This document shows positions 1-64,000 of a stretch of DNA of 64,000 nucleotides, piece by piece. The position numbers and the translations under genes were made by a program. This stretch comes from Nitrososphaerota archaeon (GTDB taxonomy: Archaea > Thermoproteota > Nitrososphaeria > Nitrososphaerales > Nitrosopumilaceae): contig JAGWFT010000002.1 of assembly GCA_028867755.1 (NCBI GenBank), forward strand, positions 1 through 64,000. Reading direction: 5' to 3'. Below the pieces are notes generated by a model. It was not told the origin of the DNA. It did not search any database and was given only the letters and a program-made list of their open reading frames with translations. Positions within the stretch are counted from its first letter, which is position 1, and every line of letters begins with the position of its first letter.

Positions 1-598
1 ACGGTGTATTTGAAAAGTGAAATGACCATACTATGTTTCCATTTCTATCTACTTCAATAACCTCCGGATCAGTATATGGCCATGGTGAATAATCTTCAGC
101 GTGTGCAGCGTCAATTAGAGTATCGCCATTTGGTAGTCGTACAGCATCATGGGCAACGTCTCTGTTTACATACTGCCATACAATTTGACCGTCACGATTT
201 ACTTCATATGCACCTCGGTATTGTTCAGGATCGGCTACTGCAAACAGTATATCATTATTAGGTAATACCATGAGTCCCAATATTGCTGCTTGAAAGGGAA
301 ACTTGTACTGCCAAACTGCCTTGCCTTCCATGTTGACCTCAATTATTTTGTGGTTGTTGATGTTGTCAAAGATTGTCGTACCATTCCATGTTTTACTAGG
401 GTCCCATTTTGAAACTGAATATGTGGGATTTGCAACTCCGCTAGGTATGTTTTGGAAAGGTGTTGCACCAAACGGTGGCATATTAGGTAGTGGTTCCTGT
501 GCTGATACTTGCTTTTGGTGAAAAGGAATTATGGAAGCTGGCAAAATTAATATCAAAATCAACACTAAGCTTAAAAGAATTTTTCCAACCCAGATCAA
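1..598 (-). CDS. Arylsulfotransferase-like secreted/membrane-anchored propeller protein, 3' end outside the window
   Basis: The minus strand is open from a TTG at 598 to the window edge, about 199 codons with no stop, so the C-terminus is missing. Residues 3-22 form a hydrophobic anchor or signal segment, followed by repeats in which a small hydrophobic strand ends in VWQY or VWSF and a turn reads like NGDTLI, ending near DPEVIEVDRNGNIVWSF. These are typical of the ASST/PQQ-like beta-propeller proteins common at thaumarchaeal surfaces. No ATG lies in frame upstream before a stop; the TTG is preceded by TTTAAAT about 28 nt upstream, which suits a leaderless start. The substrate cannot be told. 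Family assignment is from sequence character alone. Confidence 0.62.
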   Translation of the reverse strand, partial: MIWVGKILLSLVLILILILPASIIPFHQKQVSAQEPLPNMPPFGATPFQNIPSGVANPTYSVSKWDPSKTWNGTTIFDNINNHKIIEVNMEGKAVWQYKFPFQAAILGLMVLPNNDILFAVADPEQYRGAYEVNRDGQIVWQYVNRDVAHDAVRLPNGDTLIDAAHAEDYSPWPYTDPEVIEVDRNGNIVWSFHFSNTP

Positions 599-1020
599 TT
601 TAGCTACGTCTGTTGTTGTGTGATTTAAGGATAGTGAGATAGATTCATTCGTAACTATAACATCAGTACATAAAAATCCTAGCAGTCAGATTCTCATAGG
701 TCTGAACCCTAAATTTTAATCCTGTAAGACTTGCTACAAAACTCCTTCCATTCTCATTTTATCGAAATTAGGTATTCATTTGCAGTAGTGGATTTGTGCA
801 ATCCAAATCTTGACGGACTACAATTATTTTTTTAATACTGCATACTGGTAATATCTATTTTTTTTAAATGAAATTGCATATTCTTCTAAAAAGAGATAAT
901 TGGCCATTTTTAGAAATTGTAAAGTATCTTTCTCGATTTTTTAGAAAATTTGGGGGATCTATAATTTTATGGAATCTAAATACAGAACATTTTTATAGAA
1001 TATTTTTTCATGTAAAAGAG
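599..1020. other. Intergenic region between two divergent surface-protein genes
   Basis: This AT-rich stretch holds the divergent promoters of the two flanking genes: TTTAAAT near 624-629 for the minus-strand gene and TTTTATAGA at 991-999 for the plus-strand gene. The plus frame is open from an ATG at 868, but the 51 codons from 868 to 1020 look like chance coding (many Phe, Arg and Trp residues). I see no RNA gene or other ORF. Confidence 0.5.
991..999 (+). promoter_or_regulatory. TATA box of the YVTN/HYR surface-protein gene
   Basis: TTTTATAGA is centred about 25 nt before the TTG at 1021, the usual distance for leaderless archaeal transcripts. It lies inside the longer reading frame that starts at 868, which argues for the downstream start. 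Confidence 0.5.
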
Positions 1021-3075
1021 TTGAAATCAGTTTTAGCACTTGTTTTGATCTTTTCTGCTGTTGTAATGTCTGCTGGAACAATTTCTGGTTTATCGTATAA
1101 TCAAAATGCTTTTGCAATTTCCTCACCGCCAGATGTTACAGTTACATCTCCTTCCAACGGTGCCGCATTATCTTCAAGTACTGTAACAATAACAGGTACC
1201 GCATCTTCCTCATCAAATACAATATCAACAGTCCAAGTATCAATTGATGGTGCACCATATGTTGATGCTACAGGAACAACAAGTTGGTCTTATACTGCAA
1301 ATGGACTTGCAAATGGAGTCCATTCTATTACTGCCAAGGCAATAGATAGCCAAGGACTGATTGGGTATAGCACAAATGTGCTCACAGGCACCACAATACC
1401 TACAGGTAATGGACAGGAACTAGTCTTTGATCCTGCAAATGGGAATATCTATGTTGCAAATATTGCTCAAGGTACAATCTCTGTAATTAGCAGCACTACA
1501 AACCACGTAACAAACACGATATCTGGAGTCCCTGGACCCACAGGTATTGCTTATGACTCTGTAAACGGTTACCTTTACACAGCAAATTATAATTTTAATA
1601 GTATTTCTGTGGTAGATACAACAACCAATCACGTTGTGACCACGATTAGTGCAGGTGGTATTCAGCCATTTGGTGTGGCATATGTTCCAAACGGCAAGAT
1701 CTATGTTGCCAATACAGGGAGTAACACAGTCTCTGTAATCGATCCTTCTTCAAACACTATTGTTGGAACCATTCCTACTGGTGCTCATCCACAAGATTTC
1801 ACATACGACTCTGTACACAATCATCTTTACATGACAAACCAAGGATCTAATACAGTCTCTGTAATTGATCCTTCAACAAATACTATTGTTAACACTATAG
1901 GTGTGGGTGGCTCACCAAGAGGTCTAGTATATGATCCTGCAAATGGCGAAATCTATGTTGCAAATAATGCAGCTAACACTGTCTCTATAATAGATACATC
2001 AAACAACAGCGTCACTAATATCCCAACTGGTTCAAGCGGTGGTCCAAATGGTGTAGCATTTGATCCATCTAACGGATTTGTTTATGTACCAGACTTTTCA
2101 GGTACAAGACTAAATGTGATAGATTCTGCAACCAACGCTTTCATCAATCCGGTCATACTCCCAAGTGCTCCTTACTATTACTATGCAATATTTGATCCAA
2201 TAAACTCTGATATCTACATAACCAGTGGTACTAACGTTGCCGTAATTCAGACTCAGACACAATTTACAGTTACAGTGCAGGATACAACACCACCTGTTGT
2301 AACAGTCCCAGCGCCAATTACCACACCAGCTACTGGTCCATCCGGTGCTACAGTGACATTTGCCACATCTGCAACAGACCCAGATGACACTGCAGGTCCT
2401 GTCCAATGCAATCCTGCCTCTGGTTCAACATTCCCAGTAGGTACAACAACAGTAACATGTACTTCTACAGATACTCACAGTAACACTGGTACTGCATCAT
2501 TTACAGTTACAATATTGTCATTCCTTCAAGAAAAACAAGGTGTAATCCCAAGCCTCCAAGCCATTACACCTGTAAGCCATGATGACCAACAAGACCTCAA
2601 GCAGGCAATAGAAGCAGTACAAGACAGTGTTAACACAAGCCTCTGGCAATCCGATGGTACTCATCTTGTAGTAAAGACAGGTGACAAGGTATTTGATGAT
2701 GAAAAGAAAGCAGTACAACAACTAAATAATATGATTGAGGATAAGAAAGAGTCCTCGTCAATTGTAACAACATTACAAAATGGCATATCAACATTAACTG
2801 ATGTTGACCAAAAGCTTGCTAATACTGCGATCTCAGATGCCAATACTGCTGCCAGTGGATTGACTGGAGATCATGCAAAAGATGCACAAAATGATATTTC
2901 ACAAGCACAAAAAGAGATGAACCAGGCATCAGACGAAAGTAACAAGGGACATTATGATGCTGCAATAGACCACTACAAGAACGCATGGCATCATGCTGAG
3001 GATGTAATCACAGATATCACTCATAACCCTAGTGATCACCAAGGCAATGATGATAATCGCGGAAACGACAAGTAA
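1021..3075 (+). CDS. Secreted surface protein: Ig-like domain, seven-bladed YVTN propeller, HYR domain, helical tail
   Basis: With a TTG start at 1021 the product is 684 residues and opens with a clean signal peptide (residues 1-32, likely cut after NAFA). Residues about 35-125 form a Big/Ig-like domain. Residues about 130-415 hold seven repeats of the YVTN type (IYVAN, NTVSVIDP, TNTIVNTI), enough for a closed seven-bladed propeller. Residues about 418-498 are an HYR-type domain with a two-Cys VQCNP/VTCTS pattern. Residues 500-684 are Gln/Asp/Lys-rich and helical, with no C-terminal membrane anchor. A role in the cell envelope or in adhesion is inferred. A longer start at ATG 868 would put 51 untypical residues before the signal peptide, and the TATA box favours 1021. 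Confidence 0.8.
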   Translation: MKSVLALVLIFSAVVMSAGTISGLSYNQNAFAISSPPDVTVTSPSNGAALSSSTVTITGTASSSSNTISTVQVSIDGAPYVDATGTTSWSYTANGLANGVHSITAKAIDSQGLIGYSTNVLTGTTIPTGNGQELVFDPANGNIYVANIAQGTISVISSTTNHVTNTISGVPGPTGIAYDSVNGYLYTANYNFNSISVVDTTTNHVVTTISAGGIQPFGVAYVPNGKIYVANTGSNTVSVIDPSSNTIVGTIPTGAHPQDFTYDSVHNHLYMTNQGSNTVSVIDPSTNTIVNTIGVGGSPRGLVYDPANGEIYVANNAANTVSIIDTSNNSVTNIPTGSSGGPNGVAFDPSNGFVYVPDFSGTRLNVIDSATNAFINPVILPSAPYYYYAIFDPINSDIYITSGTNVAVIQTQTQFTVTVQDTTPPVVTVPAPITTPATGPSGATVTFATSATDPDDTAGPVQCNPASGSTFPVGTTTVTCTSTDTHSNTGTASFTVTILSFLQEKQGVIPSLQAITPVSHDDQQDLKQAIEAVQDSVNTSLWQSDGTHLVVKTGDKVFDDEKKAVQQLNNMIEDKKESSSIVTTLQNGISTLTDVDQKLANTAISDANTAASGLTGDHAKDAQNDISQAQKEMNQASDESNKGHYDAAIDHYKNAWHHAEDVITDITHNPSDHQGNDDNRGNDK

Positions 3076-3093
3076 CTAATCTGATCAATCGAC

Positions 3094-3155
3094 TAGAAAT
3101 CTGTAAGATTCAAACCCTTGCAGGTTTGAATCCAATTTACTCGTAGAAATCTGTA
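3094..3155. repeat. 12-nt direct repeat flanking a perfect hairpin
   Basis: TAGAAATCTGTA occurs at 3094-3105 and again at 3144-3155. Between the copies, 3107-3116 and 3123-3132 are perfectly complementary 10-nt arms (GATTCAAACC and GGTTTGAATC) around a 6-nt loop. It could be the terminator region of the upstream gene or the footprint of an inserted element next to the integrase fragment that follows. Confidence 0.6.
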
Positions 3156-3156
3156 G

Positions 3157-3345
3157 TTGTCTAATTTATTCAGAACAATAAACCTCGACAGCACACCAAC
3201 GCTTGAAAACGAACGTGTGCCAAACGCTGGAGAGATCTCAGAGATGCTCAATAGGTCATCGCTCAGGGAATCTGCAATAATTTCCTTGATTGCCAAGTCA
3301 GGACCCAGACCTCAAGTGATAGGAAATCACAACGGGACTGGGGTT
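3157..3345 (+). pseudogene. Fragment of a tyrosine-recombinase-type integrase
   Basis: The translated piece (about 63 residues) reads like the middle of thaumarchaeal phage/plasmid integrases: a strand with TPTLENERVP, the helix-rich GEISEMLNRSSLRESAIISL, then AKSGPRPQVIGNHNG, where the Arg would be the first catalytic Arg of the RHRY set. There is no N-terminal domain, no downstream HxxR or Tyr motif, and the similarity stops about 20 nt from the 3' end of tRNA-Ala(CGC), a usual integration target. The open frame continues to 3501 but runs antisense across the tRNA, so that part is not coding. Resemblance is from memory of the family. Confidence 0.55.
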
Positions 3346-3363
3346 CCAAACCGTCTGTGTAAG

Positions 3364-3436
3364 TGGACCGAGGGGGATTTGAACCCCCGACATCCGCGTT
3401 GCGAACGCGGCATCACTACCACTAGACTACCGGCCC
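3364..3436 (-). tRNA. tRNA-Ala(CGC)
   Basis: The minus strand folds into a full cloverleaf of 73 nt: acceptor GGGCCGG/TCGGTCC with the alanine identity pair G3:U70, anticodon stem CCGCG/CGCGG, loop TTCGCAA with anticodon CGC, T-arm GGGGG-TTCAAAT-CCCCC and discriminator A. No intron. It lies beside an integrase fragment. Confidence 0.95.
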
Positions 3437-3512
3437 TTCTGTTACCAAGAATAGTATCCGCTTTTATTCATTTACTCAAAAGAATAATACTGGGATTTTA
3501 GCAAAGTTTACG

Positions 3513-4907
3513 ATGACTTTTGATAACATCATACTAAACTCCCATGTTGTCCTGCCAAGTGGTATAGTTGATAAAAATATTGTAATTGATGAAGGAAAAA
3601 TTGTTGGTCTAACAAACGACATTCCACAATGTGATACAAAAATTGATGGAAGAGGTCTAGTTGCGTTACCAGGAGTAATTGACCCTCACGTGCATTATGG
3701 AGTATATTCTCCAATAGAACAAGCTGCAGTAACAGAGTCAAGAGTTGCAGCAGTTGGTGGAGTCACCACAATGATGCGAATGTTACGCTTGAGTGGCTCC
3801 TACAAACGTAACCTTGACTTGCATCTTGAAGAGAGTGCTCGATCTCACTATATCGATTATACAATACATGCCTCAATTCTTCAAGAAAGTCAAATTGACG
3901 AGATGGAATTTTGTGCAAAAAAAGGAATCACGTCATTCAAGCTGTACATGAATCTAGGAGATGAGGTAGGCCATGTCTACATGGACATGAAGCCAAGACA
4001 GAATTTACTAATAGAAGAAAAAGTAGAAGTTAATACAAAAATTGTCGAACGCGTTATAAATAATGCATCTTTGCTTGGATGTACAGTTCTGATACATGCA
4101 GAAGATTACCAAATGTGTTCCTGTGGAATACGTGAAGCAAAGACAAAAAATAAGAACGGGCTTGGGGCATGGTCGGAAAGCAGACCAGTAGAATCCGAGG
4201 TCAAGTCAATAACAACAGCATCTCAGATTGCAAAAAAAACAGGATGCAAACTCTACTTTGTGCATATTGGTTCACATGTTGCAATGGATGCAATCTCAAA
4301 GGAAAAGAAAAACGGTACTACAATCTTTGTAGAAACTTGTCCACACTATCTAACTTTGTCATACGAGTCTCAGCAAGGATATCTTGCAAAAGTAATGCCT
4401 CCGATTAGATCATCAAAGGACACTGCAAGAATATGGCAAGAGGTGCAGAATGGAAATGTTGATACAATTGGCACAGATCATGTGGCAAATCGACTTGATC
4501 TAAAACTTGGGGGAGATACAGTCTGGGATGCACTCGCTGGATTTCCAGGCATAGGAACAATGATGCCAATCTTGCTAAGCGAAGGGGTGAACAAAGACAG
4601 GATAACATTACCACAACTATCAAATCTTACCAGTTTGAATACAGCAAAAATCTTTGGAATGTATCCCAAGAAAGGGATACTCCAAAAGGGCTCTGATGCT
4701 GATATTGTACTAGTTGACATGAAAGCAGAAAAAAAAGTAAGCACTGAGCTCTTGAATGGTTACTCTGACTATACTGTATATGATGGATGGAGTCTAAAAG
4801 GCTGGCCTGTGAAAACCCTTGTCAGGGGCTCAGTTGTGGCCGAAGATTTTAAGGTAGTAGGAAAGCCAGGATATGGAAAATTCATCCAAAGACCTGTCTC
4901 AACGTAA
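3513..4907 (+). CDS. Cyclic amidohydrolase (dihydroorotase/hydantoinase family)
   Basis: The 464-residue product carries the full metal centre of the family: HxH at H59/H61 (DPHVHYG), the lysine that is carbamylated at K143 (SFKLYM), H195 (IHAED), H251 (VHIGS) and catalytic D322 (GTDH). It should hydrolyse a cyclic amide such as dihydroorotate or a dihydropyrimidine/hydantoin. Its length and spacing fit the hydantoinase/dihydropyrimidinase branch as well as class I dihydroorotases; pyrE lies elsewhere in the window, so a role as the pyrimidine-pathway dihydroorotase is possible but not settled. The C-terminus overlaps convergent rpiA by 9 nt. Confidence 0.85.
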   Translation: MTFDNIILNSHVVLPSGIVDKNIVIDEGKIVGLTNDIPQCDTKIDGRGLVALPGVIDPHVHYGVYSPIEQAAVTESRVAAVGGVTTMMRMLRLSGSYKRNLDLHLEESARSHYIDYTIHASILQESQIDEMEFCAKKGITSFKLYMNLGDEVGHVYMDMKPRQNLLIEEKVEVNTKIVERVINNASLLGCTVLIHAEDYQMCSCGIREAKTKNKNGLGAWSESRPVESEVKSITTASQIAKKTGCKLYFVHIGSHVAMDAISKEKKNGTTIFVETCPHYLTLSYESQQGYLAKVMPPIRSSKDTARIWQEVQNGNVDTIGTDHVANRLDLKLGGDTVWDALAGFPGIGTMMPILLSEGVNKDRITLPQLSNLTSLNTAKIFGMYPKKGILQKGSDADIVLVDMKAEKKVSTELLNGYSDYTVYDGWSLKGWPVKTLVRGSVVAEDFKVVGKPGYGKFIQRPVST

Positions 4908-5573
4908 TACTTCAAACTTGCCGTTTTCTTTTGCCTTGTAAATGATATCAGGTTTTGAAAATATTCCAACCTCAATCACGCCAGGAATCTCTATTATTTT
5001 TGTTGCCAACTCTTTAGGGTTGGAAATTGTACCAAACTCACAGTCTAGTATTATGTTTCCATTCTCAGTTACGTATGGGTATCCACGGTCTAGCAATCGT
5101 ATGTGTGGTTTTCCGCCAAGTTTTTTGATTTGAATCAAAGCAACATTTCTTGCAAACTGATGAACCTCTACTGGTATACTTCGGTTTAGTTTTTTTACAA
5201 ATTTCGATTCATCAGCTATGATTACTGTTTTTTTTGCCATGCTTATGAGTATCTTTTCTCGTAGGAGTGCCCCACCTCCTCCCTTAACCATGTATCCCTT
5301 TACATCTATCTGATCCGCTCCGTCAAAAACTAGATCCACATGATCTATCTGATCAGGCTCAATTATTGATACTCCTCCTCTCTCTGCTTCCATTTTGATC
5401 TGTAATGATGTTGGAATAGCTCTTACAGAAAGATTATTTTTCTTCAGGTATGATGATAATAACCTGACAATTGCTGTTGCAGCCCTGCCACTGCCTAGCC
5501 CTATGACATAATTGTTCTTTACCATCTTTAACGCTTGAGGCGATAATGCCTTTATGGCATCATCCACTGTCAA
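4899..5573 (-). CDS. rpiA: Ribose-5-phosphate isomerase A
   Basis: The protein (224 residues, the usual RpiA length) interconverts ribose 5-phosphate and ribulose 5-phosphate, supplying PRPP for nucleotides. Diagnostic parts are GLGSGRAATA near residue 26, DLVFDGADQID near residue 80 with the catalytic Asp pair, and KGGGGALLREK just after, the phosphate-binding loop. The start codon abuts the stop of the coiled-coil gene upstream, so it is the last gene of the LSm-L37e-coiled-coil-rpiA run. Confidence 0.94.
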   Translation of the reverse strand: MTVDDAIKALSPQALKMVKNNYVIGLGSGRAATAIVRLLSSYLKKNNLSVRAIPTSLQIKMEAERGGVSIIEPDQIDHVDLVFDGADQIDVKGYMVKGGGGALLREKILISMAKKTVIIADESKFVKKLNRSIPVEVHQFARNVALIQIKKLGGKPHIRLLDRGYPYVTENGNIILDCEFGTISNPKELATKIIEIPGVIEVGIFSKPDIIYKAKENGKFEVLR

Positions 5574-6542
5574 CTATTCTACCTCTACTTGTTCTAGCTT
5601 GGACAGGGCTTTCATTATCTCGCTTTTTATTTTATCTAAATCCTTATCATCATCTTCAATTTTTTCTTCTTCTGGTATCTTAATAGGAGTTGGTAACTGT
5701 ATCTTCTTTTCAACATGTTCAACTACTTGTGGTTTTGGTATCTCTATCGTTACAACCTCTTCTTTTGGTACAAGAGGAGTGGATTCTACTGGAACAATTG
5801 CTTTTGGTATCTCAAGTGACTCTTTGATTGGTTCTTCAATAATTTTTGCAGGCTCGACATGAATTTGTGCTGGTCGCATCAATTCAGCTGGAAATTCCGG
5901 CATTCTGCTTGGAATTTCTGTCAATGTGCTAAGCTCAACTGATCTGCGCCTTTCAGTAACAGGAATCTCAATTGGAGGCATGTATACAGGAATCTCTTCT
6001 TTTCGAATTTCTACTCTTTGTTGTTGGACCTCAATCTTTGGTTCTACTTTTTCAACTCGCGGTCTTTCCTGTACGATTTGTTTTTGCTGCTCTTGCTGTT
6101 TAGCACTAGTCTGCACTGTCGTTTGTACAGTTGGCTGTACAGGATTCACCGATATCTTGGACGAGATCTCATGTAGCCTCTGGTCCATCTTGGATAGTTT
6201 GTTATCCATGAGACTAATCAGACTGTCACCTATTGGTCCTAGGTCTGCATACTTGCTTGCAGTCTCCAATTTTTCTATCTTGGCAATTATGGCTCCAATC
6301 TGATGTTGATATCTTATGAGAAGTTTATCTCGCTGAACGCTTGAAACGTTCGAGTCTTCATGGTGTAACCTTGTAATCGTTTTTGCTAGTATTTCCTTTT
6401 CAATTTTCAAGGAATGTAACTGGTCCCCTACTGCAGAACTTACCGTAACAGTTTGTTTGTATTTTCGCTTTGGTATTTTATCTAAAGCAACTGCAGTACA
6501 AGCGCCCGCCAGAGAAGTAAAAACGAGAGCTATTTCTTCCAA
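5574..6542 (-). CDS. Coiled-coil protein with N-terminal hydrophobic segment, function unknown
   Basis: The product has 322 residues. Residues 4-20 are hydrophobic and small-residue rich (a weak membrane anchor), residues about 35-140 are predicted coiled coil (long Lys/Glu/Leu heptads, DNKLSKMDQRLHEISSKI), residues about 145-290 are a low-complexity Glu/Pro/Val-rich linker, and a short helix closes the protein. I know no named family for it. It sits one nucleotide after L37e and directly before rpiA, so it is cotranscribed with RNA-processing and ribosomal genes. The proline-rich spacer and coiled coil suggest a structural or tethering role, an inference only. Confidence 0.7.
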   Translation of the reverse strand: MEEIALVFTSLAGACTAVALDKIPKRKYKQTVTVSSAVGDQLHSLKIEKEILAKTITRLHHEDSNVSSVQRDKLLIRYQHQIGAIIAKIEKLETASKYADLGPIGDSLISLMDNKLSKMDQRLHEISSKISVNPVQPTVQTTVQTSAKQQEQQKQIVQERPRVEKVEPKIEVQQQRVEIRKEEIPVYMPPIEIPVTERRRSVELSTLTEIPSRMPEFPAELMRPAQIHVEPAKIIEEPIKESLEIPKAIVPVESTPLVPKEEVVTIEIPKPQVVEHVEKKIQLPTPIKIPEEEKIEDDDKDLDKIKSEIMKALSKLEQVEVE

Positions 6543-6543
6543 T

Positions 6544-6711
6544 TTATGTATACCATTTGATCCAGTTGTACTTTCTTATTCTTGCATCTGGATAACCACA
6601 GCTTGCACATTTCTTGTGTCTTACATGCAAAGAATTTTTTCCACATCTTCTGCATCTTATGTGAACGTGTTTCCTTGTGTATCCTCCCATGGAGGTTGTG
6701 CCTTTAGTCAT
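6544..6711 (-). CDS. rpl37e: Large-subunit ribosomal protein L37e
   Basis: This 55-codon ORF starts with [17 protein letters not shown] and contains a zinc ribbon, CRRCG near residue 20 and CASCGYP near residue 36, then the basic tail [12 protein letters not shown]. That is the L37e pattern: a small zinc protein that binds 23S rRNA. It lies 7 nt after the LSm gene and 1 nt before the coiled-coil gene. LSm-L37e is a common archaeal gene pair, which strengthens both calls. Confidence 0.95.
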
Positions 6712-6718
6712 TGTGCTA

Positions 6719-6949
6719 TCACTTTGGTGGAGGAGATATGATAACCACGTTATCTCCTCTAACTACTATGGTTCCTAGACTCTTTGTCTCTCCTTCAGAA
6801 GGGATCTCTTCCGAAGAATCAAGTAGCAGGTTCATGTGCTGATCAAAGCCATGAAGATTTCCTCTTATCACTTTGCCACCTTTTAGCTTGATAAGAACAA
6901 CCTTGTTGAGGCTTTCATCAAGTACTTTTACTGCCATATCAACTGACAT
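6719..6949 (-). CDS. Sm-like archaeal protein (LSm/SmAP)
   Basis: The 76-residue product is a single Sm fold: Sm1 motif with [28 protein letters not shown] and Sm2 motif [14 protein letters not shown]. Such proteins form heptameric rings that bind U-rich RNA in tRNA and RNA metabolism. It is the first gene of the minus-strand run LSm-L37e-coiled-coil-rpiA, and the usual neighbour of L37e in archaea. Confidence 0.95.
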
Positions 6950-6994
6950 CTATTTCACTTATTACCCACTCTATCGAGGGTATATATTAAAATT

Positions 6995-7723
6995 TCATTG
7001 GTGTAATTTTCGACTTTTCCCGGTAAGGCAAGTTTGACTCTCTTTTACGATAGATGTGACAATTTCACCCAAGATCTTCCTTCCTTCCTTTGCAGTTGCG
7101 CAGGTGGGGTCTCCCCACACTCCATTTCCTGTTGCAGCAATAAACGACTTGCTTGCCATCTTGCTTAGTCTATATAGATCCTTTTTTGTCAAGTTCTCTT
7201 CAATCAATCCCTTCTCTGCCTTGCTCATCTTGACCTGTCTTGATATTGCAAGCATGATGGATGTCTCCACAAATCCAGCATGATCAAACCTTCGCTTCAT
7301 AAAGTGCCAGTATGAATAGACAAAGACTCTTGGTCTGGTACCATGGATTTTAGCAACCTTGGACGGTATATCCTTTATCGCTTTCTGGTTGCCATGGTGA
7401 CCGTTGAGTATTATTATCGTCTTGACACCATTTTTCCAAAGTGATGCACAAGTATCGATAACATATCTTTGCAACGTGTTTGATTTTATACTCAAGTTGA
7501 AGAATGGATGGTGTTCAAACGAGACGCCATACTCGATTGTAGGTAAAAGAAGAAACCCAGTCTTTTCTGATACTTTCTTTGCTATGAATGACACAATGTC
7601 AGAATCAGTTGATACCGGCAAATGTGGGCCGTGTTGTTCAGTAGACCCTATTGGTATTATGACAACAGGCTTCTTTCTTATTTCGTTGATTATGTGTACG
7701 TTTGAGAGATCTCTTAGTATCAT
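6995..7723 (-). CDS. Creatininase-family amidohydrolase, possible ArfB-type formylpyrimidine deformylase
   Basis: The 242-residue protein has the creatininase metal motifs: GSTEQHGPHLPVSTDSDI near residues 26-43 (Glu, His and Asp ligands) and ILNGHHGN near residue 104. In archaea this fold includes ArfB, which removes the formyl group from the FAPy intermediate shared by riboflavin and F420 synthesis. That role is plausible here but unproven, since the family also contains creatininases and mycofactocin peptidases. The start overlaps the end of purU by 4 nt (ATGA type), so the two are translationally coupled; both would handle formyl groups. Confidence 0.8.
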   Translation of the reverse strand: MILRDLSNVHIINEIRKKPVVIIPIGSTEQHGPHLPVSTDSDIVSFIAKKVSEKTGFLLLPTIEYGVSFEHHPFFNLSIKSNTLQRYVIDTCASLWKNGVKTIIILNGHHGNQKAIKDIPSKVAKIHGTRPRVFVYSYWHFMKRRFDHAGFVETSIMLAISRQVKMSKAEKGLIEENLTKKDLYRLSKMASKSFIAATGNGVWGDPTCATAKEGRKILGEIVTSIVKESQTCLTGKSRKLHQ

Positions 7724-8577
7724 TTAGATCGTCTTGGCTTGACGTGTACTTTGCCCCAGTATACTTCAAGTCTTCCATCCAAGTGCATTTTTACTGCCTC
7801 AAGAAGTGTTCTTGCCTCTAGTCTTTGGCCTTTCTTCTTCAGGGATTCTAGGGTTTCATCTTCGTCAATTGCAAAAGCGTCTTGAAATATTATTGGTCCT
7901 TGATCCAAATCTTCAGTCACATAGTGTGAAGTACATCCCACTATTTTTGCCCCCCGCTCATATGCTTGAACATATGCAAAGGCTCCTGGGAATGCAGGCA
8001 ACAGTGATGGATGTATGTTAATTATCCTATTTGGATATCTCCACACAAAATTTGGAGAAAGTATCCTCATGTATCTTGCAAGAACTATTAGATCGACATT
8101 GTATTTTTTTGCAATCAAGATTATTTTTTCCTCTGCATTACTTTGTTCTTTTTCATTAACAAGCACAAAGGGAATCTTTGCTTTCTTGGCTAATGTTGCT
8201 AGTGTATTTTCTGTACCGATAACTACGGCAATCTCTCCCCTTAGCTGGTTTTTTGCTCTGGCATCTAGTATTGCTTCTAAGCAATGTGATTCTTTTGTTA
8301 CCAGGACTGCAACTCTTTTTCTCTTTGAGACTTCATAGTGAATGCTAACTTCCATTTTGAGATTCTTTGCAAGTCTTTCTGCTTCTTGATTGAATTTTTT
8401 AATGTCAATTTTTTTGGTAAATGATGCTTCCAAATACATGCCAAATAAGCTTTTGATAACATTTTGATTTATTTTTTCAATATTCCCTCCGTTCTGAAAA
8501 ATAAAATTAGTAAAACCTGCAACTACCCCTTCGTGGTCCTTTCCAACTATTGTAATCTCTACAACTATTTTTTCCAT
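7720..8577 (-). CDS. purU: Formyltetrahydrofolate deformylase
   Basis: The 285-residue product has an N-terminal ACT domain (residues 1-80, EITIVGKDHEGVVAGFTNFI) and a C-terminal formyltransferase-fold domain. The catalytic region shows NIHPSLLPAFPG near residue 185 and the conserved CTSHYVTEDLDQGPII near residue 213 with the essential Asp. PurU releases formate and free tetrahydrofolate from 10-formyl-THF. Its presence implies that the organism handles formyl-folate-type C1 carriers. It is the first gene of a two-gene unit with the creatininase-family gene. Confidence 0.92.
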   Translation of the reverse strand: MEKIVVEITIVGKDHEGVVAGFTNFIFQNGGNIEKINQNVIKSLFGMYLEASFTKKIDIKKFNQEAERLAKNLKMEVSIHYEVSKRKRVAVLVTKESHCLEAILDARAKNQLRGEIAVVIGTENTLATLAKKAKIPFVLVNEKEQSNAEEKIILIAKKYNVDLIVLARYMRILSPNFVWRYPNRIINIHPSLLPAFPGAFAYVQAYERGAKIVGCTSHYVTEDLDQGPIIFQDAFAIDEDETLESLKKKGQRLEARTLLEAVKMHLDGRLEVYWGKVHVKPRRSK

Positions 8578-8730
8578 TTTAATTGGTACATATCTCGTGC
8601 TTTATTAATGCTTAAATAGCCTCTTGAAATATGACGTATTATCAAATGCTAGTAGAACTAGGTATCTCAATTCTGTAATGAGTGATTGAATGGAAACAGA
8701 TTTTTCAATTTTGTACTTTGAGGAAAAATA

Positions 8731-8916
8731 ATGGATAGATCAAGAAATTCTAACAAAAGCCGCGGTAGAGTAAATAGTTATGATCATAATAACCCCGTGA
8801 AGACCTGCAAGGTTTGTTTCACTATTGGTGACTGGCATTGTTACGAGTGCTCAAATAACTTTTGTAGCACTCACTTTCACAGCCATAAAGAAATGCAATT
8901 ATGCATAATACATTGA
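8731..8916 (+). CDS. Small zinc-binding protein (B-box-like Cys/His cluster), unknown function
   Basis: This is a 61-residue ORF with a basic Ser/Arg/Asn-rich N-terminus (residues 1-22) followed by CKVC, CYEC, CSTHFH and HKEM, C-terminal CIIH. The order C-x2-C, C-x2-C, C-x2-H, H resembles a cross-brace B-box or a small two-zinc fold, used for protein or RNA contact. It stands alone between purU and tRNA-Leu. The start is the ATG at 8731. I know no named archaeal family for it. Confidence 0.6.
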   Translation: MDRSRNSNKSRGRVNSYDHNNPVKTCKVCFTIGDWHCYECSNNFCSTHFHSHKEMQLCIIH

Positions 8917-8919
8917 AAA

Positions 8920-9004
8920 TGCGGGAGGTGGGATTTGAACCCACGAACTCCTAAAAGACAGGGTCCTAAGCCCTGCGCCTTTGACCAGGCTTGGCAACTC
9001 CCGC
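8920..9004 (-). tRNA. tRNA-Leu(TAG)
   Basis: The minus strand gives an 85-nt class II tRNA: acceptor GCGGGAG/CTCCCGC, anticodon stem CAGGG/CCCTG, loop CTTAGGA with anticodon TAG, a long variable arm, T-arm GTGGG-TTCAAAT-CCCAC and discriminator A, which is the leucine discriminator. No intron is needed. Confidence 0.95.
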
Positions 9005-9051
9005 ATGCACCATGACTTTTAAGACAAATTTATCTATTGTTGATGGTACAA

Positions 9052-10398
9052 ATGGCAAGATTATTTGGCACTAATGGAATAAGAGGGGTCTTCGGAGATA
9101 CCCTGACCCTAGATTTTGTATCAGATATTGTATCATCACTTGCAGCTTTTTTCAGAAAAGGCCCAATACTTGTTGGATATGATGGCAGAAAATCAAATGT
9201 AATAATGTCAAAGATAGTATGTGCATCTCTTAGCGCATCAGGGCTTGATTCTTCGATATGTGGTTTGGTACCAACCCCGTGTCTACAGTTTGCTACCAAA
9301 AAGCTAGGCTACAATGGAGGATTAATGATCACAGCCTCACACAATCCTCCACAATACAACGGACTGAAACCTACTGCAAGAGACGGCGTTGAGATCTCAA
9401 GAGAAGATGAGCTAAAAGTTGAAGATATTTATTTTAAGAAAAAATGGCACACAATAAAGAAACCAAGTTCAATAGGACAAGAAACCCGAGTCATTCGTAC
9501 ATATCTTGATGGAATTAAATCTCATGTAAATGTGAACAAGATCAAGTCTGACAGATTCAAGGTTGTGCTTGACTTGGGCAATGGCGCACAGGCAGTAACC
9601 GCTCCATTTCTTTGCAAAGAGCTTGGATGTAAAATAATTACCATAAATGAAAAAATAGATGGTTCATTTCCAGGAAGAGGATCAGAGCCAACACCGCAAA
9701 ACTTGGACAAATTATCAAAGGCTGTGGTAAAGTCCAAGGCAGACTTTGGTATCGCATTTGATGGTGACGGTGATAGGAGCATCTTTTGTGATGATACTGG
9801 AAAGATTCTGACAGGTGACAGGTCAGCTCTTCTAATATCGAGATTTATCTTAAATAAACATCACAAGTCAAAAGTTGTGACTACACTCAACTCCACTTCG
9901 GCAATTGAGACAATCGCACAGCAAACCAAGTCTAAAGTATTGAGGACAAGAGTAGGTAGTGTGGAAGTCTCGCGCAAAATGGTCGAGCAAGACGCACTAA
10001 TAGGTTTTGAAGAAAATGGAGGATTCATGTATGGAAGACATAACCAAGTAAGAGACGGTTCAATGACAATGGCTCTTGTGCTTGATTTATTGTCAAAAAC
10101 TAGCAAATCCCTGTCAGAGGAGCTTGATAGCTTACCTCAATCATTTACTACAAAAGGCAAGATTGAATGCTCTAAAGATGATTTCAAAAAAATACTCCAA
10201 AGCCTAAAAAATGAACCATACAAAAAAGACCTAACAGATGGAATCAAGATCTTTGTTGACAAATCAAGTTGGGTCATGGTAAGACTAAGCGGTACAGAAC
10301 CGATAGCAAGAATATATGCCGAATCAAACACCGAAGATAACTTGGATGAAATTTTCAGCAAATATATGTCAAAAATAAAGCGGGCATCTGGCAGATAA
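9052..10398 (+). CDS. Phosphohexomutase (phosphoglucosamine/phosphomannomutase type)
   Basis: The 448-residue enzyme moves phosphate between C6 and C1 of a hexose or hexosamine, feeding nucleotide sugars for glycosylation and the cell surface. It shows the N-terminal MARLFGTNGIRG, the phosphoserine loop TASHNPPQYNG near residue 97, the metal loop DGDGDRS near residue 238, the sugar loop EENGGFMYG near residue 320 and the phosphate loop RLSGTEP near residue 410. Whether it is GlmM or ManB cannot be told by eye. In-frame TTG 9037 and ATG 9043 lie upstream, but ATG 9052 gives the usual family N-terminus. Confidence 0.9.
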   Translation: MARLFGTNGIRGVFGDTLTLDFVSDIVSSLAAFFRKGPILVGYDGRKSNVIMSKIVCASLSASGLDSSICGLVPTPCLQFATKKLGYNGGLMITASHNPPQYNGLKPTARDGVEISREDELKVEDIYFKKKWHTIKKPSSIGQETRVIRTYLDGIKSHVNVNKIKSDRFKVVLDLGNGAQAVTAPFLCKELGCKIITINEKIDGSFPGRGSEPTPQNLDKLSKAVVKSKADFGIAFDGDGDRSIFCDDTGKILTGDRSALLISRFILNKHHKSKVVTTLNSTSAIETIAQQTKSKVLRTRVGSVEVSRKMVEQDALIGFEENGGFMYGRHNQVRDGSMTMALVLDLLSKTSKSLSEELDSLPQSFTTKGKIECSKDDFKKILQSLKNEPYKKDLTDGIKIFVDKSSWVMVRLSGTEPIARIYAESNTEDNLDEIFSKYMSKIKRASGR

Positions 10399-10400
10399 CA

Positions 10401-10410
10401 CTTTTAAAAC
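10401..10410 (+). promoter_or_regulatory. TATA box of the L7Ae operon
   Basis: CTTTTAAAAC is centred near 10405. Adding the usual 25-27 nt places the transcript start near 10431, giving a leader of about 28 nt before the L7Ae ATG at 10459. Confidence 0.6.
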
Positions 10411-10430
10411 CAATTGAAAGCACCCAAGGA

Positions 10431-10458
10431 ATGGAAATGATCCCAATGGGTGATACCT
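10431..10458 (+). promoter_or_regulatory. Predicted kink-turn mRNA leader of the L7Ae gene, containing its ribosome-binding site
   Basis: C42-C44 (10442-10444) pair with G48-G50 around the triloop AAU. Next to this stem come a U41:U51 pair and two tandem sheared pairs, G39:A53 and A40:G52, preceded by a three-nucleotide bulge A36-A37-U38. This is the box C/D-type kink-turn core that L7Ae binds. The outer stem is weaker: A35-U54, then G34-C56 and G33-C57 if A55 is bulged. The Shine-Dalgarno-like GGTGAT (10449-10454) lies in the 3' strand, so bound L7Ae would hide it. Leader kink-turn control of L7Ae is known in Sulfolobales. Confidence 0.62.
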
Positions 10459-10845
10459 ATGACTAAGGCTTATTACGTAAAGTTTCAAGTCCCCGCTGAC
10501 CTAGTTAGCCCTATCTACGAAGCAGTGAGGGTTGCTCATCAGAGTGGTAAAGTAAAGAAAGGTACAAACGAAGTCACAAAGGCAATAGAGAGAGGAATAA
10601 GTAAACTCGTAGTTATAGCTGAGGATGTCGAACCACCAGAGGTAGTAGCACATCTGCCAATACTCTGTGAGGAACATAATCTACCGTATAGCTTTGTGCC
10701 AAGCAGACAAGAATTGGGCAAGGCATTAGGAATTGATGTCACCTCTGCAGCAGCTGCGATAATAGATTCAGGAGATGCTCAACACATAGTTGACCAAATT
10801 GTGGCATCGCTAGCGCAGATAAAGGGTGGTCAAGCTAGCAAATGA
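10459..10845 (+). CDS. rpl7ae: Ribosomal protein L7Ae (kink-turn binding protein)
   Basis: The 128-residue protein is a typical L7Ae: [14 protein letters not shown] (residues about 35-50, RNA-contacting helix), [18 protein letters not shown] and [16 protein letters not shown]. It binds kink-turns in 23S rRNA, box C/D and H/ACA guide RNAs and RNase P. I chose ATG 10459 over the in-frame GTG 10450: it gives the family N-terminus MTKAYYVKF and lies 4 nt after GGTGAT. An 11-codon leader ORF from 10431 would overlap the start. The 3' end overlaps S28e by 4 nt, and the operon continues to aIF5B. Confidence 0.95.
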
Positions 10846-11048
10846 GTTCTGAAGTACCCATTCCCGCCGAAGTAATACAAATTGTTGGCCGAACAGGCAT
10901 TGCGGGAGAAGTTATACAAGTTAGAGTAAAGATACTGGATGGAAAAGACAAAGGCAGAGTTCTAACAAGAAACGTAAAGGGTTCTGTTAGAATGTCAGAC
11001 ATACTCATGTTACGTGAAACAGAACGTGAAGCAAGGAAGATAAAGTGA
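10842..11048 (+). CDS. rps28e: Ribosomal protein S28e
   Basis: This 68-residue OB-fold protein shows the S28e hallmarks [19 protein letters not shown] and the conserved C-terminal [13 protein letters not shown]. It sits near the mRNA exit/E site of the small subunit. The ATG overlaps the L7Ae stop (ATGA), so translation is probably coupled. The order L7Ae-S28e-L24e-ndk-aIF5B is a classic archaeal ribosomal cluster. Confidence 0.96.
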
Positions 11049-11055
11049 TTAAAAA

Positions 11056-11259
11056 TTGAGCGTTCTAGTTAAACCGTGCAGTTTTTGCAACAGACCAGTA
11101 GCAAAAGGTTCTGGCACCATGCTTGTAAAAAATGACGGTACAGTATTTTGGTTCTGTTCTTCTAAATGCAAAAAGAACATGCTTGTTCTCAAGCGTGATC
11201 CAAGAAGACTCAAGTGGACAAACAAGTATGTAAAAGGCGGAATAAGGGTCAAAAAGTAA
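11056..11259 (+). CDS. rpl24e: Ribosomal protein L24e
   Basis: The 67-residue zinc protein has [15 protein letters not shown] (residues 8-22), then [11 protein letters not shown] (residues 31-41), the treble-clef zinc site of L24e, and ends in a basic tail. The start is a TTG 7 nt after the S28e stop; no ATG is available before the first Cys. It ends 1 nt before ndk. Confidence 0.95.
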
Positions 11260-11260
11260 A

Positions 11261-11662
11261 ATGACTGAACAGACATTATTTATAGTAAAACCTGACGGTG
11301 TAGAAAGAAAAATTGCAGGAGAAATTATTTCAAGATTTGAAAAGAAAGGTTTCAACGTTGTAAAACTAAAGATGTTCACTTTCACAAAACAAATGGCTGA
11401 GGAATTTTATTCTGATCACAAATCCAAGCCATTTTTTGGTGAGCTTGTTTCTTTTATTACGTCAGGAAGAGTTGTTGCGGCAGTAATTGAGGGAAATAAT
11501 GCAATATCTACAACGCGACTCATGATAGGCTCTACCAAGTCCTTTGAGGCAGCTCCGGGAACAATTAGGGGTGACTTTGGACTTGGAATCTCAGATAACA
11601 TAATTCATGCCTCTGATTCTAAGCAAAGTTTTGAAAAAGAGGTAGCTGTAATATTCAAGTGA
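11261..11662 (+). CDS. ndk: Nucleoside diphosphate kinase
   Basis: The 133-residue enzyme transfers the gamma phosphate between nucleoside triphosphates and diphosphates through a phosphohistidine. The active-site region is NIIHASDS near residues 114-121, with His as the phosphate carrier, preceded by the nucleotide loop [10 protein letters not shown]. The N-terminus [13 protein letters not shown] is typical. It lies between L24e and aIF5B, a common position in archaea, where it can supply GTP for the translation factor. Confidence 0.96.
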
Positions 11663-11668
11663 AAGAGG

Positions 11669-13453
11669 TTGCAAATACGACAGCCAATAGTGGCAGTTCT
11701 AGGTCACGTCGATTCTGGTAAGACCTCGCTATTAGACAAGATAAGAGGTACAGGTGTCCAGGCCCGTGAAGCAGGTGGAATTACACAACACATAGGAGCT
11801 AGTTTTCTCCCTACTGATGTAATCAAGAAAGTATGTGGACCACTGTTTGCAAAGATGGCAGGCGACAGCCAAGAAATTCCTGGATTGTTAGTAATTGATA
11901 CCCCAGGGCATGAAATTTTCACAAACCTGAGAGCACGTGGAGGCTCTGCAGCAGACATTGCTATTTTAGTAGTAGACGTAAATCGAGGTTTTCAACCACA
12001 AACCAATGAAAGCCTGAAAATATTGCAGAGTAGAAAAGTTCCATTTGTAATTGCTCTCAATAAAGTAGATATGGTTTCAGGCTGGAAAAAAAACCCTACA
12101 ACACAATTTATCACTCAATCCATAAAAGAACAAGATCTTTTCGTGCAAACCTCACTTGATGAGCTTCTGTATAACGTTGTGGGAACGCTATCCATACTTG
12201 GTTTTAGTTCTGAAGCATTTTACAGAGTCAAGGATTTTACAAAAGAAGTTTCAATTGTTCCTGTTAGTGCTAGGTCAGGGGAAGGAATCCCAGAACTGCT
12301 AGCAGTCCTTGTAGGTCTTACCCAACAATACCTGCAAAAGAAACTTGACCAGACAGAGAAACCCACAAGAGGCATAGTTCTTGAAGTAAAAGAAGAGACT
12401 GGCCTTGGAGTAACTGCCAACATTATTTTGATTGATGGCAATCTCAAAAAGAATGATTCCATAGTTCTTGCCAAAAGAGATTCTGTAGTAATTACAAAAC
12501 CCAAAGCAATACTCTTGCCAAAACCATTGGATGAAATGCGCGATCCAAGAGACAAATTCAGACCAGTAAATGAAGTCTATGCTGCTGCTGGAATAAAGAT
12601 TGCATCTCCAGACCTAGAAGGCGTCTTGCCTGGAAGTCCAGTTTATGCCTCTACTGACGAATCCAAGATTGAAGAATTTAAAAAATTAATCGAATCAGAA
12701 ATGAAGTCAGTCTTTGTAAAGACTGACAAAAAGGGTGTGATTCTAAAATGTGACACCATTGGATCTCTTGAGGCCATCACTGACATGTTAAAACGACAAA
12801 ATGTTCCGGTGTCAATGGCTGACATCGGTCCAGTAACTAGGCGTGATGTTGTAGAAGCCCTTGCAATAAAGGAAAATGATAGACATCTTGGAATAGTGAT
12901 TGCATTTAACGTAAAAATTTTACAGGATGCTCAAGAAGAAGCAGAAGCAAACCACATTAGAATTTTCCATGATCAAGTCATCTACAGCTTGATTGATAAT
13001 TATGTCAACTGGGTTCAAGAGGATACAGCCAATGAAGAAAACGCCATATTTCAGGAACTAACTCCTATTTGCAAAATGACATTTCTGAAGGGATACATAT
13101 TTAGAAAAAGCAATCCAGCTGTTTTTGGAGTCAGAATAGACATTGGCACCCTCAAACAAAAAATTACCATCATGAATGCAGATGGTAAAAAAATTGGTCT
13201 TGTTCACCAGCTTCAAGATAATGGAAAGAGTATAGATTCTGCCAAGAGAGGCCAAGAAGTAGCCATATCTATTCAAAATGTCACAGTTGGAAGACAGGTT
13301 TCAGAAGAAGATGTATTTTATTCATTACCTTCATCTAGGGAAGCCAGGCTTTTACTCAAGGAATTTTCGCACAAGTTGAACCCAGAGGAGCTTCTGACCT
13401 TGAAGAAAATAATAGAGCTTCAGAGAAAATCAAATTCTGTTTACGGCTACTGA
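11669..13453 (+). CDS. infB: Translation initiation factor aIF5B (IF-2 homologue)
   Basis: The 594-residue GTPase promotes ribosomal subunit joining and initiator tRNA placement. G motifs are visible: GHVDSGKT (G1, residues about 11-18), DTPGHE (G3, near 72), NKVD (G4, near 125). Domain II, a linker helix and the C-terminal tRNA-binding domain follow. The length fits archaeal aIF5B, which lacks the long bacterial N-terminal region. The start is a TTG 7 nt after ndk. The gene ends inside the convergent thioredoxin gene, overlapping it by 7 nt. Confidence 0.95.
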   Translation: MQIRQPIVAVLGHVDSGKTSLLDKIRGTGVQAREAGGITQHIGASFLPTDVIKKVCGPLFAKMAGDSQEIPGLLVIDTPGHEIFTNLRARGGSAADIAILVVDVNRGFQPQTNESLKILQSRKVPFVIALNKVDMVSGWKKNPTTQFITQSIKEQDLFVQTSLDELLYNVVGTLSILGFSSEAFYRVKDFTKEVSIVPVSARSGEGIPELLAVLVGLTQQYLQKKLDQTEKPTRGIVLEVKEETGLGVTANIILIDGNLKKNDSIVLAKRDSVVITKPKAILLPKPLDEMRDPRDKFRPVNEVYAAAGIKIASPDLEGVLPGSPVYASTDESKIEEFKKLIESEMKSVFVKTDKKGVILKCDTIGSLEAITDMLKRQNVPVSMADIGPVTRRDVVEALAIKENDRHLGIVIAFNVKILQDAQEEAEANHIRIFHDQVIYSLIDNYVNWVQEDTANEENAIFQELTPICKMTFLKGYIFRKSNPAVFGVRIDIGTLKQKITIMNADGKKIGLVHQLQDNGKSIDSAKRGQEVAISIQNVTVGRQVSEEDVFYSLPSSREARLLLKEFSHKLNPEELLTLKKIIELQRKSNSVYGY

Positions 13454-13830
13454 GAGTATTTCTGGGCAAGCATGTGAAGGCCTGGTTCTCCTACTGCCCC
13501 TACTGCTTTATCGACAAGTTTGCCTCCCTTGAAGACCAAGAATGCAGGTATTGCATACACTTGGTACCTCTGAGAAATTCCTTGTGCCTCATCCACATTT
13601 ACACGAGCAAACTTGATGCCCTTGTATTTTTTTGCTATTCTGGTAAATATGGGCAACATAAACTGACAGGGTCCACACCATGTGGCCCAAAAATCAACTA
13701 TTACCGGAATGTCACCAGCTACTCCCTTGTCAAAACTTGTATCGTTTAGTTCTAAAATTTCCTGTTCTTTGTGAGAAGCCATCTCGGCTAATTTCTTTTT
13801 CATTATCTTCTCAATTTCTTCGTCTGCCAA
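13447..13830 (-). CDS. Thioredoxin
   Basis: The 127-residue protein has the redox site WCGPC at residues 51-55 and the conserved cis-Pro in YAIPAFLVFKGG near residue 98. Residues 1-22 form a charged helical N-terminal extension (EIEKIMKKKLAEM) that resembles the amphipathic tail seen on some archaeal and viral thioredoxin-like proteins. It is a single gene, convergent with aIF5B and separated from archease by 39 nt. A general disulphide reductase role is likely, but the partner reductase is not in the window. Confidence 0.93.
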   Translation of the reverse strand: MADEEIEKIMKKKLAEMASHKEQEILELNDTSFDKGVAGDIPVIVDFWATWCGPCQFMLPIFTRIAKKYKGIKFARVNVDEAQGISQRYQVYAIPAFLVFKGGKLVDKAVGAVGEPGLHMLAQKYSQ

Positions 13831-13869
13831 CTTGATAAAATGAATTTGAACGGTATTTAATAATTTGGC

Positions 13870-14286
13870 CTAGAGATCAAGAAGAAATCTCATCACAATT
13901 GGTTTTTCCTGTTTTATTTCCATGAGGTGAAAAGTAGGGGCTTTGATTTCTAATTTAAAATGGTGTTTTTCAAAATCAATCTCTTCCCCATTTATCGTTG
14001 CATTCAATACATATTCTTGTGATTTAGTTATGAAAACTTTAAAGCTGGCTCCAACAAATCCATCTGTTATCGTAAGTATGATTATTTCCTCAAGCCAGCT
14101 ATACAGCAAGTTGTTCAGATCCCTTGCCTTTATCTCAATTTCTTTTTCAGTTTTTTTTCCAACAGATTTGATATCAAAAATTGTATCAACCACAGCCATT
14201 CCAGCTGTTTCAAAGGCTTCTTCCAAGGTTTGTCCAGTTACCTCAATGAACGCATCTGTCATGTGTTCTAAATGGCGATATGTCAT
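13870..14286 (-). CDS. Archease (RtcB RNA-ligase activator)
   Basis: The 138-residue product matches the archease family: YRHLEHMTDAFIEVTG at the N-terminus with the His/Asp metal residues, LLYSWLEEIIIL in the middle and the C-terminal IKAPTFHLM with KPIVMRFLLDL. Archease helps RtcB form its histidine-GMP intermediate, and RtcB joins tRNA exons. This fits the two intron-containing tRNAs in this window. RtcB itself is not here. It is divergent from hisS with about 100 nt between them. Confidence 0.93.
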   Translation of the reverse strand: MTYRHLEHMTDAFIEVTGQTLEEAFETAGMAVVDTIFDIKSVGKKTEKEIEIKARDLNNLLYSWLEEIIILTITDGFVGASFKVFITKSQEYVLNATINGEEIDFEKHHFKLEIKAPTFHLMEIKQEKPIVMRFLLDL

Positions 14287-14385
14287 ATGGTAGACCTTTA
14301 GTAGGTTTCACTTGTGTTATTAATTTATCACAATTGCAATTTTGTAAAATCAGAAAGTCTAAATGCATTGGAACAAAAGTGAGTC

Positions 14386-15669
14386 TTGAATTTGGACTTA
14401 CCGCGTGGGATGAGAGACATAGAACACAAGGAATCTGCCATAATAGAATACATACGACAAAAATTCATGGAAACATCAAATCTATTTGGATTTCAATTCA
14501 TGGAGCCATCTCCTATAGAACTTGTCTCAGTGATAGAAACAAAAAGCGGACCTTCTATAAAAAATGAAATTTACTATTTCACAGACAAGGGCGACAGAGA
14601 AGTTGCTCTACGCTTTGACTTTACTATAGGTCTTACTAGATATGCAACATCTCAAAAATCAATGAGACTTCCTGCAAAGTTCTGTACTTTTGGAGGAGTA
14701 TGGAGATATGACGAGCCACAAAAAGGACGATACAGATTCTTTCATCAGTGGGATGTGGAAATATATGGAGAACCAAATACCGAGTCTGACGCGGAAATAA
14801 TAGATTTTACTTCAAAGTTTTTCTCAAACCTGAAACTTGAAAATATTGTAATCGATGTCTGTGATCGAGGACTAGTTGAATCATATGTAAAAAGCATTTT
14901 CAAGACTGATTTGCCTGATGTAATAGGTGATATTCTAAGGGCTGTAGATAAGATACAAAAGAAAAGAAAACAGGAAATAATTAAGGAATATCAAGAAAAG
15001 GGATATTCTATTTCTGACTTGGAATTAGTTTTGGAATTTTCTCAAATGAAGGGGGCTCCACAAGAAATTGAGAAAATGATTGATACAAGTAAGCTCAAAA
15101 ACTGGGACAAGATATTGCAACTGTTTGAATCATTAAAAAATAGAGGCGTAGAAAATGTCAGAATAAACTTTGGTATTGTGCGAGGCCTTGATTATTACTC
15201 TGGAATTGTTTTTGAAGTATTTGACAGCAGCTCAGACCTAGGGGCACTTGTTGGTGGAGGTCGTTATGATACACTGACAAAAGCATTTGGCCGAGATGAT
15301 ATGGGTGCAACCGGTGCTGCAGGGGGTGTGGAACGCATAGTAAATTCCCTAGAGAAACAAGGAATAGTAAATTTGTCAAATAATGAAGAACATGTATGGG
15401 TAGCATCTGTCAATGATGAAATGAAGAAAATTGCCATTAACATTGCATCTGTACTCAGGCTCAAAGGTATACCGTCTGAGGTAGATCTAGTAGGCAAGTC
15501 GCTTAGGAAACAAATGGACATGGCATCAAATTCCAAATACGTGATAATAATAGCTCCAAAGGAGTATGGTGAAAAATCAGTCCTAATTCGCAATATGAAG
15601 GATGGTTCTGAGAAACAAGTTAAGCTTGATTCTCTTCTAAATGATCCACGATCTAGTCTTCAACTTTGA
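14386..15669 (+). CDS. hisS: Histidyl-tRNA synthetase
   Basis: The 427-residue class II synthetase charges tRNA-His. It has MNLDLPRGMRDI at the N-terminus, motif 2 near residue 105 (CTFGGVWRYDEPQKGRYRFFHQWDVE), the histidine loop GLDYYSGIVFEVF near residue 266 and motif 3 GGGRYDTLTKAFG near residue 287, followed by the anticodon-binding domain. The start is a TTG, which leaves the motif-1 region complete. The gene overlaps convergent aIF6 by 17 nt. Confidence 0.95.
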   Translation: MNLDLPRGMRDIEHKESAIIEYIRQKFMETSNLFGFQFMEPSPIELVSVIETKSGPSIKNEIYYFTDKGDREVALRFDFTIGLTRYATSQKSMRLPAKFCTFGGVWRYDEPQKGRYRFFHQWDVEIYGEPNTESDAEIIDFTSKFFSNLKLENIVIDVCDRGLVESYVKSIFKTDLPDVIGDILRAVDKIQKKRKQEIIKEYQEKGYSISDLELVLEFSQMKGAPQEIEKMIDTSKLKNWDKILQLFESLKNRGVENVRINFGIVRGLDYYSGIVFEVFDSSSDLGALVGGGRYDTLTKAFGRDDMGATGAAGGVERIVNSLEKQGIVNLSNNEEHVWVASVNDEMKKIAINIASVLRLKGIPSEVDLVGKSLRKQMDMASNSKYVIIIAPKEYGEKSVLIRNMKDGSEKQVKLDSLLNDPRSSLQL

Positions 15670-16324
15670 ATGCTTTTGTAAGCATCACTAGCTCAGGACC
15701 ATTTGTAAGTGAACCAACTACCATGGATTTGTTGTTTGCCAGTATTCCTGAAGAGACAAAAGGGGATCCACCATTGATGGTAGCAGGTTCAATCTCTACT
15801 CCTAGAACTTGGGATATGGTTTTGACATCCTCTTCTTCAGTTTCAGGATGTATGATTCCACCATGGGAATTGGCCTTTGCCATGGCACCGCTTTGATAGT
15901 ATCCAGCAACTTTCTTTCTTATCACTTCTATTCCTAGAACATCTTCAACTTTTTTTACGTATTCAGATGGAATTAGAGGTGACATTATCCCGCCTTTGTC
16001 ATTCACACATAGCAAATTGCCTATAGCTGTATGCTTTGTATCAAGTATGTCAACATTAAGGCCAGTTGATTTTTTTAGATGAGCTACCTCTTCCTCAAGA
16101 GAATTTCGTGGTAGCAATATTCCATTGTTGTTCATCACCATCAAAACTCCAAGAAGTCTAGTGTTAGCTACTGATGTGAAGACATGATCAGTTTTGAGGA
16201 ATTCGCACAAATTTTTAACTTTTGTTATAGCAAAACCATTTGGAATAAAGACAAAACTGTCATTACATTTTGCATAAATGCCTACATTAGGGCTACGATA
16301 TACATCATACTTGAAAATTCCCAT
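15653..16324 (-). CDS. eif6: Translation initiation factor aIF6 (ribosome anti-association factor)
   Basis: The 223-residue protein is built from five similar pentein repeats, seen as recurring NSHGGIIHP / NNNGILLP / NDKGGIMSP turns. aIF6 binds the large subunit at L14/L23-side contacts and prevents premature joining. In many archaea aIF6 follows L39e and L31e; those genes are not beside it here. It overlaps the 3' end of hisS. Confidence 0.95.
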   Translation of the reverse strand: MGIFKYDVYRSPNVGIYAKCNDSFVFIPNGFAITKVKNLCEFLKTDHVFTSVANTRLLGVLMVMNNNGILLPRNSLEEEVAHLKKSTGLNVDILDTKHTAIGNLLCVNDKGGIMSPLIPSEYVKKVEDVLGIEVIRKKVAGYYQSGAMAKANSHGGIIHPETEEEDVKTISQVLGVEIEPATINGGSPFVSSGILANNKSMVVGSLTNGPELVMLTKAFKVED

Positions 16325-16450
16325 TGCTTACAACCAATTTCTGAAAGATATGAATTTATCTTGTATGACTAGAAAATTGTAGGAACATAAACTCACCATC
16401 TGCCAAGTTGAGTGGTCAAGTCAGACTGCTTGCCAATTTCTTGTACACAC

Positions 16451-16460
16451 TTTAAATAAG
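16451..16460 (+). promoter_or_regulatory. TATA box of the first ferredoxin gene
   Basis: TTTAAATAAG lies 27 nt (centre) before the GTG start at 16482, a standard leaderless arrangement. The same element recurs before the second ferredoxin. Confidence 0.6.
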
Positions 16461-16481
16461 TAACAACATTTCTGCAATATT

Positions 16482-16928
16482 GTGCCAATAGATCCAAATT
16501 TTCCTAAGAGCCATAAAGTGGAAGAAAAATTCAAGGATCCATCAAGTGAGAGTTATTATCTAGTTTGGGGGCCTGGGCGTCTTGCAGAGGCAGCATCAGA
16601 TCCTAAAGTCATAGCTGATTACAAGGCAGCAGGCAAAGAAATCAAACCGATGGGAGTCCATGGAACATATGTCGCAGTAGATTGGGATTCTTGTGTTGCT
16701 GACGGAATATGTCTATTGAGCTGTCCAGTAAAAGTATTTGAGTGGTACAAAAATCCAGGAGAAACAGGAAGAAACGATAGAAAGGACTTTACTGATAAGG
16801 CAAGTCCTGTGCAGGAAGCTAATTGCATTTGGTGCATGGCATGCGTAGAAGTTTGTCCCACAAAAGCAATCAAAGTTGATCAGGCAAATCAAGAAATTCA
16901 CGAAAAAGAGATCGCTAACCTACCTTAG
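16482..16928 (+). CDS. Two-cluster ferredoxin of the archaeal zinc-ferredoxin family (paralogue 1)
   Basis: The 148-residue protein carries an N-terminal extension with [10 protein letters not shown], a [14 protein letters not shown] strand like Sulfolobus ferredoxin, and two cluster sites. The first is C-V-A-D-G-I-C-x3-CP, where Asp replaces the middle Cys, as expected for a [3Fe-4S] cluster; the second is [12 protein letters not shown] for [4Fe-4S]. It should be a soluble low-potential electron carrier, possibly feeding the Nuo complex that lacks its NADH module. The single GVHG histidine is kept, but the paired extension histidines of zinc ferredoxins are absent. The GTG start is fixed by the TATA box. 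Confidence 0.9.
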   Translation: MPIDPNFPKSHKVEEKFKDPSSESYYLVWGPGRLAEAASDPKVIADYKAAGKEIKPMGVHGTYVAVDWDSCVADGICLLSCPVKVFEWYKNPGETGRNDRKDFTDKASPVQEANCIWCMACVEVCPTKAIKVDQANQEIHEKEIANLP

Positions 16929-16949
16929 TTTAAACTAACTTTGTCTAGG

Positions 16950-17512
<563 letters not shown>

Positions 17513-17631
17513 AAATTTTTCGTCCTTTTTATTTTTCTTAATTACCTAGAGATATTGTATAATGCCCTGTTATTTGACAAATAGCGTTTATTCTTAAACA
17601 AATTTTAACGAGTCTCTTCTGAAAAAGAATT

Positions 17632-17715
17632 GCAGAGGTCGCCTAGCCCGGCATGGCGTGGGCCTTGAGAGCCTATGTGCGCAAGCACCCGGGGGTTCAA
17701 ATCCCTCTCTCTGCG
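17632..17715 (+). tRNA. tRNA-Ser(TGA)
   Basis: An 84-nt class II cloverleaf: acceptor GCAGAGG/TCTCTGC, anticodon loop CTTGAGA with anticodon TGA, a long variable arm with GTGC/GCAC, T-arm GGGGG-TTCAAAT-CCCTC and discriminator G as in serine tRNAs. No intron. It ends 3 nt before the stop of convergent rfcS. Confidence 0.95.
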
Positions 17716-17718
17716 CTT

Positions 17719-18672
17719 TTACTTTCCTATCTTTCCTAACTCTGCCAGAAGGGCAGAAAGTTGAATCTCAGGATTTGCGCCTATTATGAGTCGGTAATCA
17801 TACTTGGCTATAGATTCAAGAATCTCTGAAAGATTGTCTGTTTTTAGCTTGTAGCATTCCTCATTAAGATATTTTAGAAAATCTGATTCTGACATTCCAT
17901 AAACTTTGATGAGCTCAATCATTTTGTTTCTTGCATCTGTCAACTTGCCTGCAAGTGCTAGTTTCAAGATCTCTCCTACATCGCTCTTTTTTGTAAGTCC
18001 TGCAGATGCTTTTACATTGTCTTCACTTACTGTGCCAAGACTTGCAGCTGCTTGTAGCATGTTAATGGAATGTCGCATGTCTCCTTCAGAATATGAATAT
18101 AATGATTTTAGGCCCTCCTTATTGTATTTGATTTTCTCTTTTTTACAAATTTCTTCCAAGTAACCTATTATCTCTTCTTCAGAGATTCTAGTAAATTTGA
18201 ATACAGCACATCGGCTTTGTAGTGGTTCTATTATTTTTGATATATTATTTGCAATCATGATAAACCTACAATGGCCTGCTGTATCTTCTATGATTCTTCT
18301 AAGAGCGGTCTGAGCATCAGATGTCATCTCGTCTGCTTCATCTAATATGACAAGCTTAAACGGTATGCTGGTATCAAGACCTGAAAACCTTGCAAATTTT
18401 TTTACTCTATCTCTTACCATGTTTATTCCTCTTTCATCTGAAGCGTTCAATTCTAGAGTATATTCTCGCCACGAGTCTCCGAGAATTTCTCTTGCAAGGC
18501 ACAGGGCAGTAGTTGTCTTGCCAACTCCGGCAGAGCCAGAGAACATTAAATGCGGCATCTCTGATATATTTTTCAAAAGTGATTTCAAACTACCAACAAC
18601 CTCTTTTTGATTTATTATGGATGATAGTTTCATCGGGCGGTATTTTTCAACCCACATGGAAGATTCAGTCAT
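17719..18672 (-). CDS. rfcS: Replication factor C small subunit
   Basis: The 317-residue AAA+ ATPase forms the clamp loader with RfcL and loads PCNA. Visible motifs are WVEKYRPMKLSSIINQ (RFC box), SGSAGVGKTTTAL (Walker A, near residue 45), LVILDEADEM (Walker B, near 108) and the SRC box EPLQSRCAVFKF with the arginine finger near 155. It faces tRNA-Ser and is divergent from the GINS-MCM operon; RfcL lies about 21 kb away. Confidence 0.96.
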   Translation of the reverse strand: MTESSMWVEKYRPMKLSSIINQKEVVGSLKSLLKNISEMPHLMFSGSAGVGKTTTALCLAREILGDSWREYTLELNASDERGINMVRDRVKKFARFSGLDTSIPFKLVILDEADEMTSDAQTALRRIIEDTAGHCRFIMIANNISKIIEPLQSRCAVFKFTRISEEEIIGYLEEICKKEKIKYNKEGLKSLYSYSEGDMRHSINMLQAAASLGTVSEDNVKASAGLTKKSDVGEILKLALAGKLTDARNKMIELIKVYGMSESDFLKYLNEECYKLKTDNLSEILESIAKYDYRLIIGANPEIQLSALLAELGKIGK

Positions 18673-18983
18673 AGGCTCTTACCTCTTTGTCCTACTAATA
18701 AAATTAAGTTCTGGAAACTTTGGATAAATTGCTTCTGGGATTAGATCCAACATAGAAACGCTAGGTATTATGTAATTACCTGTTGCTATTAAGATTGAGA
18801 GACCACTCGTATCTATGGAAGACATTCACCAGATTAATCTTATATTAAATAGGAAAATTAAGAGTTCAGTTATGAGAGAGGGAAATTTGACACAAATAAA
18901 GCCTGGATCAAATGATCAACGCAAATTGTTAACAGAATTGATCGATCGATCCCTATTATAGGACTGAGGAGGATCATCGTAAA
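18673..18983 (+). other. Promoter and leader region of the GINS-MCM operon
   Basis: This 311-nt region has a strong TATA element, TATATTAAAT at 18841-18850, and a Shine-Dalgarno GAGGAGG at 18966-18972, 12 nt before the GINS TTG. A clear SD is unusual for a first gene in this window, where most first genes look leaderless. A small ORF lies between the TATA box and the SD. Confidence 0.5.
18815..18961 (+). CDS. Candidate small protein ahead of GINS
   Basis: A 48-codon ORF begins MEDIHQINLILNRKIKSS and ends LLTELIDRSLL. An inner ATG at 18872 would give a 29-residue peptide and lies exactly 27 nt after the centre of TATATTAAAT, so the shorter form may be the leaderless first cistron. The stop is 4 nt before the GAGGAGG that serves GINS. 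The composition looks like real protein, but no family is recognised. It could also be a chance ORF in a leader. Confidence 0.35.
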   Translation: MEDIHQINLILNRKIKSSVMREGNLTQIKPGSNDQRKLLTELIDRSLL

Positions 18984-19499
18984 TTGGATATTTCAGAACT
19001 AATACAGATACACAGTATAGGATATCGCTTACAGGACGTCAAGGTCAACTTTGGATATGATCTAAAAATAGATGCACCAGAAGTGTCAATTGAAGCCAAA
19101 CATGGTGAGATTCTTAGTATTCCAAGATGGGTAGCTGAGGTATTATCGTCAGAAAAACTTGCTGAAGTGCAGGATACTGATATGGTAGTAGCCTTGAAGC
19201 AAGCTATTGTGAAAGAAAATGTCCAGGGAGACTTTGATCTTTCGACATTAGAGCCAGAATTTTATATAAAAATGAATTCATTCATGCAAAGACTTCCACA
19301 ACAAGATCGTGATAAAATAGAAAGCATGCTAAATTCTCTTGTCCGTAAGAGACAAGGAAAGGTTATCCGATTAGCAGATTCATCCAAGATGACTTCTGAG
19401 TTGGCAAAAAAATTGACAGTTGAAGAAAGATCTCTATTTGATGATATTCATGGTGACAGTGCAGAATTTAGAAGACAAGTTATAGGTGACAAGAAATGA
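18984..19499 (+). CDS. GINS complex subunit (Gins23-like)
   Basis: The 171-residue protein is placed directly before MCM, overlapping it by 4 nt, as gins genes are in several archaea. The N-terminal part (residues about 20-60) contains the small beta B-domain pattern EAKHGEILSIPRWVAEVLSSEKLAEV, and the helical A-domain follows. B-domain first is the arrangement of Gins23, while Gins51 has it last. GINS joins MCM and a Cdc45/RecJ-like protein in the replicative helicase. The start is a TTG with SD GAGGAGG upstream. Confidence 0.82.
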   Translation: MDISELIQIHSIGYRLQDVKVNFGYDLKIDAPEVSIEAKHGEILSIPRWVAEVLSSEKLAEVQDTDMVVALKQAIVKENVQGDFDLSTLEPEFYIKMNSFMQRLPQQDRDKIESMLNSLVRKRQGKVIRLADSSKMTSELAKKLTVEERSLFDDIHGDSAEFRRQVIGDKK

Positions 19500-21577
19500 C
19501 TGTACAATCTGAATCTATTTCATCGAGCAAACTTCAGGATCAGGTAAAGGAATTCCTAAGTCAATTCAAAGACAAGTCAGGCTTGTACAAATATGTTGAT
19601 GAAATTGACCAGATGATGGCAAAAAAAATTCAGTATATCGTAGCAGACTATAATGATCTAGTAGTGTACTCAGAAATTGAATCTGTCTTTAATGTAGATC
19701 CAGATGCAATTTTACGTGCCTTCAGTGGTGCAATCCAAGATATTCTCAAGGAAAGATTTCCACAATATGCAGAAAAAATTCGTCATGATATTAGAGTCAG
19801 AATCTCAAATTATCCATCACAACGAAGTCTGCGTGAAGTAAATGCTGAAGTCATAGGAAAAATGATAAGTGTTTCAGGAATGGTAGTAAGATCTTCTGAG
19901 ATTAAACCACTTGCAAAAGAACTAGTCTACATCTGTCCAGAGGGACACCAAACAAAAAGAATTCAGGAAAAAGGTCTTGAATTCAAAGAACCTCTAAAAT
20001 GTGATAATGGCAAGTGTACTCACAGGGATTTAGAATTAAATCCAGAACAAAGCAAATTCATCGACTTTCAAATGGTAAGACTTCAGGAATTGCCTGAAGA
20101 CTTACCTCCTGGCCAATTACCTCATTATCTAGATGTAACAGTACTACAAGACTTGGTTGATAATGCAAGACCAGGAGATCGTGTAATTCTTACAGGAATT
20201 GTAAGAATTGAACAAGAGCACATACCGTCCATGAAGGGAAAGAGTGGGATTTACAGATTAAGAATTCAGGGAAATAACATTGAATTTCTAGGAGGCAAGG
20301 GCAACAAGAGTTCTAGGAGCACTGAACGAGAAGAAATTTCTCCAGATGAAGAAAAGATAATCAAAGCGCTTGGGCAAAACACAGACATTTACGACAGGCT
20401 TGTGGCCTCATTTGCTCCTCATGTTCATGGTCATGATATCATAAAAGAGTCAATCTTACTGTTAATTGTAGGCTCAACTCAAAAGCTTCTTGCTGACGGT
20501 GCAAAGATTCGTGGAGACATTAACGTCTTTTTAGTGGGTGATCCTGGTACGGCAAAAAGTGAGATGTTAAAATTCTGTGCAAGAATTGCACCTAGAGGGC
20601 TATATACCTCAGGAAGAGGTTCTACTGCAGCAGGTCTGACAGCAGCTGTTGTGCGAGATAAAATTGGTATAATGATGCTTGAAGCAGGAGCAGTTGTTCT
20701 GGGAGATCAAGGACTTGTTTGTATAGATGAATTTGACAAAATGAAACCAGAAGACCGAAGTGCACTACATGAAACCATGGAACAACAATCTGTCAGCATC
20801 GCAAAAGGTGGTATTGTTGCAACACTGAACGCAAGAACTTCGATCTTGGCAGCTGCTAACCCTATGTATGGAAAATATGATCCATTCAAGAATATTACCG
20901 AAAACGTTAACCTTCCAGTGCCACTTCTTACACGTTTCGATTTGATTTTTGTTGTTAGAGATATTCCATCAAAAGAAAGAGATACAAGAATAGCAAAGCA
21001 CATACTAACTCTGCATAGGACTTCGACAACTGACACAAAATCACTAATCGACGTGGATATTCTTACAAAATATTTGACATATGCGAAAAAATTTGATCCC
21101 ATACTTACACCAGAAGCAGAGGATAAAATTCTAGAATATTATATGACCATGAGAAATGTAGAATCTGAAGGAATGATCACAGTAACTCCAAGACAATTAG
21201 AAGGACTTGTAAGACTAGCTACTGCTAGAGCAAGACTATTGATGAAGACGCAAGTTGAGGGTGAGGACGCAGAAAGGGCAATATTTCTAATACAAAGCAT
21301 GCTACAAGATGCAGGTGTTGATGTGAACACTGGAAAGGTAGACCTTGGAGTTCTTCAAGGCAGACCTCACAGCGAAGTCTCAAAGATGCAACTATTCATG
21401 GATGTGATGAAGTCACTTGAAGGCGATGAGAAAAGACCTGTTGAAGAAAAGACCTTTGTAAAAGAACTAGTTAAGACAGGTAAATTTACTGAAGAAGAGT
21501 CACGAAAATATATCAAGAAGTTGCAGCGAGAGTCAGCTATTTATGAATCAAAACCTGGTCATTATAACCGGGTATGA
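19496..21577 (+). CDS. mcm: Replicative DNA helicase MCM
   Basis: The 693-residue AAA+ helicase has an N-terminal hexamerisation region with a zinc site (CPEGH near residue 143 and CDNGKC near 165), Walker A GDPGTAKSEM near residue 350, Walker B CIDEFDKM near 408, the arginine finger in LLTRFDL near 480, and a C-terminal winged-helix. It unwinds DNA at the fork. It is coupled by ATGA overlaps to GINS upstream and Hel308 downstream. Confidence 0.97.
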   Translation: MTVQSESISSSKLQDQVKEFLSQFKDKSGLYKYVDEIDQMMAKKIQYIVADYNDLVVYSEIESVFNVDPDAILRAFSGAIQDILKERFPQYAEKIRHDIRVRISNYPSQRSLREVNAEVIGKMISVSGMVVRSSEIKPLAKELVYICPEGHQTKRIQEKGLEFKEPLKCDNGKCTHRDLELNPEQSKFIDFQMVRLQELPEDLPPGQLPHYLDVTVLQDLVDNARPGDRVILTGIVRIEQEHIPSMKGKSGIYRLRIQGNNIEFLGGKGNKSSRSTEREEISPDEEKIIKALGQNTDIYDRLVASFAPHVHGHDIIKESILLLIVGSTQKLLADGAKIRGDINVFLVGDPGTAKSEMLKFCARIAPRGLYTSGRGSTAAGLTAAVVRDKIGIMMLEAGAVVLGDQGLVCIDEFDKMKPEDRSALHETMEQQSVSIAKGGIVATLNARTSILAAANPMYGKYDPFKNITENVNLPVPLLTRFDLIFVVRDIPSKERDTRIAKHILTLHRTSTTDTKSLIDVDILTKYLTYAKKFDPILTPEAEDKILEYYMTMRNVESEGMITVTPRQLEGLVRLATARARLLMKTQVEGEDAERAIFLIQSMLQDAGVDVNTGKVDLGVLQGRPHSEVSKMQLFMDVMKSLEGDEKRPVEEKTFVKELVKTGKFTEEESRKYIKKLQRESAIYESKPGHYNRV

Positions 21578-23700
21578 AAGTAGCGGAATTAGATATTCCA
21601 AAAACTGCAATTGAATTTCTTTGTGATAGTGGCTTTGTTACACTCTATCCTCCGCAAGAAAAGAGTGTAAAGGCTGGACTATTGGATGGAAAAAGCATCA
21701 TTGTAGCAGCCCCCACTGCAAGCGGAAAAACGCTAATTGCCATGCTTGGAATAATAAAACACCTCTCTGAAAAAAGAGGAAAGATAGTTTATCTCAGCCC
21801 TCTCAAAGCACTAGCATCTGAAAAATTTTCTGAATTTAAGAAATTAGAATCTGTAGACTTTGGTAGAAAAATTAAGATTCAGATCTCAACAGGTGATTAT
21901 GACCAGGCTGACAAAAACTTGGGATTAAATGATATTCTTGTCCTTACCAATGAGAAGATGGACTCTGTCATAAGACAGGGTGCAGAATGGTTAAACGAGA
22001 TCAGTCTTGTTATTGCAGACGAGATACATTTACTGGGAGACGAGGATAGGGGACCAACACTTGAAATCGTGCTCACAAAACTAATGTTACTTCAACAAAA
22101 ACCACAGATGTTAGCACTTAGTGCAACTGTAACCAATGCAGATGAGATATCAAAATGGCTAGACTGTAAACTTGTAGAAAGTAACTGGAGACCAGTGCCT
22201 CTATGGGAGGGAGTATACGATCAAGGTATGGTAACAATGCAGAACCAGAAGGATTTTCAAATTGAAACAAGCATTAGAGGAGCACCAGTTGATTTGGGCC
22301 TTGATTCTTTAAAAAACGGAGGACAAGCAATTTTATTTGCTGAGACTAGAGCACGATCTGTCTCTCTTGCAACAAAGGCATCTGACGCAGTTTCAAAACG
22401 TATCACAGACGAAGAGAAGAAAACATTAGAACAAATTTCGCAAAAAATTCTTGAGGGAAATGAACATACCGAACTAATCAAAAGTCTTGCAACCCTCGTG
22501 AAAAAAGGTGTTGCATTTCATCATGCTGGATTGAATCAGAATTGTAGAGATATTATTGAATCAGAATTTAGAAATAGAAGAATAAAGATTCTCGCTTCTA
22601 CGCCAACGTTGGCTGCAGGAGTAAATCTTCCAGCAAGGAGAGTGGTGATTTCCAATATCAATAGATATGATGGAAAATACGGGATCAACAAACCTATCAG
22701 TATTCTTGAATACAAGCAGCTTTCTGGTAGAGCTGGAAGACCACAATATGATGAGTATGGTGAATCTATCATTGTTGGAAGCTCTAACAGTAGTGATCTC
22801 TTTGATTATTACATCAATGGTATGCCGGAGCCAATTTCTTCAAAACTCACAGATGACAAGGCATTAAGAATACACGTGCTAAGCTTGATCTCAACTACTC
22901 CAGGAATAAAAAATGAAGAAGTTGTAGACTTTTTCTCAAAAACACTTTCAGGATCTCAGGAAAGAAAATCAACTATAAAATTTAAGATTCAGATAGCACT
23001 GCGTTATCTAGAATTAGAAGAACTTGTAAAACAAAAAGGAGGCCGACTAATTGCAACAGATCTTGGAAAAAAGACTTCTACTCTGTATATAGATCCGCTC
23101 ACAGCCGTATCTTTCCGAAAAGCATTACAAAAAATCTCAAAGGGTAGAAAACACACACTTGGTATATTACATGTCATAACAAGCTGCGAAGATTTTTTCC
23201 CCAAATTTTCATTGAGAAACAAAGATTATGAATTAATCAGTACACTCATTGAAAATTATGCTGATCAATTAATTGAAAGCATCTCAGAATATGATTGTAA
23301 TCGAAGCCTACTTGCAATGCATTCATGGATTACCGAATCAAGTGAAATTTCACTTTCTGATAACCTAGGAATAGAATCAGGAGATATGCATAGGATGTCT
23401 GAAACCGCAGATTGGCTTATTTACGCATTTTATGAGTTTGCCAAGCTAGAAAAATTAACCAACGTAATAGATGAGATGAATGCCTTGCGAACCAGAGTTG
23501 CTTACGGAATAAAGGAGGAACTTGTTGATCTTGTCCAAGTACGAGGTATTGGAAGAATACGTGCTAGAATTCTATACAAAAATGGAATCAAGAATCTGGA
23601 TGAATTAAGGTCAATTCCTGTTGAAAAACTTGCCAAAATTGATAAGATTGGGCCTGGAATTGCAGAAAACATAAAGACACAACTAAAAAAGATAAGGTAA
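21574..23700 (+). CDS. Ski2-like DNA helicase Hel308/Hjm
   Basis: The 708-residue superfamily 2 helicase acts on stalled forks and recombination intermediates. Motifs: AAPTASGKTLIAM (I, near residue 45), ADEIHLLG (II, near 148), LSATVTNADE (III), HHAGLN (near 312), TPTLAAGVNLPARRVV (V) and QLSGRAGRPQYDEYG (VI, near 384). The C-terminus ends in helix-hairpin-helix motifs (VRGIGRIRARILY and IDKIGPGIAENI), as in Hel308. Its ATG overlaps the MCM stop, linking fork repair to the helicase operon. Confidence 0.92.
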   Translation: MKVAELDIPKTAIEFLCDSGFVTLYPPQEKSVKAGLLDGKSIIVAAPTASGKTLIAMLGIIKHLSEKRGKIVYLSPLKALASEKFSEFKKLESVDFGRKIKIQISTGDYDQADKNLGLNDILVLTNEKMDSVIRQGAEWLNEISLVIADEIHLLGDEDRGPTLEIVLTKLMLLQQKPQMLALSATVTNADEISKWLDCKLVESNWRPVPLWEGVYDQGMVTMQNQKDFQIETSIRGAPVDLGLDSLKNGGQAILFAETRARSVSLATKASDAVSKRITDEEKKTLEQISQKILEGNEHTELIKSLATLVKKGVAFHHAGLNQNCRDIIESEFRNRRIKILASTPTLAAGVNLPARRVVISNINRYDGKYGINKPISILEYKQLSGRAGRPQYDEYGESIIVGSSNSSDLFDYYINGMPEPISSKLTDDKALRIHVLSLISTTPGIKNEEVVDFFSKTLSGSQERKSTIKFKIQIALRYLELEELVKQKGGRLIATDLGKKTSTLYIDPLTAVSFRKALQKISKGRKHTLGILHVITSCEDFFPKFSLRNKDYELISTLIENYADQLIESISEYDCNRSLLAMHSWITESSEISLSDNLGIESGDMHRMSETADWLIYAFYEFAKLEKLTNVIDEMNALRTRVAYGIKEELVDLVQVRGIGRIRARILYKNGIKNLDELRSIPVEKLAKIDKIGPGIAENIKTQLKKIR

Positions 23701-24692
23701 TGCTTGACAAAACAATAGTTGCTATAGTAGTTTCAGCCATCGCATTCATTGTTGTTTATACCATTACCCCTATTCTAATCAAAACACTAGAAAAAAGAAA
23801 ACTGGTAGTAAAAGATTACAACAGAGTCGGAGGTGCAATGGTGGCAAGGCCTGGAGGTCCATCAATTCTTGCAGGGCTTGTAATATCAGAATTTGTTCTT
23901 TATGCATTCTTTCCTTCGATAGATGTATTGGCAATAATTCTCACTACTTTTCTAGCGTTTCTTGTGGGTTTAGCAGATGATAGAAAAGTATTGGGTGGAT
24001 GGTTCAAACCTCTTGCTCTGGCAGCCACTTCTATTCCAATAATTTTGTTAGGTGCACACGGTTCACATTTGGACTTTCCACTATTTGGGTCTGTTAGAAT
24101 TCCTGAACTATATTTAGGATTGATAGTTATTATGATTCCAATTACCGGCAATACGGTAAATTCTATTGATGTGCTCAATGGTGTTGCAAGCGGTTTTATG
24201 ACAATTGCTAGTTTTGCACTCACTATATCATTATTTATTGTTCATCATTATGATATTGCAATAGCTAGCTTGCCTTTGGGTTTTGTATCGCTTGCCTTTT
24301 ACAAATACCACAAGTTCCCTAGTAGAATATTTCCAGGTGATTCTGGAGCACTCACCTTAGGTGCCATGTATGGAACAATTGCTATAGTTGGCCATGTGGA
24401 AGTGATTGCTGCAATTGCTTTGTTACCTGCTGTCATAAACTCATTTCTATTTCTGTCAAGTGTAAAACGAATAATCGAACACAGACAACTAAAGTCAAAT
24501 CCTGTTGAACATACTGAGGATTTCAAATTAAAGGCTACAACACATAAAGACGCACCAGTTACACTGGTGCGTTTGATTGTAGCTAATAGACCTATGACAG
24601 AAAAAGAAGTAGGGTTTGTAATTTTTAAACTAGCATTATTCTCGGCCTCACTTGCAATCATTACGGCATTTATGATGGGTGTAAAGATATGA
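23700..24692 (+). CDS. Membrane GlcNAc-1-phosphate transferase (GPT/MraY family, glycosyltransferase 4)
   Basis: The 330-residue protein has about 10 membrane segments and the family's acidic loops: GLADDRKVLGGW near residue 93, TVNSIDVLNGVASG near residue 153 and RIFPGDSGALTLG near residue 212. Such enzymes put the first sugar phosphate on a polyprenyl phosphate, the opening step of N-glycan synthesis (AglH/Alg7 type). The gene starts in the stop of Hel308 (TAATG). It may use sugars made by the minus-strand cluster that follows. Confidence 0.9.
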   Translation: MLDKTIVAIVVSAIAFIVVYTITPILIKTLEKRKLVVKDYNRVGGAMVARPGGPSILAGLVISEFVLYAFFPSIDVLAIILTTFLAFLVGLADDRKVLGGWFKPLALAATSIPIILLGAHGSHLDFPLFGSVRIPELYLGLIVIMIPITGNTVNSIDVLNGVASGFMTIASFALTISLFIVHHYDIAIASLPLGFVSLAFYKYHKFPSRIFPGDSGALTLGAMYGTIAIVGHVEVIAAIALLPAVINSFLFLSSVKRIIEHRQLKSNPVEHTEDFKLKATTHKDAPVTLVRLIVANRPMTEKEVGFVIFKLALFSASLAIITAFMMGVKI

Positions 24693-24919
24693 AAGCGCAG
24701 ATCTTTGTGTATGTATTCATAATGTGGCTAATGATAATAGCTGGTGGGGGACTTCTTATCGCAGTAATCGCACCAATTTCAATAAATGGTTTTGGAAAAT
24801 ATAGTGGATTTTTAGATTCAGGCATAAAAGCAGCTGTTGCTATTTTTCTTGTAGCACTATGGGTCTTCATAATGTCCAAGATAAAGAACTGGATATTTAA
24901 CAAACAAATTCAGAATTAG
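24689..24919 (+). CDS. Small two-helix membrane protein
   Basis: The 76-residue product has membrane segments at about residues 5-27 and 45-66, with a short hydrophilic loop and a basic C-terminus (KIKNWIFNKQIQN). The ATG overlaps the GPT-family gene by 4 nt, so it is probably coexpressed with it; a helper subunit for the transferase is possible but not shown. The end overlaps the convergent acetyltransferase gene by 4 nt. No family is recognised. Confidence 0.65.
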   Translation: MKAQIFVYVFIMWLMIIAGGGLLIAVIAPISINGFGKYSGFLDSGIKAAVAIFLVALWVFIMSKIKNWIFNKQIQN

Positions 24920-25392
24920 CTATTTTCCCAATTAATCTTCTTTTTATCGTATTCTTCACGAGAATACTTGATTTTGGCTGGAACTCCGGCAACTACTGTA
25001 TTTGCAGGAACATCTTTAGTAACAACGGCTCCCATTGCAACTACACTGTTCTTGCCAACTGTTACTCCTGCTTTTATGACAGCTCTTGAACCTATTACTG
25101 CGCCATCTTCTATGGTAACACCGATCATTTTTTTACTTGCTGGATATGGATCATTTGTCAACGCAGCAGCTGGTCCTATGAACACATTTTTTCCAATTCT
25201 GGAGAGAGGGGGAATGTACACCATGCCTTCTATCATGGTGTTGTCTCCAATCTTTACATTGTAATCTACATGAGCAAGAGAACCAATCTTTACATTGTCT
25301 CCAATCTCTGTATCATCACCTACATATGCAAAATGCCATATTCTTACATTCTTGCCCAGTTTTGCTTTTTCTGATATGAAATTTGTAACCAT
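24916..25392 (-). CDS. Left-handed beta-helix acyltransferase (WbpD/hexapeptide family)
   Basis: The 158-residue protein is made of hexapeptide repeats ([IV]G-x4 pattern, for example IGDNVKIGSLAHVDYNVKIGD) and ends in VAGVPAKIKY, as in trimeric sugar-nucleotide O- or N-acetyltransferases. It is closest in look to WbpD-type enzymes that acetylate UDP-3-amino sugars. Upstream in the same run lie a Trm112-like gene and a Gfo/Idh/MocA dehydrogenase, so a UDP-GlcNAc-derived diacetamido sugar is a fair inference; the needed DegT-type aminotransferase is not in the window. Confidence 0.87.
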   Translation of the reverse strand: MVTNFISEKAKLGKNVRIWHFAYVGDDTEIGDNVKIGSLAHVDYNVKIGDNTMIEGMVYIPPLSRIGKNVFIGPAAALTNDPYPASKKMIGVTIEDGAVIGSRAVIKAGVTVGKNSVVAMGAVVTKDVPANTVVAGVPAKIKYSREEYDKKKINWENS

Positions 25393-25399
25393 TCTTTCA

Positions 25400-25669
25400 T
25401 CACAAATGCCACGGAGAGCTATTGTTAATGACTTTTTCAGGCAAGCTACCTTTGTATTTTTTCAAGAATTCTATATCTTGATTTTTGTCCCTTAGTTCAT
25501 CTGGTAACATGATTGGAATCTCATCTATTATGGGGTAGAATCGAGAACACTTGGAACAAAATATCACACCCTCTGAAACAGTTTCATCTTTTGATGAAAG
25601 CTCAAAAATGTCAAGTGGAAAATGTTTGTCTATGGGACATGCAAGAATTTCCATCATTTTTTTGTTCAT
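25400..25669 (-). CDS. Trm112-like zinc protein
   Basis: The 89-residue product begins MNKKMMEILACPIDKHFPL and has CSKCSRFYPIIDEIPIMLPDE near residues 38-58, the pattern of Trm112/YcaR proteins, which activate and stabilise SAM methyltransferases acting on tRNA, rRNA or release factor. A C-terminal helical tail of about 25 residues is present. The start overlaps the dehydrogenase stop by 4 nt, so it is embedded in a sugar-modification cluster, which is an odd place for a translation-related hub protein. Confidence 0.8.
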   Translation of the reverse strand: MNKKMMEILACPIDKHFPLDIFELSSKDETVSEGVIFCSKCSRFYPIIDEIPIMLPDELRDKNQDIEFLKKYKGSLPEKVINNSSPWHL

Positions 25670-26601
25670 TTGAGATCTAGATAAATTGGAGTTCCTTTCT
25701 GACTAGATAAAAGTGCTGCTTCAGCTATCTTTGTTGTATTCAACGCATCTTCAGGTCTGACCCTAATGTTTTCTTTGCCTTCTGATGCAGCAATAAAATT
25801 TTTAATTTCTAAAAGAAGTGGTTCTTCTACATCCTTGCGAGGGCTCTCAGATCCACTATTAGTTTCTATTTTTACCTCTTGTGTGATAAAATCAGATGAA
25901 ATCATTGCATCACCGCAGACAGCATTAAATTTTCTAACTCTAATGGGTGTTATCCAATTTGATGAAATAATAGCCACTCTATTTTCTTTAAAGCCTAACA
26001 TTATTGTAGCAAAATCTTCATGCTCGTGCCTTATTCTGCCAGATCTTGCAAAGACAACTTCTGGGGCATCATCAAAAAGCCACATGGCTGTATCGATATC
26101 ATGAACTGAAGTATCATAAATTATTCCTACATCTTTTATATGAGGGGGCATTCTGTTTTCTCGATGAAATTCTAGCATTATTAGCTCGCCATATTTTTTC
26201 GTCCTGACATATTCTTTGACTAGTGATACTGCTGGATTGAACCTTTCAATGTATCCCGATGTAAGAACTACTTTGTTCTTTTTTGCTAATTCTAATAGTT
26301 CTTCTCCCTCGCGAGACAAATATGTCATAGGCTTCTCTACGAAAACATTCTTTTTCTTTTGCAATAAATTTCTGGCAATCTCAAAATGGGTAGAAGTAGG
26401 AGTACAAACAAAGGCAGCATCAAATTGTTCTGACCCTAAAAGAGAATCAACACTTGAATAGTGATTAACAGAGTATTTTGTTCCAAATTCCTTTGACTTT
26501 GCCAAATCAGCATCACACACTGCTGAAAGAATCCCAAGTTGGGAAAGTATTCTTGCATGATTCTTGCCAAAACCCCCGACTCCTATTTGTGCAATTTTCA
26601 T
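25666..26601 (-). CDS. Gfo/Idh/MocA-family sugar dehydrogenase
   Basis: The 311-residue oxidoreductase has the N-terminal Rossmann motif GVGGFGKNHARIL (residues 7-19), CTPTSTHFEIA near residue 69 and the family signature FVEKPMT near residue 92, then the substrate domain with DVGIIYDTSVHDID near residue 157 (catalytic Asp/His). It probably oxidises a nucleotide sugar; with the neighbouring WbpD-like acetyltransferase, a UDP-GlcNAc(A) 3-dehydrogenase role is likely. It begins 1 nt after ilvE. Confidence 0.88.
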   Translation of the reverse strand: MKIAQIGVGGFGKNHARILSQLGILSAVCDADLAKSKEFGTKYSVNHYSSVDSLLGSEQFDAAFVCTPTSTHFEIARNLLQKKKNVFVEKPMTYLSREGEELLELAKKNKVVLTSGYIERFNPAVSLVKEYVRTKKYGELIMLEFHRENRMPPHIKDVGIIYDTSVHDIDTAMWLFDDAPEVVFARSGRIRHEHEDFATIMLGFKENRVAIISSNWITPIRVRKFNAVCGDAMISSDFITQEVKIETNSGSESPRKDVEEPLLLEIKNFIAASEGKENIRVRPEDALNTTKIAEAALLSSQKGTPIYLDLK

Positions 26602-26602
26602 T

Positions 26603-27520
26603 TCAATACACTGGAGTTATCCAACGAGAGTATTTTTTGTTTCTTCCTACGACAATTTCGGAATAAGCATTTTGAATCTGACGTGTTATCTTCCCAATTT
26701 TTCCATCTCCAACTTTTTTACCATCAACTGCAACAATAGGTGTTATCTCAGCAGCAGTTCCTGTCAAAAATACTTCATCAGAAAAATAAATTTCTGTTCT
26801 TGGGATATCGCGCTCTATTGTTTCGTAACCTAGATCTCTTGCTATCTTAATTACAGAATCTTTCGTGATTCCTTCTAATGCTGAAGAACTGGATGAAGGT
26901 GTAAGTAATTTTTCATCTCTTAATATGAATATGTTCTCTCCAGGAGCTTCACTGATGTTTCCGAGATGATCTAAGAGTATTGCTTCATCGTATCCATTTC
27001 TCTTACATTCCTGAGTAGCAAGTATTGAATTCAAATAATTGCCACCCATCTTTGCAAGCGGAGGAGTAGAAATATCATGAATTCTTCTCCACGATGAAAT
27101 GCCTGCTTTAATTCCATTTTTATTGAACAAATCTCCAAAGGGAAACATTACAACTGCAGCATGAGTTGGACTATTTTCTGTCACATGAAGATTTATTCCA
27201 TATCGTCCCACAAAATAAAATGGTCGTATGTAGCATGACTCTCTTACGTTATTTTTCTTGCAGAGCCCTATTATTGCATCAGCTATTTGTTTATCTGTAA
27301 ATTTTAGTGAGACAGAATAGACCTTTCCAGAATTTCTAAATCTTTTGATATGATCATGCAATCTGAAAATATACAAGTTTTTTGAATTCCAATAACCTCG
27401 CAATCCTTCAAAAACCGAAGTTCCATAGTGTATAGCATGTGTCATTACAGAAACTTTTGCCTCATCGTCTTTTACAAATTTACCATCAAACCAAACAAAC
27501 TTGGGAACAAAAGTTTTCAT
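26603..27520 (-). CDS. ilvE: Branched-chain amino-acid aminotransferase
   Basis: The 305-residue fold-type IV PLP enzyme performs the last step of Val, Leu and Ile synthesis. Key parts are HAIHYGTSVFEGLRGY near residue 28, the PLP lysine in PPLAKMGGNYLNS near residue 154, the EAPGENIF loop near residue 193 and the SSSALEGITKDSV region. It is followed after 1 nt by the dehydrogenase gene. It is not the DegT-type aminotransferase expected in a WbpBDE pathway, so coexpression may be coincidental. Confidence 0.93.
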   Translation of the reverse strand: MKTFVPKFVWFDGKFVKDDEAKVSVMTHAIHYGTSVFEGLRGYWNSKNLYIFRLHDHIKRFRNSGKVYSVSLKFTDKQIADAIIGLCKKNNVRESCYIRPFYFVGRYGINLHVTENSPTHAAVVMFPFGDLFNKNGIKAGISSWRRIHDISTPPLAKMGGNYLNSILATQECKRNGYDEAILLDHLGNISEAPGENIFILRDEKLLTPSSSSSALEGITKDSVIKIARDLGYETIERDIPRTEIYFSDEVFLTGTAAEITPIVAVDGKKVGDGKIGKITRQIQNAYSEIVVGRNKKYSRWITPVY

Positions 27521-27556
27521 ATGAAAAACCCATCTCTGTCTATAATTAATCTATTT

Positions 27557-28153
27557 CTACCAAAATCCAGTGCTTGGAAATTTCATACCAAGTATTCTGT
27601 ACGTAAGATCAGGTGAATTTGCAAATTTCTTCACAACATCCCAATTTGCGTGTATGATCTTTACAATTTCAGGCTCTACATAATTCTCCCAATCGGTATC
27701 CTTTCCAGCTGCTGACTCGAACATCTTTTGTTTTACAAATGAAGCCGATGTCTCTTTTCTCTGGCCAACCTTTGGATTCAATCCATAAAGCCTTAACACA
27801 AAAGCTTCTGCCTTATCTCCTGTATATGTAAAATAATCAGTTTTAATTCCATCTAAAATCTGCCTTTTGATGTTCCATGAATAATGTGAAAGTAATGGCG
27901 GCATGTACTTTGCAAATGGTGAGTAAAATGTGTAATTTGGCATTATGGATATGGAATCTCCAAATACTGATTCGAGCATCTTTTTTCTTAACTCGTAACT
28001 AAATGGAAAGCTCCTGCTATTGACTTCGTTGCCGTCGATTCTGAATATGACTGGAAGTACTCTTACCTCTGTGTTGCTTTTTAATTCATTGATGATTTCA
28101 ACATGGGCCTTAGTGACAGGATTTAGATGAGCAAGGTAGATTGAAAGTGTCAA
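27557..28153 (-). CDS. Nucleotidyltransferase-superfamily protein with altered HxGH motif
   Basis: The 198-residue product begins with a beta strand and the loop YLAHLNPVTKAHVEII. This matches the NMNAT/PPAT-type motif (NPxTxGH) except that the Gly before His is Ala. A second motif near residue 137, TSASFVKQKM, resembles the ISSTxIR phosphate-binding site. A nucleotidyl or cytidylyl transfer reaction is inferred; the substrate is unknown. The rest does not resemble standard NMNAT, PanC or CoaD. It lies upstream of ilvE with a 36-nt gap. Confidence 0.6.
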   Translation of the reverse strand: MTLSIYLAHLNPVTKAHVEIINELKSNTEVRVLPVIFRIDGNEVNSRSFPFSYELRKKMLESVFGDSISIMPNYTFYSPFAKYMPPLLSHYSWNIKRQILDGIKTDYFTYTGDKAEAFVLRLYGLNPKVGQRKETSASFVKQKMFESAAGKDTDWENYVEPEIVKIIHANWDVVKKFANSPDLTYRILGMKFPSTGFW

Positions 28154-28223
28154 TTGAATTCTGTATTTGTTCGGGGATATTTCAATCCTTGATTAAATTC
28201 ATGGAAACATTTCAATCTAAATA

Positions 28224-28297
28224 TGGGGACGATGGGACTTGAACCCACGACATCCAGCGCCCGAGGCTGGCAGTCTGCCAAGCTAACCTACGTCCCC
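28224..28297 (-). tRNA. tRNA-Pro(CGG)
   Basis: The minus strand gives a 74-nt cloverleaf: acceptor GGGGACG/CGTCCCC, anticodon stem CCAGC/GCTGG, loop CTCGGGC with anticodon CGG, T-arm GTGGG-TTCAAGT-CCCAT and discriminator A. No intron. Confidence 0.95.
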
Positions 28298-28345
28298 GTA
28301 GTTTCGCGAGAATGATGGAATATTATCTTTTCAAATGAAATCTGA

Positions 28346-29185
28346 CTAGCCGTATGACTCGTATTTTATCTCGAAGCTTTTATCAGCTCTCTTATTTCTC
28401 TCAGTCACAAATCCCTTTGGAGTTAACACATCAAGACATCCATCTATGGTACCTTGCCAGCCACAAATGAAAAATACTGTATTATCCTTGGTAATTTTAT
28501 CTCCAACCAATTTCTCAAGTGTCGATGTCTCTCCATTTTTTGATTGCAAGAAACTCTCCACTCTTCCTTTTTGTCCATTCCAAGTTCTGTTGAACCACTC
28601 GTCTGGTCTGCTGACTGTTGCTCTGTATCTGAAATTCCACTTGTCTTTTCCTCGGTCTAGGCTCTCCTCTTCAAGTCTAGTCAGTTCCTCTCTGTAACCA
28701 AGTTCATCGACATAACTTGCTCCATGTAAAACGATTATCTCTCTCTTGCTTCCTGTGGCATGAAGATGTCGTGCATAACTCACAAATGGAGCCAAGCCTG
28801 TACCTCCTCCTAAGCAAACAATCCTTCTGTCATCTGGTTCACCATTTGGTTTCTTCTCTTCAATGGTAAAAGCACCAGTAGGCTTTACCCAAGTGATCTC
28901 ATCGCCTTCTTTGGCACTAAACAGAACTGTTGTAAGACGACCTGGCAGTGGTTTTCTAACCCATCTTATGTATAATTCCATATACTTTCTGTTTTCTGGA
29001 TGTGAAGCAATAGAGTAAGCTCTTCTAATTACTTTATTCTCTGACTGCACATGAGCACCTAGAGTTACAAACTGACCTGATTTGTATTGGGGCATTTCTC
29101 CTTCTTTTGGTACGAACCTGAAAACTGCCAAATCTTCTTTTTGAATTTGAACGTAAGAAACTATCGCTTTACTTTCTACGACCAC
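28346..29185 (-). CDS. FNR-type flavin oxidoreductase (ferredoxin-NAD(P)H reductase-like)
   Basis: The 279-residue protein has an N-terminal FAD domain with the signature RRAYSIASHP near residue 54 and a C-terminal NAD(P) domain with CLGGGTGLAPFVSYARHLH near residue 123 and FFICGWQGTIDGCLDVL near residue 245. It would pass electrons between NAD(P)H and ferredoxin, so the two ferredoxins in the window are natural candidate partners. There is no fused Fe-S domain. It stands alone between two tRNA genes. Confidence 0.88.
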   Translation of the reverse strand: MVVESKAIVSYVQIQKEDLAVFRFVPKEGEMPQYKSGQFVTLGAHVQSENKVIRRAYSIASHPENRKYMELYIRWVRKPLPGRLTTVLFSAKEGDEITWVKPTGAFTIEEKKPNGEPDDRRIVCLGGGTGLAPFVSYARHLHATGSKREIIVLHGASYVDELGYREELTRLEEESLDRGKDKWNFRYRATVSRPDEWFNRTWNGQKGRVESFLQSKNGETSTLEKLVGDKITKDNTVFFICGWQGTIDGCLDVLTPKGFVTERNKRADKSFEIKYESYG

Positions 29186-29317
29186 GCGAAGAATTCTATT
29201 CTTGATAGTTAAATATCTTATGCTATTTTGGTCAAGCTAATTTTTTGGGTTACGCTAAACGTTAATAACCTCACAAAAAAAGTTAATGCAAATCAGATTT
29301 GCCCTCTGATTAAAACC

Positions 29318-29391
29318 GGGCCGGTCGTCTAGCCTAGTAGGATACGCCCTTGGCATGGGTGAGATCGTGGGTTCAAATCCCACCCGGTCCA
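29318..29391 (+). tRNA. tRNA-Ala(GGC)
   Basis: A 74-nt cloverleaf: acceptor GGGCCGG/CCGGTCC with G3:U70, anticodon stem CGCCC/GGGTG, loop TTGGCAT with anticodon GGC, T-arm GTGGG-TTCAAAT-CCCAC and discriminator A. A T-run follows at once (CTTTTTAAA), a likely terminator. It is the second tRNA-Ala in the window. Confidence 0.95.
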
Positions 29392-29402
29392 CTTTTTAAA
29401 AA

Positions 29403-29810
29403 TCAAGTTACAGTTATGTTAAATGTAGATATGGGAGCAAGCGGATCTATGTCTCGTAAATTATCCCACACTAATACCTGAATCTTGTATGTTCCGCTTG
29501 CATGTGGAGTCCAAGAAAGAGCCGCAGTAAGAGTTTGATTGGAAACAAGGGAACCTGTAGCATAATTTAGATCTGATGTAGCTCCATCAGAATCAATTAC
29601 TTGTACAATATATGCCCAGTTGACGTTATTTTGGCTTACATTTTTCAGTGATGTTTGTAGGTTAAGTTGTTGATCTACTACTGGAGAATTGATTTCTTCT
29701 CCAAGAGAGTCAACTATCTTAAAATCTGATGCAGAAATTTCACCATATCCGTATGCAGAATTAATTCCAATTATTGCAAGAGCGAAAGGCAATACGAGGA
29801 AAAACCTCAT
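29403..29810 (-). CDS. Secreted beta-sandwich protein, unknown function
   Basis: The 135-residue product has a signal peptide (residues 1-21, FLVLPFALAIIGINSAYG) and then a single Ig/CARDB-like domain: QQLNLQTSLKNVSQNNVNWAYIVQV, TAALSWTPHASGTYKIQVLVWD. That edge pattern (W-x-P..SGTYKI) is common in archaeal extracellular domains. It is divergent from Alba and immediately downstream of tRNA-Ala. No enzymatic residues are seen. Confidence 0.75.
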   Translation of the reverse strand: MRFFLVLPFALAIIGINSAYGYGEISASDFKIVDSLGEEINSPVVDQQLNLQTSLKNVSQNNVNWAYIVQVIDSDGATSDLNYATGSLVSNQTLTAALSWTPHASGTYKIQVLVWDNLRDIDPLAPISTFNITVT

Positions 29811-29832
29811 CGCAACGATTCTTGCATTCTTA

Positions 29833-29844
29833 GATTTAAATTAT
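29833..29844 (+). promoter_or_regulatory. TATA box of alba
   Basis: GATTTAAATTAT is centred 26 nt before the ATG at 29864, again a leaderless layout. Confidence 0.55.
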
Positions 29845-29863
29845 CCCAAGGAACAGAGCACAC

Positions 29864-30148
29864 ATGTCCGAATCTAGAGAAACTATCTACATAGGAAAGA
29901 AGCCACTGATGGCGTACGTTACTTCTTCGCTCATACAGTTGGCAAATCAACCAAGAATATCTATCAAGGCAAGAGGACTAAGCATTGGTCGTGCAGTTGA
30001 TGTAGCTCAAATAATTGCACGAAAGACAGAAAATGCTGGTTACTCAATTGGAAGCATCAAGATTGGATCAGAACAACTTCAATCACAAGATGGACGCTCT
30101 AGGAATGTTTCTACTATAGACATAGAAGTAAAGAGAAACTCTTCTTAG
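29864..30148 (+). CDS. albA: Chromatin protein Alba
   Basis: The 94-residue protein matches Alba: TIYIGKKPLMAYVTSSL, KARGLSIGRAVDVAQIIARK (helix and RNA/DNA contact) and IGSIKIGSEQL in the hairpin arm. Residues KK near 13-14 correspond to the lysine acetylated in Sulfolobus Alba. It coats DNA and also binds RNA. It is a monocistronic gene with its own leaderless promoter. Confidence 0.96.
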   Translation: MSESRETIYIGKKPLMAYVTSSLIQLANQPRISIKARGLSIGRAVDVAQIIARKTENAGYSIGSIKIGSEQLQSQDGRSRNVSTIDIEVKRNSS

Positions 30149-30176
30149 GAAGCCTTGACGAAATCTTCCTTTTTTG

Positions 30177-31049
30177 TTATTTTTTGTGAGACTTTGTCTC
30201 GTATTTGTGTTCCATCTTCTTGAATTTTGATAATTCTACAATTTCATTGAACTGATCAAAATTAACAAGATTATTTTTTAGCTTTAAAGTAGTCCCACTT
30301 TTCTTTAGCTCTTTTAGAATTTGTAGTGTTGCAAATGTATTGGCATACAATACAGAAAGTGGATAGAGAATGAGATTGAATCCCATCCTGTGCAGCTCAT
30401 TTGAGGAAAGCATAGGTGTAGCTCCGCCTTCTATCATGTTTGCTACTAGAGGTACCTTTATCGCTTTTCCTATCTTCCTCATCTCGTCAATTGATTTGGG
30501 GGCTTCGATGAATATTGCATCAGCACCAATTTCCTTATACAAAAGACCTCGTTCGATTGCAGCATCAATTCCCTCTGTTGCACGAGCATCAGTTCTTGCT
30601 ACGATTATGAAGTCATTATTTTTTCTGGCATCTACTGCAGCTCGGAGTTTTTCAGCATACTCTTCTTTAACAATCACTTCCTTTCCAGACATATGTCCAC
30701 ATCTCTTTGGCCATTTCTGATCTTCTAGGAAGATACCCGCAGCCCCAACTGCTTCTAATTCATTGACAAGCTTCCATACACTCAAAGGATTTCCATAACC
30801 AGTATCGGCATCCACTATGACTGGGACTGAAACAGACTTGCAAATTCGCCTTGCATTTTCAATAGTTTCTGTAGATCCAATAAAGCCATAATCTGGCATA
30901 CCAAGTAAAGCTGCAGATGTCCCGTATCCAGTTTGAAACATGGCCTCAAATCCTGCTTTTTGGGCTATTCTGGCTGTTATTGCATCGTAAACGCCAGGAA
31001 ATACGAGTGGCCTTGATTTATCATATACTAATTTTCTAATATTTGTCAA
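30177..31049 (-). CDS. PEP mutase/isocitrate lyase-superfamily enzyme
   Basis: The 290-residue TIM-barrel protein has FPGVYDAITARIAQKAGF at the N-terminus, DADTGYGNPLSV near residue 81 (metal Asp), IFLEDQKWPKRCGHMSGK near residue 107 with the catalytic-loop Cys of the KRCGH type, and ARTDAR near residue 151. Such enzymes cleave or form C-C bonds next to a carboxylate, for example 2-methylisocitrate lyase or oxaloacetate decarboxylase. The exact substrate is open. It starts with TTG and follows the PadR gene after about 30 nt on the same strand. Confidence 0.85.
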   Translation of the reverse strand: MTNIRKLVYDKSRPLVFPGVYDAITARIAQKAGFEAMFQTGYGTSAALLGMPDYGFIGSTETIENARRICKSVSVPVIVDADTGYGNPLSVWKLVNELEAVGAAGIFLEDQKWPKRCGHMSGKEVIVKEEYAEKLRAAVDARKNNDFIIVARTDARATEGIDAAIERGLLYKEIGADAIFIEAPKSIDEMRKIGKAIKVPLVANMIEGGATPMLSSNELHRMGFNLILYPLSVLYANTFATLQILKELKKSGTTLKLKNNLVNFDQFNEIVELSKFKKMEHKYETKSHKK

Positions 31050-31081
31050 CTGTCGCTATACTGTTTTGCAATTATTTATTG

Positions 31082-31591
31082 CTAATTGATCTTGATTTCC
31101 TTGCCCTGTGATTTTTTTTCAGCAGCTTCCATCTTTCGCAATTCCGATTCAAGGAATTTCCTATATCGTTGGGTCTCGTCCTTAGTCATGTATAAGACGT
31201 TAGAACTAAGTGAACTTCCAATGATATTGATTCGTTCTATTAGGTCCATGGCTACAAACTTACCCACCTCTCCCATTCTAAAAATCACATCAAGTTGGTT
31301 CTTGACTATCTTATCCAAGGCCTCAAGGTCCTCTGAAACTACTCTTCCTTTCTTAGTAATCTGATATTTGCCGTCTTTTGTCTCCTCTATCAGGCCTTCA
31401 TCTAACAATCTTCCAAGTAGAGGATATATCAGTCCAGGCGAGGGCTTCCACTTTCCTCCACTCTGAACAACTGCCATATCGATTATTTCCTTTCCAGTAC
31501 TTGGCTTCTTCTTTAGAGCTTCTAAAATGAAATATCTTGAAAAACCGCGTGGGATTGAACTTCCTACTCTCTGTAACCACTCAGAAATCAT
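31082..31591 (-). CDS. PadR-family transcriptional regulator
   Basis: The protein (169 residues from ATG 31591) has a PadR winged helix at about residues 15-95: RYFILEALKKKPSTGKEIID, SPGLIYPLLGRLLDEGLIEE, KYQITKKGR; a helical dimerisation tail follows. The effector is unknown. Two tandem palindromes lie over its start and between its TATA box and the ATG, suggesting autorepression. The downstream lyase gene is probably cotranscribed. The in-frame GTG at 31594 is also possible but lies inside the palindrome and nearer to the TATA box. Confidence 0.88.
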   Translation of the reverse strand: MISEWLQRVGSSIPRGFSRYFILEALKKKPSTGKEIIDMAVVQSGGKWKPSPGLIYPLLGRLLDEGLIEETKDGKYQITKKGRVVSEDLEALDKIVKNQLDVIFRMGEVGKFVAMDLIERINIIGSSLSSNVLYMTKDETQRYRKFLESELRKMEAAEKKSQGKEIKIN

Positions 31592-31613
31592 CACTAGTGA
31601 TATCGCTAGCGAT
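31590..31613. promoter_or_regulatory. Two abutting 12-bp palindromes, candidate PadR operators
   Basis: ATCACTAGTGAT (31590-31601) and ATCGCTAGCGAT (31602-31613) are each perfect palindromes, differ at only two symmetric positions and touch end to end. They span the region between the TATA box and the start codon of padR. Confidence 0.7.
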
Positions 31614-31620
31614 ATATATT
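31612..31620 (-). promoter_or_regulatory. TATA box of padR
   Basis: On the minus strand AATATATAT is centred about 25 nt before ATG 31591 and directly next to the palindromes, so a bound repressor would block the transcript start. Confidence 0.6.
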
Positions 31621-31654
31621 AATGATTCTGACCTTGGTCTAGTCCTTCACAAGA

Positions 31655-31664
31655 CATATTTATG
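31655..31664 (+). promoter_or_regulatory. TATA-like element of the sdh operon
   Basis: CATATTTATG is centred about 31 nt before the sdhA ATG at 31691. It lies about 40 nt from the padR palindromes, which may leave room for divergent control. Confidence 0.4.
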
Positions 31665-31690
31665 AAGTCTGAAAAGAAAGATGTCGAATC

Positions 31691-33403
31691 ATGGTTAATA
31701 GCATCGAAAATGATCTTCTGATCGTAGGTTCTGGTCTTGCTGGTCTGAGAGCAGCGATTCAAGCAGCAAAGGTTGCTCCGCATATCAAAATTGCTGTCAT
31801 TTCAAAACTACAAGTAATGCGCTCGCATTCTGTTTCTGCAGAGGGCGGTACTGCAGCTGTTCTTTATCCTGAAGATGGTGATACAATAGAATCACATGTC
31901 TATGATACTGTAAAAGGAAGCGATTTTCTCGGTGATCAAGATGTGATTGAAAAACTTGTCAACGAAATGCCATCCGAAGTCTATCAACTTGAACATTGGG
32001 GAATGCCATGGTCAAGAAGAGATGACGGAAGGATTGGTCAGAGAAACTTTGGTGGATATAGTTTTCCAAGGGCAACATATGCTCAGGATAAGGTAGGATT
32101 CTACGAAATGCAAACTCTGTATGACACATGTCAAAAATTCGATAACATCGAATTCTATAACGAATGGTTTGTCACATCGATAGTCCATGATGGTCAAAGA
32201 TTCTGTGGTATCACTGCAATAGAAATGTCAAGTGGTACTTTTTACACATTCAAGGCAAAGGCACTGATTATTGCTACAGGCGGAGCAGGAAGGGTATACA
32301 GTTTTTCAACTTATGCATTAGCTTCGACTCCAGACGGTTTGGATATGGCATACCGAGCTGGGATGGCTCTAAAGGACATGGAGTTTGTCCAATTCCACCC
32401 TACTGGTATACTACCTTCGGGAATTTTGATTACTGAAGGTGCCAGAGGCGAGGGCGGATATCTTCTTAATAACAAAGGAGAACGTTTTATGAAAAAATAT
32501 GCCCCAAGCAAACTAGAGCTAGCATCAAGAGACGTTGTATCACGTGCTATGATTACTGAAATAAACGAAGGACGTGGATTCAAGCATGATACAGGTGTAG
32601 ATTGCTTGAAATTAGATTTGAGGCACTTGGGAAAAGAGTTGATTATAAGAAAACTTCCTGCAATACGTGAGATATCATTAAAATTCTCAGGAATTGATCC
32701 ATCTAATGAACCAGTTGATGTCAGACCTGTATGCCATTACATGATGGGAGGCATTCATAGTAACATAGACGGGGCAACTGAAATTCAAGGAATATGGACA
32801 GCTGGAGAAGCTGCATGCAATAGCGTTCATGGAGCAAACAGATTAGGCGCAAACTCTACCGCAGAGTGTCTTGTATGGGGTAAGATCACAGGTGAGCTTG
32901 CGGCAAAATATATTTTAGAAGATAAATCTTCTCCACCATTCCCATTACATTTGGTTGCAACTGAGGAAAAAAGAATCTATGATGGCATATTCAGAGGTAC
33001 AGGCAGCGTAAATCCATATGAAGTTAGACAGGAATTAACCGAGGTAATGAATAACAAAGCTTACGTTTTTAGAAATGAAAATGATCTTGTAGAAGGCCTC
33101 AAGTTGGTAAGGGGATTAAGACAAAAAACATGGAAACATGTAGACGACAAAGCTAAAGAATACAATACCAATTTCACAAATGTGATGGAACTTGATTCCA
33201 TGTTTCGCATCGCTGAAGTAATTCTAATGGGTGCAATTTGGAGAAAAGAATCTCGAGGAGCTCATGCAAGAACAGATTATCCAGACAGGGATGACAAGAA
33301 CTTTTTGGCTCACACTCTAGTTTATTATGATACAAAAGAGCCTGTCATCAAGACTCACCCTGTCACTATTACTAAATACAAGCCAGTGGAGAGAAAATAC
33401 TGA
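31691..33403 (+). CDS. sdhA: Succinate dehydrogenase/fumarate reductase flavoprotein subunit
   Basis: The 570-residue subunit oxidises succinate to fumarate. It has the FAD dinucleotide fold LLIVGSGLAGLRAAIQAAK at residues 9-27, the HSVSAEGGTAAVL segment near residue 45 with the His that links FAD, the QFHPTGI region near residue 235, TEGARGEGG near 246 and the HGANRLGANSTAECLVWG region near residue 380. Subunits C, D and B follow in order with overlapping or touching ends. A complete complex II is therefore encoded. Confidence 0.96.
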   Translation: MVNSIENDLLIVGSGLAGLRAAIQAAKVAPHIKIAVISKLQVMRSHSVSAEGGTAAVLYPEDGDTIESHVYDTVKGSDFLGDQDVIEKLVNEMPSEVYQLEHWGMPWSRRDDGRIGQRNFGGYSFPRATYAQDKVGFYEMQTLYDTCQKFDNIEFYNEWFVTSIVHDGQRFCGITAIEMSSGTFYTFKAKALIIATGGAGRVYSFSTYALASTPDGLDMAYRAGMALKDMEFVQFHPTGILPSGILITEGARGEGGYLLNNKGERFMKKYAPSKLELASRDVVSRAMITEINEGRGFKHDTGVDCLKLDLRHLGKELIIRKLPAIREISLKFSGIDPSNEPVDVRPVCHYMMGGIHSNIDGATEIQGIWTAGEAACNSVHGANRLGANSTAECLVWGKITGELAAKYILEDKSSPPFPLHLVATEEKRIYDGIFRGTGSVNPYEVRQELTEVMNNKAYVFRNENDLVEGLKLVRGLRQKTWKHVDDKAKEYNTNFTNVMELDSMFRIAEVILMGAIWRKESRGAHARTDYPDRDDKNFLAHTLVYYDTKEPVIKTHPVTITKYKPVERKY

Positions 33404-33837
33404 TGGCTGAACAATTCTCTAACCGCGAAGGCATCAAGGGAATGATAAACCCAACTCGTTATGGATTAGAGCGAGTTGCATATTGGATGCAAAGACTAAG
33501 CGGACTTGGCCTTCTCGCATATTTGATTGGGCATATTTATGAAACAAGCACTATTCTCAACGGAAAGGCTGCATGGAACAACATGTTATCATTGACACAA
33601 ACTCCGGGAGGTCACCTCGTACTTGTAATCGTAATAGGAATGTGTGTTTTTCATACGGGAAATGGAATACGACTAATGATAAGTGAAGGAGGAAAGGGAA
33701 TAGGAAGACCTGGTCAGCCTGAATATCCATATCGCGCTTCTTCGTTGAACTATAAGCAAAGACTTTGCATTTGGGTGTCAATAGCACTTGCAGCATTAGC
33801 AATGATGTATGGTGCTGGCGTATTGCTTGGTGATTAA
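33403..33837 (+). CDS. sdhC: Succinate dehydrogenase membrane subunit C
   Basis: The 144-residue protein has three membrane segments (about 35-52, 70-90 and 118-140) and the motif QRLSGLGLLAYLIGHI with the SGL/H pattern of cytochrome b556 subunits; His residues at HIYE and FHTGNG are candidate haem ligands. It shares one nucleotide with the sdhA stop codon and is followed 1 nt later by sdhD. Confidence 0.88.
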   Translation: MAEQFSNREGIKGMINPTRYGLERVAYWMQRLSGLGLLAYLIGHIYETSTILNGKAAWNNMLSLTQTPGGHLVLVIVIGMCVFHTGNGIRLMISEGGKGIGRPGQPEYPYRASSLNYKQRLCIWVSIALAALAMMYGAGVLLGD

Positions 33838-33838
33838 G

Positions 33839-34183
33839 ATGAGAGAAAGCATAATCATGAAGATACATTATGGAACTGCGCTTGGAGCAGTGGCACTTGT
33901 AGCTATACATATTCTCATGAGGATGTCGCAGAAATATTCTGATTCGTTACAATATCAAAATGTAATCGCAAACTATCACCTTCTACCATATGCACTCATG
34001 CTTGAAGTGATACTGGTCTTGTTATCAGTTCATGGATTTAATGGACTACGTGTTATTCTATTGGAGCTAAAGCAAGGTGTTGCATATGAAAGAGCAATTA
34101 ACTATGGCTCGATTGCAGCAATGGCTGCTCTAGTAGCATATGGTTCAAGAACTATATTGATGGCTGGAATGGGAGTTTCATAA
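33839..34183 (+). CDS. sdhD: Succinate dehydrogenase membrane subunit D
   Basis: From ATG 33839 the product is 114 residues with three membrane segments and the sequence VHGFNGLRVILLEL, matching the HGxNGLR haem/quinone-side motif of small Sdh subunits. A TTG at 33809 in the same frame would overlap sdhC by 29 nt and adds a short untypical stretch, so I chose the ATG. It lies 2 nt before sdhB. Confidence 0.87.
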   Translation: MRESIIMKIHYGTALGAVALVAIHILMRMSQKYSDSLQYQNVIANYHLLPYALMLEVILVLLSVHGFNGLRVILLELKQGVAYERAINYGSIAAMAALVAYGSRTILMAGMGVS

Positions 34184-34185
34184 CA

Positions 34186-34971
34186 ATGGCAACAGTAGAG
34201 GTTTCAACAGAAAAAAAAGCAGAACCACCTCAGACATCTGTGCCTGCACCTTCCAAACCAAAAACAATAACACTTAGAATATCTAGGTTTAACCCGTCAG
34301 AGAACGCAGAAACAAAATTTGAGGAATTCAAGATTCCAGTACAAAAATGGACTACTGTACTAGAAGCAATTCTGTATGTGAAAGAGAATCTTGATCATTC
34401 TGTTGCTGTTAGATATTCATGCAGACAAGCATCATGTGGCTCATGTGGAATGAAAATTAATGGCAAACCTAGACTTGCTTGCTATACAAAAATTTCTGAG
34501 CTTGAGTCAAACGTTGTCACAGTAGAACCAATGAATAATTTTCCTATAATTCGAGATTTAGCAGTTGACTTTAAGCAACTCTTCTCAACTCACAAGAAAA
34601 TGAAGCCATTTATCATAAATGAAGAGTCTGAAGTGCAGCCTGGAGCTAAGGAATTTATTCAGACCCCACAAGATCTTGAAAAATTCCTACAATTTTCATA
34701 TTGTATTAAATGTGGCCTGTGTAACTCTGCCTGCCCAACCATGGCAACAGACAAGTCGTTTGTCGGACCTCAAGGCCTTGCACAAGCCTACAGATACACT
34801 GCCGATAACAGGGATCAAGGAAAGAAGGATAGGCTCAAAATCGTAGATCAATCTCATGGTATATGGAGATGTCACTTTGCCGGTTCTTGCAGTAATGTGT
34901 GTCCAAAGGGAGTAGATCCTGCAATGGCAATACAATTACTTAGGGGATATCTGCTAGGATTTAGAAAATAA
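34186..34971 (+). CDS. sdhB: Succinate dehydrogenase iron-sulfur subunit
   Basis: The 261-residue subunit carries three clusters: [2Fe-2S] at CRQASCGSCGM (near residue 85) plus a later Cys in RLACYT, [4Fe-4S] at CIKCGLCNSACP (near residue 173), and a third CHFAGSCSNVCPKG (near residue 227). About 28 extra Pro/Thr/Lys-rich residues precede the ferredoxin fold. It links FAD in SdhA to the membrane quinone site. Confidence 0.96.
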   Translation: MATVEVSTEKKAEPPQTSVPAPSKPKTITLRISRFNPSENAETKFEEFKIPVQKWTTVLEAILYVKENLDHSVAVRYSCRQASCGSCGMKINGKPRLACYTKISELESNVVTVEPMNNFPIIRDLAVDFKQLFSTHKKMKPFIINEESEVQPGAKEFIQTPQDLEKFLQFSYCIKCGLCNSACPTMATDKSFVGPQGLAQAYRYTADNRDQGKKDRLKIVDQSHGIWRCHFAGSCSNVCPKGVDPAMAIQLLRGYLLGFRK

Positions 34972-34977
34972 GTCTCT

Positions 34978-35298
34978 CTAAGGCTTTTTAGGATTTTTGC
35001 TTGAATTTACCTGATTATTGATAGCTTCTGCCATGAAATGATTTGAGACATTCAGCTTCACATCGTCTACTCCATCTATCTTCAACAAGCCATCATGAAC
35101 ATCTTGAGCAATCTTAAATCCAAATATTGCAGGACAGAAAGGACTAGTCAGATGCAAATCTACTTTGACATCTGAACCGTTAATGTCAATATTATCTATC
35201 AATTCAAGCTCCATTATTGAGACATTGATTTCCGGATCAACTATTTTTGTCAGCTCATCGAAGATTTGTCTTCTTAAATCAGTGGATGCCTGTGCCAT
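34978..35298 (-). CDS. DUF59/MIP18-family iron-sulfur assembly protein
   Basis: The 106-residue protein shows IVDPEINVSIMELELIDNI near residue 18 and LTSPFCPAIFGFKIAQDV near residue 50, where the Cys-Pro is the hallmark of the family (SufT/PaaD/MIP18). Such proteins help deliver Fe-S clusters to targets; its place next to sdhB, a three-cluster protein, fits. It is convergent with sdhB and divergent from argH, with a shared promoter region of about 50 nt. Confidence 0.88.
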   Translation of the reverse strand: MAQASTDLRRQIFDELTKIVDPEINVSIMELELIDNIDINGSDVKVDLHLTSPFCPAIFGFKIAQDVHDGLLKIDGVDDVKLNVSNHFMAEAINNQVNSSKNPKKP

Positions 35299-35319
35299 AA
35301 ATCAAAAAAGCGTCTATGC

Positions 35320-35328
35320 TATATATAA
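35320..35328 (+). promoter_or_regulatory. TATA box of argH
   Basis: TATATATAA is centred about 25 nt before ATG 35349, which fixes that ATG as the start rather than the TTG at 35316 that lies before the TATA box. Confidence 0.6.
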
Positions 35329-35348
35329 CCATTTTATTTCCTAAGTTG

Positions 35349-36818
35349 ATGTACAGGTCTAGATTAGACGGAAAATTAGACGACGTTACATTAGAATTTC
35401 TTTCATCCATTTCTGACGACTTTGAAATTGTTTTGTATGATATTCTAGGAAGTCAAGCCCACACACTGATGCTTTTAGAAAATAAAATCATCAGCAGGAA
35501 TGAAGCAATCAAGATTTTAAGTGCACTTGAAAAATTAAAAAAAGAAAACATTTCAAAAAAATCTGAAGCCGAAGATATTCACGAGCTCATAGAATCCATG
35601 GTCATAAAGAAAGCAGGAAAGGAAGCTGGAGGAAAGATGCATACGGCAAGATCAAGAAATGATCAGGTTGCACTTGACATTAGGATGAAAATTCGTGATG
35701 ATATCAATATGGTTTGCTTTTGTCTGAATCAGACAATAGTGACTCTCATTGATTTGGCAGAGAAAAACCAACGTGTTATAATGCCATTGTATACTCACAC
35801 ACAGCAAGCGCAAGTAGGGCTATTTTCCCACTTTCTTCTTGCATACGCAGACGCTCTTTTCAGGGATCTTGACAGGTTCTATATGGCATATGGGCGAGTC
35901 AACGAGTCGCCACTAGGAGCAGGCCCTGTAGGAGGAACAAGCATTCCTATTGATAGACAGTTCACAGCTAAGATGCTTGGTTTTAAAGGTCTGGTGGAAA
36001 ACTCTATTGATGCAACAACCTCTCGCGACTTTGTTGCTGAATACCTTGGAAACGCAGCAATACTTATGACAAATTTGAGCCGAATAGCAGAGGACTTTAT
36101 TATCTGGTCTACCTTGGAATTTTCTTTCATTGAACTCTCTGATAGATTTACTTCCACTTCTAGCGTGATGCCACAAAAGAAAAACCCCGATGTATTGGAA
36201 TTAATTCGTGGCAAGACATCTCAGGTCATTGGATATCAGATGTCAGTATTGTCAAACCTCAAAGGATTACCATCTGGATACAATAGGGATTTGCAACAAA
36301 TCAAGGTCTCAATATGGCCCACATCCAAAATAATAATCTCGTCACTCTTGGTTGCAAACTCACTCCTTAAGACAATGAAAGTAAATGAAAAGAAACTACG
36401 TCAAGCAATAGATGGTGGATATTCAATATCACTTGACATAGCAGAAGCCCTAGTACGAAAAGGAATTCCTTTCAGAGATGCTCACAAAATTGTTGGTCAT
36501 CTAGTACAACTTGGTGTAAATTCAAAAAAACCCCTTTCATCTCTTTCATCTAATGAGATAAAGACTGTGATCTCAAGCAATGAAATAGACTCAAAGGAAT
36601 TGCATAAAATAATCCAGTCAACTACACCTGAATCTTCACTTGAAACTAGGACATCTCAAGGATCTGCAGGTAAACATGAACAACAACGTATGATTGCTGA
36701 CAGGAAACGCAAAGTTCAAGCTTACATGACAGGAACCAACAAAAGAACTAACGAGATAAGGCAATCTCTTGAAGCGTTGAATAGCAAGGTAATGTCATTA
36801 ATAAAAAACAAAGTTTAG
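35349..36818 (+). CDS. argH: Argininosuccinate lyase
   Basis: The 489-residue enzyme splits argininosuccinate to arginine and fumarate. It begins MYRSRLDGKLDD, has EDIHELIES and TARSRNDQVALDIR near residue 103, the active-site HTQQAQVGLFSHFL near residue 150 and the family signature SSVMPQKKNPDVLELIRGK near residue 275. The upstream in-frame TTG 35316 lies before the TATA box and is not used. The fumarate produced feeds complex II encoded just upstream, although the genes are on separate promoters. Confidence 0.95.
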   Translation: MYRSRLDGKLDDVTLEFLSSISDDFEIVLYDILGSQAHTLMLLENKIISRNEAIKILSALEKLKKENISKKSEAEDIHELIESMVIKKAGKEAGGKMHTARSRNDQVALDIRMKIRDDINMVCFCLNQTIVTLIDLAEKNQRVIMPLYTHTQQAQVGLFSHFLLAYADALFRDLDRFYMAYGRVNESPLGAGPVGGTSIPIDRQFTAKMLGFKGLVENSIDATTSRDFVAEYLGNAAILMTNLSRIAEDFIIWSTLEFSFIELSDRFTSTSSVMPQKKNPDVLELIRGKTSQVIGYQMSVLSNLKGLPSGYNRDLQQIKVSIWPTSKIIISSLLVANSLLKTMKVNEKKLRQAIDGGYSISLDIAEALVRKGIPFRDAHKIVGHLVQLGVNSKKPLSSLSSNEIKTVISSNEIDSKELHKIIQSTTPESSLETRTSQGSAGKHEQQRMIADRKRKVQAYMTGTNKRTNEIRQSLEALNSKVMSLIKNKV

Positions 36819-37262
36819 TGATAGTAAAATATCTCTTTTAGATTTAGTTTATTGAATGATATTTAGTTGGTTTCAAGATCTAAAGTTCGAATCTGCTTTT
36901 TACAGTTTTTGATTTCATAATTTGAGCTTGCATTAGTCCAGACATTCTATTTCGTAGCATCGTACTCATAGATTGAGTATCAATTTGATGTTCCATTTAC
37001 TTATATGAATAACATTCAGAAATATAAGATTGGTCTGCCATTTTTGGAAATGACACCATCTTTTGATGCTCTGGGGGCTTAGTTAACTGGGGAACAACTA
37101 ATAATGATACAGAACCAAAAAAATTGATAAAGCTAAGTTTTACTGAAATTTTTTGCAAATTATGATGCCTAAAGGAGCAATTTTAATGGAGTAATCTTGA
37201 CTTTTTCATTGATTTTACTTCACATTGCTATAGATAAAAAATCCCTGCAATGAGATGCAAGT
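36819..37262. other. Long AT-rich intergenic region with one candidate small ORF
   Basis: This 444-nt stretch carries no tRNA or box C/D structure that I can find. On the minus strand it contains a 38-codon ORF with a good promoter. The plus strand shows only short frames, the longest with no promoter or SD. Confidence 0.5.
36880..36996 (-). CDS. Candidate 38-residue protein with leaderless promoter
   Basis: The ORF starts MEHQIDTQSMSTMLRNRMSG and continues with LMQAQIMKSKTVKSRFEL. It is Met/Gln/Lys-rich and could form one amphipathic helix. On the minus strand CTTATATTTC ends 22 nt before the ATG, so the TATA core is centred near -27. No family is recognised, and chance cannot be ruled out at this length. 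Confidence 0.4.
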   Translation of the reverse strand: MEHQIDTQSMSTMLRNRMSGLMQAQIMKSKTVKSRFEL

Positions 37263-37475
37263 ATGTACCAATTCGTACAACCACAATCGGACAACAAACC
37301 TAACTACACTGCGGGTCAAACGTGGGGAGCTTTGAAGAAGGCATGGCGAGGATACAAGATTGCCAAAGTGCAAAGTGATCACGCCAGAATGTCAGAATAT
37401 GCTACAAAAATCAGAACCCTTCAGAATGACTTGGGAATAAAACAAGCAGAATTTCCAGAACTACACCTGCATTAG
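37263..37475 (+). CDS. Small conserved-looking protein of unknown function
   Basis: The 70-residue product has a Gln/Asn/Tyr-rich start, then a basic helical part (WGALKKAWRGYKIAKVQSDHARMSEYATKIRTL) and an acidic/His end. The helix-rich, positively charged core could bind RNA or protein. It stands alone between argH and tRNA-Lys. I recognise no family; real coding is supported by codon character and lack of overlap. Confidence 0.6.
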   Translation: MYQFVQPQSDNKPNYTAGQTWGALKKAWRGYKIAKVQSDHARMSEYATKIRTLQNDLGIKQAEFPELHLH

Positions 37476-37576
37476 TTAGAACTCCCTTCTTTTTAGAGAC
37501 AATCTGCCAGTAGTAACTATTAGAAAAAATTCACAATTTTAGGATAATGCCAAGTATTAATCAAGTGAAGATATGG

Positions 37577-37650
37577 CGGGTTCGCGGGGATTCGGACCCC
37601 GGACAGCCGGATTAAAAGTCCGGTACTCTACCTGGCTGAGCTACGAACCC
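37577..37650 (-). tRNA. tRNA-Lys(TTT)
   Basis: The minus strand folds into a 74-nt tRNA: acceptor GGGTTCG/CGAACCC, anticodon stem CCGGA/TCCGG, loop CTTTTAA with anticodon TTT, T-arm CGGGG-TCCGAAT-CCCCG and discriminator G. No intron. Confidence 0.95.
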
Positions 37651-37748
37651 ATAGCGGAGGGTCATCGTTGTGTATAATTTAGTCCTTTACAAAATTTTTA
37701 GATGAAAAGAAAGCTTTAAACTCAGATTTTTGTTCACAATACTTCAAC

Positions 37749-37857
37749 GCCCTTGTAGTATAGAGAGGATATGGGGTAAAATCCAGTCCTTGTATAGCCC
37801 GGTCTAGAATGGGGCCCTGTCACGGCCTCGACGCGAGTTCAAATCCCGCCAAGGGCG
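37749..37857 (+). tRNA. tRNA-Asp(GTC) with a 34-nt intron in the D-loop
   Basis: The ends are acceptor GCCCTTG/CAAGGGC with discriminator G; the loop CTGTCAC holds anticodon GTC, and the T-arm is CGAG-TTCAAAT-CCCG-like. The gene is 109 nt, too long for a plain tRNA. Removing 37764-37797 gives 75 nt. The junction is supported by a splice motif: GTAT (37758-37761) pairs with GTAT (37792-37795), GAGG (37765-37768) pairs with CCTT (37788-37791), with three-nucleotide bulges AGA and AGC. The outer helix is poor, so this is a relaxed HBh'-type motif. Exon joining would need the splicing endonuclease and RtcB with archease. Confidence 0.9.
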
Positions 37858-37902
37858 CTTACACTTTTTATATTCAAAACTAGGTGTTAGATGTTTTATT
37901 AT

Positions 37903-38709
37903 TCAGTTTGGTAAATTCAATTTCTTGAGAGTTTCATTGAGGATTTCCTGACTGGCTGCTGCGATAAAAGAAATTCTTTGGTCGTAGCCAAGAGCTGAAT
38001 CAAGATGATTTGCATTCTTATCTACTATGATTCCGCCTGCTTCTAATGCAATAAGATATCCGGCAGCAACATCTGTGATTCTTAGCTTTTCTCTAAGGTC
38101 TACAAATAGGTCTACCATACCACGAGCAAATATTGCAAGCTCTAGTGCAACAGCACCAAAATGTCTGATGTGGTTAGATGCTGAAATGATAGGGGATAAT
38201 TTCTGCAGGGAATCAGGAGATATTCCAGACAAATCCACTCCTACTACAAAGTAAAGTGGCTTCTCTTTGTGAACCATGATCTTTTTTCTATTCATAAAAG
38301 CTCCATGACCTTTTGATGCAGAATACATATCACCAGTATACAAATCAATGATGACTGCATCAGTAACGGAACTAAGTTTATCTTTTGTAGCAAATGCAAG
38401 AGAACAACAAGAAAAGGGAATACCTCTTACTGCATTTGTGGAACCATCAACCGCATCCATTATTATAAAACCCTCTGGATTTTTTGAAAGCTCAACCTTG
38501 CCGCATTCTTCTCCAAGAACTATGCAGGGAAAACTAATTTCCCTTAGATAGTCCAAAACTGTTTTTTCTGCTACTATGTCTATTCGTCGTGATATATCTC
38601 CGCCTGCACCTCTGCCAAAATCTCCTGCAGATTCTTCTGTTCCTGGAAGATGTTTAACATTATCATAAACTCTCTTTGCAGCTTCCTCTAAAACCTCAAT
38701 TTTTTTCAA
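37903..38709 (-). CDS. Inositol monophosphatase-family phosphatase
   Basis: The 268-residue enzyme has the Mg-site motifs of the IMPase/FBPase family: GEECG near residue 65 (ligand Glu), MDAVDGSTNAVRGIPF near residue 86 (DxxDGSTN) and DVAAGYLIALEAGG near residue 208. In archaea these proteins hydrolyse inositol phosphates and often also fructose 1,6-bisphosphate; which applies here is not decided by eye. The gene follows tRNA-Asp and is divergent from the next ORF. Confidence 0.88.
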   Translation of the reverse strand: MKKIEVLEEAAKRVYDNVKHLPGTEESAGDFGRGAGGDISRRIDIVAEKTVLDYLREISFPCIVLGEECGKVELSKNPEGFIIMDAVDGSTNAVRGIPFSCCSLAFATKDKLSSVTDAVIIDLYTGDMYSASKGHGAFMNRKKIMVHKEKPLYFVVGVDLSGISPDSLQKLSPIISASNHIRHFGAVALELAIFARGMVDLFVDLREKLRITDVAAGYLIALEAGGIIVDKNANHLDSALGYDQRISFIAAASQEILNETLKKLNLPN

Positions 38710-38765
38710 GGATTTTTTTATTCACAATCCTAATTTATTTCAAGTAATCAAGAAAATAGCTCAAT

Positions 38766-38774
38766 GCATAAATA
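38766..38774 (+). promoter_or_regulatory. TATA box of the RfcL operon
   Basis: GCATAAATA is centred 27 nt before GTG 38797, in agreement with a leaderless start there. Confidence 0.5.
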
Positions 38775-38796
38775 GCAAAAGAAGTTGTGCCAATAT

Positions 38797-39915
38797 GTGA
38801 GTAGCAAAGACGAGTCAATTTTTAGCAAAGAAGCCTTGATGTCAACAAAACCGGGAAAGGATATAGTAAAACAAGCTTTGTTCAAAAGTAAGGGTTACAA
38901 ACAGTTTGACAAATACAAAAAGGAAGCAGAAGATGAACTTCCGAAATTTACAAAGAGATTTGCTGAAGATCTATTAAGGCAAATAAAATCTGATGATAAC
39001 CCCAATGAAACTCAAGAAAAATTTGCTGCTGAAGTGGGTTCAAGCGAGATAACTCTAGAGAAATCTCAAATAGATTCGGTCAAAAAGAGGCTAGAAAACT
39101 ACGATACCTTGTTTGATAGGGTGACCAGAATTCTTAATTCTAACTTTGTTAAAATGACATTTCCAGTTTTTAGCGCTCTTTATGATGCTTCATCGCAATA
39201 CTTTGGAGATCCAAATGATGTCAAAAAGAAAACTGACATCATAGACGGGCACATTATTGCAATAGATCTAAGTGAGCCAATGGATAGGATAATGGACAAA
39301 GATGAGGATGTGGAGTACCTTGATGACTACAAACTAATGAATCCATACATTCTACAACTTGCCAGAGCTAAGATTGCAAGTGGAGGGCAACATGTGTTGG
39401 AAGAATTTGAGCGAGGTTTCAAGGATGCAAGAATAGGTCAATATGTTGATTTTAAACTGAAAATGAAACCAAAGAACATAACAGAAGAATCTATGATTGA
39501 ATGTTATAAAAAATACAGAGCTGTCATGGGCACGGCAGGAAAGAACATGGCACTTGCCCGTCTTCCACTAGGTGAAATTTTCTACCTGGGAATGGCAAAA
39601 GCAGCAGAGTCAGTAGGATGTGGCAATGAGATAGAAGACTCGATCAAGAACAAGTTTGTTAAAGTTCCTTCTTGGCCACTTTATTATACAATTCTTAGAA
39701 ATGATGTACAAAAGGGATTTGAATTTACTATGAAAAAAAGCGAATTATATCTAAGTGAAGCAAGGCTTGCCTTGGAACTTTTGCCTGAAAACTTTTCACA
39801 TAGAGACTTTCTTGAATTCTTATTTCTTACTGTTGAACATTATAACTCATTCTGGTTTAACCAACTCCAAAAACAAAAACTTTGGTCAGAATTTGATTCA
39901 AAGCTTCACAAGTGA
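38797..39915 (+). CDS. Conserved-looking helical protein upstream of RfcL, unknown function
   Basis: The product is 372 residues from GTG 38797 (a TTG at 38785 would add four). It is soluble, highly charged and mostly helical, with no signal peptide, membrane segment or Cys cluster. Features include IIDGHIIAIDLSEPMDRIMDKDEDVEY in the middle and a conserved-looking PLYYTILRNDVQKGFEF. It ends 6 nt before rfcL, so the two are surely cotranscribed, which hints at a replication or repair role. I recognise no family. Confidence 0.7.
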   Translation: MSSKDESIFSKEALMSTKPGKDIVKQALFKSKGYKQFDKYKKEAEDELPKFTKRFAEDLLRQIKSDDNPNETQEKFAAEVGSSEITLEKSQIDSVKKRLENYDTLFDRVTRILNSNFVKMTFPVFSALYDASSQYFGDPNDVKKKTDIIDGHIIAIDLSEPMDRIMDKDEDVEYLDDYKLMNPYILQLARAKIASGGQHVLEEFERGFKDARIGQYVDFKLKMKPKNITEESMIECYKKYRAVMGTAGKNMALARLPLGEIFYLGMAKAAESVGCGNEIEDSIKNKFVKVPSWPLYYTILRNDVQKGFEFTMKKSELYLSEARLALELLPENFSHRDFLEFLFLTVEHYNSFWFNQLQKQKLWSEFDSKLHK

Positions 39916-39921
39916 TAGAAA

Positions 39922-41082
39922 ATGATGTGGTCTGAAAAATATAGGCCAAAAAATCTTCTTGAAATGATTGGCAATGAAGAAGCAAAGGAATCGTTTGTCA
40001 AGTGGATTGCCAAGTGGGTCAAGGGAACAAAACCGCTACTTTTGGTTGGGCCTCCAGGAATTGGAAAGACTACAATGGCTATGCTCTGTGCAAGACAATT
40101 TGGATATGATCTGATAAGTCTCAACGCAAGCGATGTCAGAAACAAACAGCGTATACAAGATATACTTAATCCGGTTCTGGGAAACCTCAGTGTACTTGGT
40201 AAAGCCATGATCTTTGTGGATGAAGTAGATGGAATCCACGGAAGATCTGATTTTGGTGGAGTGGGGGCACTTGTAGATATTCTAAAGGAACCAACAGTTC
40301 CAATAATCTTGGCTGCAAATTCTGATAATTCTGATAAAATGAAGGACATTAAGAAAGCTACAACAACGATAAGAATGAGACCCATACCGCCCAGGCTTTT
40401 ACGATTTTATCTGGAAGAGATTTTACGACGAGAGGGTGCCTCACTTAAGATTGGGACCATGATAAAATTAGTTCTTGATTCTAGAGGAGACATTAGATCA
40501 ATTCTAAATTCTTCTCAGGCCCTTGTATCTGGATTTGAACCACAAACTGACAAGTCTTTTGAAACAACAGACATAGAGTCTGCAATCAATGCATTTTTCA
40601 AGGCAAAATCACCAGAAGAAGCACTGTTAATACTTTATTCTTTAAGGATTGATCCACAAGAAAAGATAAACGCATTTTATTCAAGTGTGATAACAAGTTC
40701 ACTTTCAAAAGAAGAAATGAAAATGATGTTGGATGTGATATCAGAAGCTGATATGCTTTATGGAAAGATAATGAGAGAACAACAATGGAGGCTTTTACGA
40801 TATCTAGATTCGATTCTTGTTAGACTTTATAAAATAGGAACTACGGTCAGATATTCGCAATATAACCTCTCTTGGCCATTGATAACTCGATTGAGATGGG
40901 ATGGCAAAGCAATAAAGGAATTGGAAGCAAACCTGGCAAAACGAATGCATGTCTCTCGAAGTACGTTTGCAACTTTTTATCTTCCCTACATGTTGGCATG
41001 TATCAAAAACAAGACCTTGGTAATGGATCTCAATGAGAATGAAAATGCGATCATCCAAAAGGAGATGGCTATTACAAAATGA
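39922..41082 (+). CDS. rfcL: Replication factor C large subunit
   Basis: The 386-residue AAA+ protein begins MMWSEKYRPKNLLEMIGNEE (RFC box) and has Walker A VGPPGIGKTTMAM near residue 42 and Walker B MIFVDEVDGIHG near residue 96. It lacks the SRC arginine-finger box of small subunits, as expected for RfcL. It completes the clamp loader with RfcS. The next gene overlaps it by 4 nt. Confidence 0.94.
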   Translation: MMWSEKYRPKNLLEMIGNEEAKESFVKWIAKWVKGTKPLLLVGPPGIGKTTMAMLCARQFGYDLISLNASDVRNKQRIQDILNPVLGNLSVLGKAMIFVDEVDGIHGRSDFGGVGALVDILKEPTVPIILAANSDNSDKMKDIKKATTTIRMRPIPPRLLRFYLEEILRREGASLKIGTMIKLVLDSRGDIRSILNSSQALVSGFEPQTDKSFETTDIESAINAFFKAKSPEEALLILYSLRIDPQEKINAFYSSVITSSLSKEEMKMMLDVISEADMLYGKIMREQQWRLLRYLDSILVRLYKIGTTVRYSQYNLSWPLITRLRWDGKAIKELEANLAKRMHVSRSTFATFYLPYMLACIKNKTLVMDLNENENAIIQKEMAITK

Positions 41083-41396
41083 GCTGGCGTGCAATACCGA
41101 TGAAATTTCCTGGAACTTGCATAGTTTGCAAGAAAAAGATCGAAATAAGTGAAGTTGCCTTATGGGCAAAAGGACTAGGAGTCAAACATCAAGCATGTTC
41201 TGAAGTTGTGGATCTAAAATGTGTTATCTGCGGAGGACCAGCAGGATGCCAACAATGTGAATTTACAGATGACTGTGACAGAAACAAAGTTTCACAGATG
41301 TGTATATGCAAAAAATGCCAGGAGGGAAAAGAATCCTTTATTTTGTATCAAAAGGCCATTTCAAAGCATTTCCCAATTCTGAATCTGAAAGATTGA
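41079..41396 (+). CDS. Cys-rich zinc-binding protein in the RfcL operon
   Basis: The 105-residue product has at least eleven Cys: CIVCKK (near residue 14) with HQAC (near 38), then CVICGGPAGCQQC (near 48), CD, and CICKKC (near 74). The first unit, C-x2-C ... W-x-KGLG-x-KHQAC, resembles a PARP/LIM-like single zinc finger. At least two zinc sites are likely. It is translationally coupled to rfcL by an ATGA overlap, so a DNA-related role is a reasonable guess. Confidence 0.72.
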   Translation: MSWRAIPMKFPGTCIVCKKKIEISEVALWAKGLGVKHQACSEVVDLKCVICGGPAGCQQCEFTDDCDRNKVSQMCICKKCQEGKESFILYQKAISKHFPILNLKD

Positions 41397-41464
41397 ATTT
41401 ATCGATTAGTTTCTTGGCAAATAAGAGTAGAAAGTTAAAATTTACCCTCAATAGAGTGTGATCA

Positions 41465-41737
41465 ATGCCAGAAGGGACCACGAAGATTACTCCGATCGAT
41501 CCGATATTCCATGGAGAGTCCAACTATGAAGTAGGACTTGAAACCTTACTTGCCGAGACAAGAGATAAGGTCAGAAAATTACAATCCGATCCGAATACAA
41601 GCAAAGAGACTATACAAGACCTAACTGAACAATTGCAGGTCCTGGAAACCTTGTGGGAGAATTATCACATAGGAATGAACGTTTTCAGAAATGCAAAGGG
41701 TGGTCGTGACGGAATCCGAGAAGTCAAACCTGAGTAA
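41465..41737 (+). CDS. Small helical protein of unknown function
   Basis: The 90-residue product has an extended N-terminus (residues 1-18), one long coiled-coil-like helix (residues about 22-62, with LAETRDKVRKLQSDPN and LTEQLQVLETLWENY) and a Gly/Arg-rich tail. A TATA-like GTTAAAATTTA lies about 26 nt upstream of the ATG. It precedes the carboxylase genes by 36 nt but may be separate from them. No family is recognised. Confidence 0.6.
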   Translation: MPEGTTKITPIDPIFHGESNYEVGLETLLAETRDKVRKLQSDPNTSKETIQDLTEQLQVLETLWENYHIGMNVFRNAKGGRDGIREVKPE

Positions 41738-41773
41738 ATTAATATAGGTTGAGAGTCGCTTCTAATTCGAAAC

Positions 41774-43321
41774 ATGCACTCTGAAAAATTGAAAAATTTT
41801 TTGCATAAGAGGCGACAAGCAGAGCAGAGTGGTGGAGAAGAAAAAATTCAATCTCAGCATGAGAAAGGGAAACTTACTGCAAGAGAGCGAATAGATCTTT
41901 TACTTGACGAAAGTAGTTTTACAGAAATAGATGCTCTTGTGACTCATCATTATTATGAATTTGACATGCAAAATAAGAAATTCTTTGGAGATGGTGTAGT
42001 AACAGGTTACGGAACAATAAATGGTCGCAAGGTCTTTCTCTTTGCCTATGATTTTACTGTTCTTGGGGGAACACTAAGCGAGATGGGTGCCAAAAAAATA
42101 ACCAAAGTCATGGAACATGCAACTCGTGTGGGTTGCCCCATAATTGGAATAATAGATTCGGGAGGAGCTAGAATTCAAGAAGGAATTCTAAGTCTGGATG
42201 GATTTGCTAGCATATTTTATCACAACCAACTTGCCTCTGGAGTAGTTCCTCAAATTACCTGTAGTATAGGCCCATCTGCTGGCGGTGCAGTCTATTCTCC
42301 TGCAATGACCGATTTTGTTATAATGGTAGACAAGATTTCAACTATGTTTGTAACTGGTCCAGAAGTAGTAAAGACTGTTCTTGGAGAAGAAGTCTCATTT
42401 GACGAGCTTGGAGGTGCAATGTCACATGGAAAAATCAGTGGCGTCTCCCATTTTGTTGCAAAGAATGAATATCAATGCATGGACACTGTCAAATCTTTAT
42501 TGTCATACATGCCTCAAAACAATACTGAAGAACCACCTATAGTAGATACTGGTGATGATCCAAACAGACTTGATAATAATTTGATAAACATAGTTCCAGA
42601 GAATCCATTACAACCTTATGACATGAAAGAAATCATACATTCAATTGTTGATAATCATCAATTCTTTGAGATCCATGAACTATTTGCACAAAATGTCATT
42701 GTAGGATTTGGCAGATTGCATGGCAAAACTGTGGGGATTGTTGCAAATCAACCAATGGTATTGGCAGGTGCACTTGATATAGACTCATCAAACAAAGCGT
42801 CAAGATTTGTAAGACTCTGTGATTGTTACAATATACCAATTGTCACTCTTGTTGATACTCCGGGATATATGCCTGGAACCCATCAAGAACATGGAGGTAT
42901 AATTCGACATGGAAGCAAACTTTTGTATGCATATTGCGAAGCAACTGTACCCAAGATCACTATTATAATAGGAAAGGCATATGGAGGCGCTTACATTGCA
43001 ATGGGCAGCAAGAATCTGGGTACAGATATGAACTATGCCTGGCCAACAGCTCAAATCGCAGTATTAGGTTCAGAGGCAGCAGTAAGAATCATGAATAGGA
43101 AGGAAATTGAAACAGCAAAAGATCCCATATCTCTGAAAAAACAACTAGTTGATAATTTTACTGAAAAATTTGCAAATCCATATGTTGCTGCATCATATGG
43201 AACAATTGATACCGTGATTGATCCAGCTGAAACCCGACCTGTTATTATTCGTGCTTTAGAAGGTCTTACAAACAAGAGAGAAAGAAGAATTCCACGCAAA
43301 CACGGAAACATAAACCTCTAA
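41774..43321 (+). CDS. Acyl-CoA carboxylase carboxyltransferase subunit (acetyl/propionyl-CoA type)
   Basis: The 515-residue crotonase-fold subunit moves CO2 from biotin to acetyl- or propionyl-CoA. It opens with the usual RQAEQSGGEEKIQSQHEKGKLTARERI region, and has the oxyanion glycines in GIIDSGGARIQEG near residue 123, SIGPSAGGAVYSP near residue 162, and VDTPGYMPGTHQEHGGIIRHG near residue 362. In ammonia-oxidising archaea this enzyme fixes CO2 in the 3-hydroxypropionate/4-hydroxybutyrate cycle. Biotin carboxylase and carrier follow, 1-7 nt apart. Confidence 0.95.
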   Translation: MHSEKLKNFLHKRRQAEQSGGEEKIQSQHEKGKLTARERIDLLLDESSFTEIDALVTHHYYEFDMQNKKFFGDGVVTGYGTINGRKVFLFAYDFTVLGGTLSEMGAKKITKVMEHATRVGCPIIGIIDSGGARIQEGILSLDGFASIFYHNQLASGVVPQITCSIGPSAGGAVYSPAMTDFVIMVDKISTMFVTGPEVVKTVLGEEVSFDELGGAMSHGKISGVSHFVAKNEYQCMDTVKSLLSYMPQNNTEEPPIVDTGDDPNRLDNNLINIVPENPLQPYDMKEIIHSIVDNHQFFEIHELFAQNVIVGFGRLHGKTVGIVANQPMVLAGALDIDSSNKASRFVRLCDCYNIPIVTLVDTPGYMPGTHQEHGGIIRHGSKLLYAYCEATVPKITIIIGKAYGGAYIAMGSKNLGTDMNYAWPTAQIAVLGSEAAVRIMNRKEIETAKDPISLKKQLVDNFTEKFANPYVAASYGTIDTVIDPAETRPVIIRALEGLTNKRERRIPRKHGNINL

Positions 43322-43328
43322 CTTGGAT

Positions 43329-44822
43329 ATGATCAAAAAAATTCTTGTCGCAAACAGGGGAGAAATTGCCATTCGTGTAATCAAGGCATGTAATGCTTTA
43401 GGGATAAAATCAGTTGCAGTCTATTCTGATGAAGACGTAAATTCAAAACATGTGAAAATAGCCTCCGAGTCATATCACATAGGACCACCATCCCCTGGAC
43501 AAAGCTATCTTAACATGGAAAAGATAGTTGAATCAGCACTAAGCTCTGGTGCTGATGCAATTCATCCAGGATATGGTTTTCTTTCAGAAAATGCTGACTT
43601 TGCTGATCTTTGTGAGAAAAATAAGATCAACTTTATAGGTCCTTCTGGAAAGTCCATGCGACTTTGTGGAGATAAGATGTTATGCAAAGAAGCAATGATA
43701 AAAGCCAAAGTACCGACTGTCCCAGGAAGTCTTGGTATTGTTGAAGAAGTAGAAAAAGCTCTTGATATAGCAAATAAAATAGGATATCCAGTTTTACTCA
43801 AGTCAGTATTTGGTGGTGGAGGTAGAGGAATTAGACTTGTACATAATGAAAAAGAACTGAAACAAGCATTTGAACTTGCATCAGGAGAATCAAAAGCTGC
43901 CTTTGGCAAGTCTGCACTTTTTGTTGAAAAGTTTTTGCCAAAAATAAGACATATTGAATTTCAATTAGCAAGAGACAAACATGGAAATGCTGTACATATT
44001 TTCGAAAGAGAGTGTTCTATTCAAAGACGACATCAGAAATTAATCGAAATGTCACCATCTCCTGTGGTTGATCAAAAAACCCGTGATGAAATAGGTCAGA
44101 TGGCTGTAAATGCAGCGATTGCAGTAGATTATCTTAATGCAGGCACTGCAGAATTTCTTAGACTGGATGACGGTACTTTTTACTTTATTGAAATAAATGC
44201 CAGGCTTCAAGTTGAACATCCTGTAACAGAATTTGTCTCTGGACTTGATCTTGTAAAACTACAAATTGATATTGCAAATGGAAAAGAAATACCATTCAAA
44301 CAAAAAGACCTCAAGGTAAATGGTTGTGCCATAGAATGTAGAATAAATGCAGAAGATACATTTCTTGACTTTGCTCCCTCGACAGGAAGAATTTATGACG
44401 TAAATATTCCATCAGGTCCAGGAGTTAGGGTTGACACTTATCTATATCCTGGATGTACTGTTTCGCCATACTATGATTCATTGATGGCAAAACTTATCAC
44501 GTGGGGACAAAACTTTGAGGAAGCACGACAAAGAATGCAAATCTCGCTTTCAGACTTTTATATCGAAGGGGTAGAGACTTCAATTCCACTCTATAGGACT
44601 ATACTTGATACTAAAGAATTCATTTCAGGAGATTTATCAACAGACTTTCTTGAAAGATTCAAGATTCTTGACAGGCTACGTGACGATATCAAAAAAGAGG
44701 CATCACAGAAATCTGATGCTGCCCTAGCTGCTACACTGATACATTCTGAGTTTCTCAAGAACAAAATAAGATCGCACAAGGAACAAAATCTTCGCTGGAA
44801 GGCACAATTGGATAGGAATTAG
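43329..44822 (+). CDS. accC: Biotin carboxylase subunit of acyl-CoA carboxylase
   Basis: The 497-residue ATP-grasp enzyme carboxylates biotin on the carrier. It has MIKKILVANRGEIAIRVIKA at the start, HPGYGFLSENADF near residue 80, the glycine-rich lid FGGGGRGIRLV near residue 160 and the catalytic EINARLQVEHPVTE near residue 286. The TTG at 43323 lies two codons upstream; ATG 43329 gives the family N-terminus. It is followed by the carrier gene after 2 nt. Confidence 0.95.
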   Translation: MIKKILVANRGEIAIRVIKACNALGIKSVAVYSDEDVNSKHVKIASESYHIGPPSPGQSYLNMEKIVESALSSGADAIHPGYGFLSENADFADLCEKNKINFIGPSGKSMRLCGDKMLCKEAMIKAKVPTVPGSLGIVEEVEKALDIANKIGYPVLLKSVFGGGGRGIRLVHNEKELKQAFELASGESKAAFGKSALFVEKFLPKIRHIEFQLARDKHGNAVHIFERECSIQRRHQKLIEMSPSPVVDQKTRDEIGQMAVNAAIAVDYLNAGTAEFLRLDDGTFYFIEINARLQVEHPVTEFVSGLDLVKLQIDIANGKEIPFKQKDLKVNGCAIECRINAEDTFLDFAPSTGRIYDVNIPSGPGVRVDTYLYPGCTVSPYYDSLMAKLITWGQNFEEARQRMQISLSDFYIEGVETSIPLYRTILDTKEFISGDLSTDFLERFKILDRLRDDIKKEASQKSDAALAATLIHSEFLKNKIRSHKEQNLRWKAQLDRN

Positions 44823-44824
44823 AA

Positions 44825-45337
44825 ATGAAATTCAAACTAGAAAATACAGATGAAACTTTAGATGGTGAGATAGTAAAGTCTCTTGGAAATGCTGAATTTG
44901 TTATAAAAATCAAGAATAGTGAGCGCAATCTGAAGATCCTAAACATGAGTCATGAAAAAATTGAATTCATGTTAGATAATTCATTTCATATTGTAAAGTA
45001 TCTAGAAAACAGTACGTCCAGAATTACCATAGTGGTTGATGGTGTCAAACTTACATTCAACAAACGCCCAGATTTGGACAAAGTTGTTTACAAAAATTCT
45101 GGTATGGAATCAGCCGCAGATTCGCAGGTAAATTTGAAAAGCCAAATTCCTGGAAGGGTTGCCTCGATAAATGTATCACAGGGTGATAATGTAAAGAAAG
45201 GTGATGTAATCTGCGTTTTAGAATCAATGAAGATGCAAGTTTCAATTAAATCACATAAAGATGGTGTGATAAAGTCTTTGAAAATAAAACAAGGTGCATC
45301 AGTTGCAAAAAATGATATTCTTGCAGAAATAGAATAA
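44825..45337 (+). CDS. accB: Biotin carboxyl carrier protein
   Basis: The 170-residue protein ends in a biotinyl domain (residues about 98-170) with the biotinylation site LESMKMQVSI near residue 136 (Lys between two Met) and KQGASVAKNDILAEIE at the end. The N-terminal about 95 residues have no recognised domain and probably dock to the carboxylase. It closes the three-gene unit. A separate carrier, instead of a fusion with biotin carboxylase, is the archaeal arrangement. Confidence 0.94.
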   Translation: MKFKLENTDETLDGEIVKSLGNAEFVIKIKNSERNLKILNMSHEKIEFMLDNSFHIVKYLENSTSRITIVVDGVKLTFNKRPDLDKVVYKNSGMESAADSQVNLKSQIPGRVASINVSQGDNVKKGDVICVLESMKMQVSIKSHKDGVIKSLKIKQGASVAKNDILAEIE

Positions 45338-45382
45338 CGCAGCATCTGTTAAAAATAAGAAAATAAAAATATTGAAGGAAAA

Positions 45383-45853
45383 TTACTTTCCTTTCTTTAG
45401 AAAATTCATTATCTCTTGGTAGTTTGGCTCTATCAAAGGGTTATCAGAAACCCACTTGTACACAATCTCTCCTTTCTCATCTACAATAAAGACAGATCTT
45501 TTTGCTGCATCGTATCCTTTAACATGAAGCAAATCAGGCATTAGTATACCATAGTCGCGAATAGTTTGGCTCTTGTAATCGCCAAGCACCGGAAAATTGA
45601 GGTGATGTATTTCTGCAAATGCCTTGTTGGCAAATGGTCCATCGTTGCTTATGCCAATCACCTGAGCTCCAAGTTTTGAGATTTCATCCCAACTATCTCT
45701 AAAAGTACACATTTCTTTGGTGCATACTGGAGAACTTGCTGCGACAAAAAAAGAGAGAACCACTTTCTTTCCTTTAAAGTCGTCCAAATTTCTCATTTTG
45801 AGTTCTGTGTCTACCAAGGTAAAAGATGGTGCTTTGTCTCCAACATTTACCAT
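45383..45853 (-). CDS. Peroxiredoxin (Bcp/AhpE-like)
   Basis: From ATG 45853 the product has 156 residues: a thioredoxin fold with VNVGDKAPSFTLVDTEL and the peroxidatic Cys in FFVAASSPVCTKEMCTFRD near residue 46, with a second Cys five residues later as possible resolving residue. It reduces H2O2 or organic peroxides. A TTG at 45883 would add ten residues, but a minus-strand TATA-like ATATAT near 45875-45880 lies about 24 nt before the ATG. It is divergent from nuo. Confidence 0.9.
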   Translation of the reverse strand: MVNVGDKAPSFTLVDTELKMRNLDDFKGKKVVLSFFVAASSPVCTKEMCTFRDSWDEISKLGAQVIGISNDGPFANKAFAEIHHLNFPVLGDYKSQTIRDYGILMPDLLHVKGYDAAKRSVFIVDEKGEIVYKWVSDNPLIEPNYQEIMNFLKKGK

Positions 45854-45932
45854 AAAGGGAGTTTTGCTATAGTCATATATCAATCATTTTCAAGAATGCA
45901 AGTGCTTGCTTAATTTTAAAATTTTTGTACAA

Positions 45933-45957
45933 TTAATCAAATAAAAATTTTGATTAA
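45933..45957. repeat. Perfect 9-bp inverted repeat in the prx-nuo intergenic region
   Basis: TTAATCAAA (45933-45941) and TTTGATTAA (45949-45957) are perfect complements around a 7-nt AT spacer. It lies between the divergent peroxiredoxin and nuoA genes and about 20 nt after a TTTTAAAAT element near 45914-45922, so it may overlap the nuo transcript start. An operator or an RNA hairpin are both possible. Confidence 0.5.
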
Positions 45958-46011
45958 CTTGTAGAAAATTGATGAAAAATTACTTTCAGCTAAAAATAGT
46001 GATCGCAGAAT

Positions 46012-46428
46012 GTGCATAGCTTTTTATACTCTCCGATTGGCTTGTTAGCTACTTTGGTAGGAGAAGCTGCGAGTAGTTTTAGTCCAGTTTTACTAATGTT
46101 CGGATTTGCAGTCGTAGCAACAGGACCGGCTTTGATTCTTTCTCGAATGATTGCACCTCGAAGAACTAGCAGCCCTGTGAAGTTCCTTCCTATGGAATCA
46201 GGTCAAGTTCCAAAAGAAGAAGGTCGTACGCATTTCATGATGCAATACTATTCCTATGTCTTGATGTTCGTTGTCTTTGATGTGATGTCAATTTTTCTCT
46301 ATGCTTGGGGTAGCAGTATTATAGGTTTACCAAAAGCGGCAACTCTTCCAATTATTGCTTTTCTTGGGATAATGTTTGCAGCTTTTGCTTATGCCTTGTA
46401 TCAAGCAGGGAGGAAAAACGTTTGGTAA
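46012..46428 (+). CDS. nuoA: NADH-quinone oxidoreductase-type subunit A
   Basis: The 138-residue subunit has three membrane segments (about 20-42, 78-100 and 108-130) and the loop ESGQVPKEEGRTHFMMQYYSYVLMFVVFDV, equivalent to the ESG and FDVE stretch of NuoA. It starts with GTG. It is the first of eleven nuo genes in the order A-B-C-D-H-I-J-K-M-L-N, all on the plus strand with gaps below 45 nt. Confidence 0.92.
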   Translation: MHSFLYSPIGLLATLVGEAASSFSPVLLMFGFAVVATGPALILSRMIAPRRTSSPVKFLPMESGQVPKEEGRTHFMMQYYSYVLMFVVFDVMSIFLYAWGSSIIGLPKAATLPIIAFLGIMFAAFAYALYQAGRKNVW

Positions 46429-46471
46429 CTTTTAAATCAAATATTGGAAGAACTCGGGATAGGGAAAAGAG

Positions 46472-46999
46472 ATGCTAAAGGAGTTCTTTAATCAAGAAAC
46501 TGCACCACATGCTACTAATGTACTAGTTGGAAAACTAGGTGAAGTACTTGTGAGAGCAGTTGGAAAACCTCTTGATTATGCAATAAATTGGGGTAGAATT
46601 TGGTCATTGTGGCCTGTGCACCTTGAAACTGCATGCTGCAGTGTAGAGTTTGGTGCTGCTTCTAGTCCGAGATATGATGTAGAGCGATTTGGAATTATAG
46701 AAGCATTTGGTTCTCTCCGACAATGTGATCTTATTGTTGTAATGGGTACAATTACCAGAAAGATGGCTCCTAGATTAAGAATGGTTTACGATCAAATGCC
46801 TGATCCTAAATATGTGATAGCCATGGGTGCATGTGCGATTACTGGTGGATTATACTTTGATTCATACAATGTACTTCCAGGTATTGATGGAGTTCTTCCA
46901 GTTGATATCTACGTTCCAGGTTGTCCGCCAAGACCTGAAACTCTCATTCAAGGATGTATGCTACTTCAGGAAAAAATTAAGCGGATGAAGGGTGCATAA
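46472..46999 (+). CDS. nuoB: NADH-quinone oxidoreductase-type subunit B (N2 cluster)
   Basis: The 175-residue subunit holds cluster N2 next to the quinone site. All four ligands are visible: the adjacent Cys pair in ETACCSVEF near residue 51, the Cys in MGACAITGG near residue 116 and the one in VPGCPPRPE near residue 146. Confidence 0.95.
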   Translation: MLKEFFNQETAPHATNVLVGKLGEVLVRAVGKPLDYAINWGRIWSLWPVHLETACCSVEFGAASSPRYDVERFGIIEAFGSLRQCDLIVVMGTITRKMAPRLRMVYDQMPDPKYVIAMGACAITGGLYFDSYNVLPGIDGVLPVDIYVPGCPPRPETLIQGCMLLQEKIKRMKGA

Positions 47000-47001
47000 C
47001 C

Positions 47002-47649
47002 ATGAGCTCAGAAAATGAAAAGGACGAACAGCCAAGTGATACTGTGGCAGCACATTCTGAAGATACCGAGTCTTTATCAAAAGACGAAGCAAAAAAATTT
47101 TATGAAGAAAAAGGTATAGATTTTTCTCCAGACTCGCCTATTCACCCTAAACCAATTCCTCCATTTGAAAAATCTATTTCTGACAAAATCGCCTCAAAAT
47201 TTAATTCAAAAATAAATGTAGATTATGTAAGAGAAAGCAGAATTCGTGTCTCTACAAAAAAAGAAGATATTCTAGATGTAGCATTTTTCATTCGTGATGA
47301 ATTAGGTTATGATCATGCAGTATCAGTTTCTGGTGTAGACTATCCAGATTCAAAAGAAATCGAAGTTGTTTATCATCTTGGTTCGTACACTGATGAAAAG
47401 CTGGCTAGTCAGGTTCTAACACTTGCTACTCGAGTACCACGTGAAGAAATTCCAAATCCAGGAAAAGACAGTTCAAGAATGACATCTCTGAGAGAGGTTT
47501 TTTACAGCGTTGAATTTCACGAAAGAGAATGTTTTGAAATGTTTGGTGTGTACTTTGAAGGTCATCCAGACAATAGACGACTGCTTTTACCGGAAGATTG
47601 GGCAGACATTCCACCATTTAGAAAAGATTTCAAGATAAAAGGAAGATAA
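47002..47649 (+). CDS. nuoC: NADH-quinone oxidoreductase-type subunit C
   Basis: The 215-residue subunit has an acidic, probably disordered N-terminal extension (residues 1-60), then the 30-kDa subunit domain with SVSGVDYPDSKEIEVVYHL and the signature EFHERECFEMFGVYFEGHPDNRRLLLPEDW near residues 170-200. It is separate from NuoD, unlike the fused NuoCD of some bacteria. It lies 2 nt after nuoB and 1 nt before nuoD. Confidence 0.94.
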   Translation: MSSENEKDEQPSDTVAAHSEDTESLSKDEAKKFYEEKGIDFSPDSPIHPKPIPPFEKSISDKIASKFNSKINVDYVRESRIRVSTKKEDILDVAFFIRDELGYDHAVSVSGVDYPDSKEIEVVYHLGSYTDEKLASQVLTLATRVPREEIPNPGKDSSRMTSLREVFYSVEFHERECFEMFGVYFEGHPDNRRLLLPEDWADIPPFRKDFKIKGR

Positions 47650-47650
47650 A

Positions 47651-48784
47651 ATGACAACACCATTGCCACCAGGAATACAACTTGAGAAAGTAGATGATAG
47701 AATAATGACGCTCAACGTTGGCCCACAACATCCAGGATCAGGCCATATGAGACTTATCATAAAAGTAGATGGCGACTACATTGTTTCATGTGATCCAGAT
47801 CCAGGCTATGTACATCGTGGTGAAGAAAAAATGGCAGAGTACAGAAACTACATTCAAAACATTCCTCACTTGGAAAGACCAGTAATTCACGATTCTTCAA
47901 ATATTCTTTATCCGTATTGCCTTGCAGTAGAAGAACTACTTGGAATTGAAGTTCCGGAGAGAGCAAAATACATTCGAGTCATAGCAGCTGAACTCAACAG
48001 ATGCATCTATACCCTTTACTGGCTTGCAATCTATGGAATCTTTTTGGGTCACTCTACAATGTTCATGTGGCCTGCAGGAGATCGTGAGCTATTCATTGAT
48101 CTTTTGGAGGCAATGTCTGGTGCACGAGTTACTCATGCATATCTTGTGCCAGGTGGAGTAAGAAATGATTTACCTGCTAACTTTGAAGAAAGATGTCTCA
48201 GACAAGTAGATTATTTTGAAAAGAGATTGAAAGAATATCAAGCAATATTCTATAAAAATCCAATTTTAATAAGCAGAACCGAAGGAACTGGTATACTATC
48301 AAGAACCGATGCAATACGACTTGGCACTACTGGTTCTGTTCTTAGGGCTTCTGGTGTGAATTATGACATAAGAAAGAAGGAACCTTATGACGTCTACGAA
48401 AATATGGATTTTGAAACCGTAGTGATGAAGGAAGGTGATAGCTATGCAAGGTCTTACATCCCGTATCTTGAGATGTTTGAAAGCTGTAGAATAATTAGAG
48501 ATGCAATAAGAAAGATGCCAAAATCAGGTTCTGTACGTACAAAACTAAAACCAAATCCCAAAGGTGGAAATGATGAAGTGTACAAAAGAGTGGAATCTGG
48601 TAGGGGGGAGCTTGGATATTACATAGTATCAAACAATAGACCAGAACCGTACAGAGTTAAGATTAGTGTTGGTTCCTTTAGAAATTTGATTTGTATGCCA
48701 TACTTGTTAAAAGGAGAGCTGTTAGGAAACATGCCATCTGTTTATTGGGGACTTAATTATTGGCCTGTGGAGGCAGATAGATAA
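47651..48784 (+). CDS. nuoD: NADH-quinone oxidoreductase-type subunit D
   Basis: The 377-residue subunit forms the quinone-binding cavity with NuoB. It contains NVGPQHPGSGHMRLIIKVDGD near residue 22, the PGYVHRGEEK loop near residue 55 and the C-terminal SVGSFRNLICMPYLLKGELLG near residue 333. As in other complex I, the Ni-Fe Cys pairs of hydrogenases are absent. Confidence 0.95.
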   Translation: MTTPLPPGIQLEKVDDRIMTLNVGPQHPGSGHMRLIIKVDGDYIVSCDPDPGYVHRGEEKMAEYRNYIQNIPHLERPVIHDSSNILYPYCLAVEELLGIEVPERAKYIRVIAAELNRCIYTLYWLAIYGIFLGHSTMFMWPAGDRELFIDLLEAMSGARVTHAYLVPGGVRNDLPANFEERCLRQVDYFEKRLKEYQAIFYKNPILISRTEGTGILSRTDAIRLGTTGSVLRASGVNYDIRKKEPYDVYENMDFETVVMKEGDSYARSYIPYLEMFESCRIIRDAIRKMPKSGSVRTKLKPNPKGGNDEVYKRVESGRGELGYYIVSNNRPEPYRVKISVGSFRNLICMPYLLKGELLGNMPSVYWGLNYWPVEADR

Positions 48785-50086
48785 ATGTCAACAATTGCTC
48801 CACAGTTTAGACTAAGCAGATTCATCGCTTCATTATTTGATATCATCTTTTGGGTTCTTCTGATATTCTCACTAGTCGGACTTCCAATCGTCTTTATCAT
48901 ATTATTTTACATCAAAATGCCAATTGTCAATCACCAATTGTTGACACCATATCTAGCCATGACATGGATGGCTGATCCATCGCGTACATTACCTATAATC
49001 AAGACGCTACTTCATACAACGTTCTTCCATGTTGTTGCATTTCCTGGATTCGGATTTGCGGCACTTCTTGCAGCAGCCACAATCTTCGTTGAACGAAAAT
49101 TCTTAGCCAAAATTCAGCTTCGGGTCGGTCCACTTTACTGTGGTAAAATCGAGGGCATACTTCAGCTGATGGGTGACGGTCTGAAATTGATCTCAAAAGA
49201 AATTATAATTCCAGCAAAGGCCGATAAACCAATCTTCTGGGTTGGACCATTGTTATTTGTTGGCACTGCTGGTGCTTTTGTCTCTCTAATCCCAGTTGCG
49301 CCTGGATGGGTTGTTGCAAATCCTAATGTGGGGTTGCTTGCAGTCTTTGCCACAATTGGCTTCTTTCCAATAATATCAGTTCTCTCTGCTTGGGCTGCAA
49401 ATAACAAGTGGACATTCATTGGCGGCCTAAGGGCACTACACCAAATGATTGCATTTGAAATCCCATTGATTTTGTCTTTGCTCAGTATTGTTATTATGAC
49501 AGGAACACTGAATCTTTCACAAATCGTTGAATCGCAACAGCACTATTGGTGGATTGTCTTTGCTCCTGTTAGCGCCATTGTATTTTTCATTTGTATAATT
49601 GCGGAACTTGAGAGAGTACCGTTTGATCTTCCAGAAGCAGAAAGTGAGATTGTAGCAGGATGGCTAACTGAATTCTCAGGCATGATGTATGGGCTCATTC
49701 AACTTGGAACTTATCTGAAACTCTATGCATTTGCTGGATTATTTACTGTGTTATTCCTTGGTGGGTGGAACGGACCAATGGTTTGGCCTGCCTTTCCAGC
49801 AGATATAGTGACTCAAGGAATTACTATAGGACCAATAACAGCAAAGATAGCAGGTCTTCCCTTATTTGATCAAGACATGCTCAACGGAACTTTATGGTTT
49901 GTAATAAAAACTGTTGGAGTTATACTTTTGATTCTTTTGCCACGTGGTGTATTTCCAAGAATAAGAATAGACATGTTATTGCACACTGGCTGGTACAAAC
50001 TGATAGGTTTGTCTTTCATTAACATCTTTATAGCTCTTGGATTGTTATACGCAGGTGTCTTGGGGCCTGGAGGATTAATTCAATGA
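48785..50086 (+). CDS. nuoH: NADH-quinone oxidoreductase-type subunit H, N-terminally extended
   Basis: The 433-residue membrane subunit carries the quinone-chamber loops FVERKFLAKIQLRVGP near residue 105, LMGDGLKLISKEIIIPAKAD near residue 128 and ELERVPFDLPEAESEIVAGW near residue 275. About 60-70 residues with an extra hydrophobic segment precede the usual start of NuoH (about 325 residues in bacteria). It overlaps nuoI by 4 nt. Confidence 0.94.
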   Translation: MSTIAPQFRLSRFIASLFDIIFWVLLIFSLVGLPIVFIILFYIKMPIVNHQLLTPYLAMTWMADPSRTLPIIKTLLHTTFFHVVAFPGFGFAALLAAATIFVERKFLAKIQLRVGPLYCGKIEGILQLMGDGLKLISKEIIIPAKADKPIFWVGPLLFVGTAGAFVSLIPVAPGWVVANPNVGLLAVFATIGFFPIISVLSAWAANNKWTFIGGLRALHQMIAFEIPLILSLLSIVIMTGTLNLSQIVESQQHYWWIVFAPVSAIVFFICIIAELERVPFDLPEAESEIVAGWLTEFSGMMYGLIQLGTYLKLYAFAGLFTVLFLGGWNGPMVWPAFPADIVTQGITIGPITAKIAGLPLFDQDMLNGTLWFVIKTVGVILLILLPRGVFPRIRIDMLLHTGWYKLIGLSFINIFIALGLLYAGVLGPGGLIQ

Positions 50087-50580
50087 GCACTGCTGGCGGA
50101 ATTATAAGAGCACTGAATTCGGGAATAAAACATCTTGCAGTTAGAAGATTTACGCTACGCTATCCTGAACAAAAGCTAAAATTTGTTGGAGATGGTTTCC
50201 AATTTAATCCAGAGACAGGAGTAGGAATAGCTGGGCTGCGAGGTCGACATATACTATATCATGATCATTGTACAGGTTGTCAACTTTGTGCTGTGGCATG
50301 TGAAGGTATAGCAGAGGCCATCGGCATGGTCAAGGTAAACGAGACATGGAAACAAAATAAGAAAGCAATAATGCCACAGATAGATTATGGTAAATGTGTA
50401 TTCTGTGGTCTATGTGTAGATGCATGTCCATTCTATGCATTATACATGACAAATGACTATGAGCTTTCTTCCTTTACTAAATCTGCTTTAATTTATACCC
50501 CTGCTCAGCTTGCTGTCAAGCCGAAGATCTCACAGGATGTAGAAATAAAAATCGATGACAGGGGTGCAACACATGGTTGA
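50083..50580 (+). CDS. nuoI: NADH-quinone oxidoreductase-type subunit I (two 4Fe-4S clusters)
   Basis: The 165-residue subunit has two [4Fe-4S] sites: CTGCQLCAVACEG near residue 63 and CVFCGLCVDACPF near residue 106. It takes electrons from the donor side; because NuoE, F and G are not in this operon, ferredoxin is a plausible donor. The gene ends inside the start of nuoJ. Confidence 0.94.
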   Translation: MSTAGGIIRALNSGIKHLAVRRFTLRYPEQKLKFVGDGFQFNPETGVGIAGLRGRHILYHDHCTGCQLCAVACEGIAEAIGMVKVNETWKQNKKAIMPQIDYGKCVFCGLCVDACPFYALYMTNDYELSSFTKSALIYTPAQLAVKPKISQDVEIKIDDRGATHG

Positions 50581-51085
50581 TACAGTATTCTTAGCCCTCT
50601 CTGTTTTAACAATTGGTAGTGCTATAGTCGCACTTGAGATTCGCTCACTGATTTATGGTTCAATAGCATTAATGATAACATTATCTGGCATAGCTGGATT
50701 TTTCTTGTTACTGGATGCACCTTTTGTAGCAATGTTCCAACTTTCAGTTTATGTTGGTTCTATTGCAGTACTTATTCTGTTTACTGTAATGTTGGTAAGA
50801 CGCGAGCTGATATTCAACAAGATAGAAGATAAGCGAAGAAGATATGCAGGAATAGGGCTAATGCTTGCGCTAATGCTTGGCATTGGCATGATAATTATTG
50901 GTTCTGGTATGAAGTCTATGGAGACAAACTCTCCAACAGTAGACTACAAGAAAATAGGTGCAGACTTTCTCACATATTATTCACCAGCTCTTATAGTAAT
51001 GGCACTGATTCTAGCCTCATCGGTAGTTGGTGCTCTAACTTTGGCAAGAAGGGAGGATATAACAAATGACCAACGGGCTGATTGA
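50573..51085 (+). CDS. nuoJ: NADH-quinone oxidoreductase-type subunit J
   Basis: From ATG 50573 the product has 170 residues and five membrane segments, with the NuoJ core AMFQLSVYVGSIAVLILFTVMLV near residues 55-78, part of the proton path with NuoK and NuoA. The ATG at 50555 would overlap nuoI by 26 nt; the nearer ATG gives the standard N-terminus and an 8-nt overlap. It overlaps nuoK by 20 nt. Confidence 0.92.
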   Translation: MVDTVFLALSVLTIGSAIVALEIRSLIYGSIALMITLSGIAGFFLLLDAPFVAMFQLSVYVGSIAVLILFTVMLVRRELIFNKIEDKRRRYAGIGLMLALMLGIGMIIIGSGMKSMETNSPTVDYKKIGADFLTYYSPALIVMALILASSVVGALTLARREDITNDQRAD

Positions 51086-51371
51086 TTTTGTTCTAGTTTC
51101 AGTGGCTCTTTTGGCCATTGGGATTTATGGATTAGCAGTAAAGAGAAACGCAATCAGGATGCTATTTGGGGTAGAAATGATAATCAATTCTGCAAATCTA
51201 AATCTAGTAGCATTTGCAAGATTTATTCCAAACAGTCAAGGACAAACATTGGCTCTTTTTTCAATTGCAATTGCTGCCGCAGAAGTTGCAGTAGGACTTG
51301 CACTAGTTATTGTAGCATATAGAATGTATCAGAATATTGATATCAAGGACTTTAGGAGCCTGAAAGGATGA
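51066..51371 (+). CDS. nuoK: NADH-quinone oxidoreductase-type subunit K
   Basis: The 101-residue subunit has three membrane helices and the MnhC/NuoK core GVEMIINSANLNLVAFAR near residues 35-53 with the membrane Glu, and AIAAAEVAVGLALVIVAYR near residues 68-86 with the second conserved Glu. Both acidic residues needed for proton transfer are present. Confidence 0.94.
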   Translation: MTNGLIDFVLVSVALLAIGIYGLAVKRNAIRMLFGVEMIINSANLNLVAFARFIPNSQGQTLALFSIAIAAAEVAVGLALVIVAYRMYQNIDIKDFRSLKG

Positions 51372-52930
51372 TGCAATACGTCTTACTTCAGGCAATTTTT
51401 CTGCCACTGTTATTGTCACCAGTAGCATATTTCCTTGGAAGAAAATCAGGACCTAATGCTGCAACTTGGTTTAGTTTTGGAATATTGGCTTATTGTACTG
51501 CAATAATCATACTAGCGTCAATGTCTGGAACATATGAAGAACACTATCAGTGGACTCAGCAATTTGGAGAGTTTGGTCTAATGTTAGATGGTCTAGCATC
51601 GCCATTTGCAATAATAATTTATGTCATTTCTACAGTAGTTGTACTATTTTCAAAACCATACATGGTTGCTAAGATCACAGCACAGTATGAGGAAAAAATG
51701 GGTGCTCAAAAACAAATGGTCGGTGATGGACCTACTGCAATGGTAGAATCATCATCAATGAAAAGCTATGTGAATAATCAGATAGGCGTTTACTTTGCAC
51801 TATATCTTGTCATGGCTATGGGTATGCTAGGATCTGTACTTGCAACCAATCTAATAGAATTCTATGTCTTTTTTGAGGTTATGTTGATTCCAGGATTTTT
51901 CATTATTGCATTCTGGGGCTATGAAGCAAAGAGAAGGGTTGCTCTACTGTTCTTCTTCTGGACTCACGTTGGAGCAGTAATTCTACTTCTTGGTTTTCTT
52001 ACAATAGGGTTCAATGCAGGCAGCTTCAACTATGCTGACATTCATGAACATGCAATATCGCATCGTCTTTTGGCGCTTGCTGCAGTGGCAATAATTGTAG
52101 GACTTGGCGTAAAGATGGCTGCATTTGTTGTGCATATATGGTTACCACATACGTATAGAGCAGCTCCGACACCACTTAATGCGTTATCGTCTGGAGCAAT
52201 GCTAGGTGTTGGTGCTTACGGTTTCTTCAGACTGATAGTAATGCTCTTGCCAGGAGAGTATGGTCATTTTGCTTTGTTTTTGAACCTGTGGGGAGTTGGA
52301 ACCATGATCTATGGTGGTGTGATGGCACTAGTTCAAGATGACATCAAAAAATTCTTTGCCTATTCAAGCATTAGTCAAATGGGATACATTCTATTTGGTA
52401 TAGGCTCTGCATCTGCTCTGGGTCTTTCTGGCTCTGAGATGTTATTTGTATCCCATAGTATAGGTAAAGTAATTCTCTTCATGATGGTTGGTGCAATTAT
52501 TCTTCAAGTAGGAACAAGAAGCATTACAAAGATGGGTGGACTTGCAGGAAAAATGCCAATCACTGCAACCTGTGCAATGATTGGAGTGCTTACCATAGTT
52601 GGAGTTCCTCCAACAAGTGGATTTATGGCTGAATGGACCATGTTTAATGGTGCACTACAAACAGCAATTCAAGAGGGATCTACAATCAGAATGATTTCAT
52701 TTGCTCTTGGACTGATTGCGACTGTTATTACTATGGCATATTCTTTGTGGATGATAAAAAGAGTCTTCCTTGGAAAACTTCCACAACATCTTGAAAATAC
52801 TAAAGAAGCAAACTGGTACGTAACAGGCCCAATGATGGTATTAGCAGGATTTACAGTTGTTATTGGAATAGATCCGGATATTTTCTTTAATCAAATAATT
52901 CCTTTCATGAAAGGATTGGTGGGAGTTTAG
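51368..52930 (+). CDS. nuoM: NADH-quinone oxidoreductase-type subunit M
   Basis: The 520-residue antiporter-like subunit has about 14 membrane helices, with the conserved Glu in FYVFFEVMLIPGFF near residue 168, the Lys in GLGVKMAAFVVHIWLPHTYRAAPTP near residues 246-270 and the GVPPTSGFMAEW region near residue 417. The order M before L is usual for thaumarchaea and differs from the bacterial L-M order. Confidence 0.95.
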   Translation: MMQYVLLQAIFLPLLLSPVAYFLGRKSGPNAATWFSFGILAYCTAIIILASMSGTYEEHYQWTQQFGEFGLMLDGLASPFAIIIYVISTVVVLFSKPYMVAKITAQYEEKMGAQKQMVGDGPTAMVESSSMKSYVNNQIGVYFALYLVMAMGMLGSVLATNLIEFYVFFEVMLIPGFFIIAFWGYEAKRRVALLFFFWTHVGAVILLLGFLTIGFNAGSFNYADIHEHAISHRLLALAAVAIIVGLGVKMAAFVVHIWLPHTYRAAPTPLNALSSGAMLGVGAYGFFRLIVMLLPGEYGHFALFLNLWGVGTMIYGGVMALVQDDIKKFFAYSSISQMGYILFGIGSASALGLSGSEMLFVSHSIGKVILFMMVGAIILQVGTRSITKMGGLAGKMPITATCAMIGVLTIVGVPPTSGFMAEWTMFNGALQTAIQEGSTIRMISFALGLIATVITMAYSLWMIKRVFLGKLPQHLENTKEANWYVTGPMMVLAGFTVVIGIDPDIFFNQIIPFMKGLVGV

Positions 52931-52933
52931 AGC

Positions 52934-55012
52934 ATGGATTTTAGTTCTCTTGGTTTTAGTGCTAGCGCATTAAATGTGTGGGCAATTTGGATATTGCCAT
53001 TTGTTGGCGCATTGGTAATACCTGCTGTAGCAAAAATCTCAAAAAAATCTCCAGGATATGTGGCAGTAGCATTTGCTCTGGTCAGTGCTCTTTCAGCTGC
53101 AACACTTCTTCCACTTGCATTACATAATCAAGAAATTCATAATCAAATTCCATGGATATCATCAATTGGACTAAAAGCTGGTATCTTGGCCGACCCATTG
53201 GCAGCATTGATGACCAACATAGTTGCCTGGATATCACTTCTGATTTTCATATATAGCACAGGTTACATGAAGGGCGACAAAGACCTGATGAGGTTCTTTT
53301 TCTGGATGTCGTTCTTCATTGGCTCCATGCAGCTAATTGTATTATCAGATAATTTCCTGCAGCTCTTCTTTGGTTGGGAGGGTGTGGGTCTTGCATCGTA
53401 TGCACTGGTAGGATTTTGGTATAAAGACAAAAAGAAGGATCATGTTGGAACAGAAGGACGTACCGTCCTTGGCCTGTTGGATTATTACTCTCCTACTCAA
53501 GCAGGAATGAAGGCATTCATCATGACCAAAGTTGGAGACATCATGATGTTGGCTGGAATGTTCCTAATCTTTGCATTTGCAGGAACGTTTGGATTTAAAG
53601 AATTGGCAGCAAATACAAGCTGGGCAACTGCAATGTCTTCTCAAAATTTGTTGATCCCAGCTGCAATCTTGTTATTTGGAGGAGCTATAGGCAAGTCAGC
53701 ACAATTTCCACTAAATGAGTGGTTACTGGAGGCAATGACTGGTCCTACTCCAGTTTCTGCACTCATTCATGCAGCCACAATGGTAAAGGCTGGTGTATTT
53801 TTGGTTGCAAGATTAGGCCCATTATTCTTTGCCTTGGCTGCAGCTGGTCTAAACATGGATCAGTTCTTTGAAGTGGTGGCTTGGGTTGGAGCAATCACTG
53901 CATTCTTGTTAGCTACTCAAGGAATGGTTCACACAGAAATAAAGAAAGTACTTGCATATTCAACAGGTTCGCAGATTGGTTACATGATGATGGCACTTGG
54001 CATAGCTGGACTTTCAAGGCAATTTGTCGATGGTTATACTGCAGGTTTCTTCCATCTGATATCACATGCAATGTTCAAAGCTTCATTATTCATGGCAGCA
54101 GGCTCATTACTGCATATAGTTGGATCTAGGTTTATGACTGACATGGGAGGACTACGAAAAGTCATGTCAAAGACATATGTCTTCATGTGGATAGCAGGAC
54201 TTGGATTGATGGGCGCTCCATTTATCACAACAGGCTTTTGGAGCAAGGATGCTATTTTTGGAGCTGTTTACCAGTCAGGCAACACTTGGGCTCTGCCAAT
54301 ATTTATCATGGCAGTGATCACTGCAGTGATGACTACATTCTATACAACTAGGATGATTGGTATGGTCTTCTTTGGTAACAAGAGTAAACATGTTGAACAT
54401 TTGGAAAAAGAGGGTTATCACATACACGAAGCAAGCCCAGTAATGTGGATTCCATATGGAATTCTGGCTGCCCTTACAATTGGAGTTGGTGTTCTAGGCT
54501 TGGCATTTGAACACAAAATACATGACATTTTCACTAATTATCTATCCTCAACATTTGGAATCCAGTCTCAAGTGGGAATGGTTGCTACAGAATCTCAACA
54601 ACTACTTGGAGGGTTCCTAACAGGCATTAATCCAATCGCACTAATCGCTTCTCTTTCAGCGTTCGCAATTGGCTTTGTGCTAGGGTACATTTTCTATATT
54701 GGAAGATTTGCAGATCCTACTAAATTTGTAAACTCAAATATTTTCTTTTATGCAATACACAAGTTTTTCCTTAACAGATGGTATCTTGATGCATTAATCA
54801 ACTGGACATTTGTTGTAGGTCCACTGTATGTAGCACGAGGAATTTATCGATACTTTGAGGATAGAGTCATGGAAGGCTTTAACCTAGTGCCAGAAAAAAC
54901 AATGGCTGGTGGAGCAAGAATATTACAATCTACACAAACAGGAATATCTCAATCTTACTTGTATGTATTTGGTGCAGGAATATTGATAGTGGTACTACTG
55001 TTATTTATTTAG
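52934..55012 (+). CDS. nuoL: NADH-quinone oxidoreductase-type subunit L
   Basis: The 692-residue antiporter-like subunit has about 16 membrane helices, including FGWEGVGLASYALVGFWYK near residues 146-164 (membrane Glu), GKSAQFPLNEWLLEAMTGPTPVSALIHAATMVKAG near residue 250 and GAPFITTGFWSKDAI near residue 420. The C-terminus keeps the lateral-helix region and a final anchor helix. Confidence 0.95.
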   Translation: MDFSSLGFSASALNVWAIWILPFVGALVIPAVAKISKKSPGYVAVAFALVSALSAATLLPLALHNQEIHNQIPWISSIGLKAGILADPLAALMTNIVAWISLLIFIYSTGYMKGDKDLMRFFFWMSFFIGSMQLIVLSDNFLQLFFGWEGVGLASYALVGFWYKDKKKDHVGTEGRTVLGLLDYYSPTQAGMKAFIMTKVGDIMMLAGMFLIFAFAGTFGFKELAANTSWATAMSSQNLLIPAAILLFGGAIGKSAQFPLNEWLLEAMTGPTPVSALIHAATMVKAGVFLVARLGPLFFALAAAGLNMDQFFEVVAWVGAITAFLLATQGMVHTEIKKVLAYSTGSQIGYMMMALGIAGLSRQFVDGYTAGFFHLISHAMFKASLFMAAGSLLHIVGSRFMTDMGGLRKVMSKTYVFMWIAGLGLMGAPFITTGFWSKDAIFGAVYQSGNTWALPIFIMAVITAVMTTFYTTRMIGMVFFGNKSKHVEHLEKEGYHIHEASPVMWIPYGILAALTIGVGVLGLAFEHKIHDIFTNYLSSTFGIQSQVGMVATESQQLLGGFLTGINPIALIASLSAFAIGFVLGYIFYIGRFADPTKFVNSNIFFYAIHKFFLNRWYLDALINWTFVVGPLYVARGIYRYFEDRVMEGFNLVPEKTMAGGARILQSTQTGISQSYLYVFGAGILIVVLLLFI

Positions 55013-55022
55013 GTGAAAAAAT

Positions 55023-56510
55023 ATGATAGACTTTACCTCTACACCAATAATTCTAACTCTGATGCTGGGAGCAGTTGGAGTAATTATTCCAGTAATTAGT
55101 GCAGCACGAAAAGAGAAGAACGATTCGCTTTATGGTGGAATTGCGTTTAGTGCACTAGCGGCTGCAATTGGATTTGTTGTATATCAAATAATATCAAAGC
55201 ATGTTACACCTGCAGCAATTTTCTCAAAGGATGTTCTTGCAAATGATATGTTTGGATCTTTCTTTGCAATTGCAATGCTAATTGTTGGTATAATGACAAC
55301 AGTTGGTTCGTTTAATTACATGAGAGGACGATCAAATCCAGCTGTCTACTATTCTCTGATAGTATTATCATCAATAGGAATGGTGCTGATTGCATATTCA
55401 ACTGATCTAGTAATGTTGTTTGTCGCTTGGGAGTTGATGAGTATTCCAACTTATGTTCTTGCAGGATATCTCAAAAAGGATCCATCTTCTAACGAAGCAG
55501 CTATCAAATACTTCCTATTTGGCGCACTGTCTTCGGGAATAATAATCTGGGGCATCTCAATAGCGTATGGTATTACTGGTTCAACTAACATAGAACAAGT
55601 GATAGCTGGCTTTTCACATCTGAGTCCAGATATGACACCATTAGCCATACTTGCAGTTGGAATGTTTATCGCAGGATTTGGATTCAAAATTGGCCTAGTG
55701 CCTTTCCATATGTGGCTTCCAGATACGTATGAGGGAGCCCCACCAACAATCTCTGCGTTGCTTGCTGCAGGAACAAAAAAAGCTGGTTTTGCTGCAGCCT
55801 TACGTGTAATAATAATGGGCGCAATAGCCCTTAATCTCAACTGGTCACTTGCTCTTGCTGTAATAGCTATAGTCACTATGACCTTTGGAAACTTGGCAGC
55901 TATAAGGCAAAAAAATCTCTCAAGAATGCTTGCGTATTCTAGCATTGGCCATGCTGGGTACATTCTGATTGGTTTGAGCATTGCTCCATTTTCTGCAATT
56001 GGTATAGCAGCTGCACTATTTCATATTCTAAATCATGCAGTTATGAAGGCAGCAGCGTTTATAGCTGTAGCTGGAATAGTTGCAACATTATCAATATCTC
56101 ATATTGATAAGCTTCGTGGTCTTGGCAGGAGAATGCCAATTACTTCGCTTGGACTAGTTATATCGCTTTTAGCATTGGCAGGAGTCCCACCCCTCAATGG
56201 ATTTTGGAGTAAACTCATGCTATTTGGTTCTGCAATAAATGCTGGCTCAGCTATCCCATGGGCACCGTATCTGGCAGTAGCAGGTGTACTGAACAGTGCA
56301 TTATCTCTTGCATATTATGGTTGGATAATACGAAAAATGTACTTTGAAGAAGGTGAATCTGAAAAGAGAGTAAAAGAACCAAAATCAATAATAGCTGTAA
56401 TGATATTTTCGATAATCTTTATGGTTGGAATCGGAGTGTATCCAGATCCCTTTATTGCATTTGCAAAATCAGCTGTTCCAGTTCTAACAAATCTTTCTAC
56501 GATACATTAA
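55023..56510 (+). CDS. nuoN: NADH-quinone oxidoreductase-type subunit N
   Basis: The 495-residue antiporter-like subunit has the conserved Glu in FVAWELMSIPTYVLAGY near residue 140, the Lys in GFKIGLVPFHMWLPDTYEGAPPT near residues 221-243 and AGVPPLNGFWSKL near residue 385. It closes the nuo operon and overlaps the convergent prenyl synthase by 14 nt. Confidence 0.95.
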   Translation: MIDFTSTPIILTLMLGAVGVIIPVISAARKEKNDSLYGGIAFSALAAAIGFVVYQIISKHVTPAAIFSKDVLANDMFGSFFAIAMLIVGIMTTVGSFNYMRGRSNPAVYYSLIVLSSIGMVLIAYSTDLVMLFVAWELMSIPTYVLAGYLKKDPSSNEAAIKYFLFGALSSGIIIWGISIAYGITGSTNIEQVIAGFSHLSPDMTPLAILAVGMFIAGFGFKIGLVPFHMWLPDTYEGAPPTISALLAAGTKKAGFAAALRVIIMGAIALNLNWSLALAVIAIVTMTFGNLAAIRQKNLSRMLAYSSIGHAGYILIGLSIAPFSAIGIAAALFHILNHAVMKAAAFIAVAGIVATLSISHIDKLRGLGRRMPITSLGLVISLLALAGVPPLNGFWSKLMLFGSAINAGSAIPWAPYLAVAGVLNSALSLAYYGWIIRKMYFEEGESEKRVKEPKSIIAVMIFSIIFMVGIGVYPDPFIAFAKSAVPVLTNLSTIH

Positions 56511-57351
56511 GCATAGTAAGATCTAGCAAACTTTCTAGTCTTCTTCTTGCTGGGCCGTCATTTATTTTCCTAAGTGCAGTTTTAGCTTTCTTTGAATAGC
56601 TATTTAGTAACATGTCCATGTGATCAAAAACATGACGCGGATCTGGACTTTTCTTAATCAAGATATTGAACAGTTTATCCTCGTTATTCCAATCTTGTAA
56701 ATCGTCACGAATCTGGTACGCAATTCCCATGTTTTTGCCATACTCGGCAAATGCCATTACCTGCTCCTCATTACCGCCTCCTAGAATGGCGCCAATCTTT
56801 GTTGCTGCCTCAAACGCAGTTGCAGTCTTGTATTCCATGACCTTGATATAGTCATCAAAGGTGATGTCTTCGCTTGTTTCCAATCTAGTCTCTATCATTT
56901 CTCCATCACTCATCATCATGGCTGTGTTGGCAAGTTCTCTTGATATTCTTGAATTGTCAAGTCGAGAAGATATGTTCAGGATTAAACCTAGAACAAAATC
57001 CCCCGTGATTATGCTCGTATTGTATCCATACTTGATATGGAATGGATCCTTTCGTCTCCTTAGAATTTCATTATCAATTATATCATCATGAATCACAGAC
57101 TCGGTATGCAACAGCTCAACTGCACATGCAGCAGTGAAAGCGTTTCCATCACATCTGCCAACGCTTTCAGCAGCTAAAATTAAGATGATAGGCCTTATTC
57201 TCTTTCCTCCCTCTAATGCATATTGTAGAGGCTCAAAAAATTCTGATGCAGAATAAAGTTCTAATTCTTTTTTGAGTGCTTGATCGATTGTATCGATATA
57301 ATTCTTGTAATCCTTGATTAATGGGTTGATCTCAAAGTTTTTTCTATCCAA
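56497..57351 (-). CDS. Polyprenyl diphosphate synthase (GGPP/FPP-type)
   Basis: The 284-residue enzyme builds the isoprenoid chains of archaeal ether lipids. It shows EGGKRIRPIILIL near residue 48, the first Asp-rich motif HDDIIDNEILRRRK near residue 88, and the second as YQIRDDLQDW near residue 215. The residues before the first motif (LLHTESVIHDD) are small, which suits a C20 or longer product, though chain length cannot be fixed by eye. Confidence 0.92.
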   Translation of the reverse strand: MDRKNFEINPLIKDYKNYIDTIDQALKKELELYSASEFFEPLQYALEGGKRIRPIILILAAESVGRCDGNAFTAACAVELLHTESVIHDDIIDNEILRRRKDPFHIKYGYNTSIITGDFVLGLILNISSRLDNSRISRELANTAMMMSDGEMIETRLETSEDITFDDYIKVMEYKTATAFEAATKIGAILGGGNEEQVMAFAEYGKNMGIAYQIRDDLQDWNNEDKLFNILIKKSPDPRHVFDHMDMLLNSYSKKAKTALRKINDGPARRRLESLLDLTMLNVS

Positions 57352-57404
57352 AAATTTGCACTAACGTGCGTAACCAATGGTAAGGATATTAATGCTTTTG
57401 TAGG

Positions 57405-57495
57405 TGCTCCAGCCGGGATTTTCATCATATAGAATTTGAACCCGGGTCGGAGGATTGAAAGTCCCCCATGCTTGACCGGTCTACACCACTGGAGC
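57405..57495 (-). tRNA. tRNA-Glu(TTC) with a 16-nt intron in the T-loop
   Basis: On the minus strand the tRNA has acceptor GCTCCAG/CTGGAGC, anticodon loop CTTTCAA with anticodon TTC, and T-stem CCGGG/CCCGG. The T-loop is interrupted. A full bulge-helix-bulge is readable: outer helix is the T-stem itself, central 4-bp helix TTCA/TGAA, and both bulges are AAT. Cutting after the second bulge nucleotide removes 57419-57434 (16 nt) and leaves the normal loop TTCAAAT. The spliced tRNA is 75 nt with discriminator A. Confidence 0.93.
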
Positions 57496-57579
57496 CCGAC
57501 CTGCATCCTGTTTCCTGTCCATAAAATCCTTTTGGAGTCATTCAAAAGATTTTTTTAGTGCCGAATTTTGATAAATCGC

Positions 57580-58218
57580 ATGAACTCCATCATTCAAAGA
57601 ATTGATAAAATTATTGAGGACCAAAGCCTTCTCAAACACAAATTCTATGTAATGTGGAACGAGGGAAAATTATCGCTCGAGTCCCTCAGTGGTTATTCTA
57701 AAGAATACTTTCAACTGGTAAAATCGGTTCCTTCCTTTGTAGGTGCAATAATGGAAAATAGCCAATCAAATCTCACAGGTACGATAGCTGCCAATCAAAA
57801 GGAGGAATATGAGCATATTGAACCGTGGACAAAATTTGCAGGTTCTTTGGGCATATCACGTGAAGAGATGCAGCATTATACTGGACTAGATAAAACAAGA
57901 AAAGCCGTATCAAATCTTTCTACCCTGATGAATTCATTTGAGGGTGGTGCTGCCGCCATGTATGCATTAGAACAAGAAATTCCAAAGATCAGCCTTTCAA
58001 AGATAGATGGTTTGAGGAAATTCTATGGTGTAACAGACGATGATGCAATTGAATATTTCAGAATTCATGCAGAGGCTGATATCAGACATGCAGCACTCTG
58101 GAGGAGAGTTCTTGAGAAATCCCAGGCAATCAAAGAAGATGACCTAGTTCAAATTGCCGGCGAATCGCTAGCAGCTCAAAATCTCTTACTTGATAGCTGC
58201 TATGAAGCGTATTGTTAA
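57580..58218 (+). CDS. TenA/PqqC-fold diiron-type oxidase (HDO superfamily)
   Basis: The product (212 residues from ATG 57580) is all helical. It has KEEYEHIEPWTKFAGSLG near residues 70-87 and, near the end, YFRIHAEADIRHAALW, whose H-x3-D-x2-H spacing equals the last three iron ligands of haem-oxygenase-like diiron enzymes such as CADD. That argues against a plain thiaminase II and for a metal enzyme, perhaps in p-aminobenzoate or other cofactor synthesis. The TTG at 57568 would add four residues. It stands alone between tRNA genes. Confidence 0.75.
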   Translation: MNSIIQRIDKIIEDQSLLKHKFYVMWNEGKLSLESLSGYSKEYFQLVKSVPSFVGAIMENSQSNLTGTIAANQKEEYEHIEPWTKFAGSLGISREEMQHYTGLDKTRKAVSNLSTLMNSFEGGAAAMYALEQEIPKISLSKIDGLRKFYGVTDDDAIEYFRIHAEADIRHAALWRRVLEKSQAIKEDDLVQIAGESLAAQNLLLDSCYEAYC

Positions 58219-58260
58219 CTCTATACCATTTTATACTGCATACCAAATTGTTCTGTCGTT

Positions 58261-58334
58261 GGGCCCATAACTCAGCTTGGTAGAGTAACCGGCTCATAAC
58301 CGGTGAGCCAAGGGATCGAAGCCCTTTGGGCCCA
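58261..58334 (+). tRNA. tRNA with CAT anticodon (elongator Met or Ile2)
   Basis: A 74-nt cloverleaf: acceptor GGGCCCA/TGGGCCC, D-stem ACTC/GAGT, anticodon stem ACCGG/CCGGT, loop CTCATAA with anticodon CAT, T-stem AAGGG/CCCTT, discriminator A. It is not an initiator. The GGGCCC acceptor is typical of tRNA-Ile2, whose C34 is changed to agmatidine in archaea, so Ile2 is at least as likely as elongator Met. Odd details are A10:U25 and a T-loop that begins with A instead of T. Confidence 0.85.
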
Positions 58335-58432
58335 TCTATCTTAAATTTTGATTAGTCTAATAATTTCTATAATTATTATTTGGATCGTAAATGAAATTTT
58401 ATCTTGTAATGTTCCGCATGTCATAAAACCAA

Positions 58433-58442
58433 TTTTAAAATA
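58433..58442 (+). promoter_or_regulatory. TATA box of the box C/D sRNA
   Basis: TTTTAAAATA is centred about 26 nt before 58463, within two nucleotides of the predicted 5' end of the sRNA stem at 58461. Confidence 0.55.
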
Positions 58443-58460
58443 ATCAGTTAACTATCTTGA

Positions 58461-58530
58461 TTTGGCTGCAATGAAGAATCAGAGTTATGGCTGAAATTAT
58501 GATGTAAAGGCATTTGTCTGAGCTGCCAAA
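58461..58530 (+). ncRNA. Box C/D guide sRNA (predicted)
   Basis: All elements occur in order: terminal stem TTTGGC(T)GC, C box ATGAAGA (58471-58477, 6 of 7 to consensus), 13-nt guide, D' box CTGA (58491-58494), 4-nt spacer, C' box ATGATGT (58499-58505, 6 of 7), 12-nt guide, D box CTGA (58518-58521), then GC(T)GCCAAA closing an 8-bp stem with one T:T mismatch. Size and 12-13-nt guides are standard for archaea. The D' guide ends GAGTTATGG, the exact complement of CCATAACTC at 58265-58273 in the neighbouring tRNA; by the N+5 rule this would target A9 of that tRNA. The D guide's target was not found. Confidence 0.75.
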
Positions 58531-58588
58531 AATCTAAAAAAGATTTGATAAATTTGACACAAAGAACATCATCATGAAACGGTACAGA

Positions 58589-58612
58589 GTATATATAAAG
58601 CCCATATATAAG
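58589..58612 (+). promoter_or_regulatory. Tandem TATA boxes at tbp
   Basis: TATATATAAA (58590-58599) is centred 26 nt before the tbp ATG at 58620 and is the likely promoter. A second CATATATAAG (58603-58612) is only about 13 nt before the ATG, too close to drive the gene, and could be a TBP site that blocks the start region. Confidence 0.6.
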
Positions 58613-58619
58613 CAGCAGA

Positions 58620-59183
58620 ATGCCTCAAACAAAACCAATCGTAAGTATTGAAAATGTTGTGGCATCAGCTTCAGTTGATCAACGCATTGATCTTAATGTT
58701 ATCACGCAAACTTTTCCTGATGTAGAATATCATCCTGATCAATTTCCAGGTTTAGTCTTTAGACTAAAATCGCCAAAGACTGCAACACTGATCTTCAGCT
58801 CAGGCAAAATGGTTTGCACCGGAGCAAAATCTGAAGAGCAAGCAATCAAAGCAGTGAGAAGTGTAGTACAAAAATTAAGAAAAGGTGGAATTAAGATCAA
58901 AAAAGATGCAGTTATAGTAATACAAAACATAGTAGCTTCTGCTAGTCTTGGAGGAAAAATACATCTAGAACAGGCTGCAAGAAGCTTGCCTAGAAGTATG
59001 TACGAACCAGAACAATTTCCAGGTTTGATACATCGAATGCTTGACCCAAAGACTGTTATCTTGTTATTTGCATCGGGAAAACTCGTTTGTACGGGGGCAA
59101 AGAAAGAATCTGAGGTATATCGTGCAGTACATAATCTACATACATTACTTGAGGAAAAAGAACTAATGATATACGAGAGCTAA
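58620..59183 (+). CDS. tbp: TATA-box-binding protein
   Basis: The 187-residue protein is two imperfect copies of the TBP half: residues about 5-90 and 96-180, each with (V/I)ENVVASAS or IQNIVASAS, an EQFPGL-type turn (DQFPGLVFRL, EQFPGLIHRM), and the strand FSSGKMVCTGAK or FASGKLVCTGAK. It binds the TATA box and recruits TFB and RNA polymerase. The start is leaderless, 26 nt from a strong TATA box. It is transcribed alone. Confidence 0.97.
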   Translation: MPQTKPIVSIENVVASASVDQRIDLNVITQTFPDVEYHPDQFPGLVFRLKSPKTATLIFSSGKMVCTGAKSEEQAIKAVRSVVQKLRKGGIKIKKDAVIVIQNIVASASLGGKIHLEQAARSLPRSMYEPEQFPGLIHRMLDPKTVILLFASGKLVCTGAKKESEVYRAVHNLHTLLEEKELMIYES

Positions 59184-59195
59184 ATCTGTTGGCCC

Positions 59196-59804
59196 TCAGT
59201 TAGCACTCATTTGTTTTTTGATTCGTTCAAAAGTTTGCTCATCAAGTAACCCTTCGTTGTATAATATACTTGAAATTTTTACCACGTCTGTAACTTCATG
59301 CAATTTTACACCCTCGGAAGCCAAAAGTTCCCTTGCTCCCTCAAATCTATTTATTATTACAACTGCATCAATTACAATCATTTTGGCATCCTTTAGTGCT
59401 TTAATAGCATTGGCCAGAGACAGCCCTGTCGTTCCTACGTCATCGACAAGCAATATCTTTGTTCCCTGTTCTATCTTTCCTTCAATTAAGCTGCCTGTGC
59501 CATAGTCTTTTGGCTTTTGTCTGATATATACAAGAGGTTTCATTGTTTCTATTGCTAAAGCAGAAGCTATCACAAGACCAGATGTTGGCACTGACGCGAT
59601 GCAGTCAAAACTATCAAGACCAATCTTCTCAGATATTGTATTTTGAAGGTATTTTATCATATTTCTGAATTGATGTGGAAAACTTGGTACTATTCGAAGA
59701 TCTACATAATATGCGCTTTCTTTTCCGCTAGAAAGTCTGAAATTTCCAAACTTTATGGCAGTACTTTCCTGTAAAAATATCGCAAATTCTTTGACAAAAC
59801 CCAC
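59196..59804 (-). CDS. pyrE: Orotate phosphoribosyltransferase
   Basis: The 202-residue enzyme adds PRPP ribose to orotate to make OMP. It has the PRPP loop KILLVDDVGTTGLSLANAI near residue 115, YVDLRIVPS near residue 31, and CIASVPTSGLVIASALA near residue 67. It is divergent from the LarA-like gene with 50 nt between starts. The amidohydrolase at 3.5 kb could act one step earlier in the same pathway. Confidence 0.94.
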   Translation of the reverse strand: MGFVKEFAIFLQESTAIKFGNFRLSSGKESAYYVDLRIVPSFPHQFRNMIKYLQNTISEKIGLDSFDCIASVPTSGLVIASALAIETMKPLVYIRQKPKDYGTGSLIEGKIEQGTKILLVDDVGTTGLSLANAIKALKDAKMIVIDAVVIINRFEGARELLASEGVKLHEVTDVVKISSILYNEGLLDEQTFERIKKQMSAN

Positions 59805-59853
59805 AGCAAAATTTACCGAACTAGATTTATTTTAACTGTCTCATCGGTACTGT

Positions 59854-60942
59854 ATGCCTGAGATTTGGCTTAGCTATGGCCCAACAGAGGTTGTTTTGGA
59901 TATAAAGGCTGAAAACCTTGAGAGGCAAATAACGGCTGAAGGTACAAATCTGAGCGATTCTGAAATCGCCTCGAAATTACAGTCAATAGATCTTACCAAA
60001 CCAACAGAGATTGTTATTTTGGAATCCACAAAAGCTGTTCAAAAGGTAATCTCAGTTTTGTTAGAAATCTGCAATCAAAAATCACTTCCTACACCAAAAA
60101 TTCTTGTGGATAAATCAAACTTACATCTTGTTAAAAACATGTTTTCTGATCCTTTGATATCTATCTCTGAATTTGATAATTCTCAGTTAACAGGCACAAA
60201 TCTAATGTTTGTCGGTGAGATGGAATTTGATGGATTGTTTGGATACAGTACCATATCTACAAAATTATTACGAAAATTTGGAAAAGAGCAAATGTTAGAA
60301 GCTTATGAAAAGAAAAATGGAAATCTCCCGCATCCTGGAGAAGACTTGTCAACTATTGAGGTGGCAAAAAAATTTACAGATGGGTTTGAAATATCTGCAC
60401 TTGAAGTTATTGCAAATTCGTCCGGAATAACTGATGTATCTACAGGACATCCATCCTCCACACTATCGCTTTCAAAATCTCTACCTCTGTTAACAATAAA
60501 TGATGTGGGCAAACATAGAATATTGTTTATCAGTACTGGTAAAGAATCTAGTAATGAAACACTAAGTAGATCGCTTTCTGCATTATGGAATTGTGCTAAT
60601 GCTGTAAAAGAAGAAGGTCTTGCAATACTTTTGGCTGAATGTAAAAATGGTTTAGGATCTGAGGCCATTCTTCAATATGCAGAAGGTAGAATGAGCTTGG
60701 ACAGATTAAAAAATCCTGCTAAATATGTTGACGGAATGGAAAACTTGCTTTTTTTAACTGAAATGCAAAAACAATTCCAAATTGGTATTGTCTCAATACT
60801 GCCGCATTATTATACAAAAGACAAACTTACAATGATTCCATTTGGCGGTACCAAAGAATCTATGGAATATGTACTAAAAACATATGGTGAGAGACAAAAA
60901 GCTGTAATAGTATCAGACGGTACGCACGTTCTACTCAGGTAA
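59854..60942 (+). CDS. LarA/DUF2088-like protein, catalytic motifs not evident
   Basis: The 362-residue protein has an N-terminal strand pair WLSYGPTEVVLDIKAENLERQI, a middle domain, and a C-terminal part with EEGLAILLAECKNGLGSEAILQYAEG that closely resembles the nickel-pincer lactate racemase C-terminal domain. The TRP-type loop (here LESTKAVQKV) and the His pair of true LarA are not seen, so it is probably a non-racemase member of the family or a degenerate one. It overlaps the convergent protease gene by 12 nt. Confidence 0.6.
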   Translation: MPEIWLSYGPTEVVLDIKAENLERQITAEGTNLSDSEIASKLQSIDLTKPTEIVILESTKAVQKVISVLLEICNQKSLPTPKILVDKSNLHLVKNMFSDPLISISEFDNSQLTGTNLMFVGEMEFDGLFGYSTISTKLLRKFGKEQMLEAYEKKNGNLPHPGEDLSTIEVAKKFTDGFEISALEVIANSSGITDVSTGHPSSTLSLSKSLPLLTINDVGKHRILFISTGKESSNETLSRSLSALWNCANAVKEEGLAILLAECKNGLGSEAILQYAEGRMSLDRLKNPAKYVDGMENLLFLTEMQKQFQIGIVSILPHYYTKDKLTMIPFGGTKESMEYVLKTYGERQKAVIVSDGTHVLLR

Positions 60943-62013
60943 TATAGAAAATGGGAGCGGTGCACAAAGAAAAGCTAGGCCCATGACAAGTGCAAACATA
61001 TTTTTTCTTTTTGGAGACAGTGGTGATATATCATCAAGGGGTCTTACATCTTGACTTCTCATACTTAGCATCAACACAAAAAATGCCATTATGAAATATC
61101 CTGTTACAAAAAGTATTCCTATACTGGCATAAGTGAGAATTCTATGCCATTTTATTCCAAATGTTGCACGTGCTACATGCCCTCCATCGAGCTGCCATGC
61201 TGGAAGAAGATTCAAAAAAGTAATAAGAAATCCAAACCATGCTGCTAACAAAACAGGTGACATCACAAGTTCCTCTCCTGATACATGTTTTCCTGCAAGC
61301 ATAATTGTCACATCCATGAGAATGCTTGAATGCACCTCTTCAAGTCCTTGTTTTGCAGATAGTTCCTGAGCAACCGAAATTGGTATCAAAGGAGATAGGT
61401 ATGCGCCGTAGGTTGAGACTAGTATAGCTACGATAAGGCCAGCTATGGGTCCTGATATTCCTACATCAAAGAGTATGTTTCTATTTGTGATTAGACCACG
61501 TGACATGATAAGAGCACCAAATGTGGGAATGAATCCAACTATTGGAATTCCTGGAATAAAATATGGCCAGCTCACCTTGAGTTTGTGTTTTTTTGATGCA
61601 ATTATGTGGCCCAATTCATGGATGCCAAGAATTCCCATCAATGATATTGTATAAAGAATTGCTGTGATGAGTGGATCTCCAATCTTTGCGATAGAATTTG
61701 TAGCTACTGCACGATAGTAACCATCTATCATGACTGTTGTAATAGTTCCAACAAACAATATGCGAGGAACCCATGACTTTCTTGCAGTAGGTGGATTAAA
61801 TCTTGATATTGTGATAAACATGCCTTCGAAATCTTTCTCCAACCTAGCTATGAGATTTTTCTGCTCCATTTTTTGAGCAAGTTTTTGAAATTTTTCTGTT
61901 ATTTCTGTTTCACTTATCTCAATTTTCAGAGATTCGGTAGTCTGGTTTATTCCTTTTATGGTGAAAAAAGTAGAAACAATAGATATGACCTCATCTGTAG
62001 TAGGTATGCTCAA
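60931..62013 (-). CDS. Site-2-protease-family membrane metalloprotease (M50)
   Basis: The 360-residue protein has a soluble N-terminal domain (residues 1-100) and about six to seven membrane segments. The zinc site is GIHELGHIIASKKH near residue 152 (HExxH with Glu-Leu), and the third ligand lies in LLPAWQLDGGHVARA near residue 285 (N/LDGG). It cleaves within or near the membrane, often as part of signalling. The substrate is unknown. Confidence 0.9.
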   Translation of the reverse strand: MSIPTTDEVISIVSTFFTIKGINQTTESLKIEISETEITEKFQKLAQKMEQKNLIARLEKDFEGMFITISRFNPPTARKSWVPRILFVGTITTVMIDGYYRAVATNSIAKIGDPLITAILYTISLMGILGIHELGHIIASKKHKLKVSWPYFIPGIPIVGFIPTFGALIMSRGLITNRNILFDVGISGPIAGLIVAILVSTYGAYLSPLIPISVAQELSAKQGLEEVHSSILMDVTIMLAGKHVSGEELVMSPVLLAAWFGFLITFLNLLPAWQLDGGHVARATFGIKWHRILTYASIGILFVTGYFIMAFFVLMLSMRSQDVRPLDDISPLSPKRKNMFALVMGLAFLCAPLPFSILPE

Positions 62014-62093
62014 CTGACATTTCCAAGAGTTTCTTCACATTAATTCTTTTATTTGCTTAAAGTTAAATAATTAATAATTCTAGTATTCTCGGA

Positions 62094-62594
62094 ATGCAGG
62101 TGGCTCTTAGAGAAATTGGTAGTTGCATAATCAGAAGATGTGACTCTTCAGATATAATCCCTGTAATGGAGATTAACCTGAAAACCTTACCCGAACACTA
62201 TTCTGATTATTTCTATGAAAGTCTGCTTGCTGAGTTACCTGAAGCATTTCTTGTGGCTGAAATTGAAAGGAAATTAGTGGGATATATAATGTGCAAAATT
62301 GAATATGGTTTTTCAAACTTCAAAAAGCTAGGATTTGTAAAAAAGGGACATGTTGTCTCTGTTGCAGTTCTGCCTGACTACAGACAAAAAGGGATCGGTA
62401 GGGCTCTAGTTGAAGAGGCCATGACAGGTGTAAAACTAAAGAAATCAGATGAATTGTATCTAGAGGTAAGATGTAGTAATAATGAAGCAATAAGACTGTA
62501 TGAAAAGCTCGGTTTTATAATAAAACAGAGGCTAAAGGCATACTACAGAGATGGCGAAGACGCTTATCTTATGGCGATTGAATTCACGTACTAG
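62094..62594 (+). CDS. GNAT N-acetyltransferase (RimI/Ard1 type)
   Basis: The 166-residue protein has the RimI/Naa10 pattern: a helix with IPVMEINLKTLPEHYSDYFY, then GHVVSVAVLPDYRQKGIGRALVEEAM (acetyl-CoA loop Q/RxxGxG/A near residue 100) and LEVRCSNNEAIRLYEKLGF near residue 121. It probably acetylates N-termini of proteins. A TATA element GTTAAATAA lies about 28 nt before the ATG. Confidence 0.9.
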   Translation: MQVALREIGSCIIRRCDSSDIIPVMEINLKTLPEHYSDYFYESLLAELPEAFLVAEIERKLVGYIMCKIEYGFSNFKKLGFVKKGHVVSVAVLPDYRQKGIGRALVEEAMTGVKLKKSDELYLEVRCSNNEAIRLYEKLGFIIKQRLKAYYRDGEDAYLMAIEFTY

Positions 62595-62629
62595 ATTAAA
62601 ATAAATAAGTCTGGAAAAGGTTTAGCGTT

Positions 62630-62854
62630 ATGACAAAACGACGTACTGTCGGAATAACGATCTTTGGTTTATCCATCGGAGGATTCTTTGTATATGCATA
62701 CTTGCTAATGCTTTCGGAGTGGAGTCCTATAGTACTTCAACTCTCAGTACTTATGGCGGTAGGGGGAATTTTGGGAGTTATATCTTGGATAGGTTATAAC
62801 ATGGCAACATCCAAACCGCCACCTTCTTCTTTTATAACTGACGACAAAAAATAA
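62630..62854 (+). CDS. Small membrane protein with two helices
   Basis: The 74-residue product has hydrophobic segments at about residues 8-28 and 34-55, a basic start (MTKRRTV) and a polar Pro/Ser-rich tail. TAAAATAAATAA lies about 27 nt before the ATG. The stop touches the convergent Trm5-like gene. No family is recognised; it could be a membrane-complex accessory subunit. Confidence 0.6.
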   Translation: MTKRRTVGITIFGLSIGGFFVYAYLLMLSEWSPIVLQLSVLMAVGGILGVISWIGYNMATSKPPPSSFITDDKK

Positions 62855-63691
62855 TTATTTAGATATTACGGCATCTACAACTGCCTGATAAAATCTTGGA
62901 CCCACTGGTCTGACAATTTTTGAACCAAGAACTTTAGCTCCAACTGTAATGACTGATTGAAAATGACTGGTGGCCACTGCTGAGACCTGATTTTTTTTAT
63001 CTGAATGTACATGGCAATAATAATGCAGGGTTCCTTTTTGTTTTAGTGCCTTTATAGCAGAATCTAAAAACTCGTCTGATCTCTCAGGTAACAACATCAA
63101 GACTCTGTCGCCTTTTCCAGATAATTCTTTTTCTATAATGTCTGCTGCATCTCCTTCGATTGAATCAATCGTACCCTTTAACTTGTTAAGAGCGATGTTT
63201 TCTGAACAAAGCTTTGCAGCATATGGATTTATGTCTACATTATACACATGGCATTTCTTCTTTTTTGCAGCTACAATGGAAAACATTCCAACCCCGCCAA
63301 ACATATTGACGATTACATCTCCATCATTTACTAAATCCGCTATTCTAAGGCGTTCGGTTGCAAGCCTAGGTGAAAAAAATGTTTTTTCAACATCTACTCT
63401 GAATCTACATCCATGTTCTTTGTATTCTGTCTCTGTACTGTCTTCACCAGCAAGTAATTCTAGTTGACGAATTCGGTAATCTCCCTCTACTGGAGATGAC
63501 TGATAAAATATTGACTTGGCGGTCTTTACCTTTTCTAAGAGAACCTCGCCAATTGTCTTTCTTTTAGAAAGTAGAGAATCTGGAATTCTTAATATTATTA
63601 TATTTCCTATCTGATCAAATGCACCGTACATCTCCTCAGCTTCCTCTGACGTCAATATGCTTGCCATTGCTTGTTTTAGCATCTTTGTCAA
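62855..63691 (-). CDS. tRNA guanine-37 N1-methyltransferase (Trm5/Tyw2 family)
   Basis: The 278-residue protein has an N-terminal recognition part and a class I SAM fold with DVEKTFFSPRLATERLRIADLV near residue 100, the SAM loop VNMFGGVGMFSIVAA near residue 127 and VDINPYAAKLCSENI near residue 151. The catalytic loop reads LMLLPERSDEFLD near residue 198, replacing the NLPxxS form. It would make m1G37 in tRNA, preventing frameshifts, or a wyosine-pathway step. It overlaps the ABCE1 gene by 4 nt. Confidence 0.88.
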   Translation of the reverse strand: MTKMLKQAMASILTSEEAEEMYGAFDQIGNIIILRIPDSLLSKRKTIGEVLLEKVKTAKSIFYQSSPVEGDYRIRQLELLAGEDSTETEYKEHGCRFRVDVEKTFFSPRLATERLRIADLVNDGDVIVNMFGGVGMFSIVAAKKKKCHVYNVDINPYAAKLCSENIALNKLKGTIDSIEGDAADIIEKELSGKGDRVLMLLPERSDEFLDSAIKALKQKGTLHYYCHVHSDKKNQVSAVATSHFQSVITVGAKVLGSKIVRPVGPRFYQAVVDAVISK

Positions 63692-64000
63692 TTTCTATAA
63701 TAGAAATGCCCAGATTGTTTCTGTCCCCTATCGAGCCTACTTTCTGATTTGTTTACTCGTGGCCTCATGCTTGTCTCATCTCTTCGATAAGTAATATCAA
63801 GTGATCTCAAAAACTGATTCATTCCTTGAGCTTTTGACATTGGAGATGTAGCATGTCCTTCTCTACTGGGGCTACCATGAAAAATTACAAGAGAATCCGA
63901 AATTAAATCCATCAACTGTATGTCATGATCAATTATTATTGCTGATTTTCCATAAGAGCGAACAAACCTTTGGATTAATTTTGCTATTGCAATTCTATCT
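63688..64000 (-). CDS. ABCE1/Rli1 ribosome-recycling ATPase, C-terminal part only
   Basis: The frame is open from the window edge (reading DRIAIAKLIQRFVRSYGKSAIIIDHDIQLMDLISDSLVIFHGSPS) to the stop at 63688. This is the C-terminal end of the second ATPase domain of ABCE1, including the switch DHDIQ and the FHGSPSREGHA tail region. The upstream Fe-S domain and first ATPase are outside the window. It splits terminated ribosomes. It overlaps the Trm5-like gene by 4 nt. Confidence 0.93.
   Translation of the reverse strand, partial: DRIAIAKLIQRFVRSYGKSAIIIDHDIQLMDLISDSLVIFHGSPSREGHATSPMSKAQGMNQFLRSLDITYRRDETSMRPRVNKSESRLDRGQKQSGHFYYRN

Follow-up and report, generated by a model that had tools for sequence, protein, structure and literature searches.

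We found that the 5′ leader of the l7ae mRNA in the window, by which we mean the whole 64-kb stretch of DNA analysed here, was confirmed by its letters as a standard kink-turn (k-turn), and we consider it highly probable, by analogy with characterized archaeal leaders, that ribosomal protein L7Ae represses its own translation by folding this leader and masking the Shine-Dalgarno sequence (SD) within it, with the overlapping S28e probably being repressed as well. The leader letters, read directly from the window sequence starting at 10430, are AATGGAAATGATCCCAATGGGTGATACCTATG. The k-turn core, identified by sequence, congener comparison, pairing statistics and descriptor search, runs on the forward strand from −1b to −1n (10435..10454) and carries its terminal loop on the NC helix. 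From sequence and leader comparison, its bulged (b) strand (10436..10444, +) consists of the AAU bulge L1–L3 (A10436, A10437, U10438), G1b (10439), A2b (10440), U at 3b (10441) and CCC (10442–10444); beyond the loop AAU (10445–10447), the non-bulged (n) strand (10448..10454, +) consists of GGG (10448–10450), U at 3n (10451), G2n (10452), A1n (10453) and U at −1n (10454), the last being paired with A10435 at −1b. The fold proposed in a first-pass annotation, a CCC/GGG stem with AAU loop, a U:U pair, two G:A pairs and a three-nucleotide bulge, is spelled exactly at these positions. As judged from the letters only, the tandem pairs that follow the 3-nt AAU bulge, G10439:A10453 and A10440:G10452, are those of a standard simple k-turn; in 40 aligned leaders the UGA and GA strands were invariant, and the NC helix CCC/GGG that follows the G:A pairs, as in a k-turn, was paired in 95% of cells. 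The C helix of the window consists of a single A-U pair (−1b:−1n) with mismatches beyond it, and the earlier doubt about a weak outer stem was thus justified. Folding energy of the leader showed no excess over shuffles, which is uninformative for a k-turn and is expected where the k-turn needs protein. A generic descriptor (UGA, x, three G-C pairs, a loop of 3–9, y, GA) gave one match on both strands of the 64 kb, and the pattern TGAWCCCN{3,9}GGGYGA gave one match in the 1.64-Mb genome; each was the l7ae leader. None of the Rfam covariance models matched the window leader, whether at the gathering threshold or with E allowed to rise to 1, and the Nop5-fibrillarin leader, which L7Ae is known to target in Sulfolobus, held no k-turn matching the same descriptor.

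The motif, only about 20 nt long, fills nearly the whole leader. Between glmM (9037–10398) and the l7ae ATG at 10459 the DNA reads CACTTTTAAAACC..., the TATA box, and then the leader letters given above. The TATA box of the l7ae operon, TTTTAAAA (10402..10409, +), was recognized by sequence and by its fixed spacing in congeners and leaderless relatives; the distance from its end to L3 was 28–29 nt in all 20 distinct congener leaders. From the end of the TATA box to the ATG the window has 49 nt, as compared with 22–24 nt in most leaderless relatives, and the difference places the l7ae transcript start at an estimated 10432–10434. The same spacing supports the earlier proposal of a leader of about 28 nt, predicted here at 10431..10458 (+). 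The SD-like sequence GGTGAT, previously assigned to the 3′ strand of the fold, indeed lies wholly inside the n strand (10449..10454, +); it is complementary over 6 nt to the 16S 3′ end GGATCACCTCC, taken from two complete congeners since the window's own assembly is without 16S, and GGTGA is common in relatives. The presumed regulator and target, l7ae (ribosomal protein L7Ae/eL8; 10459..10845, +; TIGR03677, 167 bits, cut-off 134.6), is followed by rps28e (10842..11048, +), rpl24e (11056..11259, +; gene list and profile search) and ndk, rpl24e belonging to the same apparent operon. The rps28e start codon overlaps the l7ae stop as ATGA (10842–10845), and rps28e is likely to be translationally coupled to l7ae. 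Sequence and frame comparison also revealed a short out-of-frame ORF (12 protein letters; 10437..10466, +) from the bulge AUG, overlapping the l7ae start, which is probably incidental.

Using a general descriptor we found a k-turn of at least 3 bp in 138 of 196 distinct l7ae leaders from the class Nitrososphaeria, versus about 4% of control stretches (1.3% in the window strand order plus 2.7% in the reversed order, of 2336 control stretches). The window genome belongs to the genus Nitrosotalea, with Ca. Nitrosotalea bavarica (L039, G014) as a congener, and the k-turn was kept in 20/20 distinct Nitrosotalea leaders, 27/28 of the Nitrososphaeraceae (family f8), 3/3 of f3 and 6/7 of f2. Among congeners, the nucleotides between the TATA region and the core drift and the core stays. 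In a pattern search of 201 genomes, nearly all of the matches listed in f1, f2 and f8 lay in the l7ae leader, for example 1286035–1286050 in G048, which adjoins l7ae at 1285663–1286028. In G023 the leader motif was present on two contigs (C15 and C16), probably one locus duplicated in the assembly. Across 102 leaders with the window layout, drawn from f1, f2, f3 and f8, UGA...GA was kept, the stem was CCC/GGG in 90, and the loop measured 2–9 nt; the loop of f3 was 8 nt longer, with the stem and both UGA strands kept. The 3b:3n position was U:U in 78 of these leaders and A:U in 21. At −1b:−1n we found A-U in 50, G-C in 31, G-U in 9 and no pair in 12 (f2 leaders having mostly U:U), so that this position pairs in 90 of the 102 and covaries; further C-helix pairs were mostly absent. 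In the 40-row alignment, 91.9% of cells were paired versus at most 55% in slid registers, and the covariation score was 0.216 versus at most 0.101 in slid registers and was above nearly all shuffles. The covariation signal came mostly from one pair, that beside the bulge; the CCC/GGG stem is nearly invariant and therefore yields hardly any, and for an extended C helix of three pairs, with 52% of cells paired, covariation was not supported. The comparison with relatives proposed in the first-pass annotation thus bore out conservation, the motif with its invariant UGA...UGA being kept across genus, family and order while loop length varied; the covariation sought there was found in the pair beside the bulge and hardly at all in the stem.

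In sister families the two strands occur in the reverse order: GGGNGA is followed after 4–13 nt by GAUGANCCC, which gives an otherwise identical k-turn whose loop sits on the C helix. We observed this reversed layout in f4, f5, f7, f9, f10, f11, f12, most of f14 and f17, and, in other orders, in f20, f24 and part of f22; the window order is common to f1, f2, f3 and f8. A single, well-supported branch (99/93) of the L7Ae tree separates the two strand orders; for this, f6 (weak motif) was assigned by eye to the reversed group and f13 was kept separate. An RNA structure survives such a swap of halves, as a DNA site or a peptide would not, and the swap therefore counts for an RNA k-turn; covariation beyond GGG/CCC was weak in the reversed set. 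An AUG occupies the reversed bulge with its A at L2, its U at L3 and its G at 1b. Inside GAUGA this AUG probably starts l7ae in f5, f7, f10 (14/14), f20 (4/4), f22 and f24, for which reason the f10 protein would begin MTP. Leaders of this kind are L221 (f5), L028 and L131 (f7), L183, L211–L220, L222, L223 and L226 (f10), and L230–L233 (f20). In f4, f9, f11, f12, f14 and f17 a short ORF begins at the GAUGA AUG and terminates ahead of the l7ae start or close to it. For f4, this ORF ends on the l7ae start as TAATG in four of the five leaders (L030, L136, L168, L173), an overlap in the sequence that suggests translational coupling. We put at even chances the joint proposal that in sister families, where the bulge holds the l7ae start AUG and the other strand the SD-like GGGNGA, L7Ae would clamp both, and that strand order was reversed only once, giving rise to the layout that the window shares with its three companion families and in which the bulge AUG would have ceased to start l7ae. 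In one f2 leader, L176, GGTGA flanks GATGAGCCC on both sides and the k-turn could form in either order, possibly as a relic of a strand-order switch. Leaders of f13 (L163, L171, L172, L174, L175, L180) hold a k-turn candidate of another kind: its C helix has five pairs (CCGCA/UGCGG), and its n strand contains the likely l7ae start AUG within AAAUGGAUGCGG. The descriptor found no k-turn in the l7ae leaders of f18 and f19, and none that was convincing in those of f21.

The TATA-to-start distance in Nitrosopumilaceae was bimodal, being either 45–52 nt (nearly all leadered) or 15–24 nt (leaderless), and this difference provides an independent estimate of leader length. Leadered members had SD and k-turn together in 65 of 71 cases, GGTGA in 69 and the SD only in 4; the 14 leaderless l7ae genes, which include those of Nitrosopelagicus, several marine group I lineages and Cenarchaeum, had neither SD nor k-turn (L071, L075, L078, L080, L085, L086, L088, L089, L093–L095, L099, L186, L209). 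From these sequences it appears that l7ae became leaderless in the latter, losing SD and k-turn together; a predicted leader of about 26–28 nt with k-turn and SD would be either present or gone, with few intermediates. Intermediates such as L049 and L062 kept the SD with G1b mutated, and the existence of some Nitrosopumilaceae with SD and without G1b indicates that regulation is dispensable.

Three other readings of the conserved block were weighed against the k-turn. We regard as improbable a short upstream peptide controlling l7ae by coupling, in the form MIPMGD... from the bulge AUG or MEMIPMGD... from 10431: the bulge AUG is present in nearly all leaders, the f4 ORFs meet the l7ae start in the TAATG overlap noted above, and in window-type families an AUG in frame with l7ae always has a stop between (10/10), but the encoded peptides differ among lineages, all three frame relations to l7ae are found, the 8-nt loop insert of f3 breaks the frame while the stem and both UGA strands stay, and the beginnings MIP, MNP and MTP are merely a consequence of the k-turn letters AUGA-N-CCC. 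Still less probable is a DNA element to which a transcription factor would bind, as an operator or a downstream promoter element. Its half-sites would be reversed in order in sister families and variable in spacing, its 3′ half is the SD, and its flanks repeat directly (TGAT...TGAT) on either side of a CCC/GGG core that is inverted, as is typical of a k-turn rather than a palindrome; these features outweigh its place directly downstream of the presumed transcription start and its near invariance within the genus. Selection on the SD alone, with the hairpin as a chance by-product, hardly deserves credence, for although the bulk of the n strand is supplied by GGUGA itself, conservation across families is as high for the upstream strand AAUGAWCCC, which has no evident part in initiation, as for the SD, leaders with the SD only are rare (4/71), and a same-order k-turn occurs in 90 of the 124 leaders of f1, f2, f3 and f8 versus 1.3% of control stretches.

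Autoregulation by L7Ae through the k-turn would proceed as follows. We infer that the l7ae mRNA would start with a leader of about 26–28 nt that is almost entirely k-turn; the free leader would be largely unfolded, leaving the SD GGUGAU open for translation of l7ae and of the overlapping rps28e. Once L7Ae outnumbers its rRNA and guide-RNA targets, it would bind the leader and stabilise the bulge, the G:A pairs and the CCC/GGG stem, burying the SD, and the repression would be passed on to S28e via the overlapping start. Transcription starting after 10435 would remove the sole C-helix pair too, and would count against this course. L7Ae has been reported to fold such elements and shut the ribosome-binding site (PMC5539422, PMC6298567), and ion-driven folding is permitted by C at 3b, G at 3n, or C:G at −1b:−1n (PMC6298567). 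The window leader, with U:U at 3b:3n and A-U at −1b:−1n, has none of these features, and its folding should therefore depend on L7Ae. The A. fulgidus residues N33, E34, K37 and R41 map to N37, E38, K41 and R45 of window L7Ae, RNA-contact residues that were invariant in the alignment; the residues reading G1b and G2n show no variation here.

For the l7ae 5′-UTR of Sulfolobus acidocaldarius, L7Ae binding and self-repression were measured (Daume et al. 2017, PMC5539422). That leader resembles the window leader in having a simple k-turn with a 3-nt bulge, tandem G:A pairs, a short NC stem, a single C-helix pair and an adjoining SD; the window leader differs in its AAU bulge, 3-bp stem and 3-nt loop and in having the SD as the n strand. 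The A. fulgidus leader with AfL7Ae, for which a crystal structure is available (Huang, Ashraf and Lilley 2019, PMC6298567, PDB 6HCT), is alike in the rule of protein-dependent folding, U at 3n, the lack of C:G at −1b:−1n, a homologous protein with the same contact residues, and a ribosome-binding site occluded on binding; its SD lies in the C helix, whereas that of the window leader lies in the NC helix and G:A platform. The box C/D k-turn of guide RNAs (RUGAUGA/CUGA) is bound by the same protein and has almost identical core letters, UGAU...UGA; the window k-turn, unlike it, lies in an mRNA leader and has no guide sequence, second k-turn or k-loop. PMC5539422 also describes reporter repression for leaders from Staphylothermus, Archaeoglobus, Haloferax, Methanosarcina, Thermococcus and Methanococcus, and the l7ae leader switch is said to operate in most archaea; the earlier statement that such control is known in Sulfolobales was thus too narrow in scope (PMC5539422, PMC6298567). 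The main texts of these two papers, the first of which comes with a 121-species supplement, name no thaumarchaeon, and with the mechanism itself known the window leader would represent a further case of it. A full-text literature search on k-turn, thaumarch and L7Ae returned nothing on the subject as judged by title and abstract; we found no literature on transcript starts for Nitrosopumilus or Nitrososphaera, and none with thaumarchaeal binding, probing or reporter data for the l7ae leader. According to parts of PMC5539422 the l7ae start codon lies downstream of the SD, and the terms start codon, AUG and initiation are absent from PMC6298567; the start-codon form in the sister layout, of which we came across no description there, is possibly a variant of the known switch.

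Through these comparisons the range of a known autoregulatory RNA switch comes to include the ammonia-oxidising archaea and groups related to them, and the series shows how it changes: an SD serves also as a k-turn strand and a start codon also as the bulge, the order of the strands is reversed once, and the switch is repeatedly lost, the entire leader going with it, in several Nitrosopumilaceae. The k-turn descriptor can also be used for annotating l7ae starts, some of which are apparently CTG or GTG. At the position of the window ATG (10459), 6 of the 20 distinct Nitrosotalea leaders have CTG and 10 have GTG (such congeners include L009, L010, L011, L014, L016–L019 and L039–L041); an in-frame GTG inside the k-turn (10450) offers an alternative l7ae start.
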